Below, piece by piece: positions 1 to 64,000 of a stretch of 64,000 nucleotides of DNA (the stretch's first letter is position 1; each line of letters begins with the position of its first letter). This DNA comes from Chloracidobacterium sp. N. GTDB lineage: Bacteria; Acidobacteriota; Blastocatellia; Chloracidobacteriales; Chloracidobacteriaceae. Under the pieces are notes generated by a model that saw nothing but the letters and a program-made list of their open reading frames with translations, was not told the DNA's origin and searched no databases. The translations under genes and the position numbers were made by a program. The stretch lies in assembly GCF_018304765.1 (NCBI RefSeq), contig NZ_CP072642.1, positions 727,501 through 791,500 on the forward strand, given 5' to 3'.

Positions 1-489
1 GCCATCGCTTTCGTCGGCTTCGGCGACAAAGTGCGGCCCCGTTCCAACCCTTGCCCCACTGCCAAGGTCGGGAAAAGCCGCGCCAATGACGGCCGTCGGG
101 TCATGTCCGGCCGCGCGCAGTACCGTGGCAACCATGGCGCTGGTCGTCGTCTTGCCGTGCGCACCGGCGACAGCCACGGCCACCCTGCCCGCCATGAGTT
201 CAGCCAGCATCTCCGCCCGGTGCACAATGGGGATGCCCCGGGCCTGGGCTGCCAGCCGCTCCGGGTTGTCGGCTTTGACGGCGGTGGAAACGACAACCCG
301 CCGGGCAGCGCCGAGCTGGTGCGGTGCGTGCCCGATGAAAACCTGCACCCCCAGCGCCTGCAGACGGGCGGTTACTGCCGAGGCAGCCAGGTCGGACCCG
401 GAAACCTGCCAGCCGCGCCGGAGGGCGACTTCGGCAATCCCGCTCATGCCGCTGCCCCCAATGCCGATGAAGTGCAAGTGCTCGTCCAT
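1..489 (-). CDS. murC: UDP-N-acetylmuramate--L-alanine ligase (partial, N-terminal part)
   Basis: MurC adds L-alanine to UDP-MurNAc in the cytoplasm, the first amino-acid step of peptidoglycan precursor synthesis. The window holds only about the first 163 residues; the gene runs off the left edge. Visible are the N-terminal nucleotide-binding glycine motif ([11 protein letters not shown], residues 8-18), the Mur ligase P-loop ([12 protein letters not shown]) and the start of the next family motif (VAEADESDG) at the edge. The ATG lies 6 bp after the murG stop, so it is the last visible gene of the mur/ftsW cluster. MurC is preferred over the related Mpl because of its place next to murG. Confidence 0.93.
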
Positions 490-495
490 GACACC

Positions 496-1572
496 TCATC
501 TTGTGCGATGCAGAATCTGGAACGCAACATCTACGGTGCGTTCGGCTGCGTGTGGTCGCGCCAGCGCCCGGCTGGCGGCTTCCATCCGGGCCAGCCGCGC
601 CGGGTCGGACAGCAGCTCCAGAATCGTCCGGGCCAGTTTTTCGCCTGTCAGTTCGGCCTGTACGATCATCTCTCCGGCGCCGGCGCGGACAAACGCTTCG
701 GCATTCCGGCGCTGGTGATCGTCGGCAGCCTGGGGGAAGGGAATAAAGATGGCCGCGCGCCCGGCAGCGGCCACCTCGGCGATGGTGGCGGCTCCGGCGC
801 GGCAGACAAGCACATCGGCGGCGGCCATGGCTTCGGCCATGGCGTGGATGAAAGGCTGTACGTCGGCCTGCACACCGGCTGCCGCATAGGCGGCACGTAC
901 CATTTCGACATCGCGCTCGCCCGTCTGGTGGACAATCCGCAAACCGGGATGCGTTGCCAGCCGGGGCGCGGCTTCCGCCATGGCGCGGTTGATGGCCTGC
1001 GCCCCCTGGCTGCCGCCAAACACCAGCACGTGCCGGCGCGGAGCCTCGGCCGGGCGGGGCGGAATCTGCTCAAACTCGGCGCGTACCGGCGTCCCGGTCA
1101 GGACGGCCCTGGCCCCGAAGTACGCGGCGGTTTCCTGGTAAGACACGGCGGCGGCGGTGACGAAGCGGGCGAGTATCCGGTTGGTGAGACCGGGCAGGAC
1201 ATTGACTTCGACGGCCAGGGTCGGGACACCCCGCATGATCGCCGCCAGCATCGCCAGCCCGGAGGCATAGCCGCCGACTCCGATGGCAATATCCGGCTTG
1301 AAACGCCCGATGAGTTGCCAGGCTTTCCAGAAGCCGACGGGCAATACGGCCAGACTCTGGAAACGGCGCTGCCAGGAAACGTTGTTGAGTGCGCCGGAGG
1401 GGATGAACGTCAGCTCGAAACCAGCCGCCGGGACGAGTTTCTTTTCCAGCCCGCGTTCTGTCCCCACGAAATGGACTTCCGTGGTGGCATCACGTTGCCG
1501 GAACGCCTGGGCAATGGCAATGCCGGGGAAAATGTGTCCGCCGGTGCCGCCGGCCGCCATCAGGACACGCAC
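496..1572 (-). CDS. murG: UDP-GlcNAc:undecaprenyl-diphospho-MurNAc-pentapeptide GlcNAc transferase
   Basis: MurG is a GT28 glycosyltransferase that converts lipid I to lipid II on the inner face of the cytoplasmic membrane. The 358-residue protein has the family's usual length. The N-terminal domain carries the glycine-rich loop GGTGGHIFPG (residues 8-17) and GVGGYASG; the C-terminal nucleotide-binding domain begins with VFGGSQGAQAIN and contains the CRAGAATIAE donor-binding segment. It lies between ftsW, with a 102-bp spacer, and murC, as in many dcw clusters. Confidence 0.97.
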   Translation of the reverse strand: MRVLMAAGGTGGHIFPGIAIAQAFRQRDATTEVHFVGTERGLEKKLVPAAGFELTFIPSGALNNVSWQRRFQSLAVLPVGFWKAWQLIGRFKPDIAIGVGGYASGLAMLAAIMRGVPTLAVEVNVLPGLTNRILARFVTAAAVSYQETAAYFGARAVLTGTPVRAEFEQIPPRPAEAPRRHVLVFGGSQGAQAINRAMAEAAPRLATHPGLRIVHQTGERDVEMVRAAYAAAGVQADVQPFIHAMAEAMAAADVLVCRAGAATIAEVAAAGRAAIFIPFPQAADDHQRRNAEAFVRAGAGEMIVQAELTGEKLARTILELLSDPARLARMEAASRALARPHAAERTVDVAFQILHRTR

Positions 1573-1633
1573 GCTGCACGCCTCTTGTCTCTCAAAAATT
1601 CGCCCTGGCTGTGGCCGGGTACGGCTTTCGATC

Positions 1634-1667
1634 CGTTTGCCAACCGTGGCCGTTTGCCAACCGTGGA
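1634..1667. repeat. 17-bp tandem duplication in the ftsW-murG spacer
   Basis: The 17-mer CGTTTGCCAACCGTGGC occurs twice head to tail at 1634-1650 and 1651-1667, with one mismatch at the last base. It lies in the 102-bp non-coding gap between the ftsW stop and the murG start and looks like a recent slippage duplication. No function is evident. Confidence 0.8.
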
Positions 1668-1674
1668 CGCGGTT

Positions 1675-2808
1675 TCACGTGCGCCGCGACACACTCAGCA
1701 GCCAGCCGACCGCCAGCAGGCTCATCATCATCGAACTGCCGCCGTAGCTGATGAAGGGTAGCGGAATCCCCTTGGCCGGTACCAGACTCAACACGACGCT
1801 CAGATTGAACAGCGCCTGCCCCACGAGCAGAACGGTGATCCCGGTCGCCAGGAGCTTGCCAAAGTCGTCCGGGGCCAGAAAGGCTGCGCGCAGGCCGCGA
1901 AAGGCCAGAATGCCGAACAGCCCGACAACCATGAGACTGCCAATGAGACCGACTTCTTCAGCAATGACGGAAAAGATGAAGTCCGTATGCGCTTCCGGCA
2001 GGTAAAACAGCTTTTGCCGGCTTTGGGCAAAACCGACGCCCGACACACCGCCACTGCCGACGGCCATCAACGACTGCACAATCTGGAAACCTTCTTCCCT
2101 GGGGGCTTTCCATGGGTCAAGAAAAGCCAGCAGCCGGGCGCGGCGGTATGGCTCCTTGAGCAGGGCATAGAGTAACAGCGGTGAGCAGAGCAGCCCGGCC
2201 AGCGCCGGGTAGCGGAGCGGCACGCCGGCCACGACAAGCACTGCGGCGGCCGTCCCGCCCATCATCAGAATCGTTCCCAAGTCCCGCCCCAGAAAAACCA
2301 GCCCCATCAGCAGCCCCACGACGAGGCCGACCGGGAGCAGCACCTGTCGCGGATCACGGCGCGCCGGTGCGTCTTTCCGACTCAGGAAATAGGCCAGAAA
2401 GAGCACCATCGCGAGCTTGGCCAGCTCGGAGGGCTGAAACATCAGCCCCGGCAGACGAATGAAGCGGTGGGTGCCCCGGACCGGGGGCAGGAGCAGGACG
2501 AGCACCAGAAGAGCAACCGTGACGCCCAGCAGCCCATACACCACCCACGGCCGTTCGAGGCGTGCGTAGCCAAGCCACAGGCTGCCGAGCAGCAGCCCCG
2601 CTCCCAGCAGGGCGGCCAGTGCCTGGCGCAGGACGAAGTGAAATTGCGTCTGGTAGGTTTCATGCGCCAGGGTTGCCGAGGCGCTATAGACCATGACGAG
2701 ACCGAACATCACCAGCGCAATCGTCGTGACGAACAGCCATGGGTCCACAAACGTCACCAGGTTGCGCGAAACAGGCACCACGGTGGAAATAGTCAATCTG
2801 GGCTGCAT
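1675..2808 (-). CDS. ftsW: Cell division peptidoglycan polymerase (SEDS family)
   Basis: A 377-residue polytopic SEDS protein. FtsW polymerises glycan strands from lipid II at the division septum together with a class B penicillin-binding protein. The N-terminus is a short cytoplasmic segment followed by a first membrane helix ending in MVYSASA, typical of FtsW/RodA. The C-terminal signature PAKGIPLPFISYGGSSMM supports FtsW over RodA, as does the position between murD and murG. The start overlaps the end of murD by 16 bp, implying translational coupling. The cognate transpeptidase gene ftsI is not in this window. Confidence 0.95.
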   Translation of the reverse strand: MQPRLTISTVVPVSRNLVTFVDPWLFVTTIALVMFGLVMVYSASATLAHETYQTQFHFVLRQALAALLGAGLLLGSLWLGYARLERPWVVYGLLGVTVALLVLVLLLPPVRGTHRFIRLPGLMFQPSELAKLAMVLFLAYFLSRKDAPARRDPRQVLLPVGLVVGLLMGLVFLGRDLGTILMMGGTAAAVLVVAGVPLRYPALAGLLCSPLLLYALLKEPYRRARLLAFLDPWKAPREEGFQIVQSLMAVGSGGVSGVGFAQSRQKLFYLPEAHTDFIFSVIAEEVGLIGSLMVVGLFGILAFRGLRAAFLAPDDFGKLLATGITVLLVGQALFNLSVVLSLVPAKGIPLPFISYGGSSMMMSLLAVGWLLSVSRRT

Positions 2809-4220
2809 GACGCCTCACGCTGCACATCGGAAATCAACCCCTTGACTGTTGCCTTGAAAACCCGTCCCCGGTGCTCGAAGTTATCAAACATATCGAAACT
2901 GGCACAGGCCGGCGCAAGCAGAACCACGTCGCCGGGCCGGGCACGCCGGGCCAGACTGTGAACGGCCTCTTCCAGACTGGCATGGCGCGTGATGGGTTGG
3001 TGCAGCCGTCCGGCAAAGGTGGCGGCAATTTTTTCGGCGGCCGCGCCGATGAGCGCCACCGAAACCGCCCGTGGTGCCAGGGCGTCCACGAGCGGAGCAA
3101 AGTCGCTGTTTTTGTCCAGGCCGCCAAGAATGACGTGCAGCCCGGACGGAAAAGCCTCGATGGACACCTGGGCCGCTGCCACATTCGTGGCCTTGGAGTC
3201 GTTGAAGTACCGGACTCCGCCAACTTCCGCCACAAACTCCAGCCGGTGTTCCAGCCCGCGAAAGTCCCGGATGGTTGTCCGGGCGGTTTCCGGCGCGACG
3301 CCAGCGGCAAGGGCGACAGCCAGGCTGGCCAGGATGTTTTCCATATTGTGCCGGCCCGGCAGAGGCAGGTCGGCGCGGTGAAGCAGCACCCGTTCGGCCT
3401 GCCGGGTACGGCACACCAGATCGTTTCCACGCAGAAAAAGCCCTTCTTCCAGTTCCCGCTGGGCTGAAAAGAGCGTCACCGGCGCACCCTGGGTCGCAAG
3501 CTGCGCCTGGGCACGGGGGGTCGTCGGGTCGTCGGCATTGAGTACGGCCAAGGTTTCACCGTCAAACCGGCGAAACATGTTGAGTTTGGCGGCCACGTAG
3601 TTTTCAAACGTGCCGTGGCGGTCAAGATGATCGGGGGTGATGTTGAGCAGGACGCCAATGTGCGGGCGAAAGGTGACGACGGTTTCAAGCTGGAAACTGC
3701 TGCATTCGAGTACCGTCCAGCCGTCGTCGCGTGAGGTCTCCACCAGCGAGACGGCCGCCACACCGATGTTGCCGCCAACCTGGGTCGGCAGCCCGCCGTC
3801 CGCGAGCAGGTGCCCGATGAGCGTCGTCGTCGTGCTTTTGCCGTTGCTGCCCGTAATGGCGACGATGCGCCCGCGCAGGTGGCGGAAGGCCAGTTCGATT
3901 TCGCCAATGATGGGCACACCGGCTTCCCGCGCCGGCTGAAGCGCCGCCAGCGTCGGAGGGACACCAGGGCTGAGCACAATTTCATCGGCGGCACGCAGGG
4001 TTTCCGGGCGATGTGCTCCGGCTTCAATGGCAATGCCTTCCGATGGGAGTTGGATGACTTCCGGCGGCAGCTTTTCAGCCGGGCGCTGGTCGGTGAGGGT
4101 CACTTGCGCGCCGCGCGCCGCCAGAAACCGCGCCGCGCCGATGCCACTGATGCCAGCGCCGACCACGACGAGGTGACGGCCGGCATAGCTCTGGTTGTTC
4201 GTGTTGTCGAAGGCAGGCAT
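2793..4220 (-). CDS. murD: UDP-N-acetylmuramoyl-L-alanine--D-glutamate ligase
   Basis: MurD adds D-glutamate to UDP-MurNAc-L-Ala in the cytoplasm. The 475-residue protein has the three Mur ligase domains: an N-terminal Rossmann domain (VVVGAGISGIGAARFL near residues 18-33), the central ATPase with P-loop GSNGKSTTT starting near residue 124, and the C-terminal domain with FNDSKATN and LGGLDKNSDF. It starts 2 bp after the mraY stop and overlaps ftsW by 16 bp, so the three are tightly coupled. Confidence 0.97.
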   Translation of the reverse strand: MPAFDNTNNQSYAGRHLVVVGAGISGIGAARFLAARGAQVTLTDQRPAEKLPPEVIQLPSEGIAIEAGAHRPETLRAADEIVLSPGVPPTLAALQPAREAGVPIIGEIELAFRHLRGRIVAITGSNGKSTTTTLIGHLLADGGLPTQVGGNIGVAAVSLVETSRDDGWTVLECSSFQLETVVTFRPHIGVLLNITPDHLDRHGTFENYVAAKLNMFRRFDGETLAVLNADDPTTPRAQAQLATQGAPVTLFSAQRELEEGLFLRGNDLVCRTRQAERVLLHRADLPLPGRHNMENILASLAVALAAGVAPETARTTIRDFRGLEHRLEFVAEVGGVRYFNDSKATNVAAAQVSIEAFPSGLHVILGGLDKNSDFAPLVDALAPRAVSVALIGAAAEKIAATFAGRLHQPITRHASLEEAVHSLARRARPGDVVLLAPACASFDMFDNFEHRGRVFKATVKGLISDVQREASCSPD

Positions 4221-4222
4221 CG

Positions 4223-5335
4223 TTACCGTAGCTTGAGCGTCGCCAGGGCGACGAGGGCAAAGAAAATCTGCACGATGAGAAAGCGGAAGACGATTTTGGA
4301 TTCCTTCCAGCCGGTAAGTTCAAAGTGGTGGTGCAGCGGCGACATCTTGAAAATCCGCTTGCCGATGCCGGTCTGCGGGTCCTTCGTCAGCTTGTAGTAA
4401 CTCACCTGCAGGATGACGGAAAGCGTTTCGATGACAAACACGCCGCCCAGAATGACCAGCAGCAGTTCCTGTTTGATGACGATGGCCACGCAGCCCATGC
4501 AGCCGCCAATGGCCAGGCTGCCGACATCACCCATAAACACTTCCGCCGGCGGCGCGTTGAACCAGAGAAACCCCAGGCTTGCGCCGGCCAGTGCCGCGCA
4601 AAACACAGTGACTTCAAGCGCCGGCGGACTGGGCGGCAGGTTGAGGTAGAGTGCCAGCTCGGTCAGACCTGTGACATAGCACAGCAGGGTGAGCGTCAGC
4701 GCGACGACGAACGTCGTGCTGATGGCGAGGCCGTCGAGGCCATCCGTCAGGTTGACGGCGTTCGAGCTGCCCGTCATCACCAGCAGCATAAACGGCAGAT
4801 AGAGCCAGGCTGTCAGGTCGGGCTGGAAATCCTTGAAAAACGGCACACTGAGGTAGGTGGCATAGTTGCCGAAACCGATGAGAACGCCCCCGATGACCAG
4901 AGCCGTCGTCACCTGTCCAAGGAGTTTCCACCGCCCCTGCAGGCCGAGGTTCTGCCGCCTGGCGATTTTCAGGTAGTCGTCCAGAAAGCCAATCGCCCCG
5001 TGCGCCAGCAGGGCAAACAGGACCACCCAGACGTACAGGTTGCTCAGATCGGCCCACAGGAGCGTTCCGGCGACAATGCCCGTGATAATGAGCACGCCGC
5101 CCATGGTCGGCGTTCCTTTCTTGGCCTGGTGCGCCTTGACGCCTTCTTCCCGGATTTCCTGCCCGTATTTGAGGCGGCGCAGCCAGGCAATCATCGGCGC
5201 GCCGAGCAGAAGACAGATGAGTGTGGCCGTCATCGCGGCCAGCAGGGCGCGAAAGGAGGGATAGCCAAAAACGCGGAACGGGCCAAAGACCTGGTATTTC
5301 AGGTGCAGAACTTCATAGAGCAGGTAGTAGAGCAT
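4223..5335 (-). CDS. mraY: Phospho-N-acetylmuramoyl-pentapeptide transferase
   Basis: MraY is a membrane enzyme that transfers phospho-MurNAc-pentapeptide from UDP to undecaprenyl phosphate, giving lipid I. The 370-residue protein has about ten hydrophobic segments and the family's catalytic signatures: FLDDYLKI (the DDxxK region), [13 protein letters not shown] and the C-terminal histidine cluster PLHHHFEL. It lies 9 bp after murF and 2 bp before murD in the same operon. Confidence 0.97.
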
Positions 5336-5344
5336 CGCGCGTGC

Positions 5345-6766
5345 CTAAGCCGGCAGGGCCTCCAGACAGGTTTCCAACCGTACCCCCCGTGAACCCTTGA
5401 TGAGAATGACATCCCCGGACTGGACGCGGTTGGCCAGCCAGCGGCCGGCTTCGGACGCAGTTTCAACGAAATCCGTGATCATCCCGTGGTTTGGTTCAGC
5501 CTGAGCGGCGGCAACCAGATCGCGGGCCTGGCCGGCGACGCCGAGCAGCATGTCCACCCTGGCACGAGCGAGCGCGCGCCCGCAGGCGATGTGCATCTCC
5601 CTGGATTGCTCGCCGAGTTCGAGCATTTCGCCGGCGACAACAATCCGCCGCCTGGCGTCGGGCACCTGCTCCAGCAGCCGCACGGCTTCCTGCAGGGCGA
5701 CGGGGTTGGAGTTGTAGCTGTCATCCACGACGGTAAATCCGCCGGCGTAGCGCCGGACGACGCCGCGATGGGGTCCCGGCTGCGCCAGCCGGAGCTGGGC
5801 GGCGATGGCGTCCGGGCTGACACCGAAGTGGGTCGCCACGGCCGCCGCTGCCAGCGCATTGCTGATGTGGTGTTCGCCAACCAGCGGAAGTTCGACAGCC
5901 GCCTGTCCTTTCAGCGTGGAAAGCGTAAACGTCGTGCCCAGCAGCCCACGGGAGGTGACATCGAGTGCTGTGACGTGGGAGGCTTCGTTCCGTCCGAAGT
6001 ACATCACCTGCGCCCCGCTGTGTTCCTGCCGCCGCGCCAGAACGATGGCCGCCATGCGGGCTACGCGCGGATCGTCGGCATTCAGAATGGCCGTGCCCGT
6101 CGGCTTCAGCCCGTGGACGATTTCCGCCTTGGCTGCGGCAATGCCTTCCAGCCCGTCGGGAAAGTTCTCGATGTGAACCGGGGCGACATTGAGGACAACA
6201 CTGACATCCGGGGGCGCAATCTCGCACAGCCGCGCGATTTCGCCTTTTTCGTTCATGCCCATTTCGAGCACGGCCACGTCGTAGTCCGCCATGCGCCGCC
6301 CGTCCGAAAGCATCTGGAAAACGGCCAGGGGCAGGCCGTATTCGTTGTTGAGGTTGCCCACCGAGGCGTAGATGCGTCCGTAAGGCGCGAGTGTCAGCGC
6401 CGTGAGGTCTTTGGCGGTCGTTTTGCCCATGCTGCCGGTGATGCCGACGATGGGGCGTCCCCACCGGTGCAGCAGCGCCCGGGCCAGTTCCTGCATGGCG
6501 CGGAGCGTGTCCGGCACGAGCAGACAGCGGGCGGCTTCGGCCGGTCCCAGTTCCGGCAGCGGGCGATGAATGACGGCTGCGCAGGCGCCACGCGCCAGGA
6601 CTTCCGGCACAAACGCATGGGCGTCGAAACGTTTTCCGTGAATGGCAAAAAACAGGTCGCCGGGGTGAACGGTGCGTGAGTCAATCGAAAAGCCAACCGG
6701 CGTGATGGCGCGCAGCCCTTCAGGGCAGGCAATTCCCAGCAGGTCGGCAAGGTCGGCAAGCGTCAC
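5345..6766 (-). CDS. murF: UDP-N-acetylmuramoyl-tripeptide--D-alanyl-D-alanine ligase
   Basis: MurF adds the D-Ala-D-Ala dipeptide to complete the UDP-MurNAc-pentapeptide. The protein has 473 residues. The N-terminal substrate domain carries SIDSRTVHPGDLFFAI (about residues 27-42). The ATPase P-loop GSMGKTTAKD is at 111-120, and DSYNSNPVAL, the usual MurF signature, lies in the C-terminal part. It follows murE by 45 bp and precedes mraY by 9 bp. Confidence 0.96.
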   Translation of the reverse strand: MTLADLADLLGIACPEGLRAITPVGFSIDSRTVHPGDLFFAIHGKRFDAHAFVPEVLARGACAAVIHRPLPELGPAEAARCLLVPDTLRAMQELARALLHRWGRPIVGITGSMGKTTAKDLTALTLAPYGRIYASVGNLNNEYGLPLAVFQMLSDGRRMADYDVAVLEMGMNEKGEIARLCEIAPPDVSVVLNVAPVHIENFPDGLEGIAAAKAEIVHGLKPTGTAILNADDPRVARMAAIVLARRQEHSGAQVMYFGRNEASHVTALDVTSRGLLGTTFTLSTLKGQAAVELPLVGEHHISNALAAAAVATHFGVSPDAIAAQLRLAQPGPHRGVVRRYAGGFTVVDDSYNSNPVALQEAVRLLEQVPDARRRIVVAGEMLELGEQSREMHIACGRALARARVDMLLGVAGQARDLVAAAQAEPNHGMITDFVETASEAGRWLANRVQSGDVILIKGSRGVRLETCLEALPA

Positions 6767-6811
6767 AGCAGGTACTCCGCAGGGATGAGGGTCTGGTTGT
6801 GGCCGCGCACT

Positions 6812-8314
6812 TTACTCCATTGGCGTTCCTTTGTCCGACCGAAGCCGACGGAGTGCCTGGCGGGCTTCTTCGCGGTCATCGAAGTGAATGGTCAGGTGAT
6901 TGAGAATCTGGTACGTCTCGTGTCCCTTGCCGGCAATGACGACGACATCACCGGGTTGCGCCGTTTGAATGGCAAAGGCAATGGCCTGGCGTCGGTCAAG
7001 TATCCGGTGATAGGGCTTGCCGACGGCGCGCAGGCCAACTTCGGCGTCATCCAGGATGCGCTCCGGCGCTTCCCGCCGTGGATTGTCTGATGTCAGGATG
7101 GTGAGGTCGCTGCCCTGGGCCGCCGCTTCGGCCATCAGGGGGCGTTTGGTGCGGTCGCGGTCGCCGCCGCAGCCAAACACGGTGATGACCCGTCCCCGGC
7201 GGAGGCGGGCCAGTTCGCGGGCGGTGGCCGTCACGTTGGCCAGGGCATCGGGGGTGTGGGCATAGTCCACGGCTACCAGCAGATGGTCGTCACTGCCTTC
7301 GACCACTTCAAACCGCCCGGGCACGACCGTCTTAGTCACCCCGGCCAGGATGGCATCGGTCGGAACATCGAGCGCCAGCGCCGTGGCCGTGGCGGCCAGA
7401 ATGTTGTAGGCGTGAGGCGTGCCCACGAGGTGCGTGGCCAGATCGAGCATTCCGCGGGGCGTGTGGAGCGACAGCGCCATGCCGCGCGTGTGAACATCAA
7501 GCCGGGCGAGGCGGACTTCAGCACCGGGGTCGTGGACGGCGTAGGTCACAATCCGGGCGCGGCCGTTGATGGCCGTGATGATGTCGGGCGTGCGGGCGTC
7601 GTCGGTGTTGAGAACGGCAATTCCGGGAACTTCTCCGTTACGCCCGTCAAAGAGCCGCAACTTGGCGTCGAAGTACCGCTCCATCGTGCCGTGGTAGTCC
7701 AGGTGATCCTGGGTCAGGTTGGTGAAAATGGCGGCGGCAAACCGCATGTCGGCGACGCGCCACCGGTCAAGCCCGATCGAGGACACCTCGATAGCGACAT
7801 GGCGGCAACCGCTGTCCCAGGCGCGTCGCAGGAAGGCCTGCACTTCCGGGGCTTCCGGCGTGGTCAGACGCGAGGGGCGGCGATCATCATCCATGCGCTG
7901 TTCAATGGTGCCGAGCAGCGCGGCGTGTCCGTAGGCGGCGCGGAAGATTTCGTAGAGCAGGTAAGTGGTGGTCGTCTTGCCGTTGGTGCCGGTGACGCCG
8001 ATAACGTGCATGTGATGGCTGGGATGCCCGTGGAGCAGCGCCGCCACTTGGCCAAGGGCACGCCGGGCATCGGCCACCTGAATCCAGGCGGCCGGAAAAT
8101 CTGGTGGAGCCGGGCGTTCCGAGAGAATGGCCTGGGCGCCACGCGAGAGGGCTTCCGGGATGAAGTCGTGGCCGTCGGCCCGGGTGCCGGGGAGGGCGGC
8201 AAAAATACTGCCCGGCTGGCAGGCTCCAGCCAGGCAGGTGATGTCACGTACCTCAAAGCTTTCGCCGCTGACGCAACCGGCAACGGCGGCTGCCACGGCG
8301 TGCAAGGCAGGCAT
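6812..8314 (-). CDS. murE: UDP-MurNAc-L-Ala-D-Glu--2,6-diaminopimelate ligase
   Basis: MurE adds the third stem-peptide residue. The P-loop GVTGTNGKTTTTY is near residues 107-119. The C-terminal DNPR motif (in ILTSDNPRREAP) is the known marker for meso-diaminopimelate rather than lysine, so this organism should have A1-gamma type peptidoglycan. I place the start at the ATG at 8314 (500 residues): a GGAG ribosome site ends about 10 bases before it. A TTG at 8320 in the same frame is possible but too close to that site. It is the first Mur ligase gene of the operon. Confidence 0.95.
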   Translation of the reverse strand: MPALHAVAAAVAGCVSGESFEVRDITCLAGACQPGSIFAALPGTRADGHDFIPEALSRGAQAILSERPAPPDFPAAWIQVADARRALGQVAALLHGHPSHHMHVIGVTGTNGKTTTTYLLYEIFRAAYGHAALLGTIEQRMDDDRRPSRLTTPEAPEVQAFLRRAWDSGCRHVAIEVSSIGLDRWRVADMRFAAAIFTNLTQDHLDYHGTMERYFDAKLRLFDGRNGEVPGIAVLNTDDARTPDIITAINGRARIVTYAVHDPGAEVRLARLDVHTRGMALSLHTPRGMLDLATHLVGTPHAYNILAATATALALDVPTDAILAGVTKTVVPGRFEVVEGSDDHLLVAVDYAHTPDALANVTATARELARLRRGRVITVFGCGGDRDRTKRPLMAEAAAQGSDLTILTSDNPRREAPERILDDAEVGLRAVGKPYHRILDRRQAIAFAIQTAQPGDVVVIAGKGHETYQILNHLTIHFDDREEARQALRRLRSDKGTPME

Positions 8315-8389
8315 GGGCAATAAACTCCAGCGGCGGCAGGAGGTCTGCCGTCAGGTCAATCTTGCGTGGGGGCATGGTGTCCGGCGTGG

Positions 8390-9937
8390 TCACTGCGGAA
8401 GCCCCAGCCACTCGGCAAGCTGTTTGGCATGGTGCTCGATGTTGCGGAACATCTCGAACTGCTGGGGGTTCATCTGCCCGTACTCACCACGGTGTAACAG
8501 CTCGGCAAAGCCCAGAACCATCTGAAGTGAGGTACGCATGGCGGTCAACTGTTCGGGCGTGACCTGCAGGGCCGAAGCTGGGGCCGGTGGGGGCGCGAGG
8601 TCTTCCATCATCTGGGCAAATTCGGCGCGCAGGCGTGTTTCATCCCGGATGGCAAGGACGCGCCCGCCCGGCCATGGGTCTTGGGCGGGCAACTCCAGCA
8701 CCACGAACGAAGCCATCATGGACTGCCCGTCGGGAAGTGTCACGTTTGTTGAAAACTGCTGGACTTCAGACGTGACGGCCAGGTGTTCCCAGAGGGGGGC
8801 GTTGTCGCCACCGAGTTGCTGGCTGATGTCAAGCAGTGACCGCCCCAGCAGGTCCTGCCGTGGCGCGCCAAGCAGGTATTCGGCCATCGGGTTTACCTGC
8901 TGGAGGATGCCTTGGGCGTCGAGCACCATCAGGGCTTCATCGAGGTTTTCAATCAGCCAGTCTGACCAGCTTGCCGGTCGGGCATCTGGCACGCTGGCTG
9001 CGGCTGGTTCTGCCATCGGTGCTGCCAGCCCGGCGGTTGAAACCGGCGTTGCTGCACTTGTGGGGGGCATTGCCAGGGTGTCAGTGGGAGGAAATCCCCA
9101 GTCGTTGACGGGGGCTAGCGGCGCTTCCATGGGCGCTCCCTGGGGAAAACCTCCGGCTGCCGAAGCAAAATCCATCGGCGGTGGTGGCACGTAGGCGTTT
9201 TCTGCAGTGCTTTCGGCCAAGAAAGCTTCCACGGGCTGGGTGGTGGCCAGCGGCGCAGCCATGGGCGGTGCCGGAGTTGGCGGCATGCCGGCGTCCATCC
9301 TGTCATCCTGGGAGGGAAAATCTGCCACAGGGGAGGGGGCGGCAGGGGGTTCCGTGGGCGTCCAGCTCAGGTCAACCCTGCCGGAGACCTCGAAGGGAGC
9401 GACGGCCGGGGCAACCGGCGGGGCAGTGAGAAGCGCATCCGTCAGAACGTTTGCCGGGGCAACGTTGGGTGCTGGCACATCCGGTGGCAGGTCCAAAACG
9501 GGCACATCCACTGCCGGAGGGACAACAGGGGCCTTTTCGTCCAGCGATACGTCGAACCAGTCGCCATCGAGGGGGGCGGCGGTATCCATGGGCGGCGTCT
9601 TCCTTGCCGTGTCTGTCGTTGCCGGGGATGAGGCCGCCGCTCCAGGGGGGAGCACTGAGGCCAGAACATCATCGTAGCCATTGGCCGTCCCTTGCGGCGG
9701 TGTTTTGGGTGGAGTTGGTGGTGAAGGCTCGCGGTGTCCGCCAGTGAATTGACCGAGCAGGGACTGGACAACACTCCCGGAGGTCCGCACCGGAGGAGGC
9801 GGATGGTCGGCCGCGGCAACCGTGGGGGAGACTTCAACCGGAATGACAGGTTCTGTTTCCGGCCGGTCTTTGGGCGCTGCCGATGCGTCGGCAGCCTTGT
9901 TGCCGCGAATCACGTTGAGGAGCTTGCTTAAGTCCAT
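8390..9937 (-). CDS. Pro/Ala-rich protein with PAS domain and histidine-kinase-like dimerisation segment lacking the phospho-His
   Basis: About 515 residues. Roughly the first 320 are low-complexity, rich in Pro, Ala and Asp, and probably disordered. A PAS domain follows (WLIENLDEALMVLDAQG onward, with PMAEYLLG). The last 70 residues resemble a histidine-kinase DHp helix pair (GFAELLHRGEYGQMNP), but the place where HELRTP is expected reads TAMRTS, so the phospho-accepting His is absent, and there is no ATPase domain. The start at 9937 is chosen for a GGAGG site 5 bases upstream; a GTG at 9994 would add 19 residues. It lies 75 bp upstream of murE on the same strand. A role in envelope control is only suggested by position. 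Confidence 0.75.
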   Translation of the reverse strand: MDLSKLLNVIRGNKAADASAAPKDRPETEPVIPVEVSPTVAAADHPPPPVRTSGSVVQSLLGQFTGGHREPSPPTPPKTPPQGTANGYDDVLASVLPPGAAASSPATTDTARKTPPMDTAAPLDGDWFDVSLDEKAPVVPPAVDVPVLDLPPDVPAPNVAPANVLTDALLTAPPVAPAVAPFEVSGRVDLSWTPTEPPAAPSPVADFPSQDDRMDAGMPPTPAPPMAAPLATTQPVEAFLAESTAENAYVPPPPMDFASAAGGFPQGAPMEAPLAPVNDWGFPPTDTLAMPPTSAATPVSTAGLAAPMAEPAAASVPDARPASWSDWLIENLDEALMVLDAQGILQQVNPMAEYLLGAPRQDLLGRSLLDISQQLGGDNAPLWEHLAVTSEVQQFSTNVTLPDGQSMMASFVVLELPAQDPWPGGRVLAIRDETRLRAEFAQMMEDLAPPPAPASALQVTPEQLTAMRTSLQMVLGFAELLHRGEYGQMNPQQFEMFRNIEHHAKQLAEWLGLPQ

Positions 9938-10290
9938 CGAGGCCTCCGTCGCTGGTGCGCCGGTGGGGTTGGAATCTTTTGAGGGAGGTGACACCCCGTG
10001 GTGTATCCCGTTGTGTGAAGACTAACTTGGTGGTGATATGGCCTGTGGTATCGTCTGGAATGGTTATTTCATTTGTTTTACAACGGCGTACCCGTCGCCC
10101 GGGCCCCACCGCCAGGCGACGATATGGACATCCGTCGGTAAGGACAGAAAAACAATAGCCAAGTCTGAAGCCGTCACGAGTATAAATGACCGGTATTCAC
10201 CCTACAAGTCTTGGCCTGTGATTTGTCCAGTCACCACGTGATGCATCAAGACAAAGCTGCAATATCCATGGATTTTTCGGAGTGATGGCG
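9938..10290. other. Divergent intergenic region between the PAS-protein gene and greA
   Basis: About 350 bp without a convincing gene. It separates two diverging transcription units and must hold both promoters, but I could not assign -35/-10 pairs with confidence. The stretch around 10020-10260 is visibly richer in A and T than the flanking genes, which fits a promoter region. Confidence 0.5.
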
Positions 10291-10764
10291 ATGAATGTCA
10301 GGGAAAAACTCGAAGCGGAGCTACGGCAGCTCGAACAGGAACTGAAGGTTGATCTTCCGCGCGAACTGCAACGGGCGGCGGCCTATGGCGATCTGCGCGA
10401 AAACGGGGAATATCAGGCGGCGCGCGAGCGGGTCCGGCTGGTTGGGGCGCGGGTCGCGGAGCTGCACCAGCGGCTGGCGGCACTGGCCACCATCAATCTT
10501 GATTCGTTGCCCCGGGACCGGGCGGCGTATGGTTCCACGCTGCGGGTGCTTGACCTCGATAAGGATGTCGAAGTGACCTACCGCCTGGTCATGCCGGAGG
10601 AAGCTGATGTCTCGCAGGGCCTGATTTCAACCTCCTCCCCCCTGGGGCGGGGCTTTATGGGCAAGCAGGCCGGCGATGAAGTCGAAGTGCAAACACCCCA
10701 GGGCCTGCGCCACTTCGAGATTCTGAGTCTGCGCACCATCCACGATGACGACTCCACCACTTGA
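10291..10764 (+). CDS. greA: Transcript cleavage/elongation factor GreA
   Basis: GreA binds RNA polymerase through its secondary channel and stimulates cleavage of backtracked RNA. The 157-residue protein has the usual length: an N-terminal antiparallel coiled coil (about residues 1-75) containing AAAYGDLRENGEYQAARE with the conserved acidic tip, then the C-terminal FKBP-like domain with SSPLGRGFMGKQAGDEVEV. GTG at 10282 and ATG at 10285 are in frame, but the GGAG at 10279-10282 is correctly spaced (8 bases) only for the ATG at 10291. It is a single-gene unit. Confidence 0.93.
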   Translation: MNVREKLEAELRQLEQELKVDLPRELQRAAAYGDLRENGEYQAARERVRLVGARVAELHQRLAALATINLDSLPRDRAAYGSTLRVLDLDKDVEVTYRLVMPEEADVSQGLISTSSPLGRGFMGKQAGDEVEVQTPQGLRHFEILSLRTIHDDDSTT

Positions 10765-10796
10765 GGCGGCCTGCGGCCGGGACGGTTTCCCACGTG

Positions 10797-10852
10797 GCGA
10801 GCAGCGAGTGGCGAGCAGCGAGTGGCGAGCAGCGAGCAGCGAGTGGCGAGTA
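10797..10852. repeat. Heptanucleotide tandem repeat, eight copies of GCGAG(C/T)(A/G)
   Basis: Eight uninterrupted heptamers of the form GCGAGCA or GCGAGTG (the last GCGAGTA) follow the greA stop by about 30 bp and precede the lytic transglycosylase promoter. The unit count is the kind that varies by slippage. It lies outside any convincing gene. Confidence 0.85.
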
Positions 10853-10897
10853 GGTTAAGTCTGCTGTGGCTGGGACGGTTGCCCATCCTGCCGGCGG

Positions 10898-10926
10898 TTG
10901 ACAGTCCCGGACCTGACACCTAGACT
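10898..10926 (+). promoter_or_regulatory. Strong sigma-70-type promoter for the lytic transglycosylase gene
   Basis: A perfect -35 hexamer TTGACA (10898-10903) is followed after exactly 17 bases by TAGACT (10921-10926, four of six matches to TATAAT). The ATG at 10950 is 23 bases downstream of the -10, so the leader would be short. Confidence 0.7.
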
Positions 10927-10949
10927 GCCCGGCATCGAAGACTTGGCTT

Positions 10950-11942
10950 ATGACGAACCGAACGATGCAATGGGCCGTGGGGCCCGGGCAGTCGCGGCGC
11001 AACCGGCCCGCGTTGTGGCTGATGTCACCCCTGATTTTGCTGGCTGGTCTCTGCCTGACGAATGCTCCGGTGCCCGCCCAAGGAACGGCGCAGGGAACAG
11101 GGACACAACCGCGAATGCACACGAATGATGACTTTCGCGTGCCGCGTACGCTTCCGGTGTCACCGGAAGCGCCAACACCGGTTTCAACCGACGCGCCGGC
11201 CTCTCCGGCGCTGGCTTCGTCTGCCAACCTGCCGGCTGGCGAAACGGCGACACCACCGGGTGAAACGCCGGGGGAAGCCGTCTCCACCAGTGGCGCGGCC
11301 AGTGACACGGCCCGGGAAACACCGCTGTCTGAGCTCGTGGCGCGGCAGGATGCCAATGGCACGTGGATTCTGGTCAGTCGTTCCCTGCCGCCACCTGAGC
11401 CCGGAAAGCTGGTGTCGGCTGAGCCGCTGACGCCCATTTCGACTGGCAAGCCGGAACTCGATGCCGTGATTATGGAAATGGCCACCAAGTACGGCGTCGA
11501 TCCACGCCTGATTGTCGAGGTCATCCGCCAGGAGTCCGGTTTCAATCCCTACGCGGTCTCGCCGGCCGGGGCCAAAGGGCTGATGCAGTTGATTGACGGG
11601 ACGGCCGCCCGGATGGGAACGCGCAATGTCTTCGACGTGCGCCAGAACATCGAAGGCGGAGTCAAGTACCTCCGCCTGCTGCTGGATATGTTCAGTGGCG
11701 ATGTCTCGCTGGCGCTGGCCGGGTACAATGCTGGCGAACATCGCGTGATTCGCAGCGGTTATCAGGTGCCCAACATCACCGAGACGCGCCACTATGTCAA
11801 AACCATCATGGCGCGCTATGGCAGGTCCTCCCATCGGGTTGCCAGGCCCAAGCCGAACGCCGCGCCGGTTCCCGATGAGCCACCCCCGCCGCCCTTGCGC
11901 GTCTTCGTTCAGGACGGCGTTGTTCTGCTGACCAACCGCTGA
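10950..11942 (+). CDS. Secreted lytic transglycosylase (SLT domain)
   Basis: A 330-residue exported murein lytic enzyme that cleaves the glycan backbone and leaves 1,6-anhydro-MurNAc ends. A positively charged N-terminus is followed by a hydrophobic signal segment (about residues 21-43), ending near APVPAQG. Residues 45-165 are a Pro/Thr/Ala-rich linker. The SLT domain covers about 168-290, with the catalytic glutamate E195 in VIRQESGFNP, then SPAGAKGLMQL and the ALAGYNAGE motif. A single good promoter precedes it. It is transcribed towards moxR. Confidence 0.93.
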   Translation: MTNRTMQWAVGPGQSRRNRPALWLMSPLILLAGLCLTNAPVPAQGTAQGTGTQPRMHTNDDFRVPRTLPVSPEAPTPVSTDAPASPALASSANLPAGETATPPGETPGEAVSTSGAASDTARETPLSELVARQDANGTWILVSRSLPPPEPGKLVSAEPLTPISTGKPELDAVIMEMATKYGVDPRLIVEVIRQESGFNPYAVSPAGAKGLMQLIDGTAARMGTRNVFDVRQNIEGGVKYLRLLLDMFSGDVSLALAGYNAGEHRVIRSGYQVPNITETRHYVKTIMARYGRSSHRVARPKPNAAPVPDEPPPPPLRVFVQDGVVLLTNR

Positions 11943-12032
11943 TCAGGCTTACCGCTCAGGATTGCTGCGCCGGCGAATGCCCCGACTGTGGCCGGTGCCT
12001 GTGCCCCTTTTGGATGTGTCCACTGCCGGGGA

Positions 12033-13010
<978 letters not shown>

Positions 13011-13248
13011 CGTTCAGTTACTCACTTTCTTGCGGACGGGATATTCCTGCTGGTGTATGACTTTGAATGTACGTCATACCATGCCGCTGACCAGTCTCGC
13101 AGCACACAGTTGCCGTCTGGCGTTGTCGTAAGGGGCATCCGGCGTGCGGCCGTGGGAAGGTTATGGACCGGAAGGTTGCGGGCGAAGGGACGGCGAGACA
13201 TCCAAGGAAGCCTTCACCTTGAGGTCTTCACCTGGAGGGAAGGGAGCT

Positions 13249-13617
13249 ATGGCGACGTTTGAAATCCGTGATGGACAACTGGCGTTGAAGTTTTCCCCGC
13301 TGGAGAAGCTGGGCGGTTTGCGTTCCGGCGCTACCGTCGGACTCGAGGACATCCAGGCGGTTGAGAAAGTGGATGATCCGTGGGATATCCTCGATGGCCT
13401 GCGCTTTGGCACCGGCATCCCGTGGGTCATTGTGCTGGGGACGATGCTCCGGCAGGGCGGCAACGATGTGGTGGCTGTGTACCGCCGGGACCCGGCGGTT
13501 GTCGTCACCTTGCGGCCTGGCGCGCCCTACCAGCGTCTCATTGCCACCGTGCCACAGCCGGAGCAGGTTGTGGCTACCCTCCAGACCGCTCTGAAAAACG
13601 AACGCAGGAAAACCTGA
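13249..13617 (+). CDS. Small protein with a PH-like domain fold signature, function unknown
   Basis: 122 residues, no signal peptide or membrane helix evident. The alternating beta-strand pattern (FEIRDGQLALKF, VVAVYRRDPAVVVTL) and a final helix (PEQVVATLQTAL) resemble small bacterial pleckstrin-homology-like domains, but this is pattern recognition only. The ATG at 13249 is chosen because a purine-rich site with GGAGG lies just upstream (13233-13246). It diverges from moxR across 238 bp. Confidence 0.65.
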   Translation: MATFEIRDGQLALKFSPLEKLGGLRSGATVGLEDIQAVEKVDDPWDILDGLRFGTGIPWVIVLGTMLRQGGNDVVAVYRRDPAVVVTLRPGAPYQRLIATVPQPEQVVATLQTALKNERRKT

Positions 13618-14228
13618 CAAGAAAGCCTGAACTGGTGCGCTACTTTATGCTGCGCGACTGGTTGGGGGAACGACTTGGGTTGTGAGGCGTTGGTTTGCTG
13701 AATTTCCACTTCCGCCTGCCCACACTGCAAGTGATTGGTGAAAGCACCGCTTGGGCACTCACCGTCTGTCTGCAAACATCTCTGTCAGCACCCCTGGCAC
13801 CGCCCGTCCTGTCTCACGGGTCCTCACTCCAAGTCGCCTGACCAGGCGTTCCCTGTCCACCGTCCGCAACTGATCCAAAACCACCTGTCCTTCTTTCCCC
13901 CCAAACCGGCACTTCACTCGCGTGGGGTACTCCCGCCCCTTCGTCCACGAAGCATACTGGTTGTGGATGCCAGTGGTGGCAACCCGAAGCTTGCTACACC
14001 GGGCAACATACTGGGCCGGCTGTGGTGAGCAGCCCGGCTGTCTGCTGGCGTGATTCGGTGATGCCGTCAGCCAAAGTCCATGCCGCTGGGTCCAGGGTGG
14101 TTCGGCTGCTCAGCCACCTTGAGACCGCTTCGGGCACTTTTGGCACTGGTTCCGTGGCGCTAAGCTTGAGCACGTCGGGTAACGTCCGCAGTTCGTTGCA
14201 CAGCACGTCCAAAGGCTGGCATCACACC
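13618..14228. other. 610-bp stretch holding only a toxin-gene remnant
   Basis: Between the small PH-like gene and the glycosyltransferase gene there is no intact gene that I can support. The only recognisable content is a MazF-like fragment on the minus strand (separate entry). Open frames on both strands here show no family signature. Confidence 0.6.
13759..13980 (-). pseudogene. Remnant of a MazF/PemK-type endoribonuclease toxin gene (C-terminal part)
   Basis: Reading the minus strand from about 13980 to the TGA at 13759-13761 gives a stretch containing YPTRVKCRFGGKEGQVVLDQ, then LRTVDRERLVRRLG and a final LTEMFADRR. This is the typical C-terminal half of MazF/PemK-family mRNA interferases. 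Upstream in this frame only GIHNQYAS looks family-like. The N-terminal strand (usually RGEIWWVDF) and the RPAVVV segment are missing in all frames, and no antitoxin gene is adjacent, so it appears truncated and inactive. The frame has no start codon of its own at the homology boundary. Confidence 0.75.
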
Positions 14229-15383
14229 ATGGAACTTCTGCTTCAAAGCCTGGCCATCGTGACCGGTGCCGTTCTGGTGGCTTCGCTGGTTGCCCTTGGG
14301 CGCGGCAACCGGGCCATCCGCTTTCTGGCGGATGCCGTCGGGCCGGATGTCCGCCCACAGGCGACCGTCAGCATCATTGTCGCGGCCCGCAATGAAGCCG
14401 ACACCATCGAGCCGGCGCTGCGGTCACTGCTGGCCCAGGACCATCCGGGGCTGGACATCATCGTGGTCAATGACCGTTCCACCGATGCCACCGGCGACGT
14501 TCTGGCCTGCCTTCAGCGTGAGTTCCCGGCGCTCAAAACCGTGACCGTCACCGCGCTGCCTTCCGGCTGGCTGGGAAAAAATCACGCCCACTGGGTCGGA
14601 GCGCAGGCAGCCACCGGCGATTTCCTGCTCTTTACCGATGCCGACATCATCATGCACCCCAGCGCCGTGCGCCGTGCTGTGGCCTTTGCCCTTGCCGAAG
14701 GCCTTGACCACGTCGCCGTCGGGCCCGAGGTCCCCCTGCCCGGCTTCTGGCTGACGGCCTTTCTCGGCACCTTCACGATGTGTTTCTCGATGTTTGTGCG
14801 TCCGTGGCGGGCGCGCGACCCGCGCAGTACGGTCTTTGTCGGCATTGGTGCATTCAATCTCGTCCGCCGCACGGCCTACGAGCGCGCCGGTACGCACGCT
14901 GCCATTCGGATGCGGCCCGATGACGACATGAAACTTGGCAAAATCATCAAGCTGGCCGGCGGACGACAGGAACTGGTGGCCGGCAAGGAACTGCTGTCCG
15001 TCACCTGGTATCACTCCCTGGGCGAACTCATCCGGGGGCTTGAAAAGAACACTTTTGCCGGTATGGATTACAACCTGGCGCTGGCTGTCGCCGGGCCGCT
15101 CACGCTGTTTCTGCTGTTTGTCTGGCCCTGCCTGGCGCTGCTGGTGACAAGCGGCTGGGTGTGGCCGGTCAACCTGCTCAACGTCGGGCTGGGGCTGGCG
15201 CTCTATGCCGACAACTCGCTGCGGTACGGCGTCCGGTGGCGACACGTCCCGCTCTTTCCGCTGACCGTCCTGCTGATGATGTTCATCGTGTGGAATGCCA
15301 CCCTGCGAACCCTTCTGGGGCGCGGCATCACCTGGCGCGGCACGTATTATTCTCTCGCCGAACTCAAGGCGAATCGGGTCTAG
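14229..15383 (+). CDS. Membrane-bound family 2 glycosyltransferase
   Basis: 384 residues. One N-terminal membrane helix (residues 1-24) is followed by a cytoplasmic GT2 domain with SIIVAARNEADTI, VVNDRSTDAT, the donor-metal motif FTDADI, and the acceptor-region RPDDDMKLG. Three or four membrane helices follow at the C-terminus. The architecture matches enzymes that glycosylate lipid-like acceptors such as carotenoids or hopanoids (CrtQ- or HpnI-like), but the acceptor cannot be named from sequence alone. The start at 14229 drops a long upstream extension with no homology. The gene converges with msrP, 26 bp between stops. Confidence 0.85.
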   Translation: MELLLQSLAIVTGAVLVASLVALGRGNRAIRFLADAVGPDVRPQATVSIIVAARNEADTIEPALRSLLAQDHPGLDIIVVNDRSTDATGDVLACLQREFPALKTVTVTALPSGWLGKNHAHWVGAQAATGDFLLFTDADIIMHPSAVRRAVAFALAEGLDHVAVGPEVPLPGFWLTAFLGTFTMCFSMFVRPWRARDPRSTVFVGIGAFNLVRRTAYERAGTHAAIRMRPDDDMKLGKIIKLAGGRQELVAGKELLSVTWYHSLGELIRGLEKNTFAGMDYNLALAVAGPLTLFLLFVWPCLALLVTSGWVWPVNLLNVGLGLALYADNSLRYGVRWRHVPLFPLTVLLMMFIVWNATLRTLLGRGITWRGTYYSLAELKANRV

Positions 15384-15409
15384 GCTGCCTTCTGAATGCG
15401 GGGCGGCGT

Positions 15410-16387
15410 TCAGTAGAAGGTTCTCAGGTCCATGCCGGCATAAAGATGCGCTACCTGGTCGGCGTAGCCGTTGAACAGCAGGGTCGGCCGTCGGGTGAGC
15501 TCACCAATGCGCCGTTCGGTGGCCTGGCTCCACCGGGGATGACTCACCGCCGGATTGACGTTGGCATAAAAGCCGTATTCACGCGGTACGGTTTCGCGCC
15601 AGGTCGTGCGTGGCATGCGGGGCGTCAGCACAATGCGCACCACCGACTTGATGCTTTTGAAGCCATACTTCCACGGCACAACCAACCGCAGCGGGGCGCC
15701 GTTCTGGTTGGGCAGGGTTTTGCCGTACAAGCCCACAGCAAGCAGCGTCAGCGGATGCAAGGCTTCATCCAGCCGCAGCCCTTCACGGTAGGGCCAGTCG
15801 AGCAGCCGCCCGCGTTGCAGGGGAAACTGTTTCGGATCGTGCAGGGTCTCGAACGCCACGAACTGCGCCCTGCCCAGTGGCTCGACCAGGTTGAGCAGGG
15901 AAGCCAGCGGAAAGCCCACCCAGGGAATGACCATGGACCAGCCTTCGACACAGCGAAGCCGGTACACCCGGTCTTCAAGCGGAAAGCGGCGCAGAAGATC
16001 GTCTATGTCGAAGGTCTGGGGACGCTGGACATCGCCTTCAACCGTCACCGTCCAGGGGCGTGTCACCAGCGCGCGGGCTTCATAGGCCACATCGTGCTTG
16101 GAGGTCGAAAACTCATAGAAGTTGTTGTAGTGCGTGATGTCGTCGTAGTCCGTCGGCGGCTCGTCAGTCGTCAGACGCCGGTCGCCGACGGGCGCCGTCA
16201 CCAGCGAACGCGGTCCGGGCCCCGCCGGTGGGCGGCGCGTCGCACCGGCAAAGAGATGATACAGCCCGGCGGTGGCGGCCAGTGAACCTGCCGCCACCAG
16301 ACCCTGCAGCACCGTCCGCCGCCCGAAATACAGCCGTTCGGGTGTGATTTCCGAGCCTTTGATGTCGGCGGGCCGTTTGATGAGCAT
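15410..16387 (-). CDS. msrP: Periplasmic methionine-sulfoxide reductase, molybdopterin subunit
   Basis: MsrP (formerly YedY) is a Mo-molybdopterin enzyme that repairs oxidised methionines in periplasmic proteins. From the ATG at 16387 it has 325 residues. A twin-arginine leader ([13 protein letters not shown], residues 22-34) precedes the sulfite-oxidase-fold domain. The molybdenum-ligating cysteine is C146 in [10 protein letters not shown], and [19 protein letters not shown] is the family signature. The membrane haem partner MsrQ is not adjacent. It lies 20 bp downstream of the oligopeptidase gene on the same strand. Confidence 0.94.
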
Positions 16388-16407
16388 AGTTGGGACCGCC
16401 GCCCGGC

Positions 16408-18597
16408 TTACTTCCCGATGCCAAGCTGCGTGAGCAGAAACGTGTAGTAAAACGCCGTTTCGCGCAAGGCATCGTAGCGTCCTGACGCACCGCCGTGCCC
16501 GGCGCCCATGTTGGTTTTGAGCAGCAGCAGACGGTCGTCTTTTTTGAGCGTCCGCAGCTTGGCCACGTATTTGGCCGGCTCCCAGTAGGCCACCTGACTG
16601 TCGTTGAGCGCCGTGATGACAAGCATGGCCGGATAGTTTCCGGGCTGAAGGTTGTCGTAGGGCGAATACGAGCGCATGTAGTCGTAAGCCGCCTTCTCGT
16701 TCGGGTTGCCCCACTCGATGTATTCCCCGGTCGTCAGCGGCAGGGTTGGATCGAGCATGGTGTTCATCACGTCCACGAAGGGCACCTGCGAAATGACCAC
16801 GCGGAACAGATCGGGGCGCATGTTCGTCACGGCGCCCATGAGCAACCCGCCGGCGCTGCCGCCCTGAATCGCCAGATGCGCCGGCGAGGTGTACTTCTCC
16901 CGGATGAGAAACTCGGCACAGGCGATGAAGTCGGTGAAGGTGTTTTTCTTCTGCATCAGCTTGCCCTGCTCATGCCATTCCTCACCCATTTCGCCGCCAC
17001 CGCGAATGTGGGCAACCGCAAAGATCATTCCCCGGTTGAGCAGGGACAGCCGGTTGGAGGAAAAACCATCGGGAATCGAGACGCCATAGCTCCCGTAGCC
17101 GTACAGCAGCGTGGGGTTTTTGCCGGTTCGCCGCAGACCTTTCCGGTAGGTGACGGTGAGCGGGATTTTCACGCCATCGGATGCGGTCGCAAACAGGCGC
17201 TTTGTGACGTACTGCGTCTTGTCATAACCGCCGACAACTTCATTCTGCTTGAGCAGGGTTTGCTGGCGCGTAGCCAGGTCGTACTCATAGACCGAGCGCG
17301 GTGTGATGGGCGACTCATAGGCATAGCGGAATCTGGTGGTTTCAAATTCGGCATTCGTTGCGCCCCCGACGGCATAAGCCGGTTCAGGAAAGGCAATGAG
17401 GTGTGATTTGCCCTGCTCCAGATCAAACACGGTGAACTTCTGAAGACCATCCTCCCGCGTCGTCACAACGGCATGCCGGGTAAACAGGTCAATGGACTCA
17501 ATCTTGACCTTGGGATTGTGCGGGACGAATTCACGCCAGTTGGATTTGGACGGATCACTGACCGGAGCGCGTACGATGCGGAAGTTTTTGCCGCCATCCT
17601 GCGTCAGAATGAACCACTCACCGTTGCGGTGCTCGGCGAAGTAGCGGATGCCTTCGGTACGGGGAAAAAGCACCTGAAACGTTCCCTGTGGCTGGTCACT
17701 GGGCAGGTAACGGACTTCACTTGTCGTCGAACTGATGGAGAGCAGCGTGAGATATTTCCGGTCACGGGTACGGTCAAGTCCCAGGTTGTAGAGTTCGTCG
17801 GTTTCTTCAAAGATTTCTTCGGTTTTGCCGCCCAGGGTGTGCCGGAAAAGCTTGTTGGAGCGCTTGGTCACCGGGTCTTCAATGATCAGAAACAGGGTCT
17901 GGTTGTCGGCCGCCCACTCGACGCTTGTGACGCGCTCGGCGGTGTCCGGCAGGTGCTCGCCGGTGGTCAAATCCTTGATGTGGAGCTTGTACTGGCGATA
18001 GCCCGTTTCATCCGTTGTGTAGGCCAGCCGCCGGCCGTCGTCGCTGACAGCAAATGCCCCCAACGCCATGAAGGATTTGCCTTCGGCAAGTTGGTTGAGG
18101 TCAACGAGGATTTCTTCCGGGGCATCGAGTGAACCTTTTTTGCGGCAATAAATGGGATACTGTTTGCCCTGTTCGGTGCGGTAGTAGTAGAAAAAGTTGC
18201 GGTACAGATAGGGAACGCTGAGGTCGGTTTCCTTGATACGCGCCAGCATTTCCTGGTACAGCTTGTCCTCGAATGCCTTGTGCGGCGCCAGGACACGTTC
18301 CGTGTAGGCATTTTCGGCTTCGAGGTAAGCAATCACTTCCGGGTTCTGACGTTTGTCATCGCGCAGCCAGAAGTAGTCATCCACGCGCCGGTCGCCATGC
18401 AGCTCGAAAACGCGCGGTTCCGTTTTGGCAATGGGTGGTGTCGGACGGGTTGTTTGTGCCATGACTGCAAGTGAGGCCGTGACCACCACGGCAATAAGCT
18501 GACAGGTGAAGGGTTTGTGGGTGAGGTAACGCACGGCGTCGAACCTTTCTGGAAAGAACGGTCTGGGCAGTGAAAGGCGGCCGACCGGGGCCGCCAC
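16408..18597 (-). CDS. ptrB: Oligopeptidase B-like serine peptidase (S9A)
   Basis: A 729-residue prolyl-oligopeptidase-family enzyme. The N-terminal half is the seven-bladed propeller that limits access to short peptides; the C-terminal alpha/beta-hydrolase domain contains [16 protein letters not shown], the nucleophile GGSAGG, the Asp-loop ALNDSQV and the catalytic His in GHGGASGR. The order and spacing match oligopeptidase B, which cleaves after basic residues. Unlike cytosolic PtrB, the N-terminus carries a basic stretch and a hydrophobic segment ([17 protein letters not shown]), so it may be exported. It probably shares a transcript with msrP. Confidence 0.92.
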
Positions 18598-18652
18598 ATG
18601 CGGTCATGGAAAATCACACCCGGACGGCGCGTGCAAGTCAGACCGGCTGCCG

Positions 18653-18681
18653 TTGACACCCGCCGGTGGCTTTACGATAGT
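18653..18681 (+). promoter_or_regulatory. Candidate sigma-70 promoter for phoH
   Basis: TTGACA (18653-18658), a 17-base spacer and GATAGT (18676-18681) lie just upstream of phoH and point in its direction. The -35 is perfect; the -10 matches at four of six positions. Confidence 0.5.
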
Positions 18682-18707
18682 AGCCGGCAGGTCAAACCGA
18701 TTGAATT

Positions 18708-19691
18708 TTGGTGGTCACGACTCAGTATCAAGGTGGTGGTTTGAAGAAACTGACGCTTCCTGACGAGGGGCTCGAAGTCCTGTTCGGACCCTATGACGAA
18801 AACATCCGGTATCTCGAATCCCTGTTGAACGTCCGCATCGGGGCGCGCGGGAGCGAGGTGACCATCGAAGGTGAAGTGTCCGACATGGCCGTGGTCGAGT
18901 CCATTCTGACCGACTTTGCCGAACTGGTCATTGAAGGTGCGGCCCCGTCAAGCCAGGAACTGCGTCAGGCTTTCAAACAGATTGCCGATGACCGGACCTC
19001 CTCCCTCAAAAGCTTCTTTTCCAAGACCTATCGTTTCAACCCGACCGGGAGGAAAATGGTTTCGGCGCGGACGCCGACGCAGCGCCGCTATCTCGAAGCC
19101 CTGCAAACCCACGAACTCGTGTTTGGCATCGGCCCGGCCGGAACGGGAAAAACCTTTCTCGCCGTCGCCATGGGGTTGCATTACCTGTGGCAGAAGAAGG
19201 TTTCACGGATCATCCTGACGCGCCCGGCGGTTGAAGCCGGTGAAAAGCTGGGGTTTCTGCCGGGCGATCTGCAGGACAAGGTCGATCCCTATCTGCGTCC
19301 ACTCTACGACGCGCTGTTTGATCTGGCCGATGCCGACAAGATCACCCGCATGCTGGAAAAGCGCATCATCGAAGTTGCGCCGCTGGCCTTTATGCGCGGG
19401 CGGACGCTGTCTGAAGCCTTCATCATTCTCGACGAGGCGCAAAACACCACCTCCGAACAGATGAAGATGTTTCTGACGCGCATCGGCTTCGGGTCGCGGG
19501 TGGTGGTGACGGGCGATGCCACCCAGATTGACCTGCCGGCCGGAAAGCTGTCCGGCCTCATCGAGGCCATGACCGTGCTGCGGGACATCCGCGAGATTGC
19601 CATTGTCGAGTTCACGAACCGGGATGTCGTGCGGCACCGGTTGGTGCAGCTCATCGTGCAGGCGTATGACCGCGCCCGCCAGAGCGCCTGA
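18708..19691 (+). CDS. phoH: PhoH-like ATPase
   Basis: A 327-residue PhoH-family protein: an N-terminal KH-like region (about residues 15-90) followed by an ATPase domain with Walker [10 protein letters not shown] and Walker [10 protein letters not shown], and the conserved [18 protein letters not shown] and [10 protein letters not shown]. In other bacteria this form neighbours ybeY and acts in RNA metabolism; ybeY is not next to it here. No ATG is available near the start: TTG at 18708, GTG at 18711 and TTG at 18741 (behind AAGGTGG) are all possible, the last giving a protein 11 residues shorter. Confidence 0.93.
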
Positions 19692-19728
19692 TGTGCTTCC
19701 CGGCAAAGACCTGCCCGGCGAAACACGT

Positions 19729-20946
19729 TCAGGGGGCGTGGGCGTCGGGTTGCGGCTGCGCCTGAAATGGCAGCGCCGCCCGATGCGGGAGCGCCGTCAG
19801 ACGCTGCCATACGGCCTGCGCCGCACGCGCCGAAGCGCCAGTTTCGCCCAGTCGCGCCCGAATGGCGGCATAGACGGCCTGCAAACGTTCCCGTTCCGCC
19901 GTCTGGTGCAGCAGGTCGTGCAGCCGCCGGGCAATGTTTTCGCCGGTGACGTGTTCCTGGAGCAGTTCCGGCACAGCCACTTCACCCATCACATAGTTGA
20001 CAAGTCCGACGTAAGGCAGCGGGGCAAAGCGTCGCAGGTACATTGCCGTCAAGGGCGCGACCTTGCCGACGATGACCATCGGAATGCCAACCAGTGCCGT
20101 CTCCAGCGTGGCGGTGCCCGAAGCGACAACGGCCGCCTCCGCCACGGCGAGCGTTTCATAGAAGGCGTCCGGGATGAGCTTGACCGGGAGACGGGCCGGC
20201 CGCAGCCACGGCGTGAAATCGTCCTCTGCAAGCGACGGTGCACGTGGAATCACAAAGCGCAGCGATGCGTCATGACGCGCCAGCTTTTCGGCCGCGTCGA
20301 GCATTGGGGTCAGATAGTGGCGCAGTTCCGACCGGCGACTGCCCGGCAGCAGGGCAATGACGCGGCTATCGGTGCCAAGTCCGAAACGTTCCCGAAGGAA
20401 GCGTTTTTCATCCGGCGAGAAACGCGGCACACGGTCGAGCAGCGGATGCCCGACGAAGGTCACATCCATGCCATGGCGGGCATAGAAGTCCACCTCGAAC
20501 GGAAACAGCACGAGCATGTCCGTCACGAGCCGTTTGAGCTGCGAGACCCGTCCGCTGCGCCAGGCCCAGACCTGCGGGCTGATGTACCAGATGACCGGAA
20601 TCTGCCGTCGCCTGAGTTGACGCGCCAGACGCAGGTTGAAATCGGGAAAGTCAACCAGAATGGCTGCATCGGGGCGGTCGCGGTCAAGGCCGGCCACGAG
20701 TTCCCGGAAGGTGCGCCAGATGGTCGGCAGATGACGTACCACTTCGACAATACCAATGACGCTGACGGCTTCCATGCGGATGAGCGGCGCAACGCCGGAC
20801 GCCGCCAGACGTTCGCCGCCCATCCCGTGAAACCGTGGCGGAGCCACGCCGTTCTGCCCGGCCAGAAGGTGCATCTGGTGGATGAGTTCCGCCGCGTGAG
20901 CATCGCCAGAAGCTTCTCCGGCGACAATCAGAACGTTGTGCGTCAT
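19729..20946 (-). CDS. lpxB: Lipid-A-disaccharide synthase
   Basis: LpxB (GT19) joins UDP-2,3-diacylglucosamine and lipid X to make the lipid A disaccharide at the inner membrane. With the ATG at 20946 it has 405 residues. Family motifs are VAGEASGDAHA at the N-terminus, LVDFPDFNLRLA, WYISPQVWAWR, LPGSRRSELRHYLP-like LPGSRRSEL and SGTATLE. It shows the organism makes lipid A. The gene follows the CurA-like reductase by 27 bp and converges with phoH. No other lpx gene is adjacent. Confidence 0.95.
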   Translation of the reverse strand: MTHNVLIVAGEASGDAHAAELIHQMHLLAGQNGVAPPRFHGMGGERLAASGVAPLIRMEAVSVIGIVEVVRHLPTIWRTFRELVAGLDRDRPDAAILVDFPDFNLRLARQLRRRQIPVIWYISPQVWAWRSGRVSQLKRLVTDMLVLFPFEVDFYARHGMDVTFVGHPLLDRVPRFSPDEKRFLRERFGLGTDSRVIALLPGSRRSELRHYLTPMLDAAEKLARHDASLRFVIPRAPSLAEDDFTPWLRPARLPVKLIPDAFYETLAVAEAAVVASGTATLETALVGIPMVIVGKVAPLTAMYLRRFAPLPYVGLVNYVMGEVAVPELLQEHVTGENIARRLHDLLHQTAERERLQAVYAAIRARLGETGASARAAQAVWQRLTALPHRAALPFQAQPQPDAHAP

Positions 20947-20973
20947 CGTTGCGTCAGTCAGCAACGGGCTGCG

Positions 20974-21990
20974 TCAGGGTTCATCCGAGACCTTGACGAC
21001 AAGTTTGCCGATGTTGGAGCCGTCAAAGAGTTTCTGCACGGCCCTGGGTGCCTGTTCGAGACCTTCAACGACATCGAGCCGGTACTTGAGGCGTCCCTGG
21101 GCAATCCATTCGAGAAGCTGCGGGATGGCTTCCATGGAGCGGGGCAGGTAATCGAGCACGATGAAGCCTTCGATGCGCAGCCGCTTGCTGACGACGAGCA
21201 GGAAGTTTGCCGGCCCGGCGGGTGGTTTCTCACTGGTGTACTGCGAAATCGCGCCGCAGGCGACAACGCGCCCAAAGTTGTTCATCCGGGCCAGCGCCGC
21301 ATCGAGAATTGCGCCGCCCACGTTGTCAAAGTACACGTCAATGCCTTTCGGGCAGTGCTGTGCCAGTGCGGCCGCAACGTCTTCGTGCTTGTAGTCAATG
21401 GCGGCGTCAAAGCCCAAATCCTCGACAATCCAGCGGCATTTTTCCGGCCCGCCGGCAATGCCCACGACGTGGCAGCCTTTGATGTTTCCAATCTGGCCGA
21501 CCAGCGAGCCGACGGCTCCGGCCGCGGCCGACACCACAAGGGTTTCGCCCTCTTTGGGGCGGCCGATGTCGAGCAGGCCGAAGTAGGCCGTCAGTCCAAT
21601 GGCGCCCAGAACGCCGTGATAGAGCAGCAGGGAGTGGCCGGGGATTTTGGCAATCGGCGTCAAACCCTGTCCGTTGCCGACGTAGTAGAGCTGCCAGCCA
21701 AGCAGTCCCTGAACAAAGGTGCCCACCGGAAAGCCCGCGTGCCGTGAGGTTTCAACCACACCGACGGCCACGCCGCGCATGACATCTCCCAGCGGCACGG
21801 CCGGAAGGTAGGAATCCTGCGCCGCCCAGATGCGGTTCGTCGGGTCGAGCGAGAGATAGATGTTGCGGACAAGTACCTGCCCATCCGCAAGGTCGGGAAC
21901 GGGTTCTTCATGCCAGGTGAAATCGCTATCCTTGAAGTTGCCCACCGGACGGGCAGCCAGTCGCCACTGGCGGTTGATGTATTCGGCCAT
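20974..21990 (-). CDS. NADP-dependent oxidoreductase of the CurA / alkenal reductase type
   Basis: 338 residues from the ATG at 21990, matching the family (about 340). It belongs to the medium-chain dehydrogenase/reductase superfamily without zinc and reduces the C=C bond of activated enals or enones with NADPH. The N-terminal INRQWRLAARPVG and YLSLDPTNR are typical of CurA and prostaglandin reductase-like proteins; the Rossmann motif is VSAAAGAVGSLVGQ, followed by the GGPEKC cofactor-binding segment and YFDNVGG. The substrate in vivo is unknown. It may be co-transcribed with lpxB. Confidence 0.9.
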   Translation of the reverse strand: MAEYINRQWRLAARPVGNFKDSDFTWHEEPVPDLADGQVLVRNIYLSLDPTNRIWAAQDSYLPAVPLGDVMRGVAVGVVETSRHAGFPVGTFVQGLLGWQLYYVGNGQGLTPIAKIPGHSLLLYHGVLGAIGLTAYFGLLDIGRPKEGETLVVSAAAGAVGSLVGQIGNIKGCHVVGIAGGPEKCRWIVEDLGFDAAIDYKHEDVAAALAQHCPKGIDVYFDNVGGAILDAALARMNNFGRVVACGAISQYTSEKPPAGPANFLLVVSKRLRIEGFIVLDYLPRSMEAIPQLLEWIAQGRLKYRLDVVEGLEQAPRAVQKLFDGSNIGKLVVKVSDEP

Positions 21991-22088
21991 GTGCCGGAAG
22001 ATTCCTTTCATTGCAGGGTGTCGCTGATGGTGCGCCCAGGCGCGCACGGCGCAAGCATGCTGGATTTTGAAGCCACTGCAAACCTCGT

Positions 22089-22880
22089 ATGTCGGCGGCA
22101 ACGACGTTACACACCAGCGACGCTTTCGTCCTCCGTACCTACCCGTATGGCGAAGCGCACAAAGTGGTCGTGCTGTTTACCCGCAGCGGCGGGCTGGTGC
22201 GCGCCGTGGCCTACGGGGCCCAGAGCAAACGCCAGAAGTACGGCGCGGCGCTGGAGCTGTTTTCCGAGGTGAGCGTGGTGTACCGCGAACGCCAGGGACA
22301 GGAACTTGTGTCGCTTGTGGCCTGCGATGTCAAGCGCCTGCACTTCGCGGCAACGTCCGATCCGGTTCTGATGGCGATGCTGGCCTACTGGGCCGAACTC
22401 ACCAGTGAGCTGTTTCCGGCACATCAGGCCAACGACCCTGTATATCGCCTGCTCGCCGCAGCGTGCGATCTGGCCGACCGCCACGCGCAGACGCCACGGC
22501 CGGAAACGCCTGATGCCCTGATGGTCTATGTTGAAACCTGGCTCCTGCGGCTGGCCGGTTTTCTGCCGGACTGGAAACACTGCGCCCGGTGTGGTGTGGA
22601 TTTGCTGTCCACGCCAGCCGCGCGCTTGTCCGCTGACGGCACGCCGGGCTGCACAACCTGTCTCGCGTATGGGCGGGACATCAGCCTGCCGGCGCGCCGG
22701 GCTTATGCCGCAATACAGCGTCAGTCGCCGGGTGATTTCTGGCATCATGCGCCAGCCGCCGATACACTGGCCGAACTGGCCGCGCTCAACGGACAACTGG
22801 TATGTCTGGCGTTGGAGCGCCCTCCAAAGAGCCGGGCCGTCTGGCAGCAGCTTCGGGACGGGATGGCGTCTGTCACCTGA
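22089..22880 (+). CDS. recO: DNA repair protein RecO
   Basis: RecO anneals single-stranded DNA and loads RecA with RecR in gap repair. The 263-residue protein starts with an OB-fold (TSDAFVLRTYPYGEAHKVVVLF) and has a C-terminal helical domain with a four-cysteine zinc site, CARC and, about 25 residues later, CTTC. It diverges from the CurA-like gene across 98 bp, and the PIG-L gene follows 44 bp later on the same strand. Confidence 0.93.
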   Translation: MSAATTLHTSDAFVLRTYPYGEAHKVVVLFTRSGGLVRAVAYGAQSKRQKYGAALELFSEVSVVYRERQGQELVSLVACDVKRLHFAATSDPVLMAMLAYWAELTSELFPAHQANDPVYRLLAAACDLADRHAQTPRPETPDALMVYVETWLLRLAGFLPDWKHCARCGVDLLSTPAARLSADGTPGCTTCLAYGRDISLPARRAYAAIQRQSPGDFWHHAPAADTLAELAALNGQLVCLALERPPKSRAVWQQLRDGMASVT

Positions 22881-22924
22881 ACCATCTGGAGGAACGACGG
22901 CCGGCGGTCAAGGAAACCACAACG

Positions 22925-25534
22925 ATGCGTCTCGCTTTGACGGTGATATGGCTTCTCTGGCTGGTGGCAGGCGGGGTGCGTCCCCTGTTTCCGGCAGCGC
23001 ACGCCCAAGTGCGCGGCTATGATGCGCCGGGTCTGGTTGGGCTTCAGCTTCAGCTCCGGCGGCTTCCGACAACGGCCAGCGTCCTGCACATCGGGGCCCA
23101 TCCCGATGATGAGGATTCGGCGCTTATCGCCCGTCTGGCGCGGGGGGATGGCGCGCGGGTGGGCTACCTTTCGCTGACCCGTGGCGAAGGCGGGCAGAAC
23201 ATCCTGGGACCGGAGCAGGGCGAGGCGCTTGGGGTGATCCGTACCGAAGAACTGCTCCAGGCGCGCGCCCTCGATGGCGGCGAACAGTTTTTTACCCGCG
23301 CCTTTGACTTCGGCTTCAGCAAGACCCGCGAGGAAACCGAGGCGAAGTGGAATGCCATGCACGGCCCCGATGCCATTTTGCAGGACGTGGTCAAAGTCAT
23401 CCGCCGGTTCAAGCCGCTGGTCATTGTCTCGCGCTGGGGCGGGACGCCCCGTGACGGCCACGGCCATCACCAGTACTGCGGCTATCTCACGCGGCTGGCC
23501 TTTGCCAAAGCCGGCGATCCCGACTGGCATCCCGAACTCGGCCCGGCCTGGCAGGTGCAAAAACTCTATGTCAGTGCCGACGTTGCGCCGCCGGACAATC
23601 CCCATCCGCCGCTCAAAATTCCCACCGGTATCTATGACCCGGTACTCGGACGAACCTGTTTTCAGGTGGCCATGCATGGGCGCAGCCAGCACAAGTCACA
23701 GGAAATGGGGGCGCTGGAGCCGGAAGGCGAGCAGTTTTCCCAGGTGAAGCTCGTCGAAAGCCGCGTGCCAACGGACCCAGCCAACGAAAAGAGCCTGTTT
23801 GATGGTCTGGACACCAGCCTGTGCAGCCTGGTGGAGGCGTCGGCCCCGGAGGAAGCCCGGCAGTTGCTCGCTGACATCCAGACGATGGTGGATCGTCTGG
23901 CGGCAGGCTGTGTCACGCCGACGGAAGCCTATCAGGTTCTGACCGAAGCCTACGCAAAGCTGATGCGGTGTCGGCGGTTGCTTGACGGCGCGCCACCGGA
24001 AAGTATGGAGCCGGTCGGCATTGGCGAAAGATATGGGCCGGGTAAAGCGCCCCCGCCGCCGTCATCGGCGCTTGATGTCAAGTGGGAGCAGTTGGGGCGG
24101 GCCTTTCTACTGGCCGCCGGGTTTCAACCGGCGGCCTGGGCTGATGTTGAAACTGTGACCGAAGGCGACACACTCAATATCGTGTTCACCCCCTGGCAGA
24201 TGGACGCGCCCCGTTTCGAGATGGGCAACTTCATCATGTCTCTCCACGTGGATACGACGTGGCTGGAGGAGAAACGTTTTCCAGAGGGCTACCTGGCGTC
24301 AGTCCGCTTGAAGATAACGCCCCACCCTGACTGGCCGGTACGCCCGGGCCGGTCGGTGTTGGACATTTTCGGGTATGGGCGCATCTTTGGGCGGCCCTGT
24401 CAGTTTGGTGTCCCGCTCAGGTATCGCTACGCTGATCCGGTGCGCGGTGAAGTGCAACGGGAGGTGGAACTTGTACCGCCGCTTTCGGTCAGCCTGAGCG
24501 ATACCCTGCTGGTTGTTCCGAAGACTGACGAACGGGAGGACGAACAGGAATCAGCGCCGCAGCGTATCGTGGCAACCGTCACCAACCATGCCCAGACGGA
24601 ACGCAGCGGCAGCGTCAAACTCGATGTTCCCCGTGGCTGGCGCGTCACACCTTCCGAAGTTGCCTTCACGCTGCCGCCAAAGGGAAAGCAACCGTTCGTC
24701 TTCGAGGTGGTTGTTCCACCGGCGACACCAGCCCGGCGTTACACCATCTCGGCCACCGCGACGAGCAACGGTCAGCGGTATGACCGCACTATGCAGGTCA
24801 TTGCCTATCCGCACATTCCAACCCGCCGTCTCTATCCGCCTGCCCAGTTGACCGTTCTGGTCAGTGACATCCGGGTTGCCCCAGTCAAGGTGGGGTACGT
24901 CATGGGCAGCGGGGACCTGGTGCCGCAGGCCATCCGGCGGATGGGATTGCCGGTGACGCTTCTGGATGAGGACACGCTGGCCACCGGCGATTTGCAGGCT
25001 TTTGATGTCATCGTGGTGGGGATTCGCGCTTCACAAACCCGCCCGGACTTTGCTGCCGAGCACGCCCGTTTGCTGGAGTACGTCCGGCAGGGCGGGACGC
25101 TCATCGTGCAGTACCAGCGCCCAGACTACGTTGTGCGGGGGCTTCCACCCTTTCCGGCAACCATGGCGCGGCGCACCACGGATGAAACCGCCCCGGTCAC
25201 GGTGTTGCAGCCGGACCATCCAGTATTCAACGTGCCGAACCGGATCACGGCGCAGGACTGGGAAGGCTGGGTGCAGGAGCGGTCACTGTACGACTGGGAC
25301 ACCTGGGATGACCGCTACACGGCGCTGCTGGAAAGCCACGATGCCGGAGAAGCGCCCAACGCCGGCGGGCTGGTCATCACGCGGCTGGGGCGGGGACACT
25401 ACATCTACACCGGCTATGCCTGGTTCCGGCAGTTACCGGCCGGAGTGGCAGGGGCCTATCGCGTCTTTGCCAACATGTTGAGCCTGCCCGCCGGGCGCAC
25501 GGCGGAGCTTCCCGGTCAGCACCCGGCCCGTTAG
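22925..25534 (+). CDS. Large exported PIG-L family deacetylase with C-terminal accessory domains
   Basis: 869 residues from an ATG with AAGGAAA upstream. A signal peptide (residues 1-28, ending AHAQ) precedes a PIG-L/LmbE zinc deacetylase domain (about 30-270) with the metal motif AHPDDED and the distal GHGHHQYCG. Such enzymes remove N-acetyl groups from sugars. Residues about 540-650 look like an immunoglobulin-like NEW3/CARDB domain, and the last 230 resemble a glutamine-amidotransferase-like or ThuA-like fold without an obvious catalytic Cys. The substrate is unknown; an extracytoplasmic glycan is likely. The stop overlaps the convergent hydrolase gene by 4 bp. Confidence 0.85.
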   Translation: MRLALTVIWLLWLVAGGVRPLFPAAHAQVRGYDAPGLVGLQLQLRRLPTTASVLHIGAHPDDEDSALIARLARGDGARVGYLSLTRGEGGQNILGPEQGEALGVIRTEELLQARALDGGEQFFTRAFDFGFSKTREETEAKWNAMHGPDAILQDVVKVIRRFKPLVIVSRWGGTPRDGHGHHQYCGYLTRLAFAKAGDPDWHPELGPAWQVQKLYVSADVAPPDNPHPPLKIPTGIYDPVLGRTCFQVAMHGRSQHKSQEMGALEPEGEQFSQVKLVESRVPTDPANEKSLFDGLDTSLCSLVEASAPEEARQLLADIQTMVDRLAAGCVTPTEAYQVLTEAYAKLMRCRRLLDGAPPESMEPVGIGERYGPGKAPPPPSSALDVKWEQLGRAFLLAAGFQPAAWADVETVTEGDTLNIVFTPWQMDAPRFEMGNFIMSLHVDTTWLEEKRFPEGYLASVRLKITPHPDWPVRPGRSVLDIFGYGRIFGRPCQFGVPLRYRYADPVRGEVQREVELVPPLSVSLSDTLLVVPKTDEREDEQESAPQRIVATVTNHAQTERSGSVKLDVPRGWRVTPSEVAFTLPPKGKQPFVFEVVVPPATPARRYTISATATSNGQRYDRTMQVIAYPHIPTRRLYPPAQLTVLVSDIRVAPVKVGYVMGSGDLVPQAIRRMGLPVTLLDEDTLATGDLQAFDVIVVGIRASQTRPDFAAEHARLLEYVRQGGTLIVQYQRPDYVVRGLPPFPATMARRTTDETAPVTVLQPDHPVFNVPNRITAQDWEGWVQERSLYDWDTWDDRYTALLESHDAGEAPNAGGLVITRLGRGHYIYTGYAWFRQLPAGVAGAYRVFANMLSLPAGRTAELPGQHPAR

Positions 25535-27399
25535 CGCCAGCGTCCGGCCAGAGGCAGGTCGCCGGGAAGTCCGAGCTGAACCGCGAAGTCGGCAAAGCCG
25601 GGCGTGTTTGAGTTGCGCAGAAAAAACGTCCCCTGGCGATAGACGCCGAAGGTGTCAAAGCCCTGTCCCGTCCAGTCGCCGGCAACGGGCAGGTCGCCGG
25701 CCAGACCGTAGAAGAAGGCCACGTCCGCAAAGCCGCTGGTGTTGGTGTTGCGCAGGTAGGCAAAGCCGTCCGACGGCCGGAAGCAGCCAACGGTTGTGAA
25801 CAGATCGCCGTTCCAGTCACCAACCACGGGCAGGTCGTTCGGGTTGCCGTAGTTGATGATGTAGTCGGCAGGGCCGGCGTCGTTGGTGTCGCGCAGCAGG
25901 AAGACGCCGTTCCGGTACACCCCAATCGTGTCGCGTCCATCGCCGTTCCAGTCGCCGGCCACGGGTCGGTCTCCCGGTGCGCCAAAGTCGAACACCACGT
26001 CGGCGACACCGGGGCCGTTGGTGTTTTTGAGAAAGAACCGTCCCTGCCGGAAAATCCCGATGGATTGCACGCCGTCGCCATCCCAGTCGCCAACTACGGG
26101 GATGTCGCCGGCCTGTCCGTAGAAGAAGTTCATGTCCGCGAAGCCCGAAGCATTGTCAAACTTGAGGTACACGTTGCCGTTGCCGGGGCGCACCCCAACC
26201 GTTCGGGGACCGGGACGGGGTGGCGTGGCCTGCTGCACGGCGTTGTTGACGCTGGCCCGGAGCTGTTCTGTAAGCTGAAAGACCTGACTGAGCGGTGTTT
26301 GGGCAAAGAAGACGCCCAACGCCCCGGTGCGGTAGTCAATCCACGGCAGCGTGCCAAGCGCGCCGCCGTCGCTGACGTTGATGCCAACGCCATTGCTGTC
26401 GAGCGTATTGAGCCACCATCCGAAGCCATAGCGGGTGTCCGCCTGTCCGTAGCCCTGGTAGGGCGAGGAAACAATGCGCGCACCTTGGGTCTGATCGCGG
26501 CGCATTTCCAGACAGGCTGCGGCCGACAGGACGCGCTGCCCCTCGAAGATGCCGTTGGCATAGAGCATGGTGAGGAAGTTCAGGTAGTCGTCGAGGGTTG
26601 ACCACATGCCACCGGCCACGCGCGGATTGGCGGTGAAGTCACCCGATTCCGTAAAGGCTGTGCGCGTCATGCGGCACGGCGTGAGGATGTTCTGCCGCAC
26701 GAAGGTGTCAAACGGTGTGCCGGTCACCACTTCGACCACGCGCCCGGCCACATGCATCGAGGCGCCGCCGTAGAAAAACTCCGTACCCGGTTGGGCGCGC
26801 AGCGGCGTGTTTTCCTGCGCAATGATGGCCACGGCCTGTTCCAGCGTGATGGTTGGGTTGTCGAGGGCAGCGGAAGCGCCGCGCATCCCCGAAGTGTGCG
26901 CCATACACTGCCGAATGGTGGGATTTGCCCGCTGGGTTGAGCCGGCAACGGGCATGTCGCGGAAAGCGGGCAGGTATGCGCCAACCGGGTCATCGAGCCG
27001 GATCAAGCCCCGATCCACGCAGACCATCACGGCCGCCATGGAAATCAGTTTGGTTGAGGAAGCCAGAAAGACCCGTGATTCGGTGGTGAAGGGGACGCCG
27101 AAGGCGAGGCGTCCATAGGCTTCCCGGAAGATCAGGCGATTACGGTGGCGAAGGCTCAGGGACAGCCCCGGCGGCTGACTGGCAGCGACCGCCGTCTGGA
27201 GTTGGCTGCGGACGCCGCTCAGATCATAACCACTGGCAAAGGCTGCCACGGAAGCTGTGGCTGTCGTCCGTGGAAACATGAATCCACCCGGACACAGGCT
27301 GACCAGGAGGCAACCCAGCACCAACCAGTACGTCGCCGTCCGCGTTCGCACCCGTGCGCCCCGCCGGACGCTGGCTGATATTTCACACCTTTGACCCAC
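25531..27399 (-). CDS. Exported serine beta-lactamase-like hydrolase fused to GDW(N/D)GDG repeats
   Basis: 622 residues from a GTG at 27399 with GAGGGG 8 bases upstream; a longer frame would run back into pspA. A basic N-terminus and hydrophobic segment (about 24-40) suggest export. The class C beta-lactamase/D-peptidase-like domain (about 60-420) has the SxxK pair S114 and K117 in ASSTK and MAHTSGM. Residues about 430-622 hold four repeats of roughly 46 residues with (P)V(V/A)GDW(D/N)GDG plus a degenerate fifth, like FG-GAP/VCBS propeller blades. Such fusions suggest a surface enzyme; no substrate can be named. Confidence 0.85.
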   Translation of the reverse strand: MGQRCEISASVRRGARVRTRTATYWLVLGCLLVSLCPGGFMFPRTTATASVAAFASGYDLSGVRSQLQTAVAASQPPGLSLSLRHRNRLIFREAYGRLAFGVPFTTESRVFLASSTKLISMAAVMVCVDRGLIRLDDPVGAYLPAFRDMPVAGSTQRANPTIRQCMAHTSGMRGASAALDNPTITLEQAVAIIAQENTPLRAQPGTEFFYGGASMHVAGRVVEVVTGTPFDTFVRQNILTPCRMTRTAFTESGDFTANPRVAGGMWSTLDDYLNFLTMLYANGIFEGQRVLSAAACLEMRRDQTQGARIVSSPYQGYGQADTRYGFGWWLNTLDSNGVGINVSDGGALGTLPWIDYRTGALGVFFAQTPLSQVFQLTEQLRASVNNAVQQATPPRPGPRTVGVRPGNGNVYLKFDNASGFADMNFFYGQAGDIPVVGDWDGDGVQSIGIFRQGRFFLKNTNGPGVADVVFDFGAPGDRPVAGDWNGDGRDTIGVYRNGVFLLRDTNDAGPADYIINYGNPNDLPVVGDWNGDLFTTVGCFRPSDGFAYLRNTNTSGFADVAFFYGLAGDLPVAGDWTGQGFDTFGVYRQGTFFLRNSNTPGFADFAVQLGLPGDLPLAGRWR

Positions 27400-27529
27400 G
27401 TGATGTTTCCCCTCTGATTTGGTCGTGTTGGATGCCAGTCGCAGGATGTTTGACACAATATGGTCATAAAAGTCTGAAAATTTCCCACGTTCCGCGCTGT
27501 GCTGCCTGTGAAGGCAGGGAGCAACGTGC

Positions 27530-27558
27530 TTGGAACTTGTACCCAAGGCTGCTAGACT
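27530..27558 (+). promoter_or_regulatory. Candidate promoter for pspA
   Basis: TTGGAA (27530-27535), a 17-base spacer and TAGACT (27553-27558) precede pspA by about 100 bp. The -10 is identical to that of the lytic transglycosylase promoter. No clear sigma-54 (-24/-12) element, the usual control of proteobacterial psp operons, was seen. Confidence 0.4.
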
Positions 27559-27655
27559 GCGGCACAGCTTGAGCAGGTCTGCCAAATCAAAGGCAAATGG
27601 CGTGGAGTTGTTCAGGCTTGGCTCAGGACATTTTACTGGCGGAGGCACCCGGCAC

Positions 27656-28399
27656 ATGTGGGAAAGGTTGAAGCGCCTGTTCCGTTCGATTTTTGGGGGG
27701 ATAATTGACGCTGCTGAAGACCCCGAACTCATTCTCCAGCAGGTCATCCGTGACATGCGCGACCAGGTTCCGAAGCTGAACGAAAGTGTCGCGCAGGTGA
27801 TGTCCAATGAAAAGCTGCTCGAACGGGAGGTCGCCACGCTGGAGCGCGAAATCACCGAACTCGACAGCAAGGTCAAAGCCGCGATCAAGATGGGGCGCGA
27901 CGACATTGCCACCACCTACATTGCCTCCATGCAGGAAAAGCAGAACTCGCTGGCCCGCGCCAAGGAACAGCTCGTGGTGGCCAAGAAAGCTTCGCAGCAG
28001 GCCATCCGCTTCCGCGATGACTACCTGCTCAAGATGAAGCGCAAGCAGGACGAGGCCATGCAGCTTATCGGCGAGAGCAAGCGTGCGCGGATGCAGGAGC
28101 AGCTTGCTGCCACGATGGCTTCCTTCCAGGTGGGGGATACGGCCGGTTCGTTTGATGAAATGCGCGAGAAAATCAACCGCCGCGCCGCAGCCGCCGAAGC
28201 CAAGATGGAGCTGTCCACGTCAGGTGTGGACAGCCAGATGGCACAGCTCGAACGTGAAGTCTATAACGTTCAGGCCCAGGATGCCCTCATCGCCTACAAG
28301 CGCCAGATGGGCCTCATCCCCGATGAACCCACGGCGCTGTCGGAATCCTTTGGCACAGAACGGACACTCGGCCCGGCCCAAAAGAAAGCCCTTGAGTAA
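27656..28399 (+). CDS. pspA: Phage shock protein A / IM30 family membrane-stress protein
   Basis: A 247-residue ESCRT-III-like protein, almost entirely helical, that assembles on the inner membrane during envelope stress. The amphipathic N-terminus MWERLKRLFRSIFGG is followed by the PspA signature AAEDPELILQQVIRDM and long coiled-coil helices (about 25-190). The ATG at 27656 has GGAGG 10 bases upstream. PspB, PspC and PspF are not adjacent. A strong terminator follows. Confidence 0.94.
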   Translation: MWERLKRLFRSIFGGIIDAAEDPELILQQVIRDMRDQVPKLNESVAQVMSNEKLLEREVATLEREITELDSKVKAAIKMGRDDIATTYIASMQEKQNSLARAKEQLVVAKKASQQAIRFRDDYLLKMKRKQDEAMQLIGESKRARMQEQLAATMASFQVGDTAGSFDEMREKINRRAAAAEAKMELSTSGVDSQMAQLEREVYNVQAQDALIAYKRQMGLIPDEPTALSESFGTERTLGPAQKKALE

Positions 28400-28424
28400 C
28401 CTCACCTGAACCGCACGATGTCTG

Positions 28425-28459
28425 ACCGCCCACCACAGTGCCTGTGGTGGGCGGTTTTG
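28425..28459. terminator. Bidirectional intrinsic terminator between pspA and xth
   Basis: Perfect 14-bp arms (28425-28438 and 28442-28455) with a 3-base loop, GC-rich, followed by TTTT on the plus strand. It lies between two convergent genes, 25 bp after pspA and about 20 bp beyond the xth stop. Confidence 0.88.
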
Positions 28460-28476
28460 ATGTTCGGGTGGTCGGT

Positions 28477-29280
28477 TCAGCCGCTGGTTTTTGACGGAAG
28501 GCGAAAGGTGGCCACGACCGGTGCGTGGTCAGAGGGACGTTCCCGGCCGCGCTCGGCGCGGTCAATGCTGGCTGACAGACAAGCATCCGCCAGAACCGGC
28601 GTTGCCCAGATGTGGTCAATGCGCCAGCCCCGGTTGCGCGCAAACCCACCCGTACGGTAGTCCCACCAGCTATACAGCCCCGGCTCGTCGGGATGCTGCT
28701 CGCGGACGCTGTCGCGCAGTCCCCACTGCCGCCAGCGCGCCAGAAACGCATGCTCCCGCGAATGGAACATCACCGTCTCGCGGTTGCTTTCCGGGTCGTA
28801 GAGATCAATGTCAGCCGGCGCGATGTTGTAATCACCACAGAGCAGAAACGGCATCTCCGGCGTCAGATGGCTTGTCAGAAAGTGCGTGAGCCGCTCCAGA
28901 AAGGACAGCTTGTAGGCAAACTTCGGCGAGGTGACCGCTTCGCCGTTGGGTACGTACACCGAGGCCACGGTGACGCCGCCGATCGTGGCGAGCAGAAACC
29001 GCCGCTGGTCATCGGGCGCATCGTCGGGTAAGCCATAGCGAACCTGCTGCTGTGGCTCAAAGGAGAGGATAGCCACGCCGTTGTAACCTTTCTGTCCGTA
29101 CACGCTGGCTACGTAACCAAGTTGCTCAAAAGCCTCAAATGGAAAATCGGCGTCAGGGACCTTGGTTTCCTGCAGACACAGGATGTCCGGTTCGTGGCGT
29201 TCGAGCCAGTCCAGCACGTGGGGCAGGCGGACGCGAATGGAGTTGACGTTCCACGTGGCAACGGTCAGTGTTTCGGGCAT
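28477..29280 (-). CDS. xth: Exodeoxyribonuclease III / AP endonuclease
   Basis: A 267-residue ExoIII-family enzyme that incises DNA at abasic sites and removes blocked 3' ends in base excision repair. Motifs in order: TWNVNSIRVRL near the N-terminus, LCLQETKV with the metal-binding Glu, YVPNG, GDYNIAPADIDLYDP, and the C-terminal WRIDHIWAT and SDHAPV with catalytic Asp-His. It diverges from dnaX across 112 bp. Confidence 0.95.
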   Translation of the reverse strand: MPETLTVATWNVNSIRVRLPHVLDWLERHEPDILCLQETKVPDADFPFEAFEQLGYVASVYGQKGYNGVAILSFEPQQQVRYGLPDDAPDDQRRFLLATIGGVTVASVYVPNGEAVTSPKFAYKLSFLERLTHFLTSHLTPEMPFLLCGDYNIAPADIDLYDPESNRETVMFHSREHAFLARWRQWGLRDSVREQHPDEPGLYSWWDYRTGGFARNRGWRIDHIWATPVLADACLSASIDRAERGRERPSDHAPVVATFRLPSKTSG

Positions 29281-29392
29281 GGCATGATTTCGGCAGTTCG
29301 GGACTCATGCCAACCGGCATCACGCACGCCAGCCTGGGGGATGTAGCTTGGGTCCTGGGGAAGCGTGGCTTTGCCGGTCAGGCTTTTTGCTT

Positions 29393-31168
29393 ATGGCTTA
29401 TCAGGTCATCGCCCGCAAGTGGCGACCTCAGCAGTTTGAAGATGTCGTGGGGCAGGCGGCCATTACGCGCGCCCTCAGCAATGCCCTGCGGACGGGACGG
29501 CTTCATCACGCCTATCTGTTTGCCGGGCCGCGCGGCGTCGGCAAAACCACCTGCGCCCGACTCTTTGCCCGGGCGCTCAACTGCGCCGAAGGCCCGACGC
29601 CCACCCCCTGCGGCGTGTGTCCGTCCTGCCAGGAAACCCTGACCGGCAACTCGCTCGATGTTCTCGAAATTGACGCTGCTTCCCATACCGGCGTGGACAA
29701 CATCCGCGAGGTCATCATTGCCACGGTCGGAAACCGTCCGGCGCGTGACCGCTACAAGGTCTTCATCATTGATGAAGTCCACATGCTTTCGACGAGTTCC
29801 TTCAACGCCCTGCTGAAGACTCTGGAAGAGCCGCCGCCGCACGTGGTCTTCATCATGGCGACGACAGAACTGCACAAGCTGCCGGAGACCATTCTCTCCC
29901 GCTGCCAGGTCTATGAGTTTCGGACGGTTGGCGTCGAAGTCATTGCCGACCGGCTCCGGCAGATTGCCGAGGCGGAGCAGGTGCCGATTTCACGCGCGGC
30001 GCTGGTGCAGATTGCCCAGGCCGGACGTGGCAGCCTGCGCGATGCGCAGTCGGCCCTTGAGCAGGTATTGGCTTTTGCCGGCACGTCCACCGAGATTGAT
30101 GAAGCCGCCGTGCGCGACGCCCTTGGTCTCATCGGCATCGGTTGGCTGTCAGAAGTCGTGGAAGCCCTGCACAGGTCGGATGCCGCTGCTGTTTTGCTGG
30201 ATGTGGAGCGGCTGGTTCGGACGGGCCATGACCTGCGGCAGTTTTTGCGGGAGCTGATGACCTATCTGCGCCACCTGCTCGTGGCACAGTTGGTCGGCGC
30301 TGACCGGGAGTTGCTGCCGGTTGCCGACAGTGAAGTGGCTATTATCAAAAAGCAGAGCCGGTACTTCACGGTTGCCGAACTGATCCGGCTGTTTTCGCTG
30401 GTGGCTGACCTGGAAATGCAGGTGCGGGCGGCAGAGGACCCGCGCCCACTTGTGGAAGTCGGTCTCGTCAAACTGACCCAGCTTGGCCACCTCAAGCCGC
30501 TGGAGGACATTCTGGCGCGGCTTGATGCGCTTCTGACCGAAGGCCCCCGTCCACTTCCCGTATCTTCACCGGGTGGCACCACTGCCGGAAAGCGGCCGGC
30601 CACGCCGGTCAAACCAACGCCGCCGCCATCGGCAACACGCCCGGAACGCCCCACGCGCGCGGAATCCGGGTCGCCTGACCGTCCGCCGCTGCGCCTTGCG
30701 CCACCGCCAGAGCCACCCCCGGAACCGCCCCCGGATACGGCCCTGCTGGCGGCAGCCCCACCGGCGGATGACAGCTTCGACCCGACCAACGCGACCGAAG
30801 TTCTGGACAGAATCAGGCAGCGGGCTGATGAACAGGGAAAACCCTTTTTAGCCACACAACTTGAAAAAGTTCAGTCCGCGCGATGGAATGGCGATCGGTT
30901 CGAGTTGACCTTCGGCCCTGAAGCCAAATCGCAGGAGGCTTCCGTCCGGGAAGCACGGGCTTTCCTGCAGGAAGTCCTGCAGGCGCTGACCGGCAGGCAG
31001 GTGAGCCTTGTCACCCACCTGGAGGGCCGTCAGCCGCCTGCCGTCTCAGAGCCAGAGCCGGACCGCCGGGAAAAGCTGTTGCGGGCTGAGGTTGAACGTC
31101 ACCCGGCGGTCAAAAAACTGCAACAGTGGTTTGGCGCAGAACTGTTTGACATCAACCCGCCGGAGTAG
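29393..31168 (+). CDS. dnaX: DNA polymerase III subunit gamma/tau
   Basis: DnaX is the clamp-loader ATPase of the replisome. The ATG at 29393 (MAYQVIARKWRP, the usual start) gives 591 residues. The N-terminal AAA+ domain has Walker A GPRGVGKT, a four-cysteine zinc site (Cys in ALNCAEG and CGVCPSC), IIDEVHMLS and the SRC arginine finger. Domain III follows to about residue 380, then a Pro-rich linker (about 395-480) and a short C-terminal tau-like domain. I did not see a clear slippery A-run for gamma production. Its last 17 bp overlap the convergent glycosylase gene. Confidence 0.95.
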   Translation: MAYQVIARKWRPQQFEDVVGQAAITRALSNALRTGRLHHAYLFAGPRGVGKTTCARLFARALNCAEGPTPTPCGVCPSCQETLTGNSLDVLEIDAASHTGVDNIREVIIATVGNRPARDRYKVFIIDEVHMLSTSSFNALLKTLEEPPPHVVFIMATTELHKLPETILSRCQVYEFRTVGVEVIADRLRQIAEAEQVPISRAALVQIAQAGRGSLRDAQSALEQVLAFAGTSTEIDEAAVRDALGLIGIGWLSEVVEALHRSDAAAVLLDVERLVRTGHDLRQFLRELMTYLRHLLVAQLVGADRELLPVADSEVAIIKKQSRYFTVAELIRLFSLVADLEMQVRAAEDPRPLVEVGLVKLTQLGHLKPLEDILARLDALLTEGPRPLPVSSPGGTTAGKRPATPVKPTPPPSATRPERPTRAESGSPDRPPLRLAPPPEPPPEPPPDTALLAAAPPADDSFDPTNATEVLDRIRQRADEQGKPFLATQLEKVQSARWNGDRFELTFGPEAKSQEASVREARAFLQEVLQALTGRQVSLVTHLEGRQPPAVSEPEPDRREKLLRAEVERHPAVKKLQQWFGAELFDINPPE

Positions 31169-31910
31169 CGCTGGCGTCAGGGAGTAGTATCTGGCGTGCG
31201 GTCGTGAAGATGGCATCCAGCATGGGTTCGGTGAGCCGGCCCGTCAGCGTATTCTGTTGGCTTGGGTGATAAGAACCAAGCAGTGTGAGTCCGGGTGCGA
31301 GGTCATAACGCGCACCATGTGCAAAACGCGGTTTTGGCTTGGGAAACACCTTCCCCTGCTGACGCAGCGCCTTCAAGGTCTGTTCAAAGGCAAACTGTCC
31401 AAGGGCGACAATGACGCGCACTTCAGGGAGCAATTCCATTTCGCGGACGAGAAACGGCAGGCAGGTCTCAGCTTCTTCGGGAAGCGGCCGGTTGTCCGGC
31501 GGCGCGCAGCGGACAGCCGCGCAGATGTAAGCGTTGATGAGGTGCAGCCCATCTTCGCGGTGGGTTGACGTCGGCTGATTGGCAAAACCGGCGCGGTACA
31601 GCGCCCGAAACAGCCAGTCGCCACTCCGGTCGCCAGTGAAGAGGCGACCGGTACGGTTGCCGCCGTGCGCCGCCGGCGCCAGCCCGACAATAAGCAACCG
31701 GGCCTGTGGATCGCCAAAGCCGGGGATGGGCCTGCCCCAGTAGGTTTCCGTCTGAAAGCGGCGGACTTTGTGTTGCGCTACATGTTCCCGCCAGACCACC
31801 AGACGGGAACAGCTCCGGCAGGCGGTGATGTCCTGGCGGAGCTGCTCAAGTGAATGAAGATGTGCCGTGCAGGATCGCACGTCCGGTTCAGACGGCGGTG
31901 AGCCATTCAT
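31152..31910 (-). CDS. udgB: Type 5 uracil-DNA glycosylase
   Basis: 252 residues from the ATG at 31910. Type 5 (UdgB) enzymes remove uracil and some deaminated or oxidised bases and have an iron-sulfur cluster. Visible are the Cys pair in CRSCSRLVVWR, the active-site region GLAPAAHGGNRTGRLFTGD (type 5 lacks the polar Asp/Asn used by other families), NAYICAAVRCAPPDN with a third Cys, and the HPSQQNT motif. The start overlaps the end of ilvE by 23 bp, suggesting coupled translation. Confidence 0.92.
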   Translation of the reverse strand: MNGSPPSEPDVRSCTAHLHSLEQLRQDITACRSCSRLVVWREHVAQHKVRRFQTETYWGRPIPGFGDPQARLLIVGLAPAAHGGNRTGRLFTGDRSGDWLFRALYRAGFANQPTSTHREDGLHLINAYICAAVRCAPPDNRPLPEEAETCLPFLVREMELLPEVRVIVALGQFAFEQTLKALRQQGKVFPKPKPRFAHGARYDLAPGLTLLGSYHPSQQNTLTGRLTEPMLDAIFTTARQILLPDASATPAG

Positions 31911-32808
31911 GGCGGTCTTCACGTTCGCCGTGAATGATGCCGAAATAGGCATCCTGGAGTTGTTTGGTGATGGGGCCGCGTTTGCCTTCGCCAATTTTGA
32001 TCTTGTCGAGCGTGCGCACCGGAGTGATTTCGCAGGCGGTGCCGGTGAGAAACACCTCGTCGGCAATGTAGAGTTCTTCGCGGAGAATGCTGCGCTCCAC
32101 GACCGGAATGCCCAAGTCTTCACAGAGACGCATTACGGCATCGCGGGTGATGCCAGGCAGCACAGCGCGTCCAATCGGAGGGGTAATGACGGTCCCATCC
32201 CGCACCATGAAGACGTTTTCCCCGCTTCCCTCGCTGACATAACCGGCAGCGTCAAGGGCAATCCCTTCGGCATAGCCGTTGACAATGGCTTCCATCTTGA
32301 TGAGTTGGGAGTTCATGTAGTTGGCGCCGGCTTTGGCCGTGGTGGGAAGTGTATTGGGGGACATGCGCGCCCAGGAAGAAGTACATACATCCACCCCGGC
32401 TTCAAGTGCGTCACTGCCAAGGTAGCGTCCCCAGGGAAAACAGATGATGAAGGTTTCCACCGGGGCCGGGAACGGGTTGACGCCAAAGGCCCCATAGCCA
32501 CGAAACACAATGGGACGCACGTAGCAGTGCTGGAGCTTGTTGACCCGTACGATTTCGATACAGGCCGTGAAGATTTGCTCCATCGTGAAGGGAATCGTCA
32601 TGCGATAGATGTGGCAGGAGTCGAACAGACGGCGCACATGCTCACGCAGGCGGACGAGCCGTGGACCACGCGGGGTTTGATAGCAGCGGATGCCCTCGAA
32701 CACCGAGGAGCCATAATGGACAACGTGCGACATGACATGAATGCGCGCGTCCTCCCACGGGAGCAGTTTGCCGTTGTGCCAGATTTTTTCAGACGTTTCG
32801 AGTGCCAT
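31888..32808 (-). CDS. ilvE: Branched-chain amino acid aminotransferase
   Basis: A fold-type IV PLP enzyme of 306 residues that makes valine, leucine and isoleucine from their keto acids. The ATG at 32808 has GAGGA 7 bases upstream. Signatures: HVVHYGSSVFEGIRCY, the PLP-binding Lys in TTAKAGANYMNS, YVSEGSGENVFMV and LTGTACEITPV. It is the third gene of a likely unit of S26-like peptidase, arginase, ilvE and udgB. Confidence 0.95.
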   Translation of the reverse strand: MALETSEKIWHNGKLLPWEDARIHVMSHVVHYGSSVFEGIRCYQTPRGPRLVRLREHVRRLFDSCHIYRMTIPFTMEQIFTACIEIVRVNKLQHCYVRPIVFRGYGAFGVNPFPAPVETFIICFPWGRYLGSDALEAGVDVCTSSWARMSPNTLPTTAKAGANYMNSQLIKMEAIVNGYAEGIALDAAGYVSEGSGENVFMVRDGTVITPPIGRAVLPGITRDAVMRLCEDLGIPVVERSILREELYIADEVFLTGTACEITPVRTLDKIKIGEGKRGPITKQLQDAYFGIIHGEREDRHEWLTAV

Positions 32809-32898
32809 GGCCGGTTCCTCCAAGCGACGCAAGGCTGAGCCGGCCGTACCCTGGTTGGCTACGTCCTGAAACCGACTCACCCGGCGTCCTGAGCAGAC

Positions 32899-33837
32899 TT
32901 ACAGGATTTTTTTGCCAAGCGCAGAGAGCAGGAGTTCCGCGCCCAGTTCGCCGGTCCGATTATGCGCATCGAGAACGGCATTGATTTCGACCATTTCGAC
33001 CGAGAGCATTTTGCCTGAATCGTGAATTTTCTCCATTGCCAGGTGACTTTCACGATAGGTGCCCCCGCCGGGAACAGGCGTGCCGACGCCAGGCGCATAA
33101 TAAGGGTCAACGAAGTCCATGTCGAATGTCGCGTGAAAACCAACCGTGTGGCGTGTAACCCAGGCGATGGCTTCATCCATGATGGCGCTCATGCCACGTT
33201 CGTCGAGATCGCGCATTGTGTAGATGCGCAGCCCTAATTGACGCGCCAGTTGACGCTCGCCTTCGTCAATCTGACGCACACCGATGATGACGCAGTCTTC
33301 AGGGTGTATCTTCGGGGCAAATCCGCCAATGTGCGTCAAAACTTCAGGGCCATAGCCCAGCAGAACAGCCAGCGGCATGCCGTGGATATTGCCGGACGGG
33401 GATGACTCCGGCGTGTTGATGTCGGCATGGGCGTCAATCCAGATGATGCCGATGCGTTGGCCCCGGCGGCGGTAGTAACCGGCCACCCCGGCGACGCTTC
33501 CGATGGCAATCGAATGGTCGCCGCCCAGGACAACCGGCACGGCGCCGCGGTCCAGAATCCCTTCGACGCAATCGGACAGAATGGCATTCGACTTGGCCAC
33601 TTCAGCAAGATACTTGTGTCTGGCGTCGGCCGGCGTGGCGCGGCGCATTTCGGCTAGTGCCACCGGGATGTTGCCAAGGTCTTCCACGGTGTAGCCCAGT
33701 TCGGTGAGTTTGGCGCTGAGGCCGGCAATGCGTACGACGGACGGCCCCATGTCCACGCCACGCCGGTCGGCGCCCAAATCCATGGGCACGCCGACAATGG
33801 TCACTTTGCGGGGAGCAGGAGAAAGGGGTTTTTCCAT
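32899..33837 (-). CDS. rocF: Arginase
   Basis: A ureohydrolase of 312 residues that splits arginine into ornithine and urea using two manganese ions. Mn ligands appear in [14 protein letters not shown] and [24 protein letters not shown] is the arginase signature that favours arginase over agmatinase. [18 protein letters not shown] starts the protein. No urease or ornithine genes are adjacent. The start is set at the ATG at 33837; a frame 9 residues longer exists. Confidence 0.93.
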
Positions 33838-33901
33838 GGGGAATCTCCAGCAAGCCTTGGTCATGGGCGAACGGAGGTTGCCTGACGAAGGGCAAGGGGC
33901 G

Positions 33902-34378
33902 CTAGACGGATTTGACCTTGCGGAAGCGCCAGCGGTGAAGCCATCCGGCGAGGCGTGTCCGCAGACGACGCCAGAACGTGGTCAGATCATGCCGGACGCC
34001 GTTACTTTCGATGCGCAGGACGCGCCCAACGACGTTGGAAACCGGAACGGAGACATCGAGACCTTCGGCTGCGTCCCCACGGGTCACGACATAGGTCGTA
34101 GCATGGCGTTGCTCGAAACGCAGAATGCGATGCACGACGGCTGTTTGGCTGCTTGTGCAAAGCAGAACAATGTCTCCAACACCGAGCTGAGTGGTTGGCA
34201 CCTGCTCAACGGTCAGCCAGTCACCATCAGAGATGGTGGGGCGCATGGTGCTGCCGTTGACCCGGAAGCGATAGACGCCATCGCGCATCAGTTCCGCCCG
34301 CGCCGTCCGTAAAATATCGGGCGATTCCAGGGTGTGTTCCCGAATGGGAGACGTTTTGGTTTTACCGGTCGTCCGCAT
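33902..34378 (-). CDS. S24/S26-family peptidase-like protein without a membrane anchor
   Basis: 158 residues. The central part matches the signal-peptidase/LexA fold: [19 protein letters not shown] contains the expected catalytic Ser, and AVVHRILRF then VTRGDA match the second catalytic box. A His stands where bacterial signal peptidase I has Lys, as in SipW and eukaryotic/archaeal Sec11. There is no N-terminal membrane helix, which is unusual for a signal peptidase. The C-terminus is rich in Arg and Trp ([18 protein letters not shown]) and might bind membrane or nucleic acid. Its substrate is unknown. Confidence 0.7.
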
Positions 34379-34435
34379 GTGCTACGCCCCGCCGGGAGAT
34401 GAGTTGAAGAGGCTTTTCAGGGTTGCAGCGCCTCC

Positions 34436-34465
34436 ATATTAGTGTGAGCCAGACTGGCATTTCAA
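34436..34465 (-). promoter_or_regulatory. Candidate promoter for the S26-like peptidase/arginase/ilvE unit
   Basis: On the minus strand, TTGAAA (34465-34460), an 18-base spacer and TAATAT (34441-34436) lie 57 bases before the ATG at 34378. Confidence 0.45.
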
Positions 34466-34523
34466 TCGTGTCCGTTGGATTTTGGGTGTCCGGCTTGTCG
34501 CCCCGTACCACACTGGCCGTTTC

Positions 34524-36758
34524 CTATGGACGACGGTACGCCGCCGGAACCACCGTGACGAGATTCCCACCACGGGTGGTCACCTGGGCCAGGGCGTCAC
34601 GCAGAACGGACACGAATTTATCAAACGGCATGCCCTCAAAGAGCGGCAGGTCGCTTGTGACCGCCACACTCAGCGTTAGAACCCGGTGGGGCGAGGAAGC
34701 GTGCGGAATCCCTTTTTGCTGGATGGCTGCACACAGATGTTCGGCCCGCTCCCGTCCCTGCTCAGCATCCGCATCGGGGATAAGTACCAAAAAGCCTTCA
34801 CCAGGGTCATAGGCCGCCATGCCGCCTGCCGGTGCGAGTTGGGCATCGAAAAGCCCGGCGACGACTTCCAGACATGGCTGGCGAAAAGCGGCCGGATAGG
34901 ACGCAAAGAAGTCGAGCTGTGCCAGACACAGCGTGAGCGGATAACCCTGGCGTGCCGCGCGGTTCCACTCGCGTCCGTGCAGTTTCTGAAATTGCGCCAG
35001 TGTCAGGAGATCGCTCAGCCGTCCGGCACCCGACGGCTCGGCGGCCCGGCTGCCTGTCAGGAGATTCGCCAGCCCGCCTGGCACTTCAAACGACAGCGGT
35101 ATCGCCGGTGGCAGAGGGGCTGCCACCGGAAGCGGCTGTGGTGTGGCCGGCAGAAGGGCGGCATTGGGATCGAGCGAGATTGCTTCCGCCTGCAGTTCGG
35201 CAGCTTTGTCCGCATCACCCCGCGCCTGATACATCTGCGCCAGCACCATGGCTTCGCGCGCGGCATCGGTTTTCCGCCCGGACTCCACGTACAGGTCCTT
35301 GAGCTGGAGGCGCGTTTCCAGAACATCCGGCTGGGCGGCCACCATCCGTTCAACCAGTGTCAACCGCGCCTGCATCAGTTCCGGGTTCTGCACCAGGAGG
35401 CTGTCGAGCAGGGCGATGCTGTATTCGCCCGATGTCGTCTCGGTGCGTTCCACCGACGGCGTTGTTCCGGCCGGTGAGGTTGCCCCGGCCGTCAGGCGGT
35501 CGTAGTAACCGGCAGCCGAGGGTGACTCAAACCCTTCCGGGAAACTCATCGCCGCTGCGGCGGCCGGGTCATCCGCCTTGTGACCGGTCAGGGCTTCGAG
35601 CCGCTGCCGCGCCTTGCGGCTGGGTTGATGCCGGATGGCCTGTTCAAGAGTGCGGATGGCATCGGCCTCACGTCCGGCATCGAGATAGGCCTGGGAAAGC
35701 AGGTCAAGGGTGCTGGCCAGCTTCCGCTTCTCGCCGGACTGCTCATACACCTGGGCCAGGCACTCGATAGTCGGAATGTGATTTGGCTGGCGTTCAAGGA
35801 TACTGCGCAAAATGGCCGTTGCACGTTTTTTCTGTCCGCGGTCAAGAATCAGGTTGAGCAGGCTGCGGATGATGTGAACGGCGCGGTCGAAGGCCTCGCG
35901 TTGGACACAGGCTTCAGCCACTTCCAGCCGGTGCTCGAAACGGCTCTGGTCAATGGCAAACAGGCGGTCGAAGGTGGCTTCGGCCGCGTCGAGTTCTCCT
36001 CCCTGCAGGTAAGCCCGCCCCAGCACCACGGCAAGTTCGAGGTTGTTTGGCGTCTGGCTGATCTGCTGGCGAATGCACTCGTAGCCGAGCAGCGCCTGTC
36101 CGGCGGCAATGCAGGTTTCGGCATAGCCACCCAGGGCGCTCGTGCTGTCGGGACGGATGGAGAGGGCGCGGTCATACGCGCCGAGCGAACCTTCCCAGTC
36201 CTGCTGCCGCCGCAGGGCGGTTCCGGCCGCCAGGAATTGCTCGAAAGCATCCGTGCGCTGGCCGCTGCGCAGGTGGGCTTCCGCCAGTTCGCGCTTGACC
36301 CGCCCATCGCCCGGATCGAGTTTGGCCAGCTCCCGTAGCGCCGAGATGAGCGTTTCCGGGGCGCCGTTCCGGCGGGCGGCCTCGGCCGCGCTCCGGTAGT
36401 CCTGTTTGGCGTCCGCCACCATGCCCTGTTTCCGGTGCAGATTGCCCAGCGCGAGGCTGTACTCTGGCTGGTCCGGCTGCAACCGGATGATCTTCTTGTA
36501 CAGCGCAATGGCCTGGGGCAGTTGCTGCTGGCGGACGTAGTGTTCGGCCACCATGGCAAAGCGCCCGGCGGCTTCCTGTGTCCGGTTGACCCGCTGGTAG
36601 AGGTCGCCCAGGATGTTGGCAATGGTGACATCCTTGGGGTCGGTCCGCGCCACCAGCTCATAGTCTTTGATGGCAGCTTCAAGCTTGCCCTGCTGGGCAT
36701 GCTTTTCTGCCTGCTTGAGGGTTTTTTCACGGTCGAAACTGCGGGAAAAGAAGGCCAT
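34524..36758 (-). CDS. TPR-repeat protein with C-terminal degenerate GGDEF domain
   Basis: 744 residues from the ATG at 36758 (MAFFSRSFDREKTLKQ). Residues about 14-430 are a run of tetratricopeptide-type helix pairs (for example KLEAAIKDYELVARTDPKD, QLPQAIALYKKIIRLQPDQ); more TPR-like helices occur at about 450-540. Residues about 579-744 align by pattern with a diguanylate cyclase domain: LTLCLAQLDFFASY, VLIPDADAEQGRERAEHLCA and IPHASSPHRVLTLSVAV are in the right places. The GG(D/E)EF loop reads YDPGEGF, so catalysis is unlikely and a binding role is more plausible. It is the last gene of the siaC-kinase operon, 22 bp after the kinase. Confidence 0.82.
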   Translation of the reverse strand: MAFFSRSFDREKTLKQAEKHAQQGKLEAAIKDYELVARTDPKDVTIANILGDLYQRVNRTQEAAGRFAMVAEHYVRQQQLPQAIALYKKIIRLQPDQPEYSLALGNLHRKQGMVADAKQDYRSAAEAARRNGAPETLISALRELAKLDPGDGRVKRELAEAHLRSGQRTDAFEQFLAAGTALRRQQDWEGSLGAYDRALSIRPDSTSALGGYAETCIAAGQALLGYECIRQQISQTPNNLELAVVLGRAYLQGGELDAAEATFDRLFAIDQSRFEHRLEVAEACVQREAFDRAVHIIRSLLNLILDRGQKKRATAILRSILERQPNHIPTIECLAQVYEQSGEKRKLASTLDLLSQAYLDAGREADAIRTLEQAIRHQPSRKARQRLEALTGHKADDPAAAAAMSFPEGFESPSAAGYYDRLTAGATSPAGTTPSVERTETTSGEYSIALLDSLLVQNPELMQARLTLVERMVAAQPDVLETRLQLKDLYVESGRKTDAAREAMVLAQMYQARGDADKAAELQAEAISLDPNAALLPATPQPLPVAAPLPPAIPLSFEVPGGLANLLTGSRAAEPSGAGRLSDLLTLAQFQKLHGREWNRAARQGYPLTLCLAQLDFFASYPAAFRQPCLEVVAGLFDAQLAPAGGMAAYDPGEGFLVLIPDADAEQGRERAEHLCAAIQQKGIPHASSPHRVLTLSVAVTSDLPLFEGMPFDKFVSVLRDALAQVTTRGGNLVTVVPAAYRRP

Positions 36759-36780
36759 GGCGGTTTCCGAAGCGGGTGAG

Positions 36781-37974
36781 TCAGTGGTGACTGAGGGGTC
36801 TGAGAAGCCGCACGACTTCCTGTGCGGTCGGGCGTGACGACGGGACTTTGTGCAACATGCGCATGGTGACGGCTTCGAGGATGGGCGGCACATCGGGCGC
36901 AAAACTGGCCAGCGGTGGCGGCACACTCTGCAGGTGCGCCGTCATCAATGCCGCCACATTGCCATTCTGCGCCGTAAAGGGCGGGCGCCCGGCCAGGATT
37001 TCGTAGGTGACAATCCCCAGACTGTAGATGTCGGCCCGTCCATCGTAGGGGAGAAAACTCAGGCGCTCCGGCGGCATGTACTTGGGTGTCCCGACGATAA
37101 GGCCACGGGTCGCTTCCGGGTGGGAGCCATCTTCGGCGGCCATGAGTTTGGCCAGACCGAAGTCGAGCAGTTTGACGACTTCGCCGGTCGGCGGGCGGTG
37201 CAGGAAGATGTTGTCCGGTTTGATGTCGCGGTGAACGATGTGCATGGCGTGGGCTTCGGCCAGAACCGACGCCACCGGAAGGATGATGTCCAGACACCGC
37301 TGGGGGGAGAGCCGCCCCAGCCGCTTGAGTTCCTGTCCCAGCGTCACGCCGTGCAGGAGTTCCATCACCAGGTAGGCAAAACCATTTGAGGAAATGCCGA
37401 AGTCAATGACGTTGACGGCATTGGGGTGCTGGACACGACAGGCTGAAATGCCCTCGCGCTTGAACCGGTCGAGTTCTTCCGGCGTGACGCTGCCGCCCCG
37501 GGGCTGGAGGATTTTGACGGCGACGGTCGTGTTCAGCGCGAGGTGCGTGGCCTCATACACCGCACCATAACCGCCAGCGCCAATTTTGCGTTCGAGGCGG
37601 TAGCGCCCGTCAAGCACCGTGCCCGGCAGGGCTTCCGTGTAGGCTGAAAAAATCGTCTGGGCACGCGCCTGGGATTGCAGGAGCGCTTCCTGGGCGCGGA
37701 TAAGGGCCTGGTTTTTTTCGAGCAGTTCCCGGTTTTTGGCTTCCAGTTCGTGCTGAATGCGCAGCAGGCGGCTCTGGGTGGCATCCCCGATGCCGGTCAT
37801 TTTGACCGCCTGCTTGAGCAGGGCGCGGTACTTCCTGGCCAGTTCCGAAAACTCCCGTTGCCACTCCGCTCCGTTGGGCAGCCCTTCGGCTGCAATTCGC
37901 TCGGCCGTGGCCAGAACAGCGAATTCCGTAGCAAAGACTTCTTCAGCAGCCGTTTTGGGTTTTGGTTCAGCCAT
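36781..37974 (-). CDS. Hanks-type Ser/Thr protein kinase with N-terminal coiled coil
   Basis: 397 residues. Residues about 35-110 form a charged coiled coil starting with EFSELARKYRALLKQAVKMT and GIGDATQ, a linker type often found before output domains of signalling proteins. The kinase domain (about 124-395) has the glycine loop IGAGGYGAVYEA, VAVKIL with the ATP-binding Lys, HRDIKPDN, DFGLAK, GTPKYMPPE and the later DIYSLGIVTYEIL. No membrane helix or PASTA domain is visible, so it is likely cytosolic. It starts 7 bp after siaC, which suggests that SiaC is a substrate. Confidence 0.93.
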   Translation of the reverse strand: MAEPKPKTAAEEVFATEFAVLATAERIAAEGLPNGAEWQREFSELARKYRALLKQAVKMTGIGDATQSRLLRIQHELEAKNRELLEKNQALIRAQEALLQSQARAQTIFSAYTEALPGTVLDGRYRLERKIGAGGYGAVYEATHLALNTTVAVKILQPRGGSVTPEELDRFKREGISACRVQHPNAVNVIDFGISSNGFAYLVMELLHGVTLGQELKRLGRLSPQRCLDIILPVASVLAEAHAMHIVHRDIKPDNIFLHRPPTGEVVKLLDFGLAKLMAAEDGSHPEATRGLIVGTPKYMPPERLSFLPYDGRADIYSLGIVTYEILAGRPPFTAQNGNVAALMTAHLQSVPPPLASFAPDVPPILEAVTMRMLHKVPSSRPTAQEVVRLLRPLSHH

Positions 37975-37981
37975 GCGGCCA

Positions 37982-38362
37982 TCAGGACGGGATCGCTACG
38001 AATTTGAAGGGAATCGAGAAGTCTTCGGCAAACTCTTCGCCGTGCTCTTTCATGTCGTCATCGTCTTCATAGTAGTGCCAGTTCAGGGTGACAGTCCGCC
38101 CGGCTCGGACGGCATGTTCAACCATCTCCAGAATGGTGATGATGCACTTCGATGAGCTGGTGTTGAAATAGTCCAGACGAAAGTTGAATGTAATGGGCGT
38201 GGAAGACTCGATCAGGTAGAGCGACAGCCAGTCCAAAACCGGTTGGTAGAAGTGCATCGCATTTTCTGGGTACGAATCGCCTTCCATATCGAGAACGCCT
38301 GTGGCGGCGTCAAAGGCGATGCGCGGTGTCGCTTTGGCTTTCTCGATGTACAGGTTTTCCAT
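37982..38362 (-). CDS. siaC: SiaC-family regulatory phosphoprotein (DUF1987)
   Basis: 126 residues. In Pseudomonas, SiaC binds and activates the diguanylate cyclase SiaD, and its phosphorylation on Thr68 by SiaB turns this off; the PP2C phosphatase SiaA reverses it. Here the conserved segment DYFNTSSSK puts a Thr exactly at residue 68. Other family signs are ATPRIAFDAATGVLDMEGDSY and NWHYYEDDDDMKEHGEEF. SiaB is not adjacent; a Hanks kinase follows 7 bp later. A TAGACT element (38410-38405) lies 42 bases before the start and may be its -10. Confidence 0.88.
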   Translation of the reverse strand: MENLYIEKAKATPRIAFDAATGVLDMEGDSYPENAMHFYQPVLDWLSLYLIESSTPITFNFRLDYFNTSSSKCIITILEMVEHAVRAGRTVTLNWHYYEDDDDMKEHGEEFAEDFSIPFKFVAIPS

Positions 38363-38574
38363 AGTTGCCAACCTCTCAGCCGGTTGAGGTGCAAAGCCGC
38401 TACAGTCTAACCGACACTGGTGTGAAACAGACCAAGGGGCATGCCAATGGTTGTTGACTGTGGCTGACACAATAAACGAAGTCATGGCTGACTGCAAAAG
38501 GGGAAAAAGGGAATGGAACCAAGGCTGTCCGCGTCCGTGGAGGCTGCGGACTGAGGGAAGCTGGACCACGCCGG

Positions 38575-39258
38575 TTACCGGGAGGGTGCCGAACAGACCG
38601 GCCAGCGGGCATAGAAGTCAGACAGTTCCGGGAGATGGAGCTGCTGCCCCAGTTCGGCGATGCGTTTCTGGCAGGTGCCCGGTGAGCCTTGGGAAGGCAG
38701 GTGCAACCGGGGGTCGCGCTGCACGGTGGTGTGGGCGGTATCGCGGGCGCGGCGTCCCCCACGACGAGCCTGCCAGTGGACGTACAGCCGGATGGCGTTC
38801 CAGGCAATGAAGATGTTGGGACCGGGCAGCAGGCCGAGCAGCAGGGTAAGTGGGAGAAGGGCGATATTGATCCAGACGCCCCGCTGGTGGACAGCGAGGC
38901 GTGTGTCCAACCAGCTCATCCAGTAGGCGCGCACGGTGTCGTCATCCAGTTCTCCGTCGTGGATGATTTCGACAGTACTCGCATGAGCCAGCGCCCGCAG
39001 CAGACCTTCGGCCGGGTGCGTCCACTGTTCAAGCCAGAGCCAGATACGCCGGATGCCGCGCCAGAAGCGGTTGGGTGGTGTGTGCAGCAGGTGCGCAGCT
39101 TCTTCCCGAAGACGATACGCGCGGCGCACAAGCCGCTGCGTCAAGCCTTCCGGCGGAGAGCTGTCTTCGGCCGGGAAGGCTTCGGGCGGTGCGTAGAACA
39201 CCCAGCCGCGTACCGGGCAGCGGAGGGCATAGACTCGGACGGTGTGCAGGGGCTTCAC
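38575..39258 (-). CDS. Membrane protein resembling mitochondrial K+/H+ exchange-related (Mit_KHE1) proteins
   Basis: About 227 residues from a GTG at 39258; an ATG at 39333 is possible but would overlap kynU. The pattern VFYAPPEA, RAYRLREEAAHLL, a WLWLEQW segment with helical spacing, and a central hydrophobic pair (VWINIALLPLTLLLGLLPGP, then NIFIAWNAIRLY) recall the Mit_KHE1 family, which has bacterial members of unknown transport role. The assignment is by recollection of the family pattern and is tentative. It follows kynU by 29 bp. Confidence 0.6.
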   Translation of the reverse strand: MKPLHTVRVYALRCPVRGWVFYAPPEAFPAEDSSPPEGLTQRLVRRAYRLREEAAHLLHTPPNRFWRGIRRIWLWLEQWTHPAEGLLRALAHASTVEIIHDGELDDDTVRAYWMSWLDTRLAVHQRGVWINIALLPLTLLLGLLPGPNIFIAWNAIRLYVHWQARRGGRRARDTAHTTVQRDPRLHLPSQGSPGTCQKRIAELGQQLHLPELSDFYARWPVCSAPSR

Positions 39259-39287
39259 AGCAAGCAGGACTTCTGTGGCAGGACGGG

Positions 39288-40556
39288 TCAGGTTGTGGCA
39301 AGGCGGTTGCGCCAGACCTGGGCAAGTTGCCATACATCGTGAAAACTCGTGTACAGCGGCGCAACGGCCACCCGCAGGATGTCCGGTTCGCGGACGTCCA
39401 CGACAACGCCTTGTTCCTGAAACCAGGCAGCCAGGGAACGCGCTTCCGGCACACGCCACGAGAGCTTTCCGCCACGGGCGGACGGATCGCGTGGGGTGAT
39501 GAGCTGAAGGGGAAGCCCGTCCAGCAGCGCCAGCGCATAGGCCGTCAGCCGGACGGCTTTCGCCCGCAACCGTGCCATCCGGGCGCGGTGAAACAGGTCA
39601 AGGGAAGGGCGCAGGGCCGCCAGCGACAGAATCGGCAGGTTGCTGAGTTGCCAGCCGGCTGCACCGGCGGCCAGTTCGTAGGTGTCAGGCATCAGGAAGC
39701 GGGTCTCGGCGCGGTGTCCCCACCAGCCGACAAAACGCGGCAGGTCAAAACGTTGGGCATGGCGCGCATGAACGAAATAGCCCCCGACGGCGCCGGGGCC
39801 GGCGTTGACGTATTTGTAGTGGCACCACACGGCACAATCCACGTCCCAGTCGTGCAGCGCCAGGGGAACGTTGCCAATGGCATGCGCGGCATCTATGCAC
39901 ACGACACAGCCCTTGGCCCGCGCCTGGGCAACCAGTGGCGCCAGCTCGAAAAACTGTCCCGTGGCATAGTTGACCGCCCCCAGCAGGACGAGCGCCACCT
40001 GGTCACCTTCGCGCTCCAACTGCTCCAGCATGTCTTCAGTGCGCAACAGGTCTTCGCCCGGACGGGGACGCATTTCCACTACGGCTTCACGCGGGTCAAA
40101 GCCGTGAAAAGCCGCCTGGCTGAGCGCCGCATACCGGTCGGACGGAAAGGCGCGCGCTTCCATCAGGATTTTGAAGCGTTCCCGCGTCGGGCGGTAAAAC
40201 GAGGCCAGCAGCAGATGCAGGTTGACCGTCAGACCATTGGCCAGCGCAACTTCATCGGGCTGCGCCCCAACCAGTTCCGCCACCAACGGACGGAGATCGG
40301 CGTCGTAGTCGGCCCACGGATGCGGCGGCGTGAAATGTCCGGCGACGCCCAGCGATGCCCACCGGTCAAGTTCCGTCAGGACGGCCTGCCGCGTGGCTAC
40401 CGGTTGCAGCCCCAGCGAGTGACCGCAGAAGTAAAGCTGCGGCTTGCCCGTTGCCGGATTGACCGGGAAGTGAAAGTGCGTGCGAAAGTCGGCGAGTTCA
40501 TCGGCGCGGTCGAGTTCCCGCGCAAAGGTTTCATCGGGACGAAAATTGAGAAACAT
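39288..40556 (-). CDS. kynU: Kynureninase
   Basis: A fold-type I PLP enzyme of 422 residues that cleaves kynurenine to anthranilate and alanine. Family signs: FCGHSLGLQP near the N-terminus, NGLTVNLHLLLASFYRPT, CIDAAHAIGNVPL, the PLP-lysine in CHYKYVNAGPG and GWWGHR. The start at 40556 removes an unrelated extension reaching into the prmC promoter. Tryptophan dioxygenase and kynurenine formamidase are not in the window, so it may serve elsewhere-encoded tryptophan catabolism. It diverges from prmC across 100 bp. Confidence 0.95.
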   Translation of the reverse strand: MFLNFRPDETFARELDRADELADFRTHFHFPVNPATGKPQLYFCGHSLGLQPVATRQAVLTELDRWASLGVAGHFTPPHPWADYDADLRPLVAELVGAQPDEVALANGLTVNLHLLLASFYRPTRERFKILMEARAFPSDRYAALSQAAFHGFDPREAVVEMRPRPGEDLLRTEDMLEQLEREGDQVALVLLGAVNYATGQFFELAPLVAQARAKGCVVCIDAAHAIGNVPLALHDWDVDCAVWCHYKYVNAGPGAVGGYFVHARHAQRFDLPRFVGWWGHRAETRFLMPDTYELAAGAAGWQLSNLPILSLAALRPSLDLFHRARMARLRAKAVRLTAYALALLDGLPLQLITPRDPSARGGKLSWRVPEARSLAAWFQEQGVVVDVREPDILRVAVAPLYTSFHDVWQLAQVWRNRLATT

Positions 40557-40656
40557 AGAGCGTTCCGTCGGTTGACCCACGGGGCGGCAGGGTGTGGCCG
40601 CTGCCCGGCGGGTGTCACATTTCGCACCGGTGACGTACCGGGCAGGTGCAGGGCCT

Positions 40657-41568
40657 ATGTCAACGACATTTGGTGAACTCGTCAAGGAAGGCGCTCGCCT
40701 CCTGGCGGCCGGTGGGGTGGATGAGCCTTACCGCACAGCCGGCCGCCTGGTGCGGGAGTTGCTGAACGTGGATGCCGTCACACTTGCGGCCCACCCAGAG
40801 CATACGGTTTCCGACACAGACGCCGAGCTGGTACGCCGGGCCTTCCACCGTCGGGCCGACGGCGAGCCGCTTCAGTACATCACAGGCCGGCAGAACTTCT
40901 ACGGACGCGATTTTCAGGTAACGCGCGACGTGCTCATCCCACGCCCGGAAACCGAACTGCTCGTGGAAGTGAGCCTGGAGCACATCCGCACCCGTCCTCA
41001 GCCGGACTGGCGGCTGCTGGATTTGGGGACTGGTTCGGGCTGTCTGGCCGTGACCTTGGCGGCGGAAATCCCGACGGCGCAGGTCGTGGCCGTGGATATT
41101 TCGCCGGCGGCACTGGCCGTGGCTGCCGCCAATGCCCAGCGCCATGGTGTTGCGGAGCGCGTCCGGTTGGTCGAGAGCCACTGGCTGGACGCTGTGCCCA
41201 CCACGCCGCCGTTTGATCTCGTGGTGTCGAATCCGCCCTACGTGGCGGAAACGGACTGGCCGGCGCTCCAGCGGGAAGTCCGTGACCACGAGCCGTACGT
41301 GGCCCTGGTTGGCGGAGAGCAGGGAACCGAAGTCTATGCCCACCTTCTGGCCGCCCTGCCGCCCTATCTGGTGGCCGGCGGGAAGTTTGCCTGTGAGGTT
41401 GGGTTTGAGCAGGCGGCACGGGTTTGTGCCGTGGGCGAAGCTGCCGGCTGGCGGGTGGAGCGCGTCATCCACGACCTGCAAGGTATCGCGCGCACCGTGG
41501 TCTTTACGTTTCCACAGGTTTTCAGCGACAATCACCGGACTTGGCTCGGCCAGGGAAATGAAGGCTGA
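40657..41568 (+). CDS. prmC: Release factor glutamine methyltransferase
   Basis: PrmC (HemK) methylates the glutamine of the GGQ motif in peptide-chain release factors using S-adenosylmethionine. The 303-residue protein has an N-terminal helical domain, YITGRQNFYGRDFQVTRDVLIPRPETE, the SAM-binding LLDLGTGSGCLAV and the catalytic VVSNPPYV. prfA is not next to it. Its stop lies 18 bp before the first of three tandem coiled-coil genes. Confidence 0.95.
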   Translation: MSTTFGELVKEGARLLAAGGVDEPYRTAGRLVRELLNVDAVTLAAHPEHTVSDTDAELVRRAFHRRADGEPLQYITGRQNFYGRDFQVTRDVLIPRPETELLVEVSLEHIRTRPQPDWRLLDLGTGSGCLAVTLAAEIPTAQVVAVDISPAALAVAAANAQRHGVAERVRLVESHWLDAVPTTPPFDLVVSNPPYVAETDWPALQREVRDHEPYVALVGGEQGTEVYAHLLAALPPYLVAGGKFACEVGFEQAARVCAVGEAAGWRVERVIHDLQGIARTVVFTFPQVFSDNHRTWLGQGNEG

Positions 41569-41586
41569 ACCCGGAGGTGCGCTGTC

Positions 41587-41976
41587 ATGGAAACCAAGCC
41601 GACGATTGAAACCGTTCTTGAACGTCTCTCCGCCATGGAGTCCCGAAGCGCTGCCAGGGAGTCCCAAATCATAAGCCGTCTCGAAGCACTCGAAACGCAG
41701 GTGTCGGGGTTTGGGGCCCGTCTCGATGCTCTGGAAACGCAGGTGTCGGGGTTTGGGGCGCGTCTCGATGCCCTGGAAGTCCGGGTATCGGGAGTTGAAT
41801 CGCGTCTTGATGCCTTGGAAACACAGTTGAAGGAAGGCTTTCAGAAGGTCAACGACGGACTGGAGATAATGAAGTACAAGCTGGAAATCATGACGCAGGA
41901 CATTATGGATGTGCGCGCTGCCATGCGAAAACTTGATCGCCGCATACCAGGAGGGCTTGAACCCTCAGTTGCCTGA
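41587..41976 (+). CDS. Tandem coiled-coil repeat protein, copy 1 (four 14-residue units)
   Basis: 129 residues. After METKPTIETVLERLSAMESR there are four 14-residue units of the type RLDALETQVSGFGA (residues 31-86), then a conserved tail with LEIMTQDIMD(V/M)RA. The repeat length is two heptads and hydrophobic residues fall at unit positions 2, 5, 9 and 12, an ideal a/d spacing for a coiled coil. There is no signal peptide or membrane helix. GGAGG precedes the ATG. It is the first of three adjacent paralogues; function is unknown. Confidence 0.8.
   Translation: METKPTIETVLERLSAMESRSAARESQIISRLEALETQVSGFGARLDALETQVSGFGARLDALEVRVSGVESRLDALETQLKEGFQKVNDGLEIMKYKLEIMTQDIMDVRAAMRKLDRRIPGGLEPSVA
41677..41844 (+). 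repeat. Four 42-bp in-frame tandem repeats
   Basis: Each 42-bp unit encodes 14 residues starting CGTCTCGA(T/A). Units 1 and 2 are nearly identical, units 3 and 4 diverged. Confidence 0.85.
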
Positions 41977-42059
41977 ACCGCCCCACTGTCAGCCGCCACC
42001 GTTACGTGGGTGGGAACGGTGAACAGGGAAATCAAATCTGAACCTGGAGGTGTGCTGCC

Positions 42060-42533
42060 ATGGAAACCAAGCCGACGATTGAAACCATTCTTGAACGTCT
42101 CTCCGCCATGGAGTCCCGAAGCGCTGCCAGGGAGTCCCAAATCATAAGCCGTCTCGAAGCACTCGAAACCCAGGTGTCGTCGTTTGGTACGCGTCTCGAA
42201 GCACTCGAAACCCAGGTGTCGTCGTTTGGGGGGCGTCTCGAAGCACTCGAAACCCAGGTGTCGTCGTTTGGGGGGCGTCTCGAAGCACTCGAAACCCAGG
42301 TGTCGTCGTTTGGGAGGCGTCTCGAAACACTCGAAACCCAGGTGTCGTCGTTTGGGGGGCGTCTCGATGCCCTGGAAACACAGGTGACGGAAGGCTTTCA
42401 GAGAGTCAATAAAACACTGGAGCACATGAAGCACAAGGTGGAAATCATGACGCAGGACATTATGGACATGCGCGCCAGCCTGCGTGCACTTGATCAACGC
42501 ATACCCAGAGCGATTGAACCTTCAGTCGCCTGA
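42060..42533 (+). CDS. Tandem coiled-coil repeat protein, copy 2 (six 14-residue units)
   Basis: 157 residues. The first 30 residues are identical to copy 1 apart from one Val-to-Ile change at residue 10. Six units follow (residues 31-114), five of them nearly identical (RLEALETQVSSFGG type), then the same tail with VEIMTQDIMDMRAS and a C-terminal EPSVA shared with copy 1. Near-identity of the DNA units indicates recent expansion. The 83 bp before its start is a near copy of the segment before copy 3, including GGTGAACA(G/A)GGAAAT and the ribosome site. Confidence 0.8.
   Translation: METKPTIETILERLSAMESRSAARESQIISRLEALETQVSSFGTRLEALETQVSSFGGRLEALETQVSSFGGRLEALETQVSSFGRRLETLETQVSSFGGRLDALETQVTEGFQRVNKTLEHMKHKVEIMTQDIMDMRASLRALDQRIPRAIEPSVA
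42150..42401 (+). repeat. Six 42-bp in-frame tandem repeats
   Basis: Units 1-5 differ by only a few bases; unit 6 (ending VTEGFQ) is diverged and leads into the tail. The array is the longest of the three paralogues. Confidence 0.9.
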
Positions 42534-42616
42534 GCCACCTTGCCGTCAGCCACCAACGTTACGTGGGTGGGAACGGTGAACAAGGAAATAAAATCTGAAC
42601 CCGGAGGTGCGCTCTC

Positions 42617-42910
42617 ATGGAAACCAAGCCGACAATTGAAACTGTCCTTGAACGTCTCTCCGCCATGGAGTCCCGAATCACAAGCCGTCTCGATGCCTTG
42701 GAAACACAGGTGTCGGGTTTTGGCTCCCGTCTCGATGCTTTGGAAGCACAGGTGACGGAAGGCTTCCAGAAGGTCGCTGCCGAACTCAAGCTCATCAACC
42801 GCAAGCTGGAAATCATGACGCAGGACATCATGGACATGCGCGCCCGGGTACGGGATGTCGAACACCGCATGGATGATGTCGAAAACGAAGTCCGGGCGAA
42901 GGCCAGCTAG
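42617..42910 (+). CDS. Tandem coiled-coil repeat protein, copy 3 (two 14-residue units)
   Basis: 97 residues. It shares METKPTIETVLERLSAMESR, lacks the next seven residues found in copies 1 and 2 (one heptad), has two 14-residue units (residues 24-51), then LEIMTQDIMDMRARV and a different, charged C-terminus (VEHRMDDVENEVRAKAS). Differences of whole heptads between copies keep the coiled-coil register. GGAGG precedes the start. Confidence 0.8.
   Translation: METKPTIETVLERLSAMESRITSRLDALETQVSGFGSRLDALEAQVTEGFQKVAAELKLINRKLEIMTQDIMDMRARVRDVEHRMDDVENEVRAKAS
42686..42769 (+). repeat. Two 42-bp in-frame repeats
   Basis: Two units of the same family as in the two upstream genes, with the second ending in EGFQ as in the other copies. 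Confidence 0.8.
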
Positions 42911-42987
42911 ACTCGTGGCTGTCCTGCAGGAACGCCACAAACCGGGCCGGGTCACTTGTATGGAATCCGGCAGCAAGAGTCAGCGCA

Positions 42988-44580
42988 TCAGCGCAGCACT
43001 TCAATGACGCGCACCTTCGGATAGGCGCCTGGGAAATCCACTTGGCGCACAACGTGAAAGCCCGGCACGGCCGGCGCATCAAACTTCTCTGAACGATAAT
43101 CGAGAATGACCCACGCGCGCCGTACCCCTTCTTCCCGCATCAGGCGTTCAAGCTGATTGTGCCCCACAGGTTCGCCGGTTGGCGTCATCTGCGCCGGGTA
43201 GGTCATTCCTTCCAGTCCATAACGCGGCGCGTAGTAAGCCAGGCAGACATCCATGGCGTCGGGATCAATGACCACCCGCTCTCCGGGCCGGGACTCGCGG
43301 CGGATGAACTCCAGCGCCGGACGCAGATCGCTGTCCCGCGCTGTCGTGCCGTAGTGAATCCGCGTACCCTGCCAGAACAGCGTCCCGACACACAGGCCAA
43401 TCAATGCCAGACGCCACCCGGCAGCGCGTATCTGATACAGCCCGACGGCCGTGAAAAACCAGAAAGCGGGCGTCGTGAAAATCAGGTAGCGGGCCATCTC
43501 CATGCTGCCCTTCCGCAGCGACAACCCACTGGCAAGCAGCAGGGGCAGAGCCAGAAACAGCACCGGCAGGGCCGCCCGTATGTCCGCGCGCGCCAGCTTC
43601 AGGTTGTGCCACAACCCGATGCCCATCAGAGCTGTCAGAAACAGGATGAAGACAATGTTGAACGTCAGCGGTTGCCAGAAAAAGCTTCCCGGCAGGTTCA
43701 CGTGTTCCACGATGAGCCGCGCAAACCAGTCCCGGATGTGATCGAGATAGACGGCATAGCCCAACGTGGTTTCCTGGAAGTAGCCCACAACCTGCCAGCC
43801 GGCGTCAGCCAGCGTGAGCGGTTTGCGCCAGGTTTGACCGCGCTGCATCTGCGCTACGATGACTTCAACCCACGGGGCATACAGCAGCGCCATGACGCCT
43901 TGGGCGATAAACCAGCGCCGCGTCTGACGGCGGGTGGCCGCGCGCGTCGGGCCAAAGGCCGTCAGCACGAAGTGCGCGTTGACCGCAAGGACAGCCAGCA
44001 CGGCAAAGTAGTGGCAGTACATCGCCGCCAGCGCCGCCCACAGGTACACCGCCAGCCCGCGCTCCACACCGCTTTCACGCCACATGGCGTACCCGCGCAG
44101 TGCCACCAGCACCAGCGCCATGACCAGCGGGTACATCCGGGCTTCCTGGGCAAAGAATATCTGGTGCGCGGAAACCGCCATCAGCAGCGTGGTGGCCAGA
44201 GCCACCGAACCGCTGTAACGGGGTGCGATCAGGCGGAAAACAGACACCAGCGCGGACAGGCTGGCGACAACGGAAAGTGACCGGACGGCCGCGGCGCTGT
44301 CGCCAAAGAGGTTCATCCAGATTTTCAGCAGGATGTAAAACAGCGGCGGATGCACATCCGCGGCGGCACACCGGGCAATCCCGGTCAGCGACCGCCGGGC
44401 GACATCAAGGGAATACAGCTCATCGAGCCAGAGGTTCTGCTGCCCGATGTGCCAGCCGCGCAGCACGAGCGCCAGCGGCAGCACTCCACACCAGAACAGC
44501 CAGCCAGACCAGTCCCGCACCGTTGTGGAAGGGTTTGCGTCGGCAGATGAACCGGCAGGGGAAGTGACCAGCGCCGTCAC
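42988..44580 (-). CDS. GT39/ArnT-like membrane glycosyltransferase
   Basis: A 530-residue polytopic GT-C enzyme that uses a polyprenyl-phosphate sugar on the outer face of the inner membrane. The first external loop has LWLDELYSLD, with the catalytic-type Asp-Glu, and DVHPPLFY; AQEARMYPL follows. About ten hydrophobic helices extend to residue 410, then a soluble C-terminal domain (about 415-530). It starts 6 bp after a radical SAM gene on the same strand, so the two products probably work together. The acceptor is unknown. Confidence 0.87.
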   Translation of the reverse strand: MTALVTSPAGSSADANPSTTVRDWSGWLFWCGVLPLALVLRGWHIGQQNLWLDELYSLDVARRSLTGIARCAAADVHPPLFYILLKIWMNLFGDSAAAVRSLSVVASLSALVSVFRLIAPRYSGSVALATTLLMAVSAHQIFFAQEARMYPLVMALVLVALRGYAMWRESGVERGLAVYLWAALAAMYCHYFAVLAVLAVNAHFVLTAFGPTRAATRRQTRRWFIAQGVMALLYAPWVEVIVAQMQRGQTWRKPLTLADAGWQVVGYFQETTLGYAVYLDHIRDWFARLIVEHVNLPGSFFWQPLTFNIVFILFLTALMGIGLWHNLKLARADIRAALPVLFLALPLLLASGLSLRKGSMEMARYLIFTTPAFWFFTAVGLYQIRAAGWRLALIGLCVGTLFWQGTRIHYGTTARDSDLRPALEFIRRESRPGERVVIDPDAMDVCLAYYAPRYGLEGMTYPAQMTPTGEPVGHNQLERLMREEGVRRAWVILDYRSEKFDAPAVPGFHVVRQVDFPGAYPKVRVIEVLR

Positions 44581-44586
44581 AGCGAC

Positions 44587-45699
44587 TCAGACGAAATTCG
44601 GGTTGTTGTTCGGATGGCGCAGCGTCCAGAGCGTCTTGTTGATGGGATGACACCGGCAAATCGGCTGGCATTCATCCACGTTGATGGACGCAATGACCTG
44701 CTGGCGGCGCTCACTTTCCCAGATTTCCCGGAAACTCTGGGTGCTGAGATCGCCCAGGCAGAATTCCTCCTGCCCACGGGTCTGGGAGCAGTAATAGACC
44801 TTCTTGTTGGCCTCGATGACCGGAAAAAACGTGGCATAGCACTTCCGGTAGGCGCTGCGTTCGAGGTCGGGCGCAAGAACGCCTGCAAACTGGTCTTCCT
44901 TGACGAAGACGCGGAACGTCTCCGTTTCGTACATCTGTTTGGCAGCGCGGGCGCGATACAGGGCGTCGAGATAAAAATCGCGGTCGTAAAACTCGCTCGA
45001 GGACTTGGGATGCAAAATGACCGGCTTGATCTGGAAGTAGTCAATGCCGGTTTCCCGGACGCGCCGCGTGGCTTCCTCAACTTCGGCAAGGTTGGTCGGT
45101 TCGACGGAAATTTGCGCGCCAATCTGAACCTTCGATCCCTGGCGGCGTTTTTCTTCGGCCAGATTCGCCAGATTGCCCAGCACCTTCTCGAAATCATTGA
45201 CCTTGTGAATCTTCTCACGGGTTTCGGGCGTGCCGGCGTTGAGTGAAATGCGAATCCAGGTGCAGTGCCGGGCCACAACCCGGGCCTTTTCGGGCGTCAG
45301 CAGACCGCCATGCGTGATGATGGCCGAATCCACACCCTTGTGAGCCGTGTATTCGACAAACTCCATGAGGTTCGGATTGACGAACGGCTCGCCGCTGCCC
45401 GAAAAAATCATGCTTTTCGTGCCCAGCGTGACCAGCTCGTCGAGCAGCGTCCGGTAGAAGGACAGCGGCATGATGCTCGCATCCGGGTTCGCCTTTTTGG
45501 ACTTGTCATCGCCCTTGTGCGAGCCAAAGTACCCCCCGTGCATGCACCACGTACAGAAGTGGTTGCAGATGGTTGAAGGGCTGAGTTCCATCGTAATCGG
45601 ATAGACGTTCTTGCCCTGCCACCAGTCGTACATCACATCCATGTGCGTGAAGAGCTTGAGCGGGGAAAACACATCCGTTTTGAGATCGGGCTGGTGCAT
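44587..45699 (-). CDS. Radical SAM protein with SPASM-like C-terminal cysteines
   Basis: 370 residues. The [4Fe-4S] motif CNHFCTWC (CxxxCxxC) is near residue 50, followed by SGSGEPFVNPNL and the TIM-barrel strands of the radical SAM core. A C-terminal cysteine-rich part (CYATFFPVI, YYCSQTRGQEEFCLGDL, CQPICRC) looks like a SPASM domain holding an auxiliary cluster. Such enzymes modify peptides, sugars or nucleotides. It is co-oriented with a GT39 glycosyltransferase 6 bp downstream. The upstream side holds a perfect hairpin. Confidence 0.88.
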   Translation of the reverse strand: MHQPDLKTDVFSPLKLFTHMDVMYDWWQGKNVYPITMELSPSTICNHFCTWCMHGGYFGSHKGDDKSKKANPDASIMPLSFYRTLLDELVTLGTKSMIFSGSGEPFVNPNLMEFVEYTAHKGVDSAIITHGGLLTPEKARVVARHCTWIRISLNAGTPETREKIHKVNDFEKVLGNLANLAEEKRRQGSKVQIGAQISVEPTNLAEVEEATRRVRETGIDYFQIKPVILHPKSSSEFYDRDFYLDALYRARAAKQMYETETFRVFVKEDQFAGVLAPDLERSAYRKCYATFFPVIEANKKVYYCSQTRGQEEFCLGDLSTQSFREIWESERRQQVIASINVDECQPICRCHPINKTLWTLRHPNNNPNFV

Positions 45700-45745
45700 G
45701 GTCGGTCGCGTTCCTTACCGTGAAGACAAAACTTTCCGGGACAAA

Positions 45746-45779
45746 CGAAAGATGCGTACGAATCCGTACGCATCTTTCG
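45746..45779. terminator. Perfect inverted repeat, probable terminator of the DUF1800/DUF1501 unit
   Basis: Arms of 15 bp (45746-45760 and 45765-45779) around a 4-base loop. It lies 59 bp after the DUF1501 stop and 46 bp before the radical SAM start, all on the minus strand. On that strand the hairpin is followed by a short T-rich stretch (TTTGT). The near-palindromic core GCGTACG...CGTACGC could instead be an operator. Confidence 0.6.
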
Positions 45780-45838
45780 GAGAAGTCGGTGTGGCGTCAA
45801 GCCGTTGGCGTGTGAGGCTGCCGTAGTGGTTGCCGCCG

Positions 45839-47137
45839 TCAGCCCCGGTGGGCGAGGACGCCAATGAAGTTGGCCGGCTGAAGGGTGTAGCCGGGGAAGA
45901 CCGGCTGCGCCTGAGCCAGACCCAGATGCCGCACAACCACTTCGGCCAGCACGGTGCGAAAGTCCGTGGTCACGGGAAGATCGCGCCCGTCGGCAAGATT
46001 GGCCGGCGCCAGTTTCGGTACGTCTCCGTAAACCCGCCCGCCGTGCACGGTGCCGCCGACCACAAACATGCACGAAGCCCGTCCGTGGTCGGTGCCACCG
46101 GCGCCGTTCTGGCGCACGGTACGCCCGAACTCGGTCATCGTCAGCACGAGGGTGTTGCGCATCTGCTCTGCGCCCAAGTCCTGTACGAAAGCAGCCATGG
46201 CGCTGCCAAAATCGCGCAGCAGGCGGTTGAGCTGTCCGGCGGGTTGTCCGGGAGCGCCCTGGTTGGCATGCGTGTCCCAGCCCCCGCAGTCTGTGAAGGC
46301 GACTTCAAGGCCGACATTGGCCTTGATGAGTTGCGCAATCTGGCGCAGTGACCGGCCGAGCGGTGAGTTCGGGTAGGTTGCGCCATGTTCGGGCTGGAAA
46401 CGCGACGGGTTGGCGCGCTTGAGAAACCGGATGGCTTCAAGGGTGTCCTGCCCGGTATGGCGCAGCGCATCGGCCGCAGCCTGGGCGTACATCTCCTCGA
46501 AACCGGATGTCACTTTGCCGGTAGCGCCTCCGGCGCGCAGCTCGAAGGCTTGCAGGTCATCGAGGGCAATGACGTCGGCTTTCCCCTGCAGGGTGCGTGG
46601 CGTCAGTTGGGTGAAGGACACCGCCCGAAAGGGCGATGCCTTCTGAAGCGGCGCCGCCTGCAGGTAGCGGTTGAGCCAGCCATCAGGCGTGCCTTTGCGG
46701 CCCGGCGTGGCCGATTCCATGTAGTCCTGCGCGTCGAAGTGCGAGCGGGTGCTGTCGGGCGAGCCGACGCCGTGGACAACGGCCAGTGTCCCGGCCTGAA
46801 ACAGGGGCAGCAGCGGAGCCAGATGGGGACTCAGTCCAAACCGCCCATCCAGGTCGAGGGCCGCGGCCGGATCGCCCGGTTTGGGCGGCGCTACCGCCAG
46901 AAGCGGACGCGACTGGCGGTAATGCTCATCGCCATAGGGCGCGACGGCGCTCAAACCGTCCATTGCGCCGCGCTGGAAGATGACTACCAGCCGTTGGCGC
47001 GGTTGGGCAACCTGGGCTTCGGCTGCACGGGCATACCGCTGAAACAGATACCCGAAAGCGGATGGCGTCAGCGCCAAAGCCCCCAATCCGCTTGCGCCAA
47101 AGCGGACGAACTGCCGACGGGAAATGTGGTGCGACAT
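45839..47137 (-). CDS. Twin-arginine-exported DUF1501 protein
   Basis: 432 residues with a Tat leader (SRRQFVRFGASGLGALAL, residues 6-23). DUF1501 proteins belong to the alkaline-phosphatase/sulfatase-like superfamily; the family signs here are QRGAMDGLSAV, GGWDTHANQ and the late MTEFGRTVRQN with GTDHG. They are almost always paired with DUF1800 proteins, as here (21 bp downstream of one). The biochemical role is unknown. Confidence 0.93.
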   Translation of the reverse strand: MSHHISRRQFVRFGASGLGALALTPSAFGYLFQRYARAAEAQVAQPRQRLVVIFQRGAMDGLSAVAPYGDEHYRQSRPLLAVAPPKPGDPAAALDLDGRFGLSPHLAPLLPLFQAGTLAVVHGVGSPDSTRSHFDAQDYMESATPGRKGTPDGWLNRYLQAAPLQKASPFRAVSFTQLTPRTLQGKADVIALDDLQAFELRAGGATGKVTSGFEEMYAQAAADALRHTGQDTLEAIRFLKRANPSRFQPEHGATYPNSPLGRSLRQIAQLIKANVGLEVAFTDCGGWDTHANQGAPGQPAGQLNRLLRDFGSAMAAFVQDLGAEQMRNTLVLTMTEFGRTVRQNGAGGTDHGRASCMFVVGGTVHGGRVYGDVPKLAPANLADGRDLPVTTDFRTVLAEVVVRHLGLAQAQPVFPGYTLQPANFIGVLAHRG

Positions 47138-47158
47138 AGGCTTACGCTCCTTTGGAAA

Positions 47159-49270
47159 CTAGCGGCGCTGGAACTCCGGTGAACCCAGAATGAGGCCGGT
47201 CAGTTGTGCGGTGAGGGGAAGTGGCGCATCGGCCTGCGCGAGGGCTTCAAGCGCCAGATCATAGCGGCGCATCGCCGGGTTCACGCCCGGTGCAAAGGCC
47301 TTTCCGGGCGTGCGCCGCGGCCGTGGCATGGCCGGCATCATGGACGCATCATCGTTCTCCGCATCTCCATCTTCTTCTAACACCGGTTCGTTGTCCGGTG
47401 TGGTCGGCGTGCGGACTTTGAGACGGGTGCGGTCGCCGATGATGTCTTCAAGCGCCCGGTACGTCGTTTCGGAGACACTGCCGCCAACATAGCGGGCCAG
47501 AAGGGTCTCGATGAGCGCCCGGCCGTCATCACCGGAAGCTGTAGGCGGAAGCTTGACGCCGGGCAGATTGCCGCTGGCGAGCACCAGGGCAAAGTTGAGG
47601 CGGTTGAGCAGGGCCCCGGTGTTGACCCAGGCTTCGGCGACATCCTTGTAGCCCGTCGGCGGCTGGCAGCCGTAAAGCGGCATGCCCATCCGCGCCAGCG
47701 CCCCGGTCAACACCTGGGCATCCGTGATTTCGGCTCCGGCGGCGCGCAGCGTGCTGGCGACGAACTCCAGCGGCGTCTTGACCTTCGCCTGGTAAACCGC
47801 CGGATCGAAGAACTCCGGCGACTCGAAAATGGTTTGCAGGCAGGCGCGGATGTCGCCCTGCGTCCGCTCGAACGTAGCGGCCACCCTGGCGACAAGTCCG
47901 GCCGGCGGCTCATCGGCGACAAACCGGCGGCACAGTTTCGTGGCGATGAACCTGGCGGTTGAAGGATGCCGCGCCAGCAGCGTCAGCACCATGTCGCCGT
48001 CCCGTTTGCCGCCGCCGGCTGGAATTTTGACGCCCAGCACAACCTTTTCGCCCTGATCGTGCGCCCAGTCGCGGTAAATGAACGAGCCGGGCGGCACATC
48101 GGCTGCGCCGGGCATCCCAGGGCGGGCAAAACGGTCACGGCGCTGGCCGCCGAAGGGCTGGTGGATACTCCAGCCTGTGAAGCACCGGGCCACTTCCTGA
48201 ACATCCTTCTGGGTGTAGCCGCCGTCCACGCCGAGCGTATGCAGTTCCAGCAGTTCGCGGGCGTAGTTTTCGTTGATGCCGGGCTGTCGCCGTTGTGCCG
48301 CACCCGGGTTGGGGGGAGTTGCCGGTTTGGAGCCAGCTTGCACCGGCGGGCGCATCGGCGGGAAGGGGCTTTGCACACCACCACGGTTGAAGATACCGCC
48401 TTGTCCAAGCCTTCTCCGGCCGAAGCCTCCCTGGCCTGGGAACCCCTGTCCCGGCTGCCCGTTGCCGGGACGCATGCCGCCAAGGGGACGCTGCTCCTGG
48501 CCGGGCAGCTTCAAATCCGGCGTGACCGACTGCCAGTTGTCCAGGTAGAACAGCATTGCCGGGCTGTGGGCCGTGGCGCGCAGCAGGTCTTCAAACCGCC
48601 CCAGGGCATGGGGGCGGATGGCATCGCGTTCGTATTCGCTGAGGAAGACGCGCACAAGGTTCTTGCCGGCAAAAACGTTGAAGTGATTGAACCAGAAATC
48701 CGTCATGACCTCCTGCAACTGCCGTTCGCTATAGACAGCACGCAGCAGTTTGGCCTGCTGGAGGTCGCTGACCATCCGGCGCGGGTTGCGTTTTTCGTCC
48801 CCGAAGACTTCGCGGTAGCGTTCCATCATCTGGCGACGTTCCTCCGGCGGCAGCTTGGCGAGGGCTTCTCCGGGGTTTTCAGGGAGGTTGCCGCCCTGAC
48901 GGCGGAGAATCTCCTGTCGCATCTGACGCGCCTCGGCTTCCAGCCGGACCAGCTCGGCCGTCGGTGTTTCCAGCATCGGCAGGCGCTTCAGCCGGGCTTC
49001 CACGGCGCTGTCGTCAATCGTTTCGGGATGAAGCTGCTGGGCAATGTACTGCCGCAGCCGCAGACGGCGGACGCGCTCAACATCGCCGGGCCGTGGGCCG
49101 TAGCCCAGACGGTTGAGAACGTGGAGCATCCGTTGGTCTTCGGTCAGCGCCGGGGGGTGAGTGGTTTCGGTCAAGCGGGGCGCGGCCGACAGGGGCATCA
49201 GCGGCGACAGGAGCAGCAGACCGGCCAGAGGCAGACTCAAAGCACGGGAGAAGCAGGGCATGATCGTCAT
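47159..49270 (-). CDS. Exported DUF1800 protein
   Basis: 703 residues from the ATG at 49270. A signal peptide (about 1-30: MTIMPCFSRALSLPLAG onwards to PLSAA) precedes the DUF1800 domain with HVLNRLGYGPRPGD, MTDFWFNHFNVF, NENYARELLELHTLGVDGGYTQ and VARCFTGW. An unusual Gly/Pro/Gln-rich insertion (about residues 262-330) interrupts the domain before the NENYARELLELH motif. Another ATG four codons in is possible. Paired with the DUF1501 gene; function unknown. Confidence 0.92.
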   Translation of the reverse strand: MTIMPCFSRALSLPLAGLLLLSPLMPLSAAPRLTETTHPPALTEDQRMLHVLNRLGYGPRPGDVERVRRLRLRQYIAQQLHPETIDDSAVEARLKRLPMLETPTAELVRLEAEARQMRQEILRRQGGNLPENPGEALAKLPPEERRQMMERYREVFGDEKRNPRRMVSDLQQAKLLRAVYSERQLQEVMTDFWFNHFNVFAGKNLVRVFLSEYERDAIRPHALGRFEDLLRATAHSPAMLFYLDNWQSVTPDLKLPGQEQRPLGGMRPGNGQPGQGFPGQGGFGRRRLGQGGIFNRGGVQSPFPPMRPPVQAGSKPATPPNPGAAQRRQPGINENYARELLELHTLGVDGGYTQKDVQEVARCFTGWSIHQPFGGQRRDRFARPGMPGAADVPPGSFIYRDWAHDQGEKVVLGVKIPAGGGKRDGDMVLTLLARHPSTARFIATKLCRRFVADEPPAGLVARVAATFERTQGDIRACLQTIFESPEFFDPAVYQAKVKTPLEFVASTLRAAGAEITDAQVLTGALARMGMPLYGCQPPTGYKDVAEAWVNTGALLNRLNFALVLASGNLPGVKLPPTASGDDGRALIETLLARYVGGSVSETTYRALEDIIGDRTRLKVRTPTTPDNEPVLEEDGDAENDDASMMPAMPRPRRTPGKAFAPGVNPAMRRYDLALEALAQADAPLPLTAQLTGLILGSPEFQRR

Positions 49271-49491
49271 CCGTCCTTGCCTGGAAAATTCGTCTGGAAA
49301 ATTCTGGAAGCCAGTGGCGTCCACCACGGGCAACCTCGCTGTGCTATGAGTCCGGTCTGCCGGGAAAAGTTTGGCAAACAGGCCCTGCCGGAGCGCGTCC
49401 GGCGCGTGCCGATTGTTCATGCCTATCCGGTCTGTGGTAGTTACGCATCTTTGCGCGCAAGGCGCAGGTATTCCTTTCCGCGAGGCTTTCC

Positions 49492-50832
49492 ATGACTGAA
49501 AAGAACAAGACTTCCATACCCAGCCCGGCTCCGATTGCCGAACCGACGGGCAAGCTGGGGGTGCTGCTGGTTGGGTTGGGTGCGGTCAGCACAACGTTCA
49601 TTGCCGGCGTCGAAGCCGTCCGTCGGGGCAAGGCGCTGCCGATTGGCTCACTGACCCAGATGGCCTGCATCCGGCTGGGCAAGCGCACCGAAAATCGCAA
49701 CCCACGCATCAGGGATTTTGTCCCGCTGGCGACCCTCGATGATCTTGTCTTTGGCGCCTGGGACATCTTTCCCGACTCGGCCTACGAGGCGGCACTGCAT
49801 GCCGGGGTTCTGGAACGTTCGCTCATTGAAGACCTCAAGCCGTTTCTTTCCAAAATCAAGCCCATGCCGGCCGCTTTTGACCGCAGCTACGTCAAGCGGC
49901 TGGACGGGCGGAATGTCAAGCCAGCAGCCAACAAGTACGAACTGGCCGAACAGCTCATCGCCGACATCGAGAACTTCAGAAAAAAGCACCACTGCACGCG
50001 CCTGGTCATGATCTGGTGCGCTTCGACCGAGGTCTATCTGGAGCCGGCGCCGAAGCACCACGGCACGCTCAAAGCCTTCGAGGCGGCAATGAAAGCCAAC
50101 CACAAGAGCATTGCGCCTTCGATGCTCTATGCCTACGCCGCACTCAAATGTGGCGTCCCCTTTGCCAACGGCGCTCCAAATCTGACCGTGGACATCCCGG
50201 CGCTCATTGAACTGGCGCAGATGAACCACGTGCCCATCTGTGGCAAGGATTTCAAAACCGGGCAGACGTTTATGAAAACGCTCATTGCGCCGGGGCTGAA
50301 ATCCCGCATGCTGGGGCTGCAAGGCTGGTATTCCACCAACATCCTGGGCAACCGGGACGGGGAAGTCCTCGACGATCCGGAGTCTTTCAAAACCAAGGAA
50401 GAGTCAAAGCTGTCCGTCCTGGAATACATCCTGCAACCGGAGCTGTACCCGGAGCTGTACCGGGATTTTTCGCACGTCGTACGCATCAACTACTACCCGC
50501 CACGTGGCGACAACAAGGAAGGCTGGGACAACATTGACATCGTGGGCTGGCTTGGCTACCCGATGCAGGTCAAGATCAACTTCCTGTGCCGGGATTCGAT
50601 TCTGGCCGCGCCCCTGGTGCTGGATTTGGCGCTGTTCCTGGATTTGGCCCAGCGCGCCGGCATGCGCGGGATTCAGGAATGGCTGAGCTTCTACTTCAAA
50701 AGCCCGATGGTCGCGCCGCAGCTTTATCCCGAACACGACATCTTCATTCAACTGATGAAGCTGAAAAACACGCTGCGCCACCTGCGCGGGGAAGACCTCA
50801 TCACCCACCTGGGGCTTGAGTATTACGACTGA
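49492..50832 (+). CDS. ino1: myo-Inositol-1-phosphate synthase
   Basis: A 446-residue NAD-dependent enzyme that converts glucose 6-phosphate to inositol 1-phosphate. The Rossmann motif is LLVGLGAVSTTFIAG, preceded by a Pro-rich leader of about 20 residues; VMIWCASTEVY, the central GKDFKTGQTFMKT and the C-terminal KINFLCRDSILAAPLVLDL are the family signatures. In bacteria the product feeds phosphatidylinositol-type lipids or compatible solutes. lnt follows 13 bp later, suggesting an envelope link, but no inositol phospholipid synthase is in the window. Confidence 0.94.
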   Translation: MTEKNKTSIPSPAPIAEPTGKLGVLLVGLGAVSTTFIAGVEAVRRGKALPIGSLTQMACIRLGKRTENRNPRIRDFVPLATLDDLVFGAWDIFPDSAYEAALHAGVLERSLIEDLKPFLSKIKPMPAAFDRSYVKRLDGRNVKPAANKYELAEQLIADIENFRKKHHCTRLVMIWCASTEVYLEPAPKHHGTLKAFEAAMKANHKSIAPSMLYAYAALKCGVPFANGAPNLTVDIPALIELAQMNHVPICGKDFKTGQTFMKTLIAPGLKSRMLGLQGWYSTNILGNRDGEVLDDPESFKTKEESKLSVLEYILQPELYPELYRDFSHVVRINYYPPRGDNKEGWDNIDIVGWLGYPMQVKINFLCRDSILAAPLVLDLALFLDLAQRAGMRGIQEWLSFYFKSPMVAPQLYPEHDIFIQLMKLKNTLRHLRGEDLITHLGLEYYD

Positions 50833-50845
50833 CGGGAGCCGCCGC

Positions 50846-52447
50846 GTGGAGATGGCTTCTGCCGCAAAGCCCAAGACCGGCCGGCCGGCGGCGTGGTGGA
50901 CGGGCGTCAGTCCGTGGCTGGCCGCCGTGGGGAGCGCCGGCCTCCTGACGCTGGCCTTTCCGCCGTTCGGCTTCTGGCCGCTGGCTTTCGTGGCGCTGGC
51001 GCTGCTGCTCTGGGCTGTGACTTCGGCGGAGCGGCTGGTGACGGCCGGACTGCTCGGCTGGCTGTTCGGGGCGTTGTTTTACTACGGGTCAAGCTGGTGG
51101 GCGACGCACTCGCTCATCGTCTATGGGGGAATGTCCACGCCTGTTGCCTACGTGCTGATCGGCGTGGCGGCCGTTCTCGTCGCCATACCGACGGCACTGT
51201 TCGCGTTGGGGGTTCACCTGACGACGCTGCGGGAGCCGTCGCCGGGATGGTGGTGCATCCCGGCCTGGTGGTGTGTGGGGGAGTGGCTCCGGGGCGAGGT
51301 GTTTGCCTTCGGGTGGAATCCGCTGGCCAATGCCGTGGCGCTGGAGCCATGGCTGGCGCGCGCGGCCCGGCTGGGCGGACATTACCTGGTCGGGGCCATG
51401 GTGACGGCCTTTGCCGCCGGCGTTGTCTATGCCCTGCGGCAGTGGCCGCACCGCCCGGTACGCGCGCTCCGGGGGCTGGCGGCCGGAACGCTGGCGCTGC
51501 TGCTGCCGTCGCTGGCGGCGTTGACCGGCGCGTTGCGTCCGCCCGAATCTGACAGGGAAGCTGCGGTGGCGGTCATTGCCGTCCAGCCCTGCGCACCCAT
51601 GCTCACGAAGGTGATGTCAGCCTACGACAGGGCCGAAGCCCGGCAAATGCAGCTTGCTTTGGAAGGGCTGCGCGCCGCGTCAGACAGCGCGCGCCGAATG
51701 GTCATCTTTCCAGAGTCGCAGATTGCCCTCGATGCCGACCGGCCCGGCACTGAGCAGTCGCTGCGGCCGCTTCTGTCACAGGGCGTCTGGGTGTTGACCA
51801 ATGCCACCCGGCGGGTTGGAGATGGTTTTGCGAATACTGCGCTGCTCTACGCGCCGGATGGCCGCACGGCGGAATACCAGAAGGTGCATCTCATGCCGTT
51901 TGGCGAGTATGTCCCGCTGGGCCGGTACCTGCCGGTGGAGTTGCCGACGTTGGCCGTGGAAGCGCGTCCCGGAAAGCGCATTGTGACCCTGCCCGTTACC
52001 GATGACCTGCGGCTTGGCGTGGGCATCTGCTTTGAGTCGGCTTTTCCGTCCCTGCACCGTGCCTTCCGGCAACAGGGAGCGACGGTACTCGTCAACCTGG
52101 CCAACGATGGCTGGTTCGGCCGGACGCCGGGCAGCGAACAACACCTGCGGCATCTCATCTATCGCGCCATTGAAACCGGCTGCCCCGTCGTGCGCGTCAC
52201 CAACGATGGGATCAGCGCCCTGATTGACGCCGGAGGGCAGGTGCGCGATGTCATCCCACAGGGACAACCCGACGTGCGCGTGTGGCCGGTGTTCCCGGCC
52301 GCCAGCGGGATGACACCATACGTTGTCGTGGGCGACCTCTTTGCCTGGAGTTGTCTGGCGGCCGTCGTGGGCATGCTGCTGTGGCGGCTCTGGACGCGGA
52401 TTCGGTTCTACACGGAAGCCATTACGGATTTGGTCGCGGGAGAATAA
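50846..52447 (+). CDS. lnt: Apolipoprotein N-acyltransferase
   Basis: Lnt attaches the third acyl chain to outer-membrane lipoproteins. 533 residues from a GTG at 50846, with GGGAG just upstream; a TTG at 50816 inside ino1 and an ATG at 50852 are alternatives. About six N-terminal membrane helices precede the nitrilase domain (about 235-490), whose catalytic triad is seen as Glu in FPESQ, Lys in QKVHLMPFGEYVP and Cys in GICFES. A final membrane helix follows. Confidence 0.95.
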   Translation: MEMASAAKPKTGRPAAWWTGVSPWLAAVGSAGLLTLAFPPFGFWPLAFVALALLLWAVTSAERLVTAGLLGWLFGALFYYGSSWWATHSLIVYGGMSTPVAYVLIGVAAVLVAIPTALFALGVHLTTLREPSPGWWCIPAWWCVGEWLRGEVFAFGWNPLANAVALEPWLARAARLGGHYLVGAMVTAFAAGVVYALRQWPHRPVRALRGLAAGTLALLLPSLAALTGALRPPESDREAAVAVIAVQPCAPMLTKVMSAYDRAEARQMQLALEGLRAASDSARRMVIFPESQIALDADRPGTEQSLRPLLSQGVWVLTNATRRVGDGFANTALLYAPDGRTAEYQKVHLMPFGEYVPLGRYLPVELPTLAVEARPGKRIVTLPVTDDLRLGVGICFESAFPSLHRAFRQQGATVLVNLANDGWFGRTPGSEQHLRHLIYRAIETGCPVVRVTNDGISALIDAGGQVRDVIPQGQPDVRVWPVFPAASGMTPYVVVGDLFAWSCLAAVVGMLLWRLWTRIRFYTEAITDLVAGE

Positions 52448-52508
52448 ACTGCCGGCCTGCCGCCGGACGGTGTAGCATCCGGTGTCGTGTTGGGGGACGA
52501 CCCAAGCC

Positions 52509-53912
52509 ATGAGCATGCACTTTTTCAACTCACTGACACGCCAACGGGAGCCATTCGTCCCGCTCGAAGGGCGGCGGGTACGGATGTACGCCTGTGGGCC
52601 GACGGTCTATAACTTCGCCCACATCGGCAACTTCCGCACGTTCGTCTTCGTGGACATCCTGCGGCGGCATCTGAAATGGCGCGGCTATGAACTGCTCCAC
52701 GTCATGAACCTGACCGACGTGGACGACAAAATCATCCGCGACGCCCGCGCGGCCGGACTGCCGCTGCGTGAGTTTACGGAGCGGTACGTGGCGCATTTCT
52801 GGGAGGATGCCGACGCGCTGGACATCGAGCGGCCGGAAGTCACCCCCCGCGCAACCGATCACATCCCGGAAATGGTGGCGCTTATCGGGCGTCTCATGAA
52901 GTGCGGCTGCGCCTATCACAGCGACGGCTCGACCTACTTCCGCATTGCTTCGTTCCCCCGGTACGGCGTGCTGTCAGGCAATAAACTGGCCGGAAACATC
53001 GCCGGTGGAAGCGCCCGGGTTGAAGCCGATGAGTACGAGAAAGACGACGTACGGGATTTTGTCCTGTGGAAGCGCACCCAGCCCGATGAACCCACGTGGG
53101 ATTCGCCGCTGGGGCCCGGCCGTCCCGGCTGGCACATCGAGTGCTCGGCCATGGCAATGAAGTATCTGGGGGAGTCGTTTGACATTCACTGCGGCGGTGT
53201 GGACCTCATCTTTCCCCACCACGAGAACGAAATTGCCCAGTCGGAGGGCGCGACCGGGAAGCCCTTTGCCAGGTACTGGCTGCATGCCGAGCACCTGCTG
53301 GTGGATGGGCGCAAGATGTCCAAGCGGGAGGGCAACTACTACACGCTGCGTGATCTGCTCGACCGGGGCTACAGCGCGCGTGCGGTGCGGTATGTCCTGG
53401 CGGCCGTGCCCTACCGCAAGCCGTTGAACTTTACGCTGGAAGGGGTGGAGGCGGCGGAGCGACGGCTCAAGCGGCTGAATGAAACCGTACGGCGGTTGCG
53501 CGAGGTCGTTCCGGCGGCGACCGACCGGATGGATGAGACGGCAACGGCTGTGGCCGGCATTCGCCAGAGCTTCGGCGCGGCCATGGATGACGATCTGAAC
53601 ACGGCGGAGGCCCTGGCGGCCGTGGCGCAGCTCGAAACGGCTGTCAACATCGCGTTGAGTCACGGGGAAATGACCGAGGCCGCGAAGACGGCGGCTTTGG
53701 CCGGCTTTGAGGATGTGCAGGCCGTGCTGGGGATTCTCGACCCGGCACAACCGGAGTTACTGCCGGCTGACATTGAAGCCCTGATTGCCGAACGTCTCGC
53801 GGCGCGCCGGGCCAAAAACTTTGCCCGTGCGGATGAAATCCGGGCGCAACTCGCCGCCCAGGGCATCATTCTGGAGGATGGAAAAGACGGAACGCGCTGG
53901 CGCCGGGCGTGA
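52509..53912 (+). CDS. cysS: Cysteinyl-tRNA synthetase
   Basis: A class I synthetase of 467 residues that charges tRNA-Cys. The N-terminal ACGPTVYNFAHIGN contains the first zinc Cys and the HIGH-type motif HIGN; HIECSAMA and the HHENEIAQ region complete the zinc site, and KMSKREGN is the KMSKS loop. The start ATG at 52509 matches the usual MSMHFFNSLTR-type beginning. It follows lnt by 61 bp and is followed by AT-rich sequence. Confidence 0.96.
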   Translation: MSMHFFNSLTRQREPFVPLEGRRVRMYACGPTVYNFAHIGNFRTFVFVDILRRHLKWRGYELLHVMNLTDVDDKIIRDARAAGLPLREFTERYVAHFWEDADALDIERPEVTPRATDHIPEMVALIGRLMKCGCAYHSDGSTYFRIASFPRYGVLSGNKLAGNIAGGSARVEADEYEKDDVRDFVLWKRTQPDEPTWDSPLGPGRPGWHIECSAMAMKYLGESFDIHCGGVDLIFPHHENEIAQSEGATGKPFARYWLHAEHLLVDGRKMSKREGNYYTLRDLLDRGYSARAVRYVLAAVPYRKPLNFTLEGVEAAERRLKRLNETVRRLREVVPAATDRMDETATAVAGIRQSFGAAMDDDLNTAEALAAVAQLETAVNIALSHGEMTEAAKTAALAGFEDVQAVLGILDPAQPELLPADIEALIAERLAARRAKNFARADEIRAQLAAQGIILEDGKDGTRWRRA

Positions 53913-54446
53913 GAATTTGGGAGTATAAAGCAAAATAAGCATCTTGTAGTTGTGCAAAGCCACTTGGCTGAACCAGTGAAAATGCAAGTCAGGTATTACC
54001 GCTACATATCGGATCAATTAGGTGAAGGGCGAATTTTAGTAAAAAACGTTGAGGCCTTTCTTGCCGTCAATCCACAAGCACAGATTAGCACAAACGTGAC
54101 GGCTCCCTTATTCAGGGTATCACTCAATCAACGCCAAGTAGGACTCAAACCACGTGGTGTTGAACTCGTTGAGTTCGATCCATCCAGTGGCAGTATTATA
54201 AGTCGGCTATTTGTTCCAGTCACGACTCCATCTGACTTTGAAAATATCCAGGTCAGTCAGAGTTATCTTATCAATGGCAAAGGCTATGGGGTTCATCGAA
54301 AGCGTTACGAAGTCATTGGACGCTAGCATATTTTCTACCCCGTGCTTGGTTGGTAAATGGAAGAATAAGCGAATAGGTACACTTGTCGAAATATCAATCA
54401 GGCTGTACTCCACTAACTGACACAGTATTGCTTGTGAAGCCCGATC
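53913..54446. other. AT-rich islet between cysS and a small winged-helix-like gene
   Basis: Around 53930-54430 the sequence is near 40 percent G+C by eye, against over 60 percent in the flanking genes, and its codons are unlike theirs. It holds one plausible gene (53982-54326) and otherwise no recognisable family or mobile-element ends. It looks like a small acquired segment or the remains of one. Confidence 0.6.
53982..54326 (+). CDS. Hypothetical protein in the AT-rich islet
   Basis: 114 residues from the ATG at 53982; a GTG at 53952 would add ten. I do not recognise the family. The sequence looks like a soluble beta-rich domain: VKNVEAFLAVNPQAQ, LVEFDPSSGSIISRLFVPVT and a Gly/Tyr-rich end (GKGYGVHRKRYEVIGR). 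The codon use is AT-rich, unlike its neighbours, which fits acquisition from elsewhere. It has no clear ribosome site, so expression is uncertain. Confidence 0.45.
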   Translation: MQVRYYRYISDQLGEGRILVKNVEAFLAVNPQAQISTNVTAPLFRVSLNQRQVGLKPRGVELVEFDPSSGSIISRLFVPVTTPSDFENIQVSQSYLINGKGYGVHRKRYEVIGR

Positions 54447-54695
54447 TTACCACCTGTCTTGAGGGGAAACGAAGTAGAGTCCCTCCGGGGCCGTGCGCAC
54501 CTCGCGGTCGGCTTCGAGTTCCCGGATGATCTTCCAGAACTTCCTGGGAGCGATGCCAAAACGTTGCTGGATGTATTCATCACCAGCCTGGCTGCGCGTG
54601 ATGGGAAGAAAGCCATCCTGCCGCAGGGCTTCAAAAACCATGCCCCGGCGTCGCGCGGGGTTGGCCTTGGACGACTGTCGGGACATGCGGGCCAC
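54447..54695 (-). CDS. Small winged-helix-like protein, function unknown
   Basis: 82 residues from a GTG at 54695, with GAAAGG 5 bases upstream; an ATG at 54686 is possible. The pattern of a basic N-terminus (ARMSRQSSKANPARRRG), a helix, FGIAPRKFWKIIRELEADREV, and a short hairpin (RTAPEGLYFVSPQDRW) resembles a winged helix-turn-helix in which the second helix would bind DNA. It diverges from the M16 peptidase gene across 93 bp and could regulate it. Confidence 0.6.
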   Translation of the reverse strand: MARMSRQSSKANPARRRGMVFEALRQDGFLPITRSQAGDEYIQQRFGIAPRKFWKIIRELEADREVRTAPEGLYFVSPQDRW

Positions 54696-54788
54696 CGCGG
54701 CCTTTCGTCAAAACGACTTGCCCTGTCGGGCGCAGAGCGTAGGTTAACAACAGAACAGCGTTGCCGATGCAACCACAAGGGAGCCGCC

Positions 54789-56084
54789 ATGACCACCAAC
54801 CATGCCAACTCGTTGCTGACGGCCCGTGTACAGCGCCACGTGTTACCCAACGGACTGACGGTGCTGCTCAAGGCCATGCCGGCCAACCCCATCGTTTCCA
54901 CGATGATTTGGTATCGCGTCGGTTCGCGCAACGAGCCGGCCGGAAAAACCGGGATGTCGCACTTTCTCGAACACATGATGTTCAAGGGGACGCAGCGGCT
55001 CGGCAAAGGCGAGATTGATCATCTGACGCTTCTCAACGGCGGGCGCAACAATGCGTTCACCTGGATGGATTTCACGGCCTACTACTTCACCTTTGCATCT
55101 GACCGCTGGGAAGTTGCGCTCGACATCGAAGCCGACCGCGCGCACAACGCGACATTCGATCCGGCCGAGTTTGAGGCTGAAAAGCAGGTGGTGCTCGAAG
55201 AGCTTCAGATGTGTCTGGACAGCCCGTTTGATGCGCTGGAGATGGAAGTCTGGGCGACGGCTTTCCGGCAGCATCCCTACCATGTGCCGACCATCGGCTG
55301 GCGCGAGGATGTCGAACATCTCACGGTGGATGACCTGCGGCGCTACTACGAAAGCTATTACTGCCCGAACAATGCCACGCTGGTTGTTGTCGGAGACATC
55401 CACCCGGAGACAGCCCTGCGCCGGATTGAAGATACCTTTGGGGCGCTTCCGGCGCGTCCGTTGCCGCCGCCGCCCCATGCCTCGGAGCCGCCTCAGCGGG
55501 GTGAAAAGCGGGTCATCGTCAAAAAGCCGACGCCGCTGCCCCGGCTGACCCTGGGCTACCACGTCCCGGAAGTTGCCCATCCCGATTCGTATGCCCTGCA
55601 CGTTGCTTCCATGCTGCTGTCTTACGGGCGCACCTCGCGGCTCTATCAGCGTCTGCAGGAACAAGACGAGTCTGTGACGTTCGCCGCGGCGCATTACGCC
55701 GAGCACGTGGACCCGTCACTGTTGACCATTGCGGCAGAAGTCAAACCCAACCACACGCCGGAAGAAGTCGAGGCGGCGATTACCGAGGAGGTCGAACGGC
55801 TCATCCACGAACCCCCGACCGACCTGGAACTGGCCAAAGCCAAGCGGCAGACTGAGGCGCAGTTCATTCTTGGCAGCGAGGACATCCTCAACCAGGCCAT
55901 GCTCCTTGGCGAATATGAAACCATTGCCTTTGGAGCGCGGATTCCAGAAGAAGCCCGTGGGTATCACTACCTTGACGCTTACCTGAACCACGTCCGGCAG
56001 GTTTCACCGGCTGACATTCAACGCGCGGCGGCGCTGTATCTGCACCGCGACAATCGCACGGTAGGATGGCTGGTCAATCCCTGA
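54789..56084 (+). CDS. M16-family zinc metallopeptidase (processing-peptidase-like)
   Basis: 431 residues. The inverted zinc motif HFLEH is near residue 59, with the third ligand Glu in FEAEKQVVLEEL about 75 residues on, and NNAFTWMDFTAYYF between. The C-terminal half is the related non-catalytic domain (TLGYHVPEVAHPDSYAL, YGRTSRLYQRL). No signal peptide is seen. Proteins of this size usually dimerise with a second, often inactive, subunit, which is not adjacent. The gene is translationally coupled to the next one. Confidence 0.93.
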   Translation: MTTNHANSLLTARVQRHVLPNGLTVLLKAMPANPIVSTMIWYRVGSRNEPAGKTGMSHFLEHMMFKGTQRLGKGEIDHLTLLNGGRNNAFTWMDFTAYYFTFASDRWEVALDIEADRAHNATFDPAEFEAEKQVVLEELQMCLDSPFDALEMEVWATAFRQHPYHVPTIGWREDVEHLTVDDLRRYYESYYCPNNATLVVVGDIHPETALRRIEDTFGALPARPLPPPPHASEPPQRGEKRVIVKKPTPLPRLTLGYHVPEVAHPDSYALHVASMLLSYGRTSRLYQRLQEQDESVTFAAAHYAEHVDPSLLTIAAEVKPNHTPEEVEAAITEEVERLIHEPPTDLELAKAKRQTEAQFILGSEDILNQAMLLGEYETIAFGARIPEEARGYHYLDAYLNHVRQVSPADIQRAAALYLHRDNRTVGWLVNP

Positions 56085-56965
56085 TGAGCAGTGAGCGGTA
56101 CTTTGATTGGCAGGGCTGGCGCTGTTTCTATCAGGCGGCCGGTGAGCCGGGAGCGCCACCGGTGGTGCTGATTCACGGGCATGCCACGTCGCACTTCACC
56201 TGGCGGCATCAGGTGGTGGCGCTTCAGAGGGATTTTCAGGTCTTTGCGCCGGATTTGCTGGGATTCGGGCGTTCGTCCAAGCCGCGCGACGTGGCGTACA
56301 ACGTGGAAATCTGGACGGCGCAGATCACGGATTTTATTCAGTCAGTGATTCAGCGTCCGGTTTTGCTGGTGGGGAACTCTCTGGGTGGTCTCATCGCCGC
56401 GCACATTGCTGACCGCCACCCGGCGCTGGTTTCAAAGCTGGTGCTCATTGCTTCAGCCGGGGCGTCAAGCTACTGGCAAAGCTCGCTGGTCAACTTTCCG
56501 TTTCTGCTGATGCGGACGCCCGTCATCGGACGGACGCTGTTTGACACCCTGGTGCAACAACGGTTTGTCGAGTGGAACATCCGCCATCGGCTCTATGCCA
56601 ACCCGGCGGCCGTGACCCCGGAGGTCATCGCCCACTACCAGGAATGTTTCTTTGCGCCGGACAACCGCGAAATCGTTTTTGAAGTCACCAAGCAGTTCTA
56701 CGACTTTGTGATGGACGACGCCATGGCCCGGCGGATTGCCCACCCGACCCTGTTGCTGTGGGGTGAACGGGATACCTTCGTGCCCCCCCTTCGTGGGCGA
56801 CAACTTGTACGGGTGATGCCGTGCGCCCGGCTGGAGGTCCTGCCGCAGGCGTCACACTGCCCGCACGAAGACCAGCCGGAGCAGGTCAATGCCCTTTTGC
56901 AGGCCTTTCATCGGGAAGCCGACCCGGCGGCCTCCGGTGGTGGAAACCCCTCACGCCGAGCCTGA
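56084..56965 (+). CDS. Alpha/beta-hydrolase
   Basis: 293 residues. The start ATG overlaps the M16 stop (TGATG), so translation is coupled. Family signs are LIHGHATSHFTWRHQ (oxyanion region), DLLGFGRSS, the nucleophile elbow GNSLGG, the acid in WGERDTFVPP and the His in ASHCPHEDQPE. The fold resembles haloalkane dehalogenase/epoxide hydrolase and lipid hydrolases; the substrate cannot be named. Confidence 0.9.
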   Translation: MSSERYFDWQGWRCFYQAAGEPGAPPVVLIHGHATSHFTWRHQVVALQRDFQVFAPDLLGFGRSSKPRDVAYNVEIWTAQITDFIQSVIQRPVLLVGNSLGGLIAAHIADRHPALVSKLVLIASAGASSYWQSSLVNFPFLLMRTPVIGRTLFDTLVQQRFVEWNIRHRLYANPAAVTPEVIAHYQECFFAPDNREIVFEVTKQFYDFVMDDAMARRIAHPTLLLWGERDTFVPPLRGRQLVRVMPCARLEVLPQASHCPHEDQPEQVNALLQAFHREADPAASGGGNPSRRA

Positions 56966-57015
56966 CCGGGACGGTTTCCGTCGTCACCCCAAAGTGTTCT
57001 GAGATGAGACGCCAT

Positions 57016-57046
57016 GAAAAACGGGCGACCGGAGAGGATCGCCCGT
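57016..57046 (-). terminator. Intrinsic terminator for the prepilin gene
   Basis: On the minus strand, 8-bp arms ACGGGCGA and TCGCCCGT (57046-57039 and 57028-57021) are followed by a run of T (complement of 57016-57021). It lies about 40 bp beyond the prepilin stop. Confidence 0.75.
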
Positions 57047-57062
57047 CAGGAACCGTGGCTGG

Positions 57063-57088
57063 CGCGACGCAGCTACGCGACGCAGCTA
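57063..57088. repeat. 13-bp tandem duplication at the 3' end of the prepilin gene
   Basis: CGCGACGCAGCTA occurs twice directly adjacent; the last three bases of the second copy are the stop codon of the minus-strand prepilin gene. Confidence 0.75.
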
Positions 57089-57802
57089 AATGCCACGAAT
57101 CTGGGACGGCGGCTGGGTCAGCAATGTCATGATTTGAACCGTACGGAACGCACTTCCAGTCGTCCGGGTGTAGGGATACCGAACCTGTACGACAACCCGC
57201 CGGACTGTATCACCAGTGCCCTCCGGTGGACAGTTGCCTGGGGCTGCAAGGTCGTAATCGTTGTCATACTCCCGGTCAAAGCAAATCGGGAGCGGCGGTC
57301 CCGTCGGGTTGCCCAGATTCGGTACGGTCGCGTCAGACGTGCGCACCAGCACCCGCATCGTGAATGACTGATAGCGGGGATCAATCCCACTCGCCACTTC
57401 ATCCGCATCGCCCGTGGCCCGGATCATGTCACTGCCGGGGCTGATATACACAGGCTGAAAGGTATCAGGAAAAAGACCATTGACTTCCGCACGGTTGCTC
57501 AGCCGGATGAAGGTGTTCCGATTGCGGTTTGCTGGGTCTGGAATCCCCCCGATGGCATTCATCTCGCGCATCATGACAATCTGGTTGAGTGTTTCTTCCG
57601 CGAGGTTGCGCGCCAGAAGCAGCTTGTTGGCGTTGAGCGAACTTGTCAGCGCAATGGACATAAACGCCAGCGCCCCAAACATCCCGACAAACAGAATCAT
57701 CAGCGCCAGGATGAGTTCAATGAGTGTCACCCCGGACTGCTGTGCCCGCTGAAGCCGAATCCGTCGCACGGTGCGTGTGACGTGTCCCGTTGTCATCATC
57801 AT
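57086..57802 (-). CDS. PilV-like type IV prepilin / pseudopilin
   Basis: 238 residues. A basic leader is followed by the prepilin peptidase site and hydrophobic helix SGVTLIELILALMILFVGM: cleavage would be after the Gly, with Glu five residues on, as in all class III signal sequences. The rest is a soluble pilin head with two cysteines (ICFDRE and GNCPPEG). The length and leader suit a minor pilin such as PilV. No other pilus or secretion gene is adjacent; a terminator follows directly. Confidence 0.85.
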   Translation of the reverse strand: MMMTTGHVTRTVRRIRLQRAQQSGVTLIELILALMILFVGMFGALAFMSIALTSSLNANKLLLARNLAEETLNQIVMMREMNAIGGIPDPANRNRNTFIRLSNRAEVNGLFPDTFQPVYISPGSDMIRATGDADEVASGIDPRYQSFTMRVLVRTSDATVPNLGNPTGPPLPICFDREYDNDYDLAAPGNCPPEGTGDTVRRVVVQVRYPYTRTTGSAFRTVQIMTLLTQPPSQIRGI

Positions 57803-57987
57803 TGGACGACCTCCGCTGAAACGACAATTTCACCTGTCCTCAAAGCAAGGCAAGTCCGATGCCAGTTCCCTGAATATCACTAAATGCTTTGTTTGTATGG
57901 TTTAGCTTTCAGATGAGGCATTGATGGGGCGCAGGCGCCTGAAAAAGTGTTACTGAAGGTGACACTTCTGAGGACGCTGGACCGGTT

Positions 57988-59307
57988 TCAGCCACCTTCC
58001 GGTGGGGCTGGCAGGGCTTTGATGACGACCACGGTCAGATCATCCCCCAGTGGGGCCGGGCTGGCAAAGGTCCGCGCGGCATCATAGATGGCGCGGGCCA
58101 GTTCCTGGGCCGGCGCTTCCCGCTGGCGCTGGACGGTCTCAAGCAATCTGGCCAGTCCGAATTCCTCCCCGTCCTGTCCGGCTTCGGTCAGGCCGTCCGT
58201 GTAGAGAACGATGATGTCGCCCGGCTGCAGGATGCAGTAGCACTCGATGTACTTCCGATCCTCGAACAGCCCCAGCACCGTGTTGCCACAGGAAAGTTCC
58301 TCGTACGTGCCATCGGCGTGGATAAGCAGCGCCGGATTGTGGCCGGCATCTCCATAGCTGAACCGCCGGCTCGCCGGATCGAGCACTCCGTAAATCGCCG
58401 TGACGTACTGGGAGCTGTCGAGGCTTTCCCAGAGCAGATAGTTGACCTTGCGCAAAATGACCCGGATGGAGAAGTCGTTGCGTACCTGAGCGCGCAGGCA
58501 GGCCCGGAACGTGGCCATGATGAGCGCCGCCGGAACACCTTTGCCGGAGACATCGGCAATGGCAATGCCAAGTTGGTGATTCGGAAACGGGATGAAGTCG
58601 TAATAGTCCCCGCCCACGGCTTCGTTGGGAACGGTCAGCCCGGCAATGTCAAAACCTTCCACGGTTGGCGCGCGGTCCGGCAGCAGGCTGCGTTGCACCT
58701 GGCGTGCAATGGTCAGTTCGCTTTCCAGACGGCGTTTTTCCAACCGTTCCTGGTGCAGAATGGCTTTCTCGATGGAAATGGCTGCGGCCGAGGCAAACAG
58801 GGTCAGCACTTCCAGGTCGGCGGCCTTGTAGGCATCCAGGGTGCGGCTTTCAAGATTGAGCGCGCCGATGATGCGGTTGTTGGCAATGATGGGGACGACA
58901 ATTTCCGACATCGTCAGCGGGTCGGAACTGATGTAGCGCTGATCGTTGCGGACATCGGGAATGACAATCGCCCCACCCGACTGCACCACCCACCCGACAA
59001 AGCCTTCCCCAAGGCGCAGCAGGCGTTCCATGGAAGCCTCATCGTAGCCACGATAGACCGTGGCCCGGATGCGGCGGTCGCGGCCGTTGGTTTCCAGAAC
59101 GTAAATGGCGGCGGCATCGTAGGGTACGAACGACTTGACCGAATCAATGATGAGTGACAGGGTTTCGTCCAGGTCGAGCGACCGGCTGATCGTGCGGGTG
59201 ATGTCCAGCAGTAGCCGGAATTTGGTCTCGAAAGACAGGGCTTCCGGCGAAGTTGCCGAGGCCGTCGCCGAAGGCGCCGGGTCTGAATCCGTGGAGAGTG
59301 CAGGCAT
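57988..59307 (-). CDS. GAF-domain PP2C phosphatase (RsbU/SpoIIE type)
   Basis: 439 residues: a Ser/Ala-rich leader, a GAF sensor domain (about 25-190) and a PPM/SpoIIE phosphatase domain (about 215-430). Metal-binding motifs are AVGGDYYDF, IADVSGKGVPAAL, GDAGHNPAL, YTDGLTEA and the final LGDDLTVVVI. Such enzymes dephosphorylate anti-sigma antagonists or SiaC-type proteins. No anti-sigma pair is adjacent; the siaC operon is 20 kb away. It diverges from a histidine kinase gene across 244 bp. Confidence 0.93.
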   Translation of the reverse strand: MPALSTDSDPAPSATASATSPEALSFETKFRLLLDITRTISRSLDLDETLSLIIDSVKSFVPYDAAAIYVLETNGRDRRIRATVYRGYDEASMERLLRLGEGFVGWVVQSGGAIVIPDVRNDQRYISSDPLTMSEIVVPIIANNRIIGALNLESRTLDAYKAADLEVLTLFASAAAISIEKAILHQERLEKRRLESELTIARQVQRSLLPDRAPTVEGFDIAGLTVPNEAVGGDYYDFIPFPNHQLGIAIADVSGKGVPAALIMATFRACLRAQVRNDFSIRVILRKVNYLLWESLDSSQYVTAIYGVLDPASRRFSYGDAGHNPALLIHADGTYEELSCGNTVLGLFEDRKYIECYCILQPGDIIVLYTDGLTEAGQDGEEFGLARLLETVQRQREAPAQELARAIYDAARTFASPAPLGDDLTVVVIKALPAPPEGG

Positions 59308-59462
59308 AAACGAGTCCTTCCGCTGCCATGACCTTATCGCTTTCGGCGTCGCTGTGCCATATTTTCACGGTGCCAGCGCCTTCCTGACGCCCACGCCGGG
59401 CATCCCGGCGCTGCCGTCCACCCGCCTTGGGAGAGTTTCCGGCAGGAAAACAGGTTGCCGAC

Positions 59463-59491
59463 TTGAAAGACTGGTTTTGTAGCTTGAGAAT
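59463..59491 (+). promoter_or_regulatory. Candidate promoter for the REC-PAS-kinase gene
   Basis: TTGAAA (59463-59468), a 17-base spacer and GAGAAT (59486-59491) precede the ATG at 59552. Confidence 0.35.
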
Positions 59492-59551
59492 CATTCTGGA
59501 ACTGTTTTGCAACGGTTCTGTCTTATGTCCGGCTTCAAGGGTAACTGTACG

Positions 59552-61099
59552 ATGCGCATCCTGCTCGTCGAAGATGATGTGGATTATGCCGCTGTGGTGC
59601 AGGGCTATCTCCGGCGCATCACGGCGGAAGTCACGGTCCGGCATGTCACCTCACTGGCAGCCGCCACTGCCCTGGCCGTGGCGGAGCACTTCGATGTCGG
59701 CGTGCTTGACCTCAACCTGCCGGACTCCCAGGGAACAGCCACAGTCACGGCGCTGGCGACCGCCGCCCCGCATCTGCCACTCGTCGTCCTGACCGGCGAA
59801 ATAGCCAGCGACACCGACCTGCAGGCCCTTGAAGCCGGGGCGCAGGAATACCTTGCCAAAAACGAGCTGGGCGTGGTTCCGCTCCGGCGCGCCATTCGCT
59901 ATGCGCGGGAACGGCATCGGCTGACCCGAGCACTGGCGCAGGCCAACCAGCTCAACCGCCTTGTACTCGACCACATGCCGACCAACATCAAGCTCCTTGA
60001 TGCGGAAGGCCGCGTGCAGTTCATCAATCCGGCCGGGCTGGCCGCCCTGGGTCTGAGCGACCCCAGTGCCGTCCTGGGATACCCATGGTTGCAGCTTTGG
60101 GCCCCGTCAGCCGAACCAGCCATCCGTGCGCTGCTGGAGCAGGCCCGTGCCGGGCAGCCTTCCACCACGGAAGCCTTTTTGGCGCGTGCCGGCGCTGCGC
60201 AGCATTGTGCGCCGCGCTGGTGGCATATCACGGTGCTACCACTGCCGCCGAACAATGCCTCATCTGCCCGTTATCTGGTTGTGACCCAGGATTTCACTGC
60301 GCGCCACTTCCACGAAAAACACCTCCACCATGCGCAGCAGACGGCGCTGCTCAAGCACATTGCGGCCGGGGTTGCCCATAACTTCAACAACCTGCTCACC
60401 GTCGTTCAGGGCTACAGTGAAATGATGCTGCGTACCCTGCCGGAAGAAGACGCGCGGCAGCGCCGCCGGGCCACGGACATTCGCCAGGCTGCCATTCGGG
60501 GCAGGCAACTTGTCGAGCACTTGCTGGCCTACAGTCATTTTGCCGAGCTGTCACCCAGGATCATTGACCTCAATGCGTTTCTGGAGCAGGAAGTAAAACT
60601 TTTGGAAAGTACGCTCAACCCCCTTGCGAGCCTTGGTTTTGAGCCATCGCCGGAGCCGCTTCAGGTGTATGCCGATCCGTGGTTGCTGTCCTCGACCCTG
60701 CTGACCTTTGTGCTCAATGCCAATGAGGCCATGCCGGAGGGTGGAACCGTGACGCTATCCGTCAGCCGGGTGACTTTGGATGCCACGTTTCTGAACCAAC
60801 CGGCCGCGGACCGGCTGGTGGGTGATGTCGAAGCCGTGTTGTCCACCGGTTCGCCAGTGCCGTTGGTCAGAATCTCGGTCCGGGATACCGGCCCCGGCAT
60901 GGATGCTGCAACCCTGGCCAACATCTTCACGCCGTTTTTCACGACGAAACCGGTGGACAAGGGAACCGGGTTGGGGTTGGCAACCGCTGCTGCGCAGGTG
61001 GAACGGATGGGTGGATTCATTGGCGTGACATCGCAACCCGGCGCCGGGGCGCAGTTTGATGTGTACCTGCCTCTCTCTTCAGCCCAACCGGTGCCTTGA
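59552..61099 (+). CDS. Hybrid REC-PAS-histidine kinase
   Basis: 515 residues. An N-terminal receiver domain (1-120) has the acidic pair EDD (7-9), phospho-acceptor D53 and the Lys in LAKNEL. A PAS domain follows (about 140-260: MPTNIKLLDAEGRVQFINPAG). The DHp helix has the phospho-His in GVAHNFNNLLTVVQGYSEMM, and the ATPase has NANEAMPEGG (N box), DTGPGMD and GTGLGLAT (G boxes). No membrane helix, so it probably receives signals from an upstream kinase through its receiver domain. The partner regulator is not adjacent. Confidence 0.94.
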   Translation: MRILLVEDDVDYAAVVQGYLRRITAEVTVRHVTSLAAATALAVAEHFDVGVLDLNLPDSQGTATVTALATAAPHLPLVVLTGEIASDTDLQALEAGAQEYLAKNELGVVPLRRAIRYARERHRLTRALAQANQLNRLVLDHMPTNIKLLDAEGRVQFINPAGLAALGLSDPSAVLGYPWLQLWAPSAEPAIRALLEQARAGQPSTTEAFLARAGAAQHCAPRWWHITVLPLPPNNASSARYLVVTQDFTARHFHEKHLHHAQQTALLKHIAAGVAHNFNNLLTVVQGYSEMMLRTLPEEDARQRRRATDIRQAAIRGRQLVEHLLAYSHFAELSPRIIDLNAFLEQEVKLLESTLNPLASLGFEPSPEPLQVYADPWLLSSTLLTFVLNANEAMPEGGTVTLSVSRVTLDATFLNQPAADRLVGDVEAVLSTGSPVPLVRISVRDTGPGMDAATLANIFTPFFTTKPVDKGTGLGLATAAAQVERMGGFIGVTSQPGAGAQFDVYLPLSSAQPVP

Positions 61100-61108
61100 A
61101 TGCCCATC

Positions 61109-61143
61109 TTGTGGGCAACCCCATCGCTGGCGGTTGCTCACAA
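61109..61143. terminator. Inverted repeat between convergent kinase and pckA genes
   Basis: 12-bp arms (61109-61120 and 61132-61143) with one G-T mismatch around an 11-base loop, located between two stop codons. Neither side has a clear T-run, so its terminator role is uncertain. Confidence 0.4.
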
Positions 61144-61165
61144 GGGCCCAGGGAAAAGAACAATC

Positions 61166-62779
61166 TCAGGGACGTGGCGCGGCAGCGCGGATAGCCGGTT
61201 CGACCATACTTTCAAACTTGGCAAAGTTTTTGACGAACATCTCGGCCAGCCGCTTTTCCTGGGCATCGAACGCCGCCTTGTCTTCCCATGTGTTGCGGGG
61301 ATTGAGGATGCTGCCGGGAACACCGGGACAGGTCACCGGAACCTCGAAGCCGAAGACCGGGTTTTTGATGTATTCGACCTGATCGAGATGGCCATCCAGC
61401 GCCGCGTGCAGGATGGCGCGGGTGTAGGGCAAGCTCATCCGCTGTCCGATGCCATAGGGGCCGCCCGTCCAGCCGGTATTCATCAGCCAGATGTTGACCT
61501 TGTGCCGGGCAATTTTTTCACCCAGCATCCGGGCATAGACACTTGGGTGCAGCGGCAGAAACGGCGCGCCAAAGCAGGCGCTGAACGTGGCGACCGGCTC
61601 AGTGACACCCATTTCCGTGCCGGCGACCTTGGCGGTGTAGCCCGAAATGTAGTGGTACATCGCCTGTTCCGGCGTCAGGCGGGCAATCGGCGGCAGAATG
61701 CCAAAGGCGTCACAGGTCAGCATGACAATATGACGCGGAATGCCGCCCAGACCATCGCGCGTCATGTTGGCAATCTGCGTGACCGGATAAGCACCGCGCG
61801 TATTTTCGGTGATGCTGGCATCATCGAGGTCGAGAATGCGCGAATGCTCGTCGAGAACGACATTTTCCAGAACCGTCCCGAAATGCCGGGTGGCGGCGAA
61901 GATTTCCGGCTCGCCCACCGGTGAAAGGCGGATCATCTTGGCGTAGCAGCCGCCTTCGATGTTGAACACCCCGTTGTCACTCCAGCCGTGTTCGTCGTCC
62001 CCGATGAGGGTCCTGGATGAATCGGCCGAGAGCGTGGTTTTGCCGGTGCCGGAAAGTCCAAAGAAGATGGCAGTATCGTCTTTGCTCTTGCCGTAGTTGG
62101 CCGAGCAGTGCATCGAAAGCACACCCCGCTGCGGCAGGACATAGTTCATCAGGGTGAAGATGGACTTTTTGATTTCTCCGGCGTAGTGCGTCCCGCCGAT
62201 AAGCACCAGCTTGCGGGCAAAATCCAGAACGACAAACGTTGGAGATTTTGTCCCGTCAATCTCAGGGATGGCGAGAAAGCTGGGGACGTGAATGACCGTA
62301 AATTCCGGGACATGCTGCGCCAGCTTCTGCGCGTCATATTCACGCAGAAACAGTGTCCGCGCAAAAAGGGCGTGCCAGGCCGTTTCGGTCACAACCCGGA
62401 TCGGCACGCGGTAACGCGGATCAGCACCGGCATAACAATCCTGCACAAACACATCCCGGTTTTGCAGGTAGGCCGATACCCGCAGGTAGAGTGCGTCAAA
62501 CACGGACTGCGGAATCGCCGCGTTGTTTTCCCACCAGACACGTGATTCCGATTCCTCATTGCGGACAATGTACTTGTCCTTGGCTGAGCGTCCCGTGTGC
62601 CGTCCGGTGCGCACGACGAGCGCCCCATCGTGGGCGAGCAGCCCTTCGCCGCGCTTGATGGCTTCTTCGTAAAGCACCTCCGTCGCCGAATTCCAGTAGA
62701 TGGCCTTCTGGTTGGTCAGCCCGTGATGCTCCAACCCATAGTGACTCTTACCACGCCCAATGATTTCGACCGTATTCAT
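61166..62779 (-). CDS. pckA: Phosphoenolpyruvate carboxykinase (ATP)
   Basis: PckA converts oxaloacetate and ATP to phosphoenolpyruvate, the entry to gluconeogenesis. 537 residues from the ATG at 62779, the usual length. Motifs: RTGRHTGRSAKDKYIVR (substrate site), GGTHYAGEIKKSIF with metal-binding His and Lys, the P-loop FGLSGTGKTTLS, and IGDDEHGW, typical of the ATP-dependent type rather than the GTP form. It is a single-gene unit. Confidence 0.96.
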   Translation of the reverse strand: MNTVEIIGRGKSHYGLEHHGLTNQKAIYWNSATEVLYEEAIKRGEGLLAHDGALVVRTGRHTGRSAKDKYIVRNEESESRVWWENNAAIPQSVFDALYLRVSAYLQNRDVFVQDCYAGADPRYRVPIRVVTETAWHALFARTLFLREYDAQKLAQHVPEFTVIHVPSFLAIPEIDGTKSPTFVVLDFARKLVLIGGTHYAGEIKKSIFTLMNYVLPQRGVLSMHCSANYGKSKDDTAIFFGLSGTGKTTLSADSSRTLIGDDEHGWSDNGVFNIEGGCYAKMIRLSPVGEPEIFAATRHFGTVLENVVLDEHSRILDLDDASITENTRGAYPVTQIANMTRDGLGGIPRHIVMLTCDAFGILPPIARLTPEQAMYHYISGYTAKVAGTEMGVTEPVATFSACFGAPFLPLHPSVYARMLGEKIARHKVNIWLMNTGWTGGPYGIGQRMSLPYTRAILHAALDGHLDQVEYIKNPVFGFEVPVTCPGVPGSILNPRNTWEDKAAFDAQEKRLAEMFVKNFAKFESMVEPAIRAAAPRP

Positions 62780-63046
62780 ACTTGACTCCAGGGCCAGGGC
62801 AAAACCGGCCAGGAAAAGAAAAAACCAGCCCGGGGACACTGCTGGATGCTTGCGTGCTAACGCTAACACACTCACTTTTTGAGGTGAAAGTCCCTCATCT
62901 GGCGTGAGTCAGGGGGAAGTCACCCGCTTTACTGCACGGGCTTTCGCATGGTTTTTCCCCAGCGTGCTATCGTTACGGAAAACCGTCCGAAACTGCCGCC
63001 GCGGTCGGCTGCCTTCGTCTGCGAGCGATTCGAGGTTCTGGGAACC

Positions 63047-63988
63047 ATGCCTGGTGGAAGTCTGCTGCTTTTGCTCGATGATATTGCATCCACTCTTGAC
63101 GACATTTCGGTGATGACCAAGGTCGCAGCCAAGAAAACGGCAGGCGTCGTGGGTGACGACCTGGCGCTCAATGCCCAGCAACTGACGGGGGTGCGTACCG
63201 ACCGTGAGTTGTCCGTGGTGTGGGCGGTGGCCAAAGGCTCTGCCATCAACAAGGTGATCCTTGTTCCCAGCGCCCTCGCCATCAGCGCCTTCCTGCCGTG
63301 GCTGGTCATTCCGCTGCTGATGATTGGCGGCGCTTTCCTGTGTTTTGAAGGCGTCGAAAAACTGGTCCACAAATTGCTGCACCCGGAAGAAAACCATGAC
63401 GCAGCCGAAACCACGGCGCACGATGGTGCATCTGCTAATGCCACATCAGGCAACGAACGGGAAAAGATCAGGGGTGCGGTCCGAACGGATTTCATCCTGT
63501 CCGCCGAGATCATCGTGATTGCGCTGGGGGCGGTGGCGGCAAAGCCGTTTCCCACCCAGCTTGGTGTGCTGACGGCCGTGGCCGTGCTCATGACGATTGG
63601 CGTCTATGGCCTGGTGGCCGGGATTGTCAAGCTGGACGATGTGGGGCTTTATCTCAGCCGGCGTCCGGCTGCGCCGCTACGGTTGGTGGGGCGCGGACTC
63701 GTGGGCTTGGCCCCCTATCTGATGAAGTTTCTTTCGATTGCCGGGACGGCCGCGATGTTTCTGGTCGGTGGTGGCATTCTGGTTCACGGTGTGCCGGTGG
63801 TTCACCACTGGGTCGAGGAACTGGAACACCTGGTGGCAGACATCCCGACGGTTGGGCAGACCCTGACCTGGTTTGTCGGCCCGGTGGGGGATGGCATATT
63901 TGGCGTCCTCGTCGGCGCCGCTGTTCTGCTGCTGGTTTTGGTGTTCAAACAACTCGCCGGCCGGTTCCGTATGCGTCCCGCTTCCTGA
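63047..63988 (+). CDS. DUF808 (YedI-like) inner membrane protein
   Basis: 313 residues from the ATG at 63047 (MPGGSLLLLLDDIA), the conserved start of the family. Signatures: VMTKVAAKKTAGVVGDDLALN near the N-terminus and INKVILVPSALAISAFLPWL, followed by several membrane helices to the C-terminus. A charged, His-rich loop lies at about residues 105-140. The function of the family is unknown. The frame could extend upstream, but the extension has no homology. Confidence 0.92.
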   Translation: MPGGSLLLLLDDIASTLDDISVMTKVAAKKTAGVVGDDLALNAQQLTGVRTDRELSVVWAVAKGSAINKVILVPSALAISAFLPWLVIPLLMIGGAFLCFEGVEKLVHKLLHPEENHDAAETTAHDGASANATSGNEREKIRGAVRTDFILSAEIIVIALGAVAAKPFPTQLGVLTAVAVLMTIGVYGLVAGIVKLDDVGLYLSRRPAAPLRLVGRGLVGLAPYLMKFLSIAGTAAMFLVGGGILVHGVPVVHHWVEELEHLVADIPTVGQTLTWFVGPVGDGIFGVLVGAAVLLLVLVFKQLAGRFRMRPAS

Positions 63989-64000
63989 AGGCTTCCCTGA

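Follow-up and report, generated by a model that had tools for sequence, protein, structure and literature searches.

The window analysed here (the whole stretch of 64,000 nucleotides from Chloracidobacterium sp. N, contig NZ_CP072642.1, positions 727,501 to 791,500) contains a locus that we read, with a probability of about 75%, as a partner switch of the Sia type acting through a Hanks kinase, to which unphosphorylated SiaC docks and which it most likely activates. As originally described, the siaC, Hanks kinase and TPR/degenerate-GGDEF genes are co-directional, separated by 7 bp and 22 bp (Table 1), and the view of this locus as a variant of the Sia switch was supported. On sequence comparison, the roles first assigned to its products are largely inverted: the kinase is placed in the slot of SiaD (the target) since its N-terminal region is the counterpart of the stalk through which SiaD binds SiaC, and it coexists with SiaB since siaB, siaC and the stalk-kinase gene occur together in two genera.

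Table 1. Features of the siaC1 locus (positions in the window)
Feature	Position	Strand	Evidence
siaC1 (DUF1987/PF09345), switch protein, 126 aa	37982..38362	-	Pfam SiaC 8.7e-45
Thr68 codon of siaC1; equivalent Thr phosphorylated in Pseudomonas SiaC	38159..38161	-	NTSS motif
Hanks-type Ser/Thr kinase with N-terminal putative SiaC-docking stalk, 397 aa	36781..37974	-	Pkinase 5e-48
Stalk domain of the Hanks kinase, residues 5-93, predicted helical	37696..37962	-	Profile A6 1.2e-31
Putative docking motif KMTGIGDATQ, kinase residues 58-67	37774..37803	-	Aligned to SiaD K77..S82-D83-x-x-Q86
Ser/Thr kinase catalytic domain, residues 125-388	36811..37602	-	Pkinase; HRDIKPDN and DFG intact
TPR protein with C-terminal degenerate GGDEF domain, 744 aa	34524..36758	-	TPR families; GGDEF 2e-4
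Degenerate GGDEF domain of the TPR protein	34527..34970	-	Model pLDDT 86; Foldseek best match WspR GGDEF, 1.4e-9

In the scheme that we infer, which extends to SiaC-kinase binding, the direction of activation, stoichiometry and substrates, the SiaB kinase (encoded beside siaC2 on the other replicon here, and directly upstream of siaC in related genera) would phosphorylate SiaC at Thr68 and a SiaA-like PP2C phosphatase would dephosphorylate it. Unphosphorylated SiaC would insert Thr68 between paired kinase stalks, at their Asp/Gln motif, and stabilise a parallel dimer, most likely switching the kinase domains on. The kinase would then autophosphorylate and also phosphorylate local clients; the TPR/degenerate-GGDEF protein is a plausible one, as is an FHA-PP2C protein in related genera.

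SiaC1 aligned with P. aeruginosa SiaC without gaps, at 41% identity and with identical numbering. The threonine announced at residue 68 was indeed present, within the sequence YFNTSSSK, of which NTSS was invariant across every SiaC compared. Among the 14 SiaC residues named as contacts, eight were identical in SiaC1 (including Y65, N67, T68, S69, E110 and D114) and six differed. The protein scored above the Pfam SiaC cut-off and below that of the NCBIfam SiaC equivalog (124 versus 150 bits).

The kinase leader, previously described as a coiled coil, turned out to be a specific conserved domain of about 90 residues. In this genome the domain was common only to a SiaD-like diguanylate cyclase (43% over 54 aa, 1e-11, blastp) and a histidine kinase (46% over 91 aa, 1e-25), both encoded in a second cluster (C2, see below). 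A genome-wide profile search recovered three strong matches (E 6e-51 or better), the fourth-best (2e-4) being limited to the heptad end. A generic coiled coil behind this similarity was excluded by the restriction of strong matches to only three proteins in the genome and by the conservation of the Asp/Gln motif across phyla.

Comparison of a 27-row stalk profile with the whole PDB gave a single significant match, SiaD from the SiaC-SiaD complex 7e6g (5.7e-6), with an alignment spanning both SiaC-binding motifs. D64 was invariant and Q67 near-invariant among the 27 stalks, which precede several kinds of output, and in the kinase stalk they align with D83 and Q86 of SiaD; S82 is replaced by Gly. 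In the crystal, SiaD D83 and Q86 contact SiaC Thr68 and its neighbours, and SiaC grips the stalk and not the GGDEF domain (PDB 7E6G; PMC8457831). The stalk domain of the kinase would thus correspond to the part of SiaD gripped by SiaC, with one apparently clear motif instead of two. The three-row profile A1 found nothing useful in the PDB, while the family-only profile A3 and profile A10 (devoid of the Azospirillum/GGDEF rows) ranked SiaD of 7e6g first, at non-significant E values of 0.76 and 0.23, respectively. Because these two rankings were non-significant, the proposed homology with the Pseudomonas SiaD stalk is best described as transitive.

Past its stalk, the protein is a Hanks kinase with VAVK, HRDIKPDN and DFG, and its catalytic residues were invariant among eight orthologues. 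It belongs to Pkinase PF00069 and not to the DUF6272/SiaB fold, SiaB being encoded by a separate gene; its best NCBIfam match was PknB_PASTA_kin, under the cut-off of that model. An AlphaFold2 monomer model was too poor for use (pLDDT 56). Activation of the kinase by SiaC, rather than inhibition, is proposed by analogy with SiaD. SiaC could also dock on the stalk but inhibit or merely position the kinase, which would be freed upon SiaC phosphorylation by SiaB; this arrangement shares the docking evidence of the activating one, the sign of regulation not being readable from sequence, and we regard it as unlikely. Dimerisation is a common mode of activation among Hanks kinases, which argues against it. 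So does the sole measured case, in which docking activates through dimer stabilisation (PMC8457831).

Cluster C2 (siaC2-DGC-siaB-HK) is located on the other replicon. It encodes the only DUF6272 protein of the genome, which scored over the SiaB subfamily cut-off, together with a stalk-GGDEF protein, the SiaD-like cyclase, whose GGDEF domain is intact, and a histidine kinase carrying HisKA/HATPase behind its stalk. A SiaB/SiaD pair located elsewhere and pairing with this SiaC had been named as a finding that would refute the original reading; a SiaB/SiaD pair does exist outside the locus, but it comes with a SiaC paralogue of its own. The products of siaC1 and siaC2 were 56% identical, and SiaC paralogues formed kinase-linked and cyclase-linked clades (tree supports 98/96 and 97/98), a split as would be expected for dedicated partners. 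Compared with the siaC1 locus, C2 displays homologous stalks with the same motif, but on different outputs linked to siaC2. About 20 SpoIIE phosphatases were found in this genome, none of them adjoining siaC1, and a SiaA orthologue was not singled out among them.

The siaC and stalk-kinase pair was found in eight genomes from four genera of the family; the association is therefore more than chance, and the neighbourhood conservation that the original prediction had proposed as a check was observed for this pair. Overall, SiaB, SiaC and stalks occurred in nine of ten family genomes, the tenth (99% complete) having none of them. Genomes G008 and G009, which represent two related genera, displayed the order siaB-siaC-stalk-kinase-[FHA-GAF-PP2C] with one SiaC each, and a stalk-GGDEF protein was not found in either. 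In G007 the order was [REC-PP2C]-siaC-stalk-kinase. All three genomes therefore hold a PP2C phosphatase beside the siaC-kinase pair, and that of G008 matched SiaA at 3.4e-61.

These arrangements bear on the proposal that the Hanks kinase replaces SiaB and phosphorylates Thr68, with the TPR/GGDEF-like protein as the SiaC target. The adjacency of the genes, 7 bp apart, and the intact kinase domain speak in its favour, and feedback modification of SiaC by a docked kinase is conceivable. Yet SiaB is encoded in the genome, although not beside siaC1, and in two genera its gene immediately precedes siaC and the gene of this kinase; replacement of SiaB was rejected on this presence and operon order. 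Moreover, the kinase stalk is of the target type, also carried by cyclases, phosphatases and histidine kinases, and docked SiaC has its Thr68 positioned between the paired SiaD stalks (PMC8457831). The TPR protein, for its part, was searched with the stalk profile and no stalk was found, which led to its rejection as SiaC target. Altogether we hold this proposal to be quite improbable.

The C-terminal domain of the TPR protein has a GGDEF fold (Table 1), but its GGDEF motif reads DPGEGF and the GG[DE]EF signature was replaced in five out of five orthologues (DPNEGF, DPSAGF, DPNSGF or VGNSEF). Its designation as a scaffold rather than a cyclase holds only insofar as this signature is degenerate. 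The orthologue in G009 lies two genes past the kinase, and in G003 the TPR gene is eroded along with a broken kinase. From sequence, this protein is more likely a partner of the kinase than a target of SiaC.

Within Chloracidobacterium, the entire stretch from kynU to ilvE was syntenic, as would be seen if siaC1 and the kinase were neighbours merely by synteny among close relatives, with no functional link. This explanation is highly improbable, for the pair is kept in three further genera, two of which have different flanks and additional siaB and PP2C genes, and the stalk motif beside siaC is kept across phyla.

A Sia-type switch with kinase output can be compared with several known systems. 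It shares with SiaABCD of P. aeruginosa (PDB 7E6G; PMC8457831, PMC7647112) a SiaC with Thr68, SiaB in the genome, gene adjacency, a SiaA-like PP2C adjoining siaC (in related genera) and a target with an N-terminal helical stalk (predicted here) bearing [SG]-D-x-x-Q. It differs by its candidate output, a Hanks Ser/Thr kinase instead of a GGDEF cyclase, and by the position of siaB, next to a second siaC on the other replicon. STAS-type partner switches (HsbA-HsbD, BgrV-BgrR and Rsb systems) likewise rely on a kinase/phosphatase pair that controls whether a small, target-activating STAS-like protein is phosphorylated, and the structure of SiaC is related to that of STAS (PMC8457831). Here, the switch protein is DUF1987 and not STAS, docking on a helical stalk is predicted and a Hanks kinase is the proposed target. 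Dimerisation-activated Hanks kinases of the PknB type belong to the same catalytic family, but the present kinase has 397 residues and no PASTA repeats, and its input would be a phosphoswitch protein of the cytosol rather than an extracellular ligand.

The sole role known so far for SiaC is to activate one diguanylate cyclase; in Pseudomonas it switches on the enzyme producing the biofilm signal. Here, the Sia switch probably drives protein phosphorylation and seems to control a protein kinase of eukaryotic type, a threonine phosphoswitch feeding another Ser/Thr kinase. A literature search recovered neither a kinase output of the Sia switch nor a general SiaC docking domain in searchable papers; the single one to mention DUF1987 goes no further than proposing that proteins of this kind modulate adjacent ones.

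In the loci inspected from samples of Acidobacteriota, Spirochaetota and Pseudomonadota, no stalk-Hanks fusion turned up outside the family; Myxococcota and Planctomycetota, which are rich in Hanks kinases, lay outside the sampling. Across phyla, the stalk preceded GGDEF, histidine kinase, class III cyclase, HD or PP2C domains, or membrane anchors, and its genes usually adjoined siaC: a search using the stalk alone retrieved 73 distinct genes, 48 of which had a siaC on the same strand within 1.5 kb. The Sia switch thus appears as a general plug-in of many bacteria with very different outputs. We somewhat favour the broader view of the stalk as a receiver domain of general use, without a name until now, through which the SiaC (DUF1987) threonine phosphoswitch would act in at least five phyla, fused to Hanks kinases, histidine kinases, diguanylate cyclases, class III nucleotidyl cyclases, HD-domain proteins, PP2C phosphatases or membrane anchors, and of SiaA/B/C as a broad signalling currency rather than a c-di-GMP-specific biofilm circuit. 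For poorly annotated DUF1987/DUF6272 genes, the predicted partner would be the neighbouring gene whose product displays a K[IL]T-x-x-[SG]D-x-x-Q stalk.

The three genes under study (see the table) lie on one strand with gaps of 7 bp between siaC and the Hanks kinase gene and of 22 bp between the latter and the TPR gene; coordinates and Pfam searches agree on this point with the original prediction. The window SiaC aligned without gaps to P. aeruginosa SiaC (PDB 6k4f and 6kko, 41% identity), so that its threonine at residue 68, also noticed originally, corresponds to Thr68 of the Pseudomonas protein. The catalytic residues of the kinase are intact.

Table. Coordinates of the genes discussed (window positions, or locus and positions).
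Feature	Position	Strand	Characteristics
siaC	37982-38362	-	126 aa; Pfam SiaC 8.7e-45
Hanks kinase	36781-37974	-	397 aa; Pfam Pkinase 5e-48, residues 125-388
TPR protein	34524-36758	-	744 aa; many Pfam TPR families; weak GGDEF match (2e-4) at C-terminal end
Second Sia cluster, other contig	L004:7049-10042		siaC2, SiaD-like GGDEF protein, siaB, stalk-bearing HisKA/HATPase protein
GAF-SpoIIE phosphatase	57988-59307	-	
Three adjacent paralogous coiled-coil ORFs	41587-42910	+	each starting METKPTIET
TPR/GGDEF-like gene of G005	L140:5081-7311		in two frames, split near codon 505

The kinase leader is a domain. Its first ca. 100 residues matched the N-termini of two proteins of the second Sia cluster, the histidine kinase (46% over 91 aa, 1e-25) and the GGDEF protein (43% over 54 aa, 1e-11). 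A profile built from the three leaders strongly matched exactly these proteins genome-wide (all 5.6e-51 or better), the next-best match (2e-4) being limited to the heptad end. Three different outputs (kinase, GGDEF protein and histidine kinase) carry this stalk within one genome, which is composed of two contigs (2.64 and 1.08 Mb) and encodes two SiaC proteins and a single SiaB-type DUF6272 protein.

The SiaC-SiaD complex (PDB 7E6G) shows SiaC bound to SiaD's helical stalk: SiaC Thr68 is inserted between the stalks and bonded to Ser82 and Gln86, while its neighbours bond with Gln86 and Asp83 (PMC8457831). Among 27 aligned stalks from several phyla, the Asp counterpart was invariant and the Gln counterpart near-invariant. 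Ser82 is replaced by Gly in kinase and histidine-kinase stalks, whereas Ser is kept in SiaD-like stalks of the genus. The 27-stalk profile had SiaD (7e6g) as sole significant PDB match (5.7e-6, covering both SiaC-binding motifs). Since SiaD, still ranking first, lost significance when Azospirillum and GGDEF-bearing rows were removed (E 0.23) or family members only were used (E 0.76), the probable homology between the kinase stalk and that of Pseudomonas SiaD is transitive; the Azospirillum stalk itself matched the NCBIfam SiaD model at 1.3e-11.

A neighbourhood search in relatives found the siaC-kinase pair intact in four further genomes of the genus (G001, G004, G005 and G006) and, beyond Chloracidobacterium, in three genera of the same family (G007, G008 and G009). 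SiaB, SiaC and stalks were all absent together from G002 (99% complete). In G008 and G009, which have one SiaC and one SiaB each, siaB, siaC and the stalk-kinase gene occur in succession, followed by an FHA-GAF-SpoIIE phosphatase gene (best NCBIfam match in G008: SiaA, 3.4e-61); in G007, a REC-SpoIIE phosphatase gene precedes siaC-kinase. No stalk-GGDEF protein was found in G008 or G009, their other stalk proteins being histidine kinases. Because of these arrangements, the kinase is seen to co-occur with SiaB and to occupy the place held by SiaD in the Pseudomonas system. In a SiaC tree, kinase-linked and cyclase-linked paralogues split in the genus and G007 (supports 98/96 and 97/98). Since the single SiaC of G008 and of G009 fell outside both clades, the siaC-kinase pairing looks older than the siaC duplication, deeper forks of the tree being weakly supported.

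The original prediction placed the Hanks kinase in SiaB's role, phosphorylating SiaC, with the TPR protein as target. This version is disfavoured: SiaB is found in the same gene run as siaC and the kinase in relatives, and the kinase carries a target-type stalk. Phosphorylation of SiaC by the kinase as feedback is possible. Starting from what was computed (gene set, stalk, motif, co-occurrence and intact catalytic residues), we rather propose that Thr68 of SiaC1, the window SiaC, would be phosphorylated by SiaB and dephosphorylated by a PP2C. Free SiaC would bind the kinase stalk and, by analogy with SiaD, may stabilise a parallel kinase dimer, and dimerisation would switch the kinase on; this sign of regulation, drawn from analogy, is the least certain step. 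Assigning a SiaA is difficult since the 3.7 Mb genome has about 20 SpoIIE phosphatases, including the GAF-SpoIIE protein of the window.

As predicted, the TPR protein ends in a GGDEF fold (model pLDDT 86; match to WspR GGDEF 1.4e-9; Pfam match in the table). The signature motif, however, is DPGEGF, and a degenerate motif occurs in each of the five orthologues compared. Examination of its sequence revealed no stalk, which also speaks against the TPR protein as SiaC target. Across the genus, its gene follows that of the kinase wherever the latter is intact, and in G009 one finds, two genes downstream of the kinase, an orthologue (30% over 785 columns). In G003 (L147, same record as L060; a single MAG), only siaC of the three genes has stayed intact: the stalk-kinase gene carries a frame break and the TPR gene is eroded. 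Shared gene order, this joint decay and the missing stalk speak for a link of the TPR protein to the kinase, whose partner or substrate it may be, rather than to SiaC. The split gene of G005, a two-contig genome, reflects either a real frameshift or a sequencing error.

In the open-licence papers found (subscription work may exist), SiaABCD was described only with a diguanylate cyclase; one paper suggests a general role for DUF1987 proteins in modulating adjacent ones. Searches for the stalk alone, siaC not being part of the query, recovered it in 10 of 396 sampled Acidobacteriota, in 13 of 296 genomes sampled from the phylum of a Leptospiraceae genome and in 50 of 398 from that of Azospirillum. 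A same-strand siaC lay within 1.5 kb at 48 of the 73 distinct stalk loci examined (almost none expected for a random gene). The stalk appears to be a general domain and is present on many outputs: GGDEF, HisKA and LytS-type histidine kinases, hybrid histidine kinases, class III nucleotidyl cyclases and HD_5, with or without GAF (loci L222 and L226). Two loci from the phylum of the Leptospiraceae genome (L213 and L217) encode a stalk-bearing SpoIIE PP2C phosphatase with siaC adjoining; there, the Sia switch may command a phosphatase. Most sampled Bacteroidota with siaC showed no stalk protein. At four of their loci (L084, L085, L107 and L120), short stalk proteins with a terminal hydrophobic segment directly follow siaC; such proteins may anchor SiaC to the membrane. 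Among the loci examined, the fusion to a Hanks kinase was seen only in the family of Chloracidobacterium.

Elsewhere in the window, the three coiled-coil ORFs differ in their number of repeats of type LEALETQVSSFGGR, and their versions in relatives are divergent.
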